The position numbers and the translations under genes were made by a program. From positions 1-26,661 of the IMG/VR virus record IMGVR_UViG_3300046012_000564: a DNA stretch of 26,661 nucleotides; one strand, 5' to 3'. Position 1 is the stretch's first letter, and every line of letters starts with the position of its first letter. The DNA comes from a virus. The notes under the pieces were generated by a model. That model was not told the origin of the DNA and made no database searches. It saw nothing but the letters and a program-made list of their open reading frames with translations. Shown one piece after another: positions 1 through 26,661 of the stretch.

Positions 1-694
1 ACATGTCCTGGACGAAGAACTCCCCGCCGATCTCCTCCACCGGGATCTCCCACCGGAGACCCTTCGCGTGCGGATCCGTCACAAACGCCTTGAACAACAC
101 CGAATTCGAATGCCGCCCATTCCGCTCCATGCGCAACGTGCCCGCCGGAAGATCCAACGCGCCCTCGATCCGGTCCCGCTTGTCCAGGATCTCCGACACC
201 GTGTAATCCCCGGCGGGCCACACCAGCTTGCCCCCGAAGTTGCCCTCACCGTGCGCCCGGATGTCGACCGGGCGCACGGTGTCCATGTGCAACTTCCGGG
301 CCAGCGACGGCCAGCGCTCCACCGTCCGCTCAAGGGTGACCTTCGTCGTGCGCCGGTTGTTCCGCCACCACGGGATCCCCAGCGCCGTGCCGACCCCGGC
401 CGCGATGATCGCAGTCCAGTCGAAATGCGACCAACCCAACTCATGCAAGGTGAGCACAGCCGACGTGGACGCCCCCAGCACACCCCACAGGTACATCTTG
501 TTCCGGTCGTCCCCGCCGTGCGTGTTCACCCACGACGCGCACCCCAGGCCGCCGCCGATCAACCCCAACGCCAACGGCGTCAACGGCACGTACTGACTTG
601 CCTCTCCCAACGCGACAACACCGGTGGTGACGTACATGGGCGTCAACCCGGACCGGTGACGGCGCATGGTTCCCGCCACTTTCGCGACGCCCAT
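1..694 (-). CDS. FtsK/SpoIIIE-type DNA translocase (Tra-like), N-terminal part, cut by window edge
   Basis: This frame stays open from the ATG at 694 to the window edge, giving 231 residues with no stop. The start has an AAAGGA ribosome binding site and lies 16 bases after the stop of the upstream gene. Hydrophobic stretches at about residues 37-55, 67-85 and 92-108 look like membrane segments. A soluble region follows with the pattern of the pre-ATPase part of plasmid/AICE FtsK-like transfer proteins: W-P-x4-A near 128, 'LPAGTLRME' near 185-193 and 'DPHA' near 207. Walker motifs would lie beyond the window, so the ATPase itself is not seen. In such elements a single FtsK-like hexamer moves double-stranded DNA between mycelial cells. 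Operon position behind a DUF2637 gene supports this reading. A phage-specific relative with another role is possible. Confidence 0.7.
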   Translation of the reverse strand, partial: MGVAKVAGTMRRHRSGLTPMYVTTGVVALGEASQYVPLTPLALGLIGGGLGCASWVNTHGGDDRNKMYLWGVLGASTSAVLTLHELGWSHFDWTAIIAAGVGTALGIPWWRNNRRTTKVTLERTVERWPSLARKLHMDTVRPVDIRAHGEGNFGGKLVWPAGDYTVSEILDKRDRIEGALDLPAGTLRMERNGRHSNSVLFKAFVTDPHAKGLRWEIPVEEIGGEFFVQDM

Positions 695-710
695 GATCCT
701 GTCCTTTCCC

Positions 711-1721
711 TTACGAAGTGGGGACCGCGACACCCGAACGCAACAGCGCCAGGTACGGCCCGTAGATGGTTTCGATCGTGTTCCACACAGCGGTGAACGC
801 CTCCGTCTCCACCTCCGCCAATGCGATGATCGGATCCAGGCCCTTCGCCACCAGCGGATCCACGTTCAGTCGCTTGACCAGCGTCAGCTGCAACAGCTCC
901 AGCGCTTCCCCGCGTGCGCTCGCGGCCTGTGCCAGACCGGAGATGATGTCCATGACGTCGTCGGTTCCCCGGGGCACGACGTCCCCGATCTCGACCCACG
1001 CCCGTGCGACCCGGGCGGCTGTGCTCGTTCCGTCAGCCATGACTTTTTTGCCCCTTTCCTCGACTCGTTTCCTGGCCGCCGCGACCATCGCGGATGCCTT
1101 GTGGTGACCGGCGGTGGACCGGTGTGTCCGGTGCCGTCCGGCTGGCGTGTTCGGCACCGGGCGGACTTTGACCTTTCCGGCGGTGCGCCGCATGTAGGTC
1201 GGGTGGATCGTCGGCTTGTGCTTCGGGAACACCCGCGTTTCGCCCCGATGCTTGTCGCCGTAGTGCTTGTTCAGTTCGGCCATGTCGTGAAACGCGGTCC
1301 CGCACACGCACGTCACGGAGTGCTGGACGCGCCACCATGGACCTGTTCGCTCCGTCCGAGGCAGGCGGCCGTTCCACTTCGGCGCGGTGTGGCGCTTGAT
1401 GTGGCGGCGCAGCGCGGGGGAGACCCGCCGTCCGCCTTCGATCGCGCCGACCCCGGTTGCAGCGACCGCGTATCCGGCGATCTTCACGACGCCAAGCGCG
1501 AGGTGTGCGACGCCTCGGGTCAGCTTGTGTCGTTTGGGGATTCGGTCCGCGAGTTTCGAGCGGTACCACTGGGTGGTGCGCACGTGCCCGACGAACCGGG
1601 CTCCCACGGTCGTTTTGTCCACTGTGGACTCAGGGGCCGGTGACGGCGGGGTGGCGTGTGGCACGCGGGTCCGCTTGCCGGTCGGCCGGGAACGCTTGGT
1701 GGTCTTCATCGTCTTGGGCAT
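711..1721 (-). CDS. Basic mobile-element protein with C2H2-like zinc finger
   Basis: The product has 336 residues. It starts at an ATG preceded by GAGAGGAG, three bases after the stop of the DUF2637 gene, so the two are cotranscribed. The first 70 residues are very rich in Lys, Arg and Thr. A hydrophobic glycine/alanine stretch at about 77-95 may touch the membrane. A finger-like motif follows at 138-158: C138-x-C140, F144, L150, H153, H158. The C-terminal 110 residues look helical and neutral to acidic. I do not recognise a named family. Lying between a DUF2637 protein and an FtsK-like translocase, it is probably an accessory of the same transfer or DNA-handling complex; that role is inference from position. 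The spacing C-x-C is tighter than in classical C2H2 fingers, so zinc binding is unproven. Confidence 0.75.
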   Translation of the reverse strand: MPKTMKTTKRSRPTGKRTRVPHATPPSPAPESTVDKTTVGARFVGHVRTTQWYRSKLADRIPKRHKLTRGVAHLALGVVKIAGYAVAATGVGAIEGGRRVSPALRRHIKRHTAPKWNGRLPRTERTGPWWRVQHSVTCVCGTAFHDMAELNKHYGDKHRGETRVFPKHKPTIHPTYMRRTAGKVKVRPVPNTPAGRHRTHRSTAGHHKASAMVAAARKRVEERGKKVMADGTSTAARVARAWVEIGDVVPRGTDDVMDIISGLAQAASARGEALELLQLTLVKRLNVDPLVAKGLDPIIALAEVETEAFTAVWNTIETIYGPYLALLRSGVAVPTS

Positions 1722-1724
1722 GGC

Positions 1725-2492
1725 CTACTCCTCTCCGACTGCCCGGGGTCCGTTCGTCTTGGCCCGGATCCGTCCGAGCGTCTTGCGGGTGGTGTCGGCC
1801 TTGGCTCCGAGGTGCTGGCCGATGTGGAGTTGCACTTCCGACGGTTTCGCGTCGGGGTGGTCGTCCAGGTATCGGGTGATGGCCGGAACCAATTCCATGT
1901 CCGGGGTGAGCCAGTCGGGGGCGGTCGCGGACATCTGGGTGACCGTGGCCAGTTCGGGGACGGGTTCGGGCGTGGCCGGCAGTGCGGGTGCCGTCTTGGG
2001 TGTTGCTGGCTTCGGCGCAGGAGTTGCCTTGGGTGTCGCTGGTTTCCTGGCACGGTGGGCGGTGAGTCCCCGGCGCATCACCAGCATGTGGATGACGGCC
2101 GCGAGCATGGCGGGCGGGATCGCGCCGACCAAGAGGACGACTCCCCAGACGGGGGCGAGTTTCTCGACGGACAGGAACAGGTCGAGTCCGTTTGCCATGA
2201 GGGACAGGCTGATTCCGATGAGCGCCAACCGGCGGGCGTAGAGCCGGGTGGGGTCGTCGGTGGTGCGGGACAGCCAGATTCGGGTTGCGGTGTAGGCGAC
2301 GGCGTCGAGGCAGACGGGCCATACCCAGGAAAGCCAGTCGTGGAATCCGCACGCGTCGGCCAGGTCGCGGGAGGAGTTGAACGACAGCACGGCCGCGCCT
2401 CCCACGATGAGGCTGGACATGGCGTGGATGTCCAGCTCGGAGAACCAGCGGTGCCCTTTGTTGGGTCCGGCGGTCCGTCCTTCCGTATTCAC
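1725..2492 (-). CDS. DUF2637 / SpdB2-like membrane protein
   Basis: I chose the GTG at 2492 because AAAGGAG lies six bases upstream; a longer frame from an ATG at 2549 has no ribosome binding site and would cover the promoter region. The 255-residue product has four hydrophobic segments at about 24-40, 52-68, 88-106 and 114-139, a Pro/Ala/Thr/Lys-rich linker at about 148-182, and a C-terminal globular part (about 200-245) that could be a helix-turn-helix. The four-helix layout with 'FNSSRDLADACGF' and 'WSWVWPVCLDA'-like signatures fits DUF2637, a family that accompanies FtsK-like transfer genes on Streptomyces plasmids and AICEs as spread (Spd) proteins. It heads the leftward operon. Membrane location is clear from sequence; a role in plasmid spread or phage DNA handling is inference. 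Confidence 0.8.
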   Translation of the reverse strand: MNTEGRTAGPNKGHRWFSELDIHAMSSLIVGGAAVLSFNSSRDLADACGFHDWLSWVWPVCLDAVAYTATRIWLSRTTDDPTRLYARRLALIGISLSLMANGLDLFLSVEKLAPVWGVVLLVGAIPPAMLAAVIHMLVMRRGLTAHRARKPATPKATPAPKPATPKTAPALPATPEPVPELATVTQMSATAPDWLTPDMELVPAITRYLDDHPDAKPSEVQLHIGQHLGAKADTTRKTLGRIRAKTNGPRAVGEE

Positions 2493-2530
2493 TGTCAACT
2501 CCTTTGCTCCGATTGCGGGTAGACATCTCC

Positions 2531-2562
2531 TTGGGTTGTGGTACACCATATGCTATGCCACA
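2531..2562. promoter_or_regulatory. Divergent control region with inverted repeats (candidate GntR operator)
   Basis: Between the divergent DUF2637 and GntR genes are three inverted repeats: TGGT-AC-ACCA (2539-2548), CATA-TGC-TATG (2547-2557) and an outer TGTGG...CCACA pair (2537-2541 and 2558-2562). GntR-type regulators typically bind short palindromes with GT...AC cores, so autoregulation plus control of the leftward operon is likely. TATGCT at 2549-2554 could be a -10 for the GntR gene, but I find no convincing -35 for either direction. Confidence 0.45.
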
Positions 2563-2602
2563 GGAGTGCGGCAACATCAACAAGCCGAATGGGAGGGCAG
2601 AA

Positions 2603-2803
2603 ATGACGTCCGATGAGCTGACGCGCCTGGTAGCACAGGCTATTCGCGATGGCAAATATAAGTCGGGAGAGAAGGTTCCCGGCGAAAACGTACTCGCCAG
2701 GCAGCACGGGGTTTCCCGAACGATGGTTCGGGAGGTCTACGCCCGTCTCACCGGACGCGGGATCTTGATCAAGCGCAAGAGCTTCGGCACCTTCGTGGCT
2801 TGA
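2603..2803 (+). CDS. Minimal GntR-family winged-helix regulator (DNA-binding domain only)
   Basis: The ATG at 2603 follows GGGAGGG by about six bases, which favours it over upstream in-frame starts. The 66-residue product is almost exactly one GntR winged helix: an N-terminal helix ('DELTRLVAQAIRDGKY'), the 'SGEKVPGENVLARQHGVSR' turn, the recognition helix with 'RTMVREVYARLTGRGIL', and the wing ending 'GTFVA'. The effector-binding domain found in full-length GntR/KorSA-type proteins (usually 230-260 residues) is absent, so it either responds to no ligand or works as a simple dimeric repressor. It is transcribed away from the DUF2637-FtsK operon, as are many kor-type regulators that limit transfer-gene expression. 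Control of that operon is inferred from the shared intergenic palindromes. Confidence 0.85.
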   Translation: MTSDELTRLVAQAIRDGKYKSGEKVPGENVLARQHGVSRTMVREVYARLTGRGILIKRKSFGTFVA

Positions 2804-2817
2804 CCCCAGAACCACAC

Positions 2818-2846
2818 AGCCCCCGCCCGGCATCCGGGCGGGGGCT
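2818..2846. terminator. Bidirectional hairpin terminator between convergent genes
   Basis: A perfect 13-bp stem (AGCCCCCGCCCGG and its complement) closes a CAT loop. It lies 14 bases after the GntR stop and 16 bases before the stop of the convergent minus-strand gene. There is no T-run in either direction, so efficiency rests on the very stable stem, as is common in GC-rich actinobacteria. Confidence 0.75.
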
Positions 2847-2862
2847 GTTCGTGCGTGGGGGG

Positions 2863-3048
2863 TTACTTGACGTAGACGCGGCCGGTCTTCCTGTCGATCA
2901 TGTCGACCTTCTTGGACGTCAGGCACTCCTTGGGCTTGATCTTGTCGCCCACACGCGGTTCCCTGCCGTGCCACTCGCCCAGCCAGTTGTTCCCGCGCCA
3001 CACACTCCAGTGGGTGCGCCCCTCGTCGCTCTTGGGAAAGTCCGGCAT
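2863..3048 (-). CDS. Small protein of unknown function (61 aa)
   Basis: The ATG at 3048 is preceded by GGAGG at five bases, so I prefer it to an in-frame ATG at 3075. The product is small, polar and tryptophan-rich, with 'THWSVWRGNNWLGEWHG' at the N-terminal half and a Lys-rich second half ending 'DRKTGRVYVK'. It has no membrane segment or signal peptide, and I do not recognise a family. A good promoter (TTGACC, 17 bases, TAACAT) lies directly upstream, and inverted repeats cover it, so this looks like a regulated single-gene unit that ends at the shared hairpin near 2830. It faces away from the HicB-like gene. Confidence 0.7.
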   Translation of the reverse strand: MPDFPKSDEGRTHWSVWRGNNWLGEWHGREPRVGDKIKPKECLTSKKVDMIDRKTGRVYVK

Positions 3049-3072
3049 CCGTTCCTCCGTGGTGTTGTGGAA

Positions 3073-3114
3073 CACCGAATGTTACAAGAGTTGACGAACC
3101 GGGTCAATTCGGTG
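3073..3114. promoter_or_regulatory. Nested inverted repeats over the promoter (candidate operator)
   Basis: Two perfect inverted repeats sit on the leftward promoter. CACCGAAT (3073-3080) pairs with ATTCGGTG (3107-3114) across 26 bases, and TTGAC (3091-3095) pairs with GTCAA (3103-3107) across seven. The outer arms overlap the -10 and -35 of the leftward promoter, so a bound dimer or tetramer would block it. The binding protein is unknown; the GntR, HicB-like and zinc-ribbon proteins nearby are all candidates. Confidence 0.5.
3079..3107 (-). promoter_or_regulatory. Sigma-70-type promoter for the 61-aa protein gene
   Basis: On the minus strand TTGACC (3107-3102) and TAACAT (3084-3079) are separated by exactly 17 bases, a close match to the vegetative actinobacterial consensus. 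The predicted transcript would start near 3072, about 24 bases before the ATG, leaving room for the GGAGG site. Confidence 0.65.
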
Positions 3115-3128
3115 AATCGAGGTGCCGC

Positions 3129-3134
3129 TACACT
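3129..3134 (+). promoter_or_regulatory. -10 element for a leaderless HicB-like transcript
   Basis: TACACT ends eight bases before the ATG at 3143, so transcription would begin at or beside the start codon. No ribosome binding site lies at the right distance; GAGGTG at 3119-3124 is 18 bases away. A -35 at 16-18 bases is poor, which suggests weak or activated expression. Confidence 0.4.
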
Positions 3135-3142
3135 TCGTCACC

Positions 3143-3322
3143 ATGCCACCCACGTACGTGATCACTCTGACCGATAGCCCAGACGGCTGGCTTGCCCGCT
3201 GTGACCAGGAGAAACTACTCACCGTGGGTTTCACGCTCCGTGACGCCCTGGATGACCTCGCCCTTGCGCTGGATCGCATCCGCCGCGACGAAAACGACAA
3301 CGCCCCTCACGCCGAAGCGTGA
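3143..3322 (+). CDS. HicB-like small protein (orphan antitoxin-type fold)
   Basis: The 59-residue product begins 'PPTYVITLTDSPDGWLARC' and continues 'TLRDALDDLALALDRIRRD'. This is the strand-strand-helix pattern of the HicB/UPF0150 fold: a first strand, a D-G-W-x-A second strand, and an amphipathic helix after a T-L-x-D-A motif. HicB proteins normally neutralise the HicA mRNA interferase and often carry a C-terminal DNA-binding helix-turn-helix or ribbon-helix-helix. Neither a HicA-like partner nor a DNA-binding domain is present here, so this is a solitary short form; such proteins are also seen alone in phages. Its mRNA is probably leaderless. Function as an antitoxin or decoy is inference only. 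Confidence 0.65.
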   Translation: MPPTYVITLTDSPDGWLARCDQEKLLTVGFTLRDALDDLALALDRIRRDENDNAPHAEA

Positions 3323-3330
3323 GAGGCGTT
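3299..3330 (+). terminator. Hairpin terminator overlapping the HicB-like stop codon
   Basis: AACGCCCCTCACGC pairs with GCGTGAGAGGCGTT around a CGAA loop, a 14-bp stem with a single C-A mismatch. The stop codon lies inside the right arm. No T-run follows. It isolates the gene from the next one. Confidence 0.55.
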
Positions 3331-3377
3331 GTCCACCAAGGAGTCCCATCAACCGATACCGGAGGCCGGGAGTCCTC

Positions 3378-3410
3378 GCAACTGTAAGCCAATTGGTTGC
3401 AGAGTGCAAC
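3378..3410. promoter_or_regulatory. Cluster of short palindromes upstream of the zinc-ribbon/HTH gene
   Basis: The 151-base gap before the zinc-ribbon gene contains GCAAC (3378-3382), the palindrome CCAATTGG (3389-3396), and GTTGCA-GAG-TGCAAC (3396-3410). The GCAAC/GTTGC word therefore occurs three times in alternating orientation. This looks like a binding site for a dimeric regulator. Further on, CACACT (3461-3466) lies eight bases before the GTG and may be a -10 of a leaderless transcript. I see no gene in the gap. Confidence 0.4.
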
Positions 3411-3473
3411 ACATCCCGGATCGTGATCTCCGCCTACCCGTCACGATGTCACGCAGCGTGCACACTGTGCGGT

Positions 3474-4328
3474 GTGAACGATCACCAGTGCGCGACTCTC
3501 TGCGGTCGCCCAGCACCCGAGGCGGGGTTGTGCCTCACCTGTTCGGCCGCGTTGTGTGCGGATTTGCGCACTGTGGGCAACCGCACCACCGACAGCCACG
3601 GAAACCCCGTCCGCACCCTCGCTGACGAACTTCTCGTCACCCTCACCCGCGCCAACCGCACCACCAACGCCCGCGTCGGCGGCCGGTCCGCCACCACCCC
3701 TCTGCCCTGGCACGAAGCCGCCGGAGACACCGTCCGGCGGCTTCGCTCCGCGCTGGGAACCTGGGCCTCACGCCTGCACCTGTTGTACTCGCCGAAACTT
3801 CCGGACCCCACCGACCCCACCGGCTGGTTCCAGCCGCCGCCGGACTTCACCGCCGATGTCGAGTCCCTGGCCGCCTGGCTGCTGCGCCACCCGTCGTGGA
3901 TGGCGCAGCACCCCGACGCCGCCGAGTTGTTCATCGACATCACCGGCGTCATCGGTGAGGCGTGGCGCGTCATCGACCGCGCCCCCGACCGGTGGTACGC
4001 GGGTCCGTGCTCCGTGAAGGACTGCGCCGGCCAGGTGTTCGGAGACCCCGGCGGCGCGGTGGGCGTGTGCACGGTGTGCGGCAACGGCTACGACATGGTT
4101 CAGCGTCGCGCGTTCCTGTTGGACGCGGCCCGGAACTACGTGTTGACGGCGGCCGAGTTGTCCCGGGCGTTGCCGGTCCTGTTGGGGATCACCATCGGCC
4201 GTAAGACCATCACCACATGGGCGAACCGAGGGATCCTCACCGCCGTGGACCATGACGACCGGCGTGGATGGCCCCTGTATCGGGTCGGAGACGTGGAAGA
4301 CGCGGTGCTGAAAAAATCCGGAGTGTGA
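3474..4328 (+). CDS. Zinc-ribbon and helix-turn-helix DNA-binding protein
   Basis: I chose the GTG at 3474 because the first cysteine cluster begins immediately after it and the upstream frame overlaps the previous gene. The 284-residue product has cysteines at 6, 10, 20 and 23 ('CGRPAPEAGLCLTC'), a helical middle with many Trp and Pro, a second cysteine set at 179, 184, 199 and 202 ('CSVKDC' and 'CTVCG'), and a C-terminal helix-turn-helix of MerR/excisionase style at about 222-275 ('TAAELSRAL', 'TITTWANRGIL', 'YRVGDVEDAVL'). Proteins with this layout are common near the terminase end of Streptomyces-type phages and are usually listed only as DNA-binding. A role in late-gene control or terminase-site recognition is plausible but inferred. 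Confidence 0.8.
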   Translation: MNDHQCATLCGRPAPEAGLCLTCSAALCADLRTVGNRTTDSHGNPVRTLADELLVTLTRANRTTNARVGGRSATTPLPWHEAAGDTVRRLRSALGTWASRLHLLYSPKLPDPTDPTGWFQPPPDFTADVESLAAWLLRHPSWMAQHPDAAELFIDITGVIGEAWRVIDRAPDRWYAGPCSVKDCAGQVFGDPGGAVGVCTVCGNGYDMVQRRAFLLDAARNYVLTAAELSRALPVLLGITIGRKTITTWANRGILTAVDHDDRRGWPLYRVGDVEDAVLKKSGV

Positions 4329-4423
4329 TATACAGCCGTTATTTGCGAGGATGACAAACACCCTTGCCATGTGATTGAATCCATGTCAACACGGGTAACC
4401 CATGCCCTTTGAAGGGTGGCCAC

Positions 4424-4630
4424 GTGGACATCATGACAGTTCCCGCATGGCTCTGGCCCGGCTGGGACGCCCTATGGCCCAACATCCTGGCCTCCATCAT
4501 CTGCGGCACAGTCGCCTGGCTCTGGGCACGACGCCACATCCGCCGGATCCACCACAAACTGGACCGGCTACACCAGCACCTGGGTGTCGAGGACACTCCA
4601 CCCGCCAGCACCACACAAGACCCGACCTAG
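4424..4630 (+). CDS. Small one-pass membrane protein
   Basis: The GTG at 4424 follows GAAGGGTGG at a suitable distance; an in-frame TTG at 4409 and ATG at 4433 are alternatives. The 68-residue product has a Trp-rich N-terminus ('PAWLWPGWDALWP'), one membrane helix at about 18-36 ('NILASIICGTVAWLWA'), then a basic amphipathic helix ('RRHIRRIHHKLDRLHQHL') and a short polar tail. The positive-inside rule puts the C-terminus in the cytoplasm. Similar small proteins stand before the terminase in actinobacteriophages. A holin or membrane-anchoring function is possible, but no lysin gene is nearby. The 95 bases upstream hold a repeated CCATGT word and no clear promoter. Its stop codon is inside the terminator hairpin. 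Confidence 0.7.
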   Translation: MDIMTVPAWLWPGWDALWPNILASIICGTVAWLWARRHIRRIHHKLDRLHQHLGVEDTPPASTTQDPT

Positions 4631-4645
4631 GTCGGGTCTTTTTCA
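4617..4645 (+). terminator. Strong intrinsic terminator before the small terminase gene
   Basis: A perfect 24-base palindrome (arms AAGACCCGACCT and complement, 4617-4640) runs into a five-T tract ending at 4643. It overlaps the TAG of the membrane-protein gene and ends 17 bases before the small terminase ATG, so no promoter fits between them. Confidence 0.85.
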
Positions 4646-4660
4646 TTGGGAGGTCACCCC

Positions 4661-5239
4661 ATGGCGTTCGACAAGTGCGAAGGCGTCCTACGCGGCAAGG
4701 ACGACGACGGAAACCGCCGCATCGGCAAGTGCCAACGCCCCGCCGGATGGGGAACACAGCATCCCGGCGTCGGCGGATGCAAACTCCACGCCGGAGGCAC
4801 GAAGAACGCCAACATCAACGGGGCCGCCGAACTGCTGCGCCGCGACGCGGACAAGATCCTTGGCAAGCTGGAAATCATCCCCATTGACGACCCGCTGACC
4901 GAGCTGTCAAAACTCGCGGGCGAAGTCACCGCCTGGAAAAACGTCATCGCCGACCGTGTCTCGTTCCTCAAGGATGTCAGCTACGAAGGCGAAAAAACCG
5001 GTGAGCAAATCAAGGGTGAAGTGATCGTGTTCGAACGCGCCCTAGACCGATGCAACACCGTCCTTGTCGGAATGGCTCGACTCAACATCGACGAACGCCT
5101 TGCCCGTATCTCCGAGATGCAAGCGCAAATCGTCGCGGACGCCCTGGCCGCTGCGCTCGGTGAGATGGGAATGGACCTGGGGGCACAGCGGGAGGCGAAG
5201 ACACGTGTTGCGGAAAAACTTCGCCTCGTTGCTGGCTGA
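4661..5239 (+). CDS. terS: Terminase small subunit (candidate)
   Basis: The ATG at 4661 follows TGGGAGG by seven bases. The 192-residue product starts with a Cys/His cluster of the type found in actinophage small terminases: C6, C25 and, after 'GWGTQHPGVGG', 'CKLHAGG'. A mainly helical remainder follows, with 'DPLTELSKLAGEVTAWKNVI' and a long C-terminal helix. Small terminases form rings that recognise phage DNA and feed it to the large subunit. Its 3' end overlaps the large terminase start by 35 bases, which indicates translational coupling and supports the call. No classical N-terminal helix-turn-helix is evident, so DNA recognition may use the zinc-knuckle-like segment. Confidence 0.75.
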   Translation: MAFDKCEGVLRGKDDDGNRRIGKCQRPAGWGTQHPGVGGCKLHAGGTKNANINGAAELLRRDADKILGKLEIIPIDDPLTELSKLAGEVTAWKNVIADRVSFLKDVSYEGEKTGEQIKGEVIVFERALDRCNTVLVGMARLNIDERLARISEMQAQIVADALAAALGEMGMDLGAQREAKTRVAEKLRLVAG

Positions 5240-6746
5240 CCGCCTGGACCCGCCGGATCCGAACGTCTTCGCCAAACTCGAATACGTTCCCACCCCCCGG
5301 CAAGCCGACTTCCATAACGCCCTGGAATTCGATGTCCTTTACGGCGGCGCGGTAGGCGGAGGAAAGACCAAAGCCCTTGTCGCCGAGGGAATCAAGCAAT
5401 GCGTTCTGCACCCGGGTTTGCGCGTCGGCGCGTTCCGCCGCACCTACGGTGAACTCAAGGAATCATTGCTCGCGGAACTCGCCCAGATGATGTACGGAAA
5501 AACCGTCGGGGCCACATGGAACGGGTCGGAATACGATCTGAAGTTCTCCAACGGATCCGTCATCATGTTCCGGTACGCCGAGAGCATCGCGGACGCCAAC
5601 CGCCGCCAAGGTGGTCAATACCAACTCCTGTTGTTCGATGAGCGCACCCTCACCCCACCCGATGTGTGCGCATTCCTCGAATCCCGGTTGCGGTCCGGCC
5701 GCTCCGACATCCCCGTCATCGGCATCCGATCCGGAACCAACCCCGGCGGAGTCGGACACGGCGACGTCAAAACCCGCTACATCGAAGCCACCGACAACGG
5801 CAAGAAGGTCATCTACGACAAGAAGGGCCGTGCCGTCCGGTTCATCCCCTCCAAGCTCTCCGACAACCCGCACATCAACCCCGAGTACGCCGACGACCTC
5901 AAGGCCCTTCCGGACCACCTCCGCCGCGCGTTCCTTGACGGAGATTGGAACCTGTTCGCTGGACAGGTCTTCCAGGAATGGGGCACCGGGGAGCGCTACG
6001 CCGTGCGCCCCATGGAGTTGCCCGCCACCTGGAAGCGGTACATCGGCGTGGACTGGGGCTACACCGCCCCCTGGGCCGTTGTGTGGGGTGCGGTGGATGA
6101 GGACGGCCGTGTCTGGATTTACCGCGAGCTGTACGCCCGCCAGGTCGGAGAAGCCGAACAGGCCCAACGCATCCTGGCCGCCGAAGCCGCCGGGGAAGTC
6201 GTGTCCGACCGGTTCGCTGATGACGCCATGTGGGCTACCCGAGGCGACGCGAAACCCATCTCCGATATCTACGCGGAGAACGGCGTCCACCTCACTCGCG
6301 CCGGGAAAGGCGCGGGCAGCCGCGTCAACGGCTGGCAGCGCATTCACACCTACTTGAAGGAAGCGCCCGCCTGCCCGCACCACCGCACGTTGGGACAAGA
6401 AACGTGCCCCAACCTGCACGTGTTCGACACGTGCGCCAACTTCATTCGCACCATCCCCGCGTTGCCGCACGCCAAGACCGGCGACCCGGAAGACGTTGAC
6501 ACCAGCTCTGACGACCACATCGCGGATGCGCTCCGCTACATGCTCGTCAACATGGGCTCCGGCCCGGAGTTCGTGATCCTGGATGAGGTGCCGACCGTCG
6601 ACTCTGTGCCGGTGGCGCAGGCGTTCGGCCCGTACGCCTATGTGCCGAATCCCAATTTCGACACCTACACCTACGATGACTACGGGGCGGAGGTGGCTAT
6701 GCCATGGGCTTCTGGCAACGAGTTTTCGGATCACAGGACGTGGTGA
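5205..6746 (+). CDS. terL: Terminase large subunit (ATPase and nuclease)
   Basis: The GTG at 5205 follows GGGAGG by nine bases and gives 513 residues. The ATPase domain has a Walker A-type loop at 47-55 ('GGAVGGGKT'), an adaptor segment near 78-82, and Walker B at 141-146 ('LLLFDE'). The nuclease domain has the RNase H-like acidic residues D283 ('GVDWGYTAPW'), D339/D340 ('RFADDAMW') and D436/D437 ('SSDDHIADAL'). It packages DNA into proheads and cuts concatemers. All key motifs are intact and the length is normal for the family. A 40-residue Tyr/Pro-rich tail after the nuclease domain is poorly conserved in type and overlaps the portal start by 43 bases. Confidence 0.95.
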   Translation: MLRKNFASLLADRLDPPDPNVFAKLEYVPTPRQADFHNALEFDVLYGGAVGGGKTKALVAEGIKQCVLHPGLRVGAFRRTYGELKESLLAELAQMMYGKTVGATWNGSEYDLKFSNGSVIMFRYAESIADANRRQGGQYQLLLFDERTLTPPDVCAFLESRLRSGRSDIPVIGIRSGTNPGGVGHGDVKTRYIEATDNGKKVIYDKKGRAVRFIPSKLSDNPHINPEYADDLKALPDHLRRAFLDGDWNLFAGQVFQEWGTGERYAVRPMELPATWKRYIGVDWGYTAPWAVVWGAVDEDGRVWIYRELYARQVGEAEQAQRILAAEAAGEVVSDRFADDAMWATRGDAKPISDIYAENGVHLTRAGKGAGSRVNGWQRIHTYLKEAPACPHHRTLGQETCPNLHVFDTCANFIRTIPALPHAKTGDPEDVDTSSDDHIADALRYMLVNMGSGPEFVILDEVPTVDSVPVAQAFGPYAYVPNPNFDTYTYDDYGAEVAMPWASGNEFSDHRTW

Positions 6747-8356
6747 CCGAAACCGTCAAGGAAATCGACCCGACCAAGACACCAACCCGCGCCGGATTCG
6801 AATACGGCATTCCCGCCGGTGGGATCAACGAATACAGTCAAGGCACCGGCGCGGCGACGCAGACCGACCGTCGGTCCATGTTGCAACAGCTGTATGAGTC
6901 GTACCTTGCGTGCCCGTGGAGTTGGGCGTGCACCAACGCCATTGCGCGCACCATCACCGCCGGTGGCCTCATGACCGACTGGGACTCTGACACCGGAGAG
7001 GGCGACCAGGAAGCCCCCGACAAGCCAGACAACGTGTTGGCGTTGGAGCGGCTCCTCAAGTACTGCAATCCGCAGGAAGACATGCGCCAACTGCTGCGGG
7101 GAATCATCTCCGATCTGTTGGTGTTCGGGGACGCCTACATCGAAGTGGTGTGGCTTGGTGGCGTTCCGGTGTCCCTGTACAGCCTGGACTGCCCGTCCAC
7201 GTTCCCTCTGGCGAACGAGCACGGCGAAGTGACCGGATACGTTCAGGTCACAGAATTCGGTCAGCGCGCCGAGTTCAAGCCGAAGGAAATTATTCACATC
7301 GCGCTCGACTCGCCGCGTTCCGGCGTGTTCGGAGTGTCCCCGACACAGGCCGCGTTGCTGCCTATCACAGCATGGCTTTTCACCGCCGCATCTCTGAAGG
7401 AGACGTTCCGCAAGGGGAACCCCCCGAACGTGCACGTCGACATGCCGCAAGGGCTTTCACAGCCGGAGATGAACCGGTGGACCGCGCAGTACATGCAACG
7501 CAACATCGGCCCACGCAACATCGGGTTCCCGCTGCTCACCAAGGGCGGCGCGACTGTCAAGGAATTGCAACAGAACCACATCGAAGAATACCTTCACACG
7601 CTCGACCAGAAACGTGACGAGATCCTCGCCACCTACGGTGTGCCGCCCGCCGAGGCCGGCGTCATCGAGTCCGGAAACTTGGGCGGTGGCACCGGGGAGT
7701 CGCAGCGTAAGACGTTTTTGGTCAACACATGCCAGCCCATCGCGGAACTCGTGCTGGAAAAGCTGAATTTCTATATCGTTCAGCGCGGATTCGGCATCAC
7801 CGGCTGGCACCTCAAGTTCGGTGAAGTCGACATGCGCGACTCCAAGACGATCGAAGACATTCGGGACATCCGCTTGCGGAACGGTGCCTGGACCCTGGAC
7901 CGCTACCGCGCCGACATCGGGGAGCCCTCCGTAGACGGCGGGGACGCGGCCGTGTTGGTGGACCGTCAGAACCTGGTGCTGTGGCGGGACATGGACGCCA
8001 AGTCCAAGGCGCAGATCGCGAAGGACCTCAAGGGCTCCGCGCTGGAGCCTGGGGAGCCGGGCGAGAAGGACGACCCGGTGGCGTTGGAGAAGCCGGAGAA
8101 GGAGCCGTTGCCGCCCGCGTTGGCCGCCGCCGCTGGTCTTCCCGGTCCCGGCGGACCGGCCGCCGACGGCACACCGGCCGCGCCGGGAGCACCACCCGCG
8201 CCGGGAGCACCACCCGCGCCGGGCACCCGGGCACCCGGGAAGGGCAAGGACGAGTCGCATCGTCGTCCCGGTCGCCCGGTCCGCGAAAGCTGGCAGCAGC
8301 GGTACCGCTCCCGACTCCGCGAGGCGCTGAAGGATCTCCCCGATGACCTCGATTGA
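6704..8356 (+). CDS. Portal protein, HK97-like family
   Basis: The ATG at 6704 lies after GGAGG inside the end of the large terminase gene. The 550-residue product has the siphovirus portal core: 'DMRQLLRGIISDLLVFGDAYIEVV' near 126-149, 'FKPKEIIHIALDSPRSGVFGVSP' near 192-214, 'ETFRKGNPPNVHVDMP', and 'LATYGVPPAEAGVIESGNLGGGT' in the stem/crown part near 309-331. The dodecameric portal forms the DNA gate at one capsid vertex. After about residue 465 the sequence becomes Pro/Ala/Gly-rich, encoded partly by an 18-base tandem repeat, and ends in a basic segment 'RRPGRPVRESWQQRYRSRLREAL'. That tail is probably flexible and could contact DNA or scaffold. Confidence 0.92.
   Translation: MGFWQRVFGSQDVVTETVKEIDPTKTPTRAGFEYGIPAGGINEYSQGTGAATQTDRRSMLQQLYESYLACPWSWACTNAIARTITAGGLMTDWDSDTGEGDQEAPDKPDNVLALERLLKYCNPQEDMRQLLRGIISDLLVFGDAYIEVVWLGGVPVSLYSLDCPSTFPLANEHGEVTGYVQVTEFGQRAEFKPKEIIHIALDSPRSGVFGVSPTQAALLPITAWLFTAASLKETFRKGNPPNVHVDMPQGLSQPEMNRWTAQYMQRNIGPRNIGFPLLTKGGATVKELQQNHIEEYLHTLDQKRDEILATYGVPPAEAGVIESGNLGGGTGESQRKTFLVNTCQPIAELVLEKLNFYIVQRGFGITGWHLKFGEVDMRDSKTIEDIRDIRLRNGAWTLDRYRADIGEPSVDGGDAAVLVDRQNLVLWRDMDAKSKAQIAKDLKGSALEPGEPGEKDDPVALEKPEKEPLPPALAAAAGLPGPGGPAADGTPAAPGAPPAPGAPPAPGTRAPGKGKDESHRRPGRPVRESWQQRYRSRLREALKDLPDDLD
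8180..8227 (+). repeat. 18-bp tandem repeat in the portal C-terminal tail
   Basis: The unit GCGCCGGGAGCACCACCC occurs at 8180-8197 and 8198-8215, with a partial third copy from 8216. It encodes repeated APGAPP units. Perfect identity of two copies suggests recent slippage expansion, so length may vary between related phages. Confidence 0.85.
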
Positions 8357-8483
8357 GCCTCCGGCCGCGCCGGAGCACCCAGCCCAGGGTGTTCCGGCCG
8401 CGCCGGAGCCGGATGACGAGTCGCAGGGGTATCCGCTGACCGCGCGTCGCGCGAAGGCCCTGATTCCCAAGGAGATCGGCTAG
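8343..8483 (+). CDS. Small ORF overlapping the portal end (46 aa)
   Basis: An ATG at 8343 within the last codons of the portal gene opens a 46-codon frame ending at the TAG at 8481-8483. GAAGGAT stands about nine bases upstream. The product is acidic and Pro/Ala-rich in its first half ('IEPPAAPEHPAQGVPAAPEP') and basic at its end ('LTARRAKALIPKEIG'). The DNA holds two near-identical copies of TCCGGCCGCGCCGGAG. The next gene's GGGAGGG site directly follows its stop. Packing and start signal support translation; I recognise no family. Confidence 0.5.
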   Translation: MTSIEPPAAPEHPAQGVPAAPEPDDESQGYPLTARRAKALIPKEIG

Positions 8484-8493
8484 GGAGGGTCGG

Positions 8494-8688
8494 ATGCGGG
8501 AGAAGATCACCATCGGGCGTGTCGATCGGGAATGGAAGATGACCATCCCCGCGTTCGGTTTCAACACTCCGGTGGAGAAGAGTTTTTCCCGCTGGCCGGA
8601 TGCCATGGCGTATGTGGACACCATGCCGTTGGGCGGCTCCAGCTCCTTCGAGCGAGCTAACCGCAACGGCGACGTGGAGTGGATGTGA
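8494..8688 (+). CDS. Small protein of unknown function (64 aa)
   Basis: The ATG at 8494 follows TAGGGAGGG by a normal distance. The product 'MREKITIGRVDREWKMTIPAF...' continues with an aromatic, polar middle and ends 'NRNGDVEWM'. It looks like a small alpha/beta domain without a membrane segment or cysteines. It lies between the portal and the fibre-like gene in the head module. I do not recognise it; a head-associated role is only positional inference. Confidence 0.65.
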   Translation: MREKITIGRVDREWKMTIPAFGFNTPVEKSFSRWPDAMAYVDTMPLGGSSSFERANRNGDVEWM

Positions 8689-8718
8689 ATGATGGACAGC
8701 GCGCAGAACGGATGACCC

Positions 8719-10227
8719 ATGCCACTCCCCAATGACGTTCCCCTGGTCACCGTCACCGGTGACATTCGGAATCCCGTCACCGGAGCACCCGCAAACGGAA
8801 CCGTCGCGTTCAGTAATCCGTCTTTTCTTCGCGACACCACCAGCAACGTCATGCTGGGAACCAGCGTCTACCGAAAGACGCTGGTCACCGGAATGTTCAC
8901 CGTCGCCCTTCCGGCCACCGACGCCGCGAACATCTCCCCACTCAACTGGGTCTGGACCGTCGAAGTCACGACCGATGTCGGAACCGACCTGTTCCAATTC
9001 AGCCTGCCGTCGTCGCCGTCCACGGTTAACTTTAGCGACCTGGTCCCCGTGGTCACGCCGCCCACCGTGCTTCAGTACATTCCGATCACCCAAAAGGGCG
9101 TGAGCGGCGGAGTCGCCAGCCTCACCGGCCCCGGCGGCACCGTCCCCACCGCCCAACTGCCGGCCGCCGGCAACGGCACCGTCACCTCCGTGGCTCCCGC
9201 CGACGGCTCGATCGTCGTCACCGGCACACCGAACGTCGCCCCACTGATCGCGGTCGGCATCATCACCGAATCCCGGGTCACGAACCTCACCGCCGACCTG
9301 GCAGCGAAGTACGTGAAACCCGGCCCGGGAATCCCGTCCACAGACACCACCGTCGCCGTCCAAACATCCCTGGGACTCGCGAACACCGCCGTGCAACCCG
9401 CCCGGCAGGTCGCATCCGGAACCGGACTGTCCGGCGGCGGCGACCTGTCCGCCGACCGAACACTGACCGTCGCCTACGGAACCACCGCCGGCACCGCGAC
9501 CCAAGGCAACGACACTCGCGTCACCGGCGCGTTGCAAACCAGCGTCGCCACCGCCAAGGGAGACGTGTTCGCCGCGACTGGCGCGGGCACGGTGGTTCGA
9601 GTCGCCGTCGGCTCCAACACGCAAGTTCTCACCGCCGACTCCAGCCAAGCCGCCGGGGTCAAATGGTCCGCGCCAACCGGCAGTGGACCCGTGTTCCCCC
9701 TGTCCGGATACGGGTTGCTCACCGCCACCGACGACCCCATGTTGTTCCAAAACATCTCCAGTCTCACCAACACCACCGTGTTCGGGGCGCGCTGCTGGGT
9801 ACCGGCGAACACTGCCCTGTCCCACCTGGCGGCGGCCGTGGTTGTCGGGGGCACCTACTCCTCATCGGCCGTCCCCAACCAGCTCGCCATCTACGACGAC
9901 ACCGGGGCACGGCTACAGATCACTGCCGACGACAACACCCTGTGGACCACCGCCGGGTGGGCATCCCGGGCCATCACCACCGTGGCCGCCCAAAGCACTG
10001 GCCGGTTCGTGTACATCCTGTACATCCTCGGGGGGTTCAGTGGAGTCAGCGTCCCCTACGCGTTGGGAGCCAACGACGCCAACGCGTCCTGGCTGTCCCT
10101 GGGGGTGAGCAACGCGGGCAACAAACGCGCCTTCTACCTCAACGGGCAGTCCACCATGCCGGCGTCGTTCGACCCGACCACCGTTGGCACCACAACCGGG
10201 TTCCTCCCACTGGTGGGCGCGTACTGA
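8719..10227 (+). CDS. Fibre-like structural protein (tail or head fibre / receptor-binding)
   Basis: The 502-residue product has three parts. Residues 1-115 look like a beta-sandwich anchor ('LVTVTGDIRNPVTGAPANGT'). Residues 130-315 carry motifs repeatedly found in phage fibres: 'GNGTVTSV', 'ATGTGLSGGGDLSADRTL'-type text at about 232-250, 'GTATQGNDTRV', and 'AVGSNTQVLTADSSQAAGVKW'. Residues 320-502 form a beta-rich C-terminal domain that resembles a jellyroll-type binding head ('QLAIYDDTGARLQI', 'YILYILGGFSG'). The ribosome binding site is weak (GGATG). Such fibres are normally coded after the tape measure, but this one sits between portal and MuF-like genes, so a capsid-attached fibre is a real alternative to a tail fibre. 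No enzymatic motif is evident. Confidence 0.75.
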   Translation: MPLPNDVPLVTVTGDIRNPVTGAPANGTVAFSNPSFLRDTTSNVMLGTSVYRKTLVTGMFTVALPATDAANISPLNWVWTVEVTTDVGTDLFQFSLPSSPSTVNFSDLVPVVTPPTVLQYIPITQKGVSGGVASLTGPGGTVPTAQLPAAGNGTVTSVAPADGSIVVTGTPNVAPLIAVGIITESRVTNLTADLAAKYVKPGPGIPSTDTTVAVQTSLGLANTAVQPARQVASGTGLSGGGDLSADRTLTVAYGTTAGTATQGNDTRVTGALQTSVATAKGDVFAATGAGTVVRVAVGSNTQVLTADSSQAAGVKWSAPTGSGPVFPLSGYGLLTATDDPMLFQNISSLTNTTVFGARCWVPANTALSHLAAAVVVGGTYSSSAVPNQLAIYDDTGARLQITADDNTLWTTAGWASRAITTVAAQSTGRFVYILYILGGFSGVSVPYALGANDANASWLSLGVSNAGNKRAFYLNGQSTMPASFDPTTVGTTTGFLPLVGAY

Positions 10228-10242
10228 ACACGAGGGGGCGAC

Positions 10243-11253
10243 GTGCACGAGATCGCCCCCTACGCGCGCCGGGCATTCGCCTACGGGTGGGCAGCCAGCG
10301 GCGGACCCATGACCGATCGTGTCAAGCGGGCATGTCGCGTTGCCGTGGAAATGGCGTGCGAACATCCTGAAGACGTCGACGTGTTCGAGGTGACACTCAA
10401 ACTCGGAAGCCTCGAAGGAACGTGGGCGCAGGTATACGACCGGCGGGAATCGTTGTGGCGCAAGCACACTGAGGACACGGTCAGCGCGTGGCGGCCGGTT
10501 GCGGCGGCACTTCCCGTTGGCATGGCGGTGACCAGGTTCCGCCGGTCCGCTGGCATCGCGGAGGCGAACGACCCTCAGCGCGCCGACCTCGCGGCAAAAG
10601 CACTCGCAGCCGCGAAATGGCTGCTTCACCAGGTTGGCGACGATCCCACCACCCCGGAGTATCTGGAGTTGGTGCGGGTCCTCGCGGACTCTATCAAGAC
10701 CGGCATGGCCGAGGGGGAAGCCGGGGCGATTGCCCTTGCCGCGCAAGACTCTTCGATCATCGGCATCGACTTTGACATCGCGTTCAAGGACGCGTGGAAG
10801 CAACTGGAGAAGCTCGGGGAGTACTACGCGGACGCCAAGGGCTGGTTGGGTCGGATCCTGAACGGCGCGGCGGCCGACGTCGGACGTCTGCTCGCACAAC
10901 TCGCCGAACAGGGCGCGACTTACGATCAGATGGTGTCTGAGATCTCAGACCTGTTGGACAGCAACGAGATTCGATCGATCGCGACCATGGCCGACATGGC
11001 CATGGGGCAGAGCTTCAGTCGAGGCGCACTCGCGTTGTACGCCCGCGAGGGCATTCGGGAAGTGGACTTCTACACGGCCGGGGACACCCGCGTGTGCCCC
11101 ATCTGCGACACCTTCGAACGAAACAGCCCCTACGCGCTGATCGAAGCACCACAACCGAGCATCCATCCCTTTTGCCGATGCACGCTGGTCACCACACAAC
11201 CACTTCAGGCGTTGGACTTCACGCCATATCTTCCGGAAGGGACCATGACGTGA
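10243..11253 (+). CDS. MuF-like minor head protein (head morphogenesis)
   Basis: The GTG at 10243 follows GAGGGGG. The 336-residue product is largely helical and ends with the MuF (SPP1 gp7-like) signature: 'DTRVCPICDTFERNSPYALIEAP' followed by 'SIHPFCRCTLV', with C285, C288, H308, C311 and C313 as likely metal or structural residues. MuF-like proteins bind the portal, enter the prohead in few copies and help DNA exit or ejection. Length is normal and there is no extra C-terminal toxin domain. It overlaps the next gene by four bases (GTGA), implying coupled translation. Confidence 0.88.
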   Translation: MHEIAPYARRAFAYGWAASGGPMTDRVKRACRVAVEMACEHPEDVDVFEVTLKLGSLEGTWAQVYDRRESLWRKHTEDTVSAWRPVAAALPVGMAVTRFRRSAGIAEANDPQRADLAAKALAAAKWLLHQVGDDPTTPEYLELVRVLADSIKTGMAEGEAGAIALAAQDSSIIGIDFDIAFKDAWKQLEKLGEYYADAKGWLGRILNGAAADVGRLLAQLAEQGATYDQMVSEISDLLDSNEIRSIATMADMAMGQSFSRGALALYAREGIREVDFYTAGDTRVCPICDTFERNSPYALIEAPQPSIHPFCRCTLVTTQPLQALDFTPYLPEGTMT

Positions 11254-11576
11254 CCTTCAATCCTGTCCGCACCATGGTGGACGCCAACGGATTCCCGGTG
11301 AACGCCAGCCTGAACGCGGTGGTGGCCGCAGGCGTCGGAACGACCGTCGTCAAGGGATCCGCCGGCCGCCTCGTGTCCGCCGTGGTCACCGGGGCCACCA
11401 GCACGGGCGCGCTCACTTTCTACGACAACGCGACCACCGGATCCGGAACCGTCATCGGCGTTGTGCCCTCCGGGGCGACCACCGGCACCCGCTACCCGCT
11501 GGAAGTCCCGGCGGTCAACGGAATCGTGGCTGTTGGCGCGACCGGATCGGCCGCTGTCACGGTGAGCTACTCGTGA
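11250..11576 (+). CDS. Small beta-sandwich structural protein (decoration candidate, copy 1)
   Basis: Starting at the GTG in the GTGA overlap, with GGAAGGG upstream, the product has 108 residues. It reads as short beta strands separated by Gly/Thr/Ser turns: 'VVKGSAGRLVSAVVTG', 'GALTFYDNATTGSGTVIGVV', 'YPLEVPAVNGIVAVGATGSAAVTVSYS'. The second half is clearly related to the C-terminal half of the gene at 11756. Small beta proteins between MuF and protease are typically head decoration or head-fibre proteins that bind capsid surface. This role is inferred from fold and location. It overlaps the following 58-residue ORF by four bases. Confidence 0.7.
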   Translation: MTFNPVRTMVDANGFPVNASLNAVVAAGVGTTVVKGSAGRLVSAVVTGATSTGALTFYDNATTGSGTVIGVVPSGATTGTRYPLEVPAVNGIVAVGATGSAAVTVSYS

Positions 11577-11749
11577 CCCGCGTCGCCGGGCATCCCCCAA
11601 ACCCGCACTCCGAGGCGGATGGGTTCGTGGTCGCACTGCTCGAAGCGCTCGAAATCCCAGAGATCAAGATGGCGATCGTCCGGATTGTGGGACGGGCGCA
11701 GCAAACCAGCACAAGCACGCTGGCACGTGGCCAGCGAGTCAGGAAGTGA
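11573..11749 (+). CDS. Small ORF between two decoration-like genes (58 aa)
   Basis: A GTG in another GTGA overlap opens a 58-codon frame ending at the TGA at 11747-11749. The predicted protein has a polar N-terminus ('HPPNPHSEADG'), one helix ('FVVALLEALEIPEIKMAIVRIVGRA') and a Thr/Ser/Arg tail. The ribosome binding site is modest (GGTGAG), but coupling by overlap and an exact fit between neighbours argue for a real gene. No family is recognised. The helix might be an oligomerisation segment. Confidence 0.55.
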   Translation: MTRVAGHPPNPHSEADGFVVALLEALEIPEIKMAIVRIVGRAQQTSTSTLARGQRVRK

Positions 11750-11755
11750 GTCGCT

Positions 11756-12205
11756 ATGGCCAAGAACACCATTGGCACCCTGTACGACGACAACGCCGTT
11801 CCCATCGCGTCCGGCGCGACCGGTGACGGATCGGCCACGTACACGGGCCTGAACGTCAACAACCAGACGTGGAACGGTACCGCCTACGAGCGCACGCAGT
11901 CCCGCCAGGGCGTGGTTGTCACCACGGCGGGCGGAGTGACCACGGTGGCCATCGCCGCTAGTTTCGCCACGGACACGGTGGTGAAGGCGACCCCCGGCCG
12001 CCTGTGCAAGGTCCTGGTCACCACGACCGGGAGCAACCCGCTGACCATCTGGGACAACGCCAGCGGCCACACCGGAACCATCATCGGCGCGTTCGCCGCG
12101 TCCCCCACCGTCGGCACCGTCGCCACCTTCGACATGCCCGCCGCCAACGGGATCACGGTTCAGGGGAACGCAGCCAACCCCGCCGTAACCATCTCGTTCG
12201 TCTAA
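11756..12205 (+). CDS. Small beta-sandwich structural protein (decoration candidate, copy 2)
   Basis: The ATG at 11756 follows AGGAAGTGAG. The 149-residue product has an extra N-terminal 60 residues ('NTIGTLYDDNAVPIASG', 'VNNQTWNGTAYERTQS') and then the same pattern as the gene at 11250: 'VVKATPGRLCKVLVTT', 'PLTIWDNASGHTGTIIGAF', 'FDMPAANGITVQGNAANPAVTISF'. The shared order V-V-K-x3-GR-L, L-T-x2-DNA, G-T-x-IG and P-A-x-NGI shows the two are paralogues. The longer N-terminus may anchor it to the capsid, with the shared domain exposed. Role as head decoration or head fibre is inferred. Confidence 0.75.
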   Translation: MAKNTIGTLYDDNAVPIASGATGDGSATYTGLNVNNQTWNGTAYERTQSRQGVVVTTAGGVTTVAIAASFATDTVVKATPGRLCKVLVTTTGSNPLTIWDNASGHTGTIIGAFAASPTVGTVATFDMPAANGITVQGNAANPAVTISFV

Positions 12206-12215
12206 GGGGGACGCC

Positions 12216-14045
12216 ATGGCCCGACGCATCGCCTCCGTCAGCGGCTACGCGCTGCGTCCCGGCGTCAGCCGCAACCGGCGACTGTACACAAAGGACCACA
12301 TCGCGCGGGCCGTGGCGGAAGCACAAGACGCTATCGCCGCCGGGAAAGCCCACTTCGTGGACATCACCCAGGACGGCGGAGCAAACGACATCCTGTCCCA
12401 GCGAACCCACCACGGCGCGGAAGACGACTCCACACGCATCGTCGGCCGCGTCACCTCACTGACCCTGGAAGCCGACGGATCCGCACGTTTTTCCGCCGAC
12501 CTCGCCGACACCCCCCACGGGCGTGCCATCGACTCCCTGGTTCGGCCGAAGCGGGACCCGGACGACCCGGACGACGTGGAACCGTTCCTCAAGGGCGTGT
12601 CCATCCGGGGAGCCTGGTCCGGCAAGGTCCAGACCGTCATGCACGACGGGATGCCGGTTGAGCGCGGCGAGAACCTTCATATCTTCGGCCTGGACTACAC
12701 CGCCACACCCGGTGTGCTCGGCGCGGAGATTGACGACTACCGCCCCGCCGGATCCTCCGCCCGCGAATCCGCAGACGGAATGCACCTGATCTACGAATCC
12801 ATTTCGGAGGGACAGGTGGAGACGACCACCGTAGAGGAAAAGGGCGCTCCACCAACGAAGTCCGGTGCCGCCGCCGCACCGCCGACGAAGGCACCCGCCG
12901 GCACCTACGCCGATCCCGGCTACCAGGGTGACAAGGCGAAGCGGTACCCGCTGGACACGAAGGCACGCGCCAAAGCCGCATGGTCCTACATCAACCAGGC
13001 CAAGAACGCCCGCAACTACACCTCCGCGCAGCTCAAGCGCATCAAGGGTCGCGTCAAGACCGCCCTGAACAAGTTCGGGGTTGAGGTCTCGACTGACGAG
13101 TCGTGGCTGATCGAACGTGAGCAGCTGTCGGAATCGGTGCTGGAAGGTATGTCCTGGGGAATGGACGATGGCCGACCGGGAAGTTTCAGCGTCTGCCTGG
13201 ACAACGGCATGGTGTGCGTCAACGTGTCCAGCTACTGCGTTGACCCCCACGACCTGGACGCGTTGGGCCGCGCCGCGATGACCGCTGCCTGTGCCGCGCT
13301 GGCGAACCTGGACCCCGACATGGACGGGGACATTGATGTTGCGGGAGCGCCGTCCGAGGACACCGACGACGACGCCATGGAAACCGTGGACATCACGGTC
13401 ACCGGCAACATCGCGACCGCTGAAGACCTGGCCGAACAGATTCAGGCCGTGGTGAAGGAAACCGAAAACCCGGCACCGGAAGCGGTTGCCGATGACCCGA
13501 AGGGAGACCCCGCCGTGAGCGAGGCTACCGCCCAGGCGTCGGAGCAGACCGCCGCCGCCGCAACCGCACCCGCTGTCGAGGAGGACAAGAAGGTGGAACC
13601 CACCGCAATGGATCTGTTGTCCGCCAAGTTCGACAAGCTCACCGACGCCATCAGCGGCCTGGTGACCAAGATGGCCGCGCCGGTCGCCGTCGCCGCGACG
13701 GAAGCCGCGCCCGTCGCGCCCGTCAAGGTCGAGGAGACCGAGGACCAGCGCATCACGCGCCTGGTTGAGGCGAAGATGGCCAGCGAGAAGACCAAGATGA
13801 TTCAGGAGCTGGTGGAGTCCGGACAGGGTCCCGGCCGCAAGGGTCTCGTGACCCCGGTCAACGAGACCACGGCCATGCGGGGCACCGCCGCCGCAGAGGG
13901 CGACGAGTACCCGGCTGACTGGCCCACGGAGAACGGGCAGGCGATTCCGCCGCACAAGCTGACGGAAGAGCAGTTCCGCCGCCTCACCCGGCCGATGTTG
14001 GAGCAGGCTGTTCTTGGTACCCGTTCCATCTACCGCCAGCAGTGA
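12216..14045 (+). CDS. Capsid maturation protease fused to scaffold, with DUF6582-like domain
   Basis: The 609-residue product follows GGGGGA and starts at an ATG. Residues 1-195 look like a prohead protease: 'YTKDHIARAV', H65/H66 ('RTHHGAEDDSTRIVGRV'), 'FLKGVSIRGAW' with S129 as candidate nucleophile, and 'IFGLDYTATPGV'. Residues 229-291 match a known small helical domain of phages and bacteria, DUF6582-like ('YADPGYQGDKAKRYPLDT', 'AAWSYINQAKNARNY'). Residues about 310-365 form a further alpha/beta piece with three cysteines. From about 395 the sequence is acidic, Ala/Glu-rich and helical ('LSAKFDKLTDAISGLVTKM'), as expected of scaffold. Position directly before the major capsid gene supports the call. 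Catalytic residue assignment is tentative. Confidence 0.75.
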   Translation: MARRIASVSGYALRPGVSRNRRLYTKDHIARAVAEAQDAIAAGKAHFVDITQDGGANDILSQRTHHGAEDDSTRIVGRVTSLTLEADGSARFSADLADTPHGRAIDSLVRPKRDPDDPDDVEPFLKGVSIRGAWSGKVQTVMHDGMPVERGENLHIFGLDYTATPGVLGAEIDDYRPAGSSARESADGMHLIYESISEGQVETTTVEEKGAPPTKSGAAAAPPTKAPAGTYADPGYQGDKAKRYPLDTKARAKAAWSYINQAKNARNYTSAQLKRIKGRVKTALNKFGVEVSTDESWLIEREQLSESVLEGMSWGMDDGRPGSFSVCLDNGMVCVNVSSYCVDPHDLDALGRAAMTAACAALANLDPDMDGDIDVAGAPSEDTDDDAMETVDITVTGNIATAEDLAEQIQAVVKETENPAPEAVADDPKGDPAVSEATAQASEQTAAAATAPAVEEDKKVEPTAMDLLSAKFDKLTDAISGLVTKMAAPVAVAATEAAPVAPVKVEETEDQRITRLVEAKMASEKTKMIQELVESGQGPGRKGLVTPVNETTAMRGTAAAEGDEYPADWPTENGQAIPPHKLTEEQFRRLTRPMLEQAVLGTRSIYRQQ

Positions 14046-14051
14046 CGCCCG

Positions 14052-14080
14052 CCGGGCCAGTTCCGCGCGGACTGGCCCGG
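14052..14080 (+). terminator. Stable hairpin after the protease-scaffold gene
   Basis: CCGGGCCAGT pairs perfectly with ACTGGCCCGG, and the inner CCGC/GCGG extends the stem to 14 bp with one bulged T. It begins seven bases after the stop codon. No T-run follows, so it may act in mRNA processing or stability as much as in termination. Confidence 0.55.
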
Positions 14081-14144
14081 TCATCCGGGGGAGAGATCCG
14101 ACCGCCGCTCACGCGGTGCCGTTTCGGCAGTGATGGTCAAACCC

Positions 14145-14169
14145 AACCGTCCCTAGTGGACGGTTTTTT
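14145..14169 (+). terminator. Intrinsic terminator before the major capsid gene
   Basis: AACCGTCC pairs with GGACGGTT around a CTAGT loop and runs into six Ts. It stands 48 bases before the capsid ATG. A weak -35/-10 pair (TTGATG at 14168-14173, CATCAC at 14192-14197) follows but is not convincing. The rest of the 172-base gap holds no gene. Confidence 0.8.
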
Positions 14170-14217
14170 GATGCCCCCGAACCGAAAAACCCATCACTAC
14201 CGAAAGTTGAGGCTCCC

Positions 14218-15582
14218 ATGCCTTCTGAGCTCAGGGAGGCGTTGACCGCCGCCGGTGCGTCCGCCCTCATCCCGAAGATCATCGACCCGATGCTGTTGGA
14301 GTACCAGCGTCGCTACTCCCCTCTGGTCCGGATGATTCCGTCCCAGAAGTGGAACTCGGACACCTACTACTTCAACCAGCGCACGGTGAACCCCAACGGC
14401 GGGTTCGTTGTGGACGGTGGCGCGCGTGTCGTGTCGAACTCGACCTACGTGCAGAACTCGTTCCAGATCAAGCACCTTCAGGTTGTCGGCGCAATCACCG
14501 GTTACGCCCAGGAAGTCACCCGTCAGGTGATCGGTGACCTGCGAGCACGGGAAATTGAGGGATCCATCAAGGGTCTCTACTGGGATATTGAGAATGCTCT
14601 CCTGTGGGGAAACGCGGGCTCCACTCAGTTCGGACCGTACCCGCAGTTCGATGGCCTGGACTCGCTGATCAACACCTACAGCGGTGGAAACCAGAACGCC
14701 CAGGACAAGGCGGGCGCGACGCTCACTCTGGCGCAGCTCGACGAACTGATCGACATGGTGGAGACCAACGCCGCCATGAGCGTGTTCGACTCGTCGTGGA
14801 TGCTCGTCATGAGCAACACTGCCGCATCGAAGGTTGCTCAGCTTCTGACCAACCAGCAGCGGTTCATGGACCGCGTGGAGGTGGCGGCCGGTCTACTTGT
14901 GCCGACCTACCGTGACATCCCGTTCGTGAAGTCGTCGTTCATGTCCACCCGCTCCATCCAGATGGGCGCGGTCACATCGGCCACCGCCACCACCGGTGGA
15001 ACGCTGGCTGCGGCCACCTACTCGTACAAGGTGTCCGCGATCATCGCCCGTCAGGGCGAGATCGCCGCATCGGCCGAGGTTTCCCAGGCCACATCGGGAT
15101 CCACCTCGACGGTGACTCTGTCGTTCTCCACACCGACCGGCCTGGACGGACTCCAGCCGACCCTGTACAAGGTGTACCGCTCCACCGCGACCGGTGCGGA
15201 GACGCTGTTGGGATACGTGGACGCGAACGTCGGATTCTCGGCGGACGGCATCACACCGATCCTCACCACGTCCATTGTGGACACTGGGGCGACGCTGATC
15301 GCACAGAACGGCTCGACCCAGCCGGGCACGTTCCCGGCGACGTATCAGGGAACCAACACCAGCAAGTTCCCACCGGCCGTGGGCCAGGAGAACATCTACC
15401 TGGTGTCGCGCGACTACGACAACATCTGCCGTCCGTACGTGCGCGAGCTGACACCGCTGGACGTCTACCCGACTACGGCAAGCCCGGACAGCCTGCCGTA
15501 CGCCATCACCGCTGACACCGTGCTGGCCGTACGCGCGCCGAAGTACCTCGGTGGCCTGTACCGCGTCAACACGGCGGTCTGA
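14218..15582 (+). CDS. Major capsid protein with Ig-like insertion
   Basis: The ATG at 14218 follows TTGAGG. The 454-residue product has the HK97-type layout: an N-terminal helix and spine ('ALIPKIIDPMLLEYQRRYSPLVRMI'), an E-loop region around 50-100, a peripheral domain ('LTLAQLDELIDMV', 'WMLVMSNTAASKVAQLL') and a C-terminal strand ('YAITADTVLAVRAPKYLGGLYRV'). Between about residues 251 and 362 a beta-rich, Thr/Ser/Gly-rich stretch intervenes ('AATYSYKVSAIIARQGE', 'STVTLSFSTP', 'YKVYRSTATGAETLLGYVD'), the strand pattern of a fibronectin/Ig-like domain found on phage surfaces. There is no separate delta domain, since scaffold is coded upstream. Hairpins flank the gene on both sides. Confidence 0.88.
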   Translation: MPSELREALTAAGASALIPKIIDPMLLEYQRRYSPLVRMIPSQKWNSDTYYFNQRTVNPNGGFVVDGGARVVSNSTYVQNSFQIKHLQVVGAITGYAQEVTRQVIGDLRAREIEGSIKGLYWDIENALLWGNAGSTQFGPYPQFDGLDSLINTYSGGNQNAQDKAGATLTLAQLDELIDMVETNAAMSVFDSSWMLVMSNTAASKVAQLLTNQQRFMDRVEVAAGLLVPTYRDIPFVKSSFMSTRSIQMGAVTSATATTGGTLAAATYSYKVSAIIARQGEIAASAEVSQATSGSTSTVTLSFSTPTGLDGLQPTLYKVYRSTATGAETLLGYVDANVGFSADGITPILTTSIVDTGATLIAQNGSTQPGTFPATYQGTNTSKFPPAVGQENIYLVSRDYDNICRPYVRELTPLDVYPTTASPDSLPYAITADTVLAVRAPKYLGGLYRVNTAV

Positions 15583-15588
15583 TCGACC

Positions 15589-15626
15589 CGGAGCGCCCTC
15601 GGTGCCAGCACACCGGGGGCGCTCCG
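15589..15626 (+). terminator. Long hairpin after the major capsid gene
   Basis: CGGAGCGCCC and GGGCGCTCCG, then a T-G wobble and CGGTG/CACCG, form a continuous 16-bp stem with a CCAGCA loop. It starts six bases after the capsid stop. No T-run follows, so it may also protect the capsid mRNA 3' end. Confidence 0.7.
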
Positions 15627-15631
15627 TGCAT

Positions 15632-15668
15632 CCCGCCGGCAATGGACTGACCTCCCCGTGCCGGCGGG
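15632..15668 (+). terminator. Second hairpin after the major capsid gene
   Basis: CCCGCCGGCA pairs perfectly with TGCCGGCGGG across a 17-base loop. It directly follows the previous hairpin and ends 26 bases before the next start codon. Confidence 0.5.
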
Positions 15669-15694
15669 GTGCGTCCACAATGGAGGTTCACATT

Positions 15695-15964
15695 ATGTTG
15701 CTGCGTAAGGCAAAGGCCGGATCCGACTCGTTCGGACACACCTGGGACAACGATGGGGACACGGTTGAGGTCCCCGACGCGGAAGCTGCAATCCTGCTCC
15801 GCATCGTCGATGCCGGATTCAGTGAAGTGCATGAGCCGCAAGGAAACTTCGCCGAAGTGGCACCAGAAGCGTTCCCCGCCAAGGCAAACCCGAACAAGCT
15901 CGCCACCCTCAAGCCGAAGAACCCTGTCAGCAAGGGAATCGACCTCGACACGTTCACGGAGTGA
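15695..15964 (+). CDS. Small acidic head-region protein (89 aa)
   Basis: The ATG at 15695 is eight bases after GGAGG; an in-frame ATG at 15680 would include the ribosome binding site itself and is less likely. The product begins 'MLLRKAKAGSDSFGHTWDNDGDTVEVPDAEAAILLRI', a pattern I associate with small proteins coded just after the major capsid gene in actinophages. Its Pro/Lys-rich tail ends 'ISLDTFTE'-like ('GIDLDTFTE'). It may be a minor head or connector-associated protein. The first 60 residues look like a small beta-rich domain. Function is not established. Confidence 0.7.
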   Translation: MLLRKAKAGSDSFGHTWDNDGDTVEVPDAEAAILLRIVDAGFSEVHEPQGNFAEVAPEAFPAKANPNKLATLKPKNPVSKGIDLDTFTE

Positions 15965-15967
15965 GCC

Positions 15968-16639
15968 ATGGCACTGGATTCGCCCACCCCGCTTGCCACG
16001 GCGGCGCAGATGAAGCAAGGGGCGTTCGCGGACCTGGTGCGCAGCTTTGGTGACGACGCCCTGAACGAGATCATGGTAGAGGCGACCCGGGCGTGCGAGA
16101 CCGAGACCCAACGGCGTCTCGCCCCGTTCGTCGGACACTTCGAAACCCACCGCTGCCAAGGAATCGACCCCGACGAGTACACCGACACCGCGAACCTTCC
16201 ACTGGACCTACAGGGCACCTTGGGACGCTCCTACGCGTACGCCATGGGCGCGTCCACCCTGGTCCGTCACCTGTGGCTCAACGAATACGCGCCCCTGTAC
16301 CCGGAGTACTGGAATTACAGCAACATCTCCCTGGAGATCGTCCGCTCCTACGGCGGGTCGGAAAACCTGGTGACGACACAGTTCGAGGGGCCGGAGGTCG
16401 ACTCCGGGCACGTGTGGTTCAACCTCGGGAAGTTCATCCCCATTGGCTCGCTGGCCCGTGTCACCTACTCCGGCGGGTACTTCACCGTCCCCGCCGACCT
16501 GGTCCGCGCCTGCAAGTACATGGCCGCTGCCGTGTCGTGCCGCGAGCTGGACCCCATGCTTCAGTCCCAACACGGACATGACCCGGACAAGCTGGAAGCG
16601 CTTGCCGTGTCGTGGCTGTCGCCGTACATGCGGAGCTGA
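15968..16639 (+). CDS. Head-to-tail adaptor (connector) protein
   Basis: The 223-residue product starts four bases after the previous stop. It is helical at the start ('FADLVRSFGDDALNEIMVEATRACETETQRRLAPF'), beta-rich in the middle with a conserved-looking 'SYGGSENLV' loop, and ends with helices ('ADLVRACKYMAAAVSCREL', 'DKLEALAVSWLSPYMRS'). The 'YSGGYFTVPADLVRAC' segment is typical of phage adaptor proteins of the HK97 gp6/SPP1 gp15 group, in which extended 'GG-x-VP-x-DL' precedes the last helices. It binds the portal and forms the first connector ring. Gene order (after capsid, before tail genes) agrees. Confidence 0.8.
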   Translation: MALDSPTPLATAAQMKQGAFADLVRSFGDDALNEIMVEATRACETETQRRLAPFVGHFETHRCQGIDPDEYTDTANLPLDLQGTLGRSYAYAMGASTLVRHLWLNEYAPLYPEYWNYSNISLEIVRSYGGSENLVTTQFEGPEVDSGHVWFNLGKFIPIGSLARVTYSGGYFTVPADLVRACKYMAAAVSCRELDPMLQSQHGHDPDKLEALAVSWLSPYMRS

Positions 16640-16642
16640 CCC

Positions 16643-17158
16643 GTGGCCACCCGTAGGGGCCATGCGCTGTCCGCCGAGACACGGGTGAAGATCTCCAAGG
16701 CCCTGAAGGGAAAGAAGCACAAGGGACACGCCTTGTCGTCGACGGCGCGGGCGAAGATCTCCGCTGCCCTGAAGGGGAAGAAGCATCCGCACGCCGGCCA
16801 TGCTCTATCGGCCGCGACGCGGGCGAAGATCTCCGCTGCTCTCAAGGCGCATTACGCGGCGACTTCCCGTCCCGGCAGTCGAAAGCCCCGGTCGGCGGGC
16901 GCGGGCGGGCGACGCGCGGCCAACCCGAGGTCCCTGGCGAACCTGAAGCGACCGCAACGCACCCGGCCCGCGAAGTACGCATTGGCGCGGGGAAGCCGGA
17001 CCCGCAAGTTTCACAGTGGAACGCATCGGCTGATCTCGTCAGCCACCTACCACAAGCACACCAGCTCCATTCACGGCATCCGCAAGCGTCGGACCCGGAT
17101 CGTCATTCACAAGAGGGTGCGTCACCACCGCGTGTGGCATCGACGCAAGCGGAGGTGA
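16643..17158 (+). CDS. Very basic protein with three NUMOD3-like repeats
   Basis: The GTG at 16643 follows GGAG and lies four bases after the adaptor stop. Residues about 6-71 hold three copies of a motif like 'GHALSAETRVKISKALKGKK', matching NUMOD3-type modules that bind DNA in homing endonucleases. The remaining 100 residues are extremely rich in Arg, Lys and His, ending 'HKRVRHHRVWHRRKRR'. No GIY-YIG or HNH motif is present, so this is not a complete homing endonuclease. In its slot one would expect a head-closure protein, but the composition does not fit one. It may bind DNA in the virion connector or during packaging, or be a degraded mobile-nuclease remnant. The open frame and regular spacing argue that it is functional. 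Confidence 0.75.
   Translation: MATRRGHALSAETRVKISKALKGKKHKGHALSSTARAKISAALKGKKHPHAGHALSAATRAKISAALKAHYAATSRPGSRKPRSAGAGGRRAANPRSLANLKRPQRTRPAKYALARGSRTRKFHSGTHRLISSATYHKHTSSIHGIRKRRTRIVIHKRVRHHRVWHRRKRR
16746..16839 (+). repeat. Internal DNA repeat coding NUMOD3-like modules
   Basis: A 22-base word is identical at 16746-16767 and 16818-16839 (it includes GCGAAGATCTCCGC), a spacing of 72 bases or 24 codons. It encodes 'RAKISAAL' in repeats two and three; repeat one (from about 16680) is more diverged. The identity points to recent duplication or gene conversion. Confidence 0.85.
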
Positions 17159-17163
17159 GTTGA

Positions 17164-17664
17164 ATGTCCACAGCGGACGCCGTGCAGCGGGAGACGTCAT
17201 GGTTGTCCCAGTTCGGTGACGGGCTTCCGGCGTTGCTGAAGGTGAATGACGGCCCATGGGATGTGATCAACGCCTACTGGCCGCGAACGCCGAACTACAA
17301 CCTCAACGGCATCTACGTCATGCGCTCCCGGCTGATCGATATTCGGTGGTCCAACCAGCGCAAGTTGCCTAGGCATTCGTTTCGACTGAAGTTGTTGTGG
17401 CGCATCGGATCCACCACAACCGGCGTGAGCATCGGCGAAGTGGAACAAGCCAACTTCGACGCCGCCGTCGACCTTCTGTTGCAACGGTTGCGGGGGACGT
17501 TGGGCAACAAGACCCACGGCGGTCGGTTTCTGTCGGTGGCGGAAGCGCCGGGGACGAACCCCGAGATTCCCATCGACTTCGACCCGCCGGAAACGACCAT
17601 GGAACGTGGATACCTCTCCGCGACCGTCAACTACCAGGCCGATGATCTGGAAGACACCATCTAG
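17164..17664 (+). CDS. Tail terminator candidate
   Basis: The ATG at 17164 follows GGAGGTGAG. The 166-residue product has an N-terminal mixed region ('GDGLPALLKVNDGPWDVINAYWP'), strands around 'YVMRSRLIDIRW' and 'SFRLKLLWRIG', a helix 'EVEQANFDAAVDLLLQRLRGTL' and a C-terminal strand pair 'ERGYLSATVNYQADD'. This strand-helix-strand plan and the position shortly before the major tail gene fit a tail terminator, which caps the tail tube and joins it to the connector. An alternative is a tail completion protein. The assignment is from topology and gene order only. Confidence 0.55.
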   Translation: MSTADAVQRETSWLSQFGDGLPALLKVNDGPWDVINAYWPRTPNYNLNGIYVMRSRLIDIRWSNQRKLPRHSFRLKLLWRIGSTTTGVSIGEVEQANFDAAVDLLLQRLRGTLGNKTHGGRFLSVAEAPGTNPEIPIDFDPPETTMERGYLSATVNYQADDLEDTI

Positions 17665-17685
17665 CAAGGAAAACCGGAGGCACGC

Positions 17686-17907
17686 GTGTTGCAGCGCAAC
17701 GTGTCGGGCGGTCCCCTCATCCTGCCAACACTCGAACCGCCCGCGCAGGTGTTTCCGGGCGACATCATCGAGTGCGAAAAGCCGTTGGCGGGATTCGAGA
17801 TCGTACCCGACGAAAAGTCCACTGTGGACGAAAAGCCTGTGGTGATCCCACCACAGAAGGAAAAGGCCGCCCCGTCGGCCGCGACTGACGAGGAGGCGAG
17901 CAAGTGA
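17686..17907 (+). CDS. Small protein before the major tail gene (73 aa)
   Basis: The GTG at 17686 follows CCGGAGG. The product has a short beta-like first half ('GGPLILPTLEPPAQVFPGDIIECEKPLAGFEIVP') and a charged, Lys/Glu/Pro/Ala-rich second half. Small proteins with a similar start stand directly before major tail genes in many actinophages; their role is not known to me. It overlaps the major tail gene by four bases (GTGA), so the two are translationally coupled. Confidence 0.7.
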   Translation: MLQRNVSGGPLILPTLEPPAQVFPGDIIECEKPLAGFEIVPDEKSTVDEKPVVIPPQKEKAAPSAATDEEASK

Positions 17908-19073
17908 CTCAGCTTTCCCGCCTTGCCATTCTGGGGATCGCCAAGGAGACCGTGGCGGGAACCTACGTCGCGCCCACGACGTACATCCCCTTCACCAAGG
18001 CCGATTTCGAGGACGTCTACACCGAACTCAAGGACGAGTCGTACCGCGCCAACGACACCATGTTGCAGGGCATGTACCAGGGGCCGGTGCACGCCACGTG
18101 GGATATCAACGTCATGGCGTACCCGGACTTGATCGGGCACTTCCTTCGGGGCATCATCGGCCCGGACACGGTGACCGCTGGCGTCACGACAACCCTCGCT
18201 GCCAGCTCCATTGCCGGCGCAACCACCTTGTCGTCCACCGCGTCGATTGCCATGAACAGCTACATCAGGATCGGCACCGGAGCGACGACGGAATACGCGT
18301 TCGTCTCCGCCGTCTCCGGCACCGGTCCGTACTCGCTGACTGTGACAACCGTTGTCGGTCAGACGGTGGGCCTGACGCTGCCCCACAGCTCCGCTGACGC
18401 GCTCGTGTCGGCCAGCTCGCACAAGTTCGCCCAGTCCGCCACCCCGTCCACCAAGGCGACGTACAGCCTCACCGTGTACGACACCACGGGAACCCTGGGC
18501 TACTCCGGCGCGGCCATGTCGGACCTCGCGCTGAAGATCGACCCGAAGGCCGTCGTCACCCTGGACGTCAAGTACATGACGTTCCCTGGCGTGACCCAGT
18601 CGGCCATGACCCCGACCTACACGGCGTTGCCGCCGATGCTCGGCTGGGAATGGAACATGACCAACGCGGGCGGCTCCTCCACGCGCGGCCTGACGTTGGA
18701 CTACGCGATCAAGCGCGCAGTAGAGCCTGTGCATTCCAGCGACGGAATCCAGGCCCCACGCGAGATCTTCCAGGGCGCGTTGGACGCGGACGGCACATAC
18801 AAGACGATTTTCGAGAACCAGACGGACCTGAACCTGTACCTGAACTACACGCAGACGCCCACCACCGCGCTGCTTCAGGAACCGGCGTCGGGAACCAACG
18901 GCATGGGCGCGTCGCTGGCTGTGACCATGTCGAAGTCCGGTTACTTCAAGGGAAAGCGCGACCTGTCGTCCAGCTACGTGCAGGCCGATTTCTCTCTGTC
19001 CGGCATCTACAACGCCACTGACGGCGGCGCGCTGACCGCGACCCTGGTCAATTTCCAGACTGCCGCGTACTGA
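17904..19073 (+). CDS. Major tail protein with inserted beta domain
   Basis: The GTG at 17904 starts a 389-residue protein. Its first part ('LSRLAILGIAKETVAGTYVAPTTYIPFTKADFEDV') and last part ('SLSGIYNATDGGALTATLVNFQTAAY') have the look of siphovirus tail-tube subunits. At about residues 92-165 a Thr/Ser/Ala-rich beta stretch intrudes ('TTLAASSIAGATTLSSTA', 'YIRIGTGATTEYAFVSAVSG'), resembling a small surface domain often seen in phage structural proteins. The gene is followed at once by a strong terminator hairpin and by the frameshifted chaperone genes, the classical order for a major tail protein. Length is above average because of the insertion. Confidence 0.85.
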   Translation: MTQLSRLAILGIAKETVAGTYVAPTTYIPFTKADFEDVYTELKDESYRANDTMLQGMYQGPVHATWDINVMAYPDLIGHFLRGIIGPDTVTAGVTTTLAASSIAGATTLSSTASIAMNSYIRIGTGATTEYAFVSAVSGTGPYSLTVTTVVGQTVGLTLPHSSADALVSASSHKFAQSATPSTKATYSLTVYDTTGTLGYSGAAMSDLALKIDPKAVVTLDVKYMTFPGVTQSAMTPTYTALPPMLGWEWNMTNAGGSSTRGLTLDYAIKRAVEPVHSSDGIQAPREIFQGALDADGTYKTIFENQTDLNLYLNYTQTPTTALLQEPASGTNGMGASLAVTMSKSGYFKGKRDLSSSYVQADFSLSGIYNATDGGALTATLVNFQTAAY

Positions 19074-19079
19074 TCGAAC

Positions 19080-19116
19080 ACACCCCACCGTCCATACAGG
19101 ACGGTGGGGTGTATTT
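19080..19116 (+). terminator. Strong hairpin terminator after the major tail gene
   Basis: ACACCCCACCGTCC pairs perfectly with GGACGGTGGGGTGT around ATACA (stem 14 bp, 19080-19112), followed by ATTT. It lies seven bases after the stop codon and ends 18 bases before the next start, leaving no room for a promoter. The inner CCGTCC/GGACGG core with a five-base loop is the same as in the terminator before the capsid gene. Confidence 0.85.
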
Positions 19117-19130
19117 ACAGGAGGTCAACA

Positions 19131-19511
19131 ATGGGATACGCAAACCGACTCGTGCACGTCGACTTCACCGCAGAACTCGCGGAAGAAGGTGACTCGATCT
19201 GGGTCACCATCCGCAACCCGAAGCACCTCACGGCCGCCGAACTGCGCCCCCGTGAGGTCGCGCTGATGCCCGACGGTGTCACCCCCGTCAACATGGACGA
19301 CGCGACGAACGCCATGTACGAGACGTTGTCCAAGCTGATCGTGGGCTGGCGCGTCTACGACGCGTCGGATCTCACCTTGGACAGCGACGGACAGCCTGTC
19401 CCGCAACCGCTTCTGCCGACTCCGGCCACACCGGAGCTGGTGGCCAAGTTGCCCGTGACTATCGTCAAGCGGCTGTCGGAGGAAGTGACCAACGCCGTAA
19501 ACCCCCAGTAG
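19131..19511 (+). CDS. Tail assembly chaperone (upstream, unshifted product)
   Basis: The ATG at 19131 follows AGGAGG by six bases. The unshifted product has 126 residues, beginning 'GYANRLVHVDFTAELAEEGDSIWVTIRNPKHLTAAEL', then 'DDATNAMYETLSKLIVGWRVYD', and ends 'LSEEVTNAVNPQ'. The acidic, helical second half with 'W-x-V-Y-D' is typical of the first chaperone (lambda G-like). It binds the tape measure and recruits tail-tube subunits. The TAG stop is four codons after the slippery site, so most ribosomes finish here and a fraction continue into the second frame. Confidence 0.85.
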   Translation: MGYANRLVHVDFTAELAEEGDSIWVTIRNPKHLTAAELRPREVALMPDGVTPVNMDDATNAMYETLSKLIVGWRVYDASDLTLDSDGQPVPQPLLPTPATPELVAKLPVTIVKRLSEEVTNAVNPQ

Positions 19512-19759
19512 GGCCAGGACATCCCTACTCGGAAGACGTGCTCTGGCCCGCAGAGTCCATCTACGAGGGCACGTGGGCATCAGGGTCGCCGCCGCCGGAA
19601 ATGGTGGATTTTGAGCTGATGTTCCACATGGAATGGTCGTGGCCCGACCTGGAGAAAACGCCACTGTACGTGAAGCGCTACTCGTGGGATCTGTTACAGG
19701 CCAGGCTTTCCGCCGAGAAGGAAGCCAACGAGCGGGAGGCGCGCAAGCATGAGCGGTGA
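19131..19759 (+). CDS. Tail assembly chaperone, -1 frameshifted long product
   Basis: Slippage at 19499-19505 joins the first 125 codons to a frame that is open through to the TGA at 19757-19759, giving about 209 residues. The join reads '...VTNAVNP' then 'PVGPGHPYSEDVLWPAES'. The added part ('PEMVDFELMFHMEWSWPDLEKTPLYVKRYSWDLLQARLSAEKEANEREARKHER') resembles lambda T-like extensions, which contact the tail tube subunit. A GTG at 19538 exists but lacks a good ribosome binding site, so independent initiation is unlikely. The end overlaps the HK97 gp10-like start by 11 bases. Confidence 0.82.
19499..19529 (+). promoter_or_regulatory. Programmed -1 ribosomal frameshift site with stem-loop
   Basis: The heptamer A AAC CCC (19499-19505) is in the correct phase of the upstream chaperone frame and fits X_XXY_YYZ. 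AGTAGGG (19507-19513) pairs with CCCTACT (19523-19529) across nine bases, forming a stem one base downstream, closer than the usual 5-9 bases. The upstream TAG lies within that stem. Confidence 0.82.
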
Positions 19760-20237
19760 GCTTCGTCCCGGTGTGTTCACGGCCCTGTTCGCCAGAATTG
19801 CCGTTGAGGCACAAGGGAAGGCCGCTGCTGCGCTGGCTGTGATCGGCACCGGGGTGGAGCGCCAGGCGAAGATCAACGCGTCTACCGGGGCTCACGCGTA
19901 CGGCACCCCGTCCCCGGCTCGACCGGGGACGGGGCCGGCGCGGATCTCCGGAACCCTGGTCCGGTCCATCACGCACACGGATCCTGTGCTGGACGCGTTC
20001 GGCTGGTCCATGAAGGTCGGCACGGCGGCCGGACTGTACCCGACCTATCGGACCTTGTCCGGGGCCACGTTCACCAGCAAGGTTCCATCCAGCAAGTACG
20101 GCTACTACCTGGAAGTCAAGGGAACGCGGAACGGCGCGCGATATCCGTTCATGCAACCGGCCGTGGACTTCGCCACTCGTCAGATCGCGGCTTTGGCGTA
20201 TCAGAAGATCTTCGGCGCTCCGTGGAACGTGAGCTGA
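19749..20237 (+). CDS. HK97 gp10-like tail completion / neck protein
   Basis: The ATG at 19749 overlaps the chaperone end. The 162-residue product has a long first helix ('RIAVEAQGKAAAALAVIGTGVERQAKINAS'), a Pro/Gly loop ('AYGTPSPARPGTGPARISGTLVRSI'), and 'YGYYLEVKGTRNGARYPFMQPAVDFATRQIAALA'. The motif 'Y-Y-L-E-x-G-T-x2-x-x-R-P-F-M-x-P-A' is the hallmark of HK97 gp10-type proteins, which act at the head-tail joint. These genes normally stand before the major tail protein; here it is after the chaperones and before the tape measure, so its placement is unusual while the family match is good. Confidence 0.75.
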   Translation: MSGELRPGVFTALFARIAVEAQGKAAAALAVIGTGVERQAKINASTGAHAYGTPSPARPGTGPARISGTLVRSITHTDPVLDAFGWSMKVGTAAGLYPTYRTLSGATFTSKVPSSKYGYYLEVKGTRNGARYPFMQPAVDFATRQIAALAYQKIFGAPWNVS

Positions 20238-20256
20238 ACTCACTAAGGGGTGCGGG

Positions 20257-23200
20257 GTGTCGGAGCAAATCACTGACCTGTACGTGTTGCTGCGAGCTGA
20301 AACCGGGCAACTGATCGGTGGTTTCACCGAAGCTGGCGTGTCCGGTGAGGAGATGGCCGCGAAGATCTCCGCCGTCACCTCCGACGTCGAAGCGGAAATC
20401 GTTCGCATGAACGAATCCCTGGTGTCGGTCGGCACAGCAGCCGACGAGATGGCGCTTCAGAACAACGCCGCCATGGAGTCCATGGCCGCCAAGACCAAGA
20501 CCCTGTCACTCGACTTCGAAGCCATGGCCGCCAAGGCGGAAGCCTCCACCGTCGCCATCGGCGCGGCTACCGCCAAGGCCGAAGCCGACACAGCCAAGAC
20601 GGCCGCCGCCAACACCGCGACCATGGTCAAGGTCGGACTGGGCGTCGCCGCCGCCGGAGCCATCATCATCGGAGCCACGGCGAACATGGCTGGCGACTTC
20701 GAACAGGCCACCAACCGACTCGTCGTGTCCGCCGGGGAGTCGCGAGACAACCTGGAAATGGTCCGCCAGGGCATCCTGAACATGGCGGGCGCAGTCGGCG
20801 ACAGTGCCGTTGAGCTCGCGAACGCCGGATACTTCATCGAGTCCATGGGCTACCACGGACAGGCTGGCCTGGACGCCCTCAAAGCCGCCGCCGAAGGCGC
20901 GAAGACCGAGAATGCCGACCTGAACACAGTGGCCAAGGGCTTGACGGCCACGATGAACGACTACGGCCCGAAGGTGGGCGACGCGGCCACCGTCATGTCC
21001 AAGCTCGTGGCGGCCGTATCCGACGCCGGAACCACGTTCGAGAACTTCACCGGTGCACTGCACACCATCCTCCCCATCGCGTCCGCGATGAACGTGCCGT
21101 TCGAGGACATCACGGCCGCGTTGGCGGAGATGACCGCGCATGGCATGAGCGCCGATCAGGCGGCCCAGAATATCGGGAACTCCCTACGTTCGCTGCAAAA
21201 GCCGTCCATTGACATGACTGCGTACTTGGCGCAGATCGGCATCACGGCGTCCGACCTGACGGACAAGCTGTCCACGCGCGGGTTGACCGGAACCCTGAAC
21301 GACATCAGCGAAGCGATCATGAGCAAGATGGGGCCGTCCGGAAAGGTCCTCATCTCCGCGTTCAACCAGTCGAAGCAGGCCACACAAGACCTTCAGACGA
21401 TGTTGGCGAACATGCCGAAATCGTTGCAGCAGACCGCGACCGCGTTCCTCAACGGCACCATCAACGTTCAGGAATGGCGCACAGCGGTCAAGGCGCTTCC
21501 GACCGACCAGCAAAGCATGGCAACCGAGTTCGCGACGTTGGCGAACAAGGCCGACGGGTTCAACAACATCCTCAAGCAGGGTGGTCCCGAAGCCCAGTCG
21601 TACGCGCAGGCCATGCAACGTGCCACCGGAAACGCCACGTCGCTGAACGTCGCCCTGATGCTGACCGGCCAGAACGCGGCGGCCACCACCAAGACCGTGA
21701 AGGACATCACGGGGGCCACAAAGGACGCGGATGGCAGTGTCAAGGGCTGGTCGGAAGTCCAGTCCACATTCAACCAGAAGATGGACGAGGCGAAAGCCGC
21801 CCTAGGTGCCCTGGGAATTCAGCTCGGACAGATCTTCCTACCCGTGCTGGGTGACTTCATCAGCGCGTTGGCGGACGCAGCCAAGGGGATGTCACAGCAT
21901 CCGACATTGATCAAGGCTATTGCCGTTGCGATTGGTGTGTTGACGGTGGCCGCGTTGGTGTTCGCCGCCGCCATGGTGGTTGTGAATATCGCCATGTTGC
22001 CGGAGATCGGCATCATGCTTGCGATCACTGCTGTCGTGCTGGCCGTGATTGCCGTGATTGCCTTGCTTATTTTCATCGTGATCACGATCAAGGACCACTG
22101 GTCCGATATCGTGAGCTTCTTCTCCGGTGTGTGGGACGCGGTGAAGAACGCGTTCAGCACGGCGATTCATTGGATTGGCGACCGAATCGGAGATATGATC
22201 GACTGGTTCAAGTCGCTCCCCAAGAAGATCGGAGACGGTCTTAGTTCCCTGGGCTCCACCATCGGGAACATCGCGAAGAATGCCTGGAATTCTTTCACGA
22301 AATTCATCTCGGATGGCATCAGCAACACGATCAAGCTGTTCACGAATTTCCCCGAAAAGGCCGGATATGCGATCGGCTACCTGATCGGAACCCTCGCCAA
22401 AAAGGGCAAGGAAGCCTGGGACGCATTCACCAACGCCGTTTCCACGGCGTGGGACAACACCGTCCAATGGTTCAAGGACATCCCGAAGAACATTGACGGC
22501 CTGATGAAGGACGCCGCCCGCTGGCTCCTCGGTCCCGGAAAGGACATGGTCAACGGCTGGATCGATGGCGTCAAGCAGAAGTGGGAAGACTTCAAGAGCT
22601 GGCTCAAGGGCGTCCCGGACGACATCGGCAGTTTCTTCACCAACGCCGGACACTGGCTCTACGACCACGGAATGGCCATCATTCACGGGGCAAGGGACGG
22701 TGTCGTTGGCGCGTGGGACGACTTCACCGGTTGGCTGAACCGCACCTTCCCTGACGGCATCCTGCATTTCTTCGGCAACGCCATTCACTGGCTCGTGGAC
22801 GTCGGTAAGGACATTCTTCGCGGACTGGTCAACGGAATCAGCTCCATGATCGGCTGGGTATGGGACACCGTCACCGGCTTCATCTCCAACCTGATCTCCG
22901 GAGTCAAGGCCGGATTCGACTCGCACAGCCCATCCCGCGTGTTCCACAACATCGGCATGGATCTGATGCACGGCCTTGGAAACGGAATCAGCGCTACCGC
23001 CGGACAGGTCCTCGATATTGCCAAGAAGACTACCCAGCAGGTGGCCAAGGCCGCGACTGGCGAATTCAGTGTGAATGGGACCGTCGGCATCACCGGTAGT
23101 GCGCCCGGCGGTATCTCCACGGGTGTCGGATCGCACAGCGGCGGCCCCGTCACGATCCTGAACATCACCGTGCAGGGCAACATCCGCACCACGCAGCAGT

Positions 23201-23289
23201 TCATGAGGGAAATTCAGGTAGAACTGTTGCGCTACGGAATCCGGAACATCAACAACGCCACCAGTTACACCGGATTCGGATCGGGGTGA
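20257..23289 (+). CDS. Tape measure protein
   Basis: The GTG at 20257 follows AAGGGG. The 1010-residue protein begins with 'DLYVLLRAETGQLIGGFTEAG', has long Ala-rich coiled-coil stretches (about 40-125), a hydrophobic segment at about 125-145, a TMP core with 'MNDYGPKVGDAATVMSKLVAAVSDAGTTFENF'-type text, a strongly hydrophobic block at about 550-613 (two or three membrane helices), and many Trp-containing repeats of the form 'AWDxF/ W-I-x-D' from 620 to 890. The end is a beta-rich tail with 'NITVQGNIRTTQQFMREIQVELLRYGIRN'. It sets tail length (roughly 150 nm if 0.15 nm per residue applies) and its membrane segments probably help DNA enter the host. No lysozyme-like or peptidase motif is evident. 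Confidence 0.93.
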   Translation: MSEQITDLYVLLRAETGQLIGGFTEAGVSGEEMAAKISAVTSDVEAEIVRMNESLVSVGTAADEMALQNNAAMESMAAKTKTLSLDFEAMAAKAEASTVAIGAATAKAEADTAKTAAANTATMVKVGLGVAAAGAIIIGATANMAGDFEQATNRLVVSAGESRDNLEMVRQGILNMAGAVGDSAVELANAGYFIESMGYHGQAGLDALKAAAEGAKTENADLNTVAKGLTATMNDYGPKVGDAATVMSKLVAAVSDAGTTFENFTGALHTILPIASAMNVPFEDITAALAEMTAHGMSADQAAQNIGNSLRSLQKPSIDMTAYLAQIGITASDLTDKLSTRGLTGTLNDISEAIMSKMGPSGKVLISAFNQSKQATQDLQTMLANMPKSLQQTATAFLNGTINVQEWRTAVKALPTDQQSMATEFATLANKADGFNNILKQGGPEAQSYAQAMQRATGNATSLNVALMLTGQNAAATTKTVKDITGATKDADGSVKGWSEVQSTFNQKMDEAKAALGALGIQLGQIFLPVLGDFISALADAAKGMSQHPTLIKAIAVAIGVLTVAALVFAAAMVVVNIAMLPEIGIMLAITAVVLAVIAVIALLIFIVITIKDHWSDIVSFFSGVWDAVKNAFSTAIHWIGDRIGDMIDWFKSLPKKIGDGLSSLGSTIGNIAKNAWNSFTKFISDGISNTIKLFTNFPEKAGYAIGYLIGTLAKKGKEAWDAFTNAVSTAWDNTVQWFKDIPKNIDGLMKDAARWLLGPGKDMVNGWIDGVKQKWEDFKSWLKGVPDDIGSFFTNAGHWLYDHGMAIIHGARDGVVGAWDDFTGWLNRTFPDGILHFFGNAIHWLVDVGKDILRGLVNGISSMIGWVWDTVTGFISNLISGVKAGFDSHSPSRVFHNIGMDLMHGLGNGISATAGQVLDIAKKTTQQVAKAATGEFSVNGTVGITGSAPGGISTGVGSHSGGPVTILNITVQGNIRTTQQFMREIQVELLRYGIRNINNATSYTGFGSG

Positions 23290-23292
23290 ACC

Positions 23293-25743
23293 GTGGTCAA
23301 CACCAACCCAAACTTTCCACTCACCGGATGGGAAGTCGACTTCACCACCGGCCCCCCCAACGTGCTCACCAACGCCCGCGTCAGCGTCAACGCCCCGTAC
23401 CGCCGCCTGGCGGTGCGGGGCGCGGACATCGTGCACGGCCGCCAGTACGAGCTAGACCAGGTCCAGGCCGGGGCTGCGACGGTGAACATCACGGACCCGC
23501 TAGAGCTACTCACACCCGCGAACACCGGATCCGTGTTCAACGCGGGCAGCAACAAAATCCTGCCGTACCGGGCTTTCCGGGCGTGGGCGATGTGGCCGAA
23601 CCAGCCCGGTTCGGGGAACATCAACAACCCCACCGTGAACTCCGCGCTTGACCCGTCGTTCGAGCTGGAATCCGTGGGCAGCGTGAGCTGTGGGCTGTGG
23701 GCACCGGCGGGGGGAACCACCACCTGTGTTGTGAGCAACACTCAACATTTCGTGGGCGCACAGTCCATGCGTGTCACCCAGTCCGCCGCCGGAGTCGGAG
23801 TAGGCGCGGTCAACCAGTTCCGCACCGCGCCCGGCATCACCTACGTCATGAGCATGTACGTGTACCCCACCAACGGGCCCGTGCTGTTCCAAGTGATCGA
23901 TGCCGCCGGAACCACCTTCACCTCCGCCACCGCGTCCGCCCTGAACACCTGGACACGCTTGTCCGTGACGTGGACGTCCGTGGACACCTTGGAACACATC
24001 ACGGTCTACGGCACCACGGCCGCCGCGCCCCTGTACTTCGTGGACGGTGTCCAACTCGAATTCGGCACCACACCCACCACGTTCACCACCACCGGCCCCG
24101 TGCTGTACATGCTGCACAACGGCTACGTAGAACGTTGGCCGACTACATTCGATTTCTCCGGAAAGCGCGCGAACCACCCGCTCCAAACAGTCGACGGCTT
24201 GGGCATCATGTCCCGCACGACCGTTAACCAGTCTTACCTGGCGACGATCACGGCCGATAGTCCACAGTTGTATCTCCCGCTGTCGGACACGGCCGCGCCC
24301 GGACGTTTCGCGATCGGTGGCGCTAACTTTCTGTCCACCCCGTCGCCGTCGCCCAGCGGCTCGTTCGGGTGGGCCGGTGATCAGTTCCTAGACGGCACCG
24401 ACGCATTGGTGATGACCCAAAAGAACCAGTTCACGCCACCTGCTGGTGGGGGAACCCTTCAGGACACCGAATGGAACATCACCGCCGGCACATTCAGCGT
24501 GAACACTGCGGCTGCGACTTTCGAAGTGTGGTTCAAGTACAATTCGGGTCTTATTGCCCCACTTCAGACTGCCATCATCACGGACGGCAAGACCGTTCTT
24601 CCGGACCAACAATACATCCAGACCAACAGCGCGTTCTCGGGACGCCTCAGCACAGCGGTCTTTGATAATAAAACCGGCACCAACGCGGGAAGCACATTCC
24701 CTGTCGGTGGCGGATTCCCTGACGGTCAATGGCACTACCATGCTGTCACTCTGTACGCATCCGGTGCGTTCGCACTCACAGTGGACACCAGCGAAACCGA
24801 CTGGCTTATGACTCCCACCTTGCCGGTGTGGGGCGTCAACAACATCCACTTCGGAGTGAGCACCGGATTTGGCAACCCCGACGCGCAAATGTCCGTGTGC
24901 AACTGGGCATACTATCCGCGTGACATTGGCCCCACAGCACGGCAGAACCACTACGAGCGCGGTGCCGGCAACATCGGCGAGATGTCCGGCACACGTGTGC
25001 AACGGCTCGTAGACCAGTACTGGGGATCCAACCACACCGTTGCCACTGGGTTCCTCGCCATGGCACCGGACTTTAGCTACAACACCCGAACCCTTCTTGA
25101 CGTGATTCAGGAGATCCAGGAGTCGGAACGCGGCCTCTCCTATATCAACACAGCGGGAACGTTCATCTTCGAGGACCGCACAAGCCGGTACGCGAACCAG
25201 GCATCGCTGTGGACCTTCGGCGAGAATGCCTCTGGCGGCGAGTTCCCCTATGTCGACGTGCAGTACGACTACGACCCGACGTACACGTTCAGTCAGGCGA
25301 ACCTGTCGCGGCCGGCAAACAGCAACTTCGCGCCAGTGATCAATAGCACGGCGCAAACCAACTACGGCCAGCGAATCCTGTCACAGACGCTTCAATGCAA
25401 CACGGATTTCGACCTGACGCAGGCGGCCATCTTCTATCTGGCCCGATACGCGGCACCCACAACCCGCGTGTCGAAACTGACGTTGGATCCCAGCGCCAAC
25501 CCGGCGCTGTGGCCCGTTGTGTTGTCTCTCGAAATTTCGCAAAGGATCACCGTAAAACGTCGCTCGGATTACTTGACGATTACCGGCGACTATTACATCG
25601 AGCAAATCGAGCATCACATCGACGCCGAGGCCGGCACGTGGACGACCGATCTACAACTGAGCCCGGTGTTCGTTCCTGTCGCATGGGTGTTGGGCGACAC
25701 AACGTACGGCGTGTTGGGTACCACGACCGTGCCCATCTACTAA
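23293..25743 (+). CDS. Large minor tail protein with carbohydrate-binding-like and LamG-like domains
   Basis: The GTG at 23293 is four bases after the tape measure stop. The 816-residue product begins with a tail-tip segment ('TGWEVDFTTGPPNVLTNARVSV', about 1-110). Residues about 113-272 look like a CBM4/9-type jellyroll ('NSALDPSFELESVGSVSCG', 'QSMRVTQSAAGVGVG', 'WTRLSVTWTSVD', 'LYFVDGVQLEFG'). Residues about 400-545 look like a LamG/concanavalin domain ('ATFEVWFKYNSG', 'DGQWHYHAVTLYASG'). The C-terminal part (590-816) is a tail-hub type domain ('TLLDVIQEIQESERGLSYIN', 'LTITGDYYIEQIEHHIDAEAGTWTTDLQL'). It probably builds the tail tip and binds cell-wall glycans. No separate distal tail gene precedes it, so Dit and hub roles may be merged. 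Confidence 0.82.
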   Translation: MVNTNPNFPLTGWEVDFTTGPPNVLTNARVSVNAPYRRLAVRGADIVHGRQYELDQVQAGAATVNITDPLELLTPANTGSVFNAGSNKILPYRAFRAWAMWPNQPGSGNINNPTVNSALDPSFELESVGSVSCGLWAPAGGTTTCVVSNTQHFVGAQSMRVTQSAAGVGVGAVNQFRTAPGITYVMSMYVYPTNGPVLFQVIDAAGTTFTSATASALNTWTRLSVTWTSVDTLEHITVYGTTAAAPLYFVDGVQLEFGTTPTTFTTTGPVLYMLHNGYVERWPTTFDFSGKRANHPLQTVDGLGIMSRTTVNQSYLATITADSPQLYLPLSDTAAPGRFAIGGANFLSTPSPSPSGSFGWAGDQFLDGTDALVMTQKNQFTPPAGGGTLQDTEWNITAGTFSVNTAAATFEVWFKYNSGLIAPLQTAIITDGKTVLPDQQYIQTNSAFSGRLSTAVFDNKTGTNAGSTFPVGGGFPDGQWHYHAVTLYASGAFALTVDTSETDWLMTPTLPVWGVNNIHFGVSTGFGNPDAQMSVCNWAYYPRDIGPTARQNHYERGAGNIGEMSGTRVQRLVDQYWGSNHTVATGFLAMAPDFSYNTRTLLDVIQEIQESERGLSYINTAGTFIFEDRTSRYANQASLWTFGENASGGEFPYVDVQYDYDPTYTFSQANLSRPANSNFAPVINSTAQTNYGQRILSQTLQCNTDFDLTQAAIFYLARYAAPTTRVSKLTLDPSANPALWPVVLSLEISQRITVKRRSDYLTITGDYYIEQIEHHIDAEAGTWTTDLQLSPVFVPVAWVLGDTTYGVLGTTTVPIY

Positions 25744-25756
25744 GGAGCCTAGGCAG

Positions 25757-26029
25757 ATGGCAGTTCAGAACTATCTTCTACGTCCCGTGCAGTATTCGGC
25801 GGCACAGTGGGACGGAACGAACGTCACCGACATCAACGCCGTGTGCCAGCTTGTTGCTTGGGCATTCACTAGCGAGAACGGCGGAACAGCGTACACCCCG
25901 TTCGGCGGATCGTTCACCGTGAACACCGGAACGTATGCGGTCGCCGGAAACGGGTCGGTTCAGTTCTTGACTGCCGAGGGCTTCGCTAAGCAGTACGTGG
26001 CTGGCCTTTCCTGGGTTGTCGCTCCCTGA
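25757..26029 (+). CDS. Small tail-region protein (90 aa)
   Basis: The ATG at 25757 follows AAGGAG. The product begins 'NYLLRPVQYSAAQWDGTN', the start pattern of a widespread small phage protein family ('RKPVVIEAVQW...'), and ends with 'VQFLTAEGFAKQYVAGLSWVV', a compact beta fold. It is located between two minor tail genes, so it may be a tail-tip component, although relatives are found in many genome positions. The function of that family is unknown to me. Confidence 0.7.
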   Translation: MAVQNYLLRPVQYSAAQWDGTNVTDINAVCQLVAWAFTSENGGTAYTPFGGSFTVNTGTYAVAGNGSVQFLTAEGFAKQYVAGLSWVVAP

Positions 26030-26061
26030 CTCACGTTTAGATTCTATAAGGAGCTTGCGTA

Positions 26062-26628
26062 GTGACAATGCCCACGTTCACCGATGGGGTTGTGGTTCAC
26101 CAGGCGTCATTGAACGCACTATCCACGGGGATCAACAATCTCAGCACCTACACACTGGGAGCTGCGCCGCCACGTGCGTACGTGCCCCTGGTCCGACTCC
26201 GCAAGGTAGCCGGTCAGACGATCACCAACAACACGAATACCACGATCAGTTGGGACACGATCGACACCAACCCGGACAACATGTTCACGTTGGTGTCGCC
26301 CACGCAAATCACCATTCAGACAGCGGGAACCTATGGACTGGATGTCGAATTCGGGTTCACCGGAAGCGCGTCCGGCGGCCGAGTGCTATGGGGAACTAAG
26401 AATGGCACTTCCACCACGGCGAACAGTGTGTGCACGGACGAGCAAAACGGCATCTTGGGCCCAACCGGACGCGGAAACACCATGCACATCGCTACCGTGA
26501 TGCCATCCTGCGCTGTGAACGACACGTTCTTTGTGATCGCCTTCCAAAACTCCGGTGGCTCGCTGACATCAATCACATCCGGTTTCCAGCCAGTATCGTC
26601 ACTCTCCATGTGGCGTATCGGCCCGTAA
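26062..26628 (+). CDS. Minor tail protein with C1q/TNF-like beta domain
   Basis: The GTG at 26062 follows AAGGAG. The 188-residue product has a short N-terminal helix ('DGVVVHQASLNALSTGINNLSTYTLGA') typical of trimeric fibre attachment, then a beta-sandwich with 'TITNNTNTTISWDTIDTNPDNMF', 'PTQITIQTAGTYGLDVEFGF' and a C-terminal strand 'SSLSMWRIGP'. This is the C1q/TNF-like jellyroll pattern found at the tips of phage fibres and probably binds the host surface. No chaperone or enzyme motif is seen. The order (hub protein, small protein, fibre tip) is normal. Confidence 0.75.
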   Translation: MTMPTFTDGVVVHQASLNALSTGINNLSTYTLGAAPPRAYVPLVRLRKVAGQTITNNTNTTISWDTIDTNPDNMFTLVSPTQITIQTAGTYGLDVEFGFTGSASGGRVLWGTKNGTSTTANSVCTDEQNGILGPTGRGNTMHIATVMPSCAVNDTFFVIAFQNSGGSLTSITSGFQPVSSLSMWRIGP

Positions 26629-26638
26629 GGGGGTTGTC

Positions 26639-26661
26639 GTGACCGAGTACGGAATCGACGT
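26639..26661 (+). CDS. Start of a further gene, cut by window edge
   Basis: A GTG at 26639 follows AAGGGGG at a suitable distance, directly after the previous stop. Only 'VTEYGID' can be read before the window ends. It is probably another tail or lysis-region gene in the same operon. Confidence 0.5.

Follow-up and report, generated by a model that had tools for sequence, protein, structure and literature searches.

A nuclease-free, hyperbasic NUMOD3 array among the neck genes of actinobacterial phages, a putative DNA-binding accessory protein

Why should a gene made of homing-endonuclease modules, and devoid of a nuclease, lie among the genes for the head-tail connector of a phage? The question is raised by an open reading frame in a virus record of 26,661 bases, the whole of which was analysed (the window). 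The original prediction suggested that its product might be a virion DNA-binding protein at the DNA exit channel or a domesticated homing-endonuclease fragment, in the place where a head-closure protein is expected. The gene order around it is major capsid protein, a small gene, adaptor, the NUMOD3 gene (hereafter the slot gene), a 166-aa gene, a small gene, tail tube, further genes and tape measure, with the following features:

14218..15582, + strand, major capsid protein gene (SU10_MCP; phrog_752)
15968..16639, + strand, head-tail adaptor gene (phrog_442, E=3.5e-8)
16632..16635, + strand, GGAG, likely ribosome-binding site within the 3′ end of the adaptor gene, read from the sequence
16643..17158, + strand, gene for the NUMOD3-array hyperbasic protein, 171 aa, GTG start
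17164..17664, + strand, tail terminator gene (166 aa) by predicted fold (AlphaFold and Foldseek)
17686..17907, + strand, small gene, conserved ahead of the tube gene
17904..19073, + strand, tail tube gene (Phage_tube_2, E=6.6e-13)

The 166-aa gene downstream of the slot gene had no family match, and a PHROGs search was likewise empty. Its AlphaFold model, built from 85 relatives with a pLDDT of 88.4, matched in Foldseek the R4C stopper-terminator complex, lambda gpU and T5 p142 (best E 1.6e-5), a predicted fold that supports its identification as the tail terminator. With phrog_442 upstream and a predicted lambda-gpU-like terminator fold downstream, the location originally proposed for the gene, between an adaptor and a tail-terminator candidate, is borne out. 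Searches of solved structures with the adaptor and terminator profiles returned nothing useful, and the small neighbours at 15680-15964 and 17686-17907, weighed as head-closure candidates, gave no informative match.

The GTG start of the slot gene lies 3 nt past the adaptor stop codon, with GGAG seven bases upstream, and its own stop codon is five bases from the next gene. A crude codon-usage gene caller skipped this frame, which we attribute to its odd composition. A spurious open reading frame is ruled out by a dN/dS of 0.25-0.27 against three close relatives, a GC3 of 0.81 in its own frame (family mean 0.85) and the existence of homologues of this frame across dozens of relatives. The dN/dS of the slot gene was 0.15-0.55 in 17 of 18 pairs, for the majority of pairs higher than the adaptor value yet clearly constrained, although these ratios are rough because many dS values are near saturation; in the exceptional pair, L081/L084, the proteins are 44% identical and the adaptor ratio is also near 0.8. 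To judge from these codon comparisons, the gene has been maintained and is not mere debris. The median distance between the slot gene and each neighbour is 3 nt, and these short gaps on both sides therefore indicate co-expression with the late structural genes.

The product combines three modules with a long basic tail, as follows:

16658..16708, + strand, NUMOD3 module 1 (GHALSAETRVKISKALK), residues 6-22, model helix 11-21
16724..16774, + strand, NUMOD3 module 2 (GHALSSTARAKISAALK), residues 28-44, model helix 33-43
16796..16846, + strand, NUMOD3 module 3 (GHALSAATRAKISAALK), residues 52-68, model helix 57-74
16865..17155, + strand, Arg/Lys/His-rich basic tail (ca. 100 residues), predicted unstructured
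17024..17155, + strand, conserved C-terminal motif (HRLISS...RTRIVIHKRVRHHRVWHRRKRR), common to 20 members at any module number

The Pfam family NUMOD3 (PF07460) matched the protein with 48.3 bits (curated cut-off 20.4; E=9.5e-13) and matched neither any of five composition-preserving shuffles nor the overlapping antisense frame. An artefact of chance or composition is excluded by the shuffles, together with the retention of the non-acidic NUMOD3 positions described below. The Pfam scan found no GIY-YIG, HNH or other nuclease family, and the match to phrog_314 (homing endonuclease) was weak. With 49 Lys plus Arg, 16 His and a single acidic residue, the protein has a net charge of +48 in 171 aa, the extreme excess of basic residues seen in protamine-like viral DNA-condensing proteins. 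The modules, the stretch dominated by Arg, Lys and His and the lack of a nuclease, all first noticed from the sequence alone, were thus confirmed, and a nuclease-free protein of this sequence is compatible with both proposals, a virion protein that binds DNA and an endonuclease fragment that was domesticated. The next most basic gene called in the window, an ORF of 336 aa at 711-1721 on the minus strand, has a net charge of +34.

The slot protein, adaptor and terminator served as queries for scans of IMG/VR and GTDB genomes, which yielded 97 clusters after sequence-sharing loci were merged; occupancy was counted in the 91 that hold both adaptor and terminator. Of these 91 dereplicated relatives, 74 have a hyperbasic protein among their neck genes, and in 66 this protein contains NUMOD3 modules, in 1-10 copies. 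The NUMOD3 protein lies exactly between the adaptor and the predicted terminator in 58 relatives and just past the terminator in eight, while another eight have a hyperbasic slot protein without recognised NUMOD3 modules (L096 and L140 included). The gene is missing in 12, where the adaptor runs straight into the terminator and the order is otherwise unchanged; no other hyperbasic protein was found in the fetched flanks of these relatives, many contigs in the set being fragments. Other slot content was seen in five (L042, L066, L122, L137 and L142), that of L066 being weakly basic. The slot of L042 (6753-7529) holds a non-basic ORF of 258 aa with a hydrophobic stretch and no Pfam match, apparently an unrelated inserted gene. 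Those of L122 (5286-5954) and L137 (4260-4826) hold ORFs with a basic N-terminus and a longer, more ordinary domain that has a conserved-looking Cys-Ala-Glu/Ala-Ala stretch and no Pfam match.

Prophages carrying these loci sit in genomes of Streptomyces, Catenulispora and a member of the Streptosporangiaceae, so the hosts are actinobacteria; the terminator is present in 5 of 294 sampled genomes of the Streptomyces order, and such prophages are therefore uncommon. One that has the slot gene is the prophage of Streptomyces olivoverticillatus CECT 3266 (L151). On an adaptor tree the slot states cluster, needing 15 changes where shuffling gives a mean of 31.6. Most of the rows without the gene fall into one group with Streptomyces prophages, and the displaced position past the terminator requires at least two changes. 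Since this tree is quick, with many weak forks and no outgroup, gains and losses of the slot gene are not ordered here. Between L088 and L113, identity is 90% for the slot protein and 87% for the terminator, against 58% for the adaptor, which suggests recombination between the adaptor and slot genes.

Slot proteins are mostly 140-250 aa long, and their modules are spaced most often by 22 or 24 residues. Lys, Arg and His make up 43% of the family composition and Asp and Glu 0.8%, with 34 of 71 slot proteins having no acidic residue at all, unlike the capsid, adaptor, terminator and tube proteins, which are slightly acidic. Only three of the 1067 other genes called in these loci are equally basic, and all three are slot genes too. 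NUMOD3 matched 54 of the 66 members scanned, and a nuclease domain was found in none of the 66. An acidic residue is present in 10% of the modules of slot proteins versus 96% of those in homing endonucleases sharing these modules, a comparison made with a simple module pattern on 11 nucleases chosen by eye; in the nucleases the acidic residues fall mostly in the SEET segment. Because the NUMOD3 pattern outside the acidic positions is strongly kept over 255 modules, the helix probably still matters, and loss of acidic residues with the other positions kept is the pattern to expect from selection acting on charge while the helix is preserved.

The C-terminal motif shared by the 20 members is roughly LISA...RIVIHR..RAHRVWxRRRR. 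The array seems to be exchangeable while the tail is kept, because L061 has HYHLKHKRR-like repeats in place of the NUMOD3 array and a C-terminus that groups with those of the NUMOD3 members L050, L057 and L058, L084 and L205 mix both kinds of repeat, and a third, FxAHKGR-like kind occurs in L096, L124, L140 and L143. The NUMOD3-free slot proteins L034:6663-7175, L039:5042-5650 and L061:1978-2625, with net charges of +88 to +93, consist of HYHLKHKRR-like repeats or Lys/Arg-rich sequence. In the longer slot proteins L226:414-1490 and L037:3230-4240, degenerate module-like repeats continue past the NUMOD3 array.

The AlphaFold model of the window protein, a low-confidence one from 21 sequences (mean pLDDT 65, pTM 0.23), has three isolated helices, one per module, followed by a low-confidence tail, with no global fold. 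The only relative among solved structures (PDB) was the DNA-binding domain of I-TevI, a weak match (E=0.5) aligned over its NUMOD3 stretch; this domain has a minor-groove-binding helix (PMC1564403). From the model we infer a beads-on-a-string DNA binder, in which each module would lay one short helix in the minor groove, as in I-TevI, the His/Lys/Arg linkers and basic tail would neutralise backbone charge, and the conserved C-terminal motif may anchor the whole on a neck protein. The slot protein would most probably act on the DNA end that is packaged last, gripping, covering or shielding it within the connector or tail channel. A neck or virion role would be the most economical reading, and we give an even chance to the explanation that the window gene encodes a late-expressed, nuclease-free, putative non-specific minor-groove DNA-binding accessory protein of the neck or virion interior, domesticated from endonuclease modules. 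Against it, a DNA-bound protein could not easily cross the portal during packaging, so that a neck or prohead route would be needed, and some relatives manage without the gene. Additionally, minor-groove helices would not be essential to the job, since unrelated basic repeats replace NUMOD3 in L034, L039 and L061.

A protamine-like neutraliser would be an alternative job. More tentatively, we regard it as possible that the slot protein is a protamine-like virion nucleoprotein built from multiplied, acid-stripped homing-endonuclease modules, which would neutralise and lock the DNA end at the neck of actinobacterial siphophages. The general view is that tailed phages package naked DNA, whose charge is neutralised by small cations; if this reading were true, it would provide a protein component for DNA neutralisation in such phages. 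Extreme basicity and repeats are shared with baculovirus P6.9 and ascovirus P64, the latter joining a repeated motif to a basic region (PMC6163548). These are proteins of eukaryotic viruses, with other repeats and no sequence relation found to the slot protein, and their virion presence and DNA condensation have been shown, whereas for the slot protein both are putative. A possible parallel in role is T4 gp2, an accessory head-completion DNA-binding protein missing from some relatives, which shields the ends of packaged DNA and can be dispensed with in recBCD hosts (PMC2993671); no homology was detected between it and the slot protein, and the two may be comparable in role, not in ancestry.

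It is rather unlikely that the protein is instead a late-stage nucleic-acid binder acting inside the cell, made with the structural genes and not part of the virion, which might for example compact phage or host DNA, help packaging or regulate expression. Virion presence of the slot protein is indeed putative, and the DNA-binding domain of I-TevI doubles as a transcriptional repressor (PMC3943268). Genomic position bears on this alternative in both directions. NUMOD3-only basic proteins also occur in clusters whose structural genes are of other kinds, again with genes of the neck or portal around them. The gene follows a phrog_442 adaptor in L200, lies upstream of the tube gene in L188, L204 and L220, and in L163, which has a different major head protein family, precedes a tail completion/Neck1 gene (phrog_26), a preference for neck-adjacent places in several phage types that argues against a purely intracellular binder. 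In L178, with similar proteins in L190 and L212, the gene lies between the terminase large subunit and the portal, as such a binder might. Its extreme charge and variable module number, on the other hand, suit non-specific better than regulatory binding.

That charge alone matters is less probable still; the protein would then be a polycation with acidic protein surfaces, RNA or the cell envelope as its targets, and NUMOD3 merely a convenient source of basic repeats. Charge is better conserved than sequence, and HYHLKHKRR or FxAHKGR repeats can stand in for NUMOD3, as this would predict, but the strong retention of the non-acidic module pattern speaks against it.

A neutral or decaying remnant of a selfish homing endonuclease that has lost its nuclease is very unlikely. 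The NUMOD3 origin and the weak phrog_314 match would fit, as would the gene-absent relatives, which the original prediction had named, in combination with absence from virions, as favouring a selfish insertion; on gene order such relatives do exist (12 of 91). Despite them, a selfish insertion is disfavoured by the occupation of the same slot across a deep tree, the purifying selection on the gene, the nuclease-free members and the systematic loss of acidic residues, and the sporadic insertion typical of homing endonucleases is not what the 58 of 91 relatives with the same slot and the clustered states display. Least credible of all is the head-closure (stopper) role implied at first, which matches siphophage stoppers in its position between adaptor and terminator, with no other stopper recognised, but which we reject because the place is not fixed (gene absent in 12 and beyond the terminator in 8 of 91 relatives), the low-confidence model predicts no globular, ring-forming domain, and L163 has a separate Neck1/tail-completion gene besides its NUMOD3-array gene.

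A putative DNA-binding accessory protein of the neck or virion interior would place a known module in an architecture and a setting that are both new. The modules are those of homing endonucleases (I-TevI, PDB 1i3j and 1t2t; phrog_314, phrog_655), with the helix pattern [ST]xxxRxKI[SA] kept; unlike these enzymes, the slot protein is nuclease-free, has nearly lost its acidic residues, joins 1-10 module copies to a conserved basic tail, occupies a constant position among the neck genes and is widespread within a phage lineage. A tblastn search of 50,697 phage records with the window protein, adaptor and terminator found relatives for none of the three; among cultivated phages, a search with the window region found no relative carrying the gene, and further slot proteins used as queries matched nothing or, for the most part, homing endonucleases. 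A literature search, with most subscription papers outside its reach, found no virion protein described as containing NUMOD3, and wider reading yielded analogues only. The slot protein would amount to more than a known module in a new setting only if it both resided in virions and condensed DNA.

Homing endonucleases are seen as parasites, and a conserved hyperbasic array of their modules among the neck genes points to the recruitment of parasite components for the particle or for its assembly. The slot protein is a concrete candidate for holding, protecting or compacting siphophage DNA at the head-tail junction, and genes of this kind will be mislabelled as homing endonucleases. Other NUMOD3-only architectures were also seen. 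L178:4734-5357, L190:4782-5291 and L212:2419-2928 encode a hyperbasic one with a different basic N-terminus; L208:4971-5600 encodes a hyperbasic product of 209 aa (net charge +54) and lies outside the neck cluster, downstream of a match to a tape measure; and the 222-aa ORF L201:2258-2926 consists nearly entirely of NUMOD3-like repeats, is nuclease-free and keeps its acidic residues (SPETRARIAAA).
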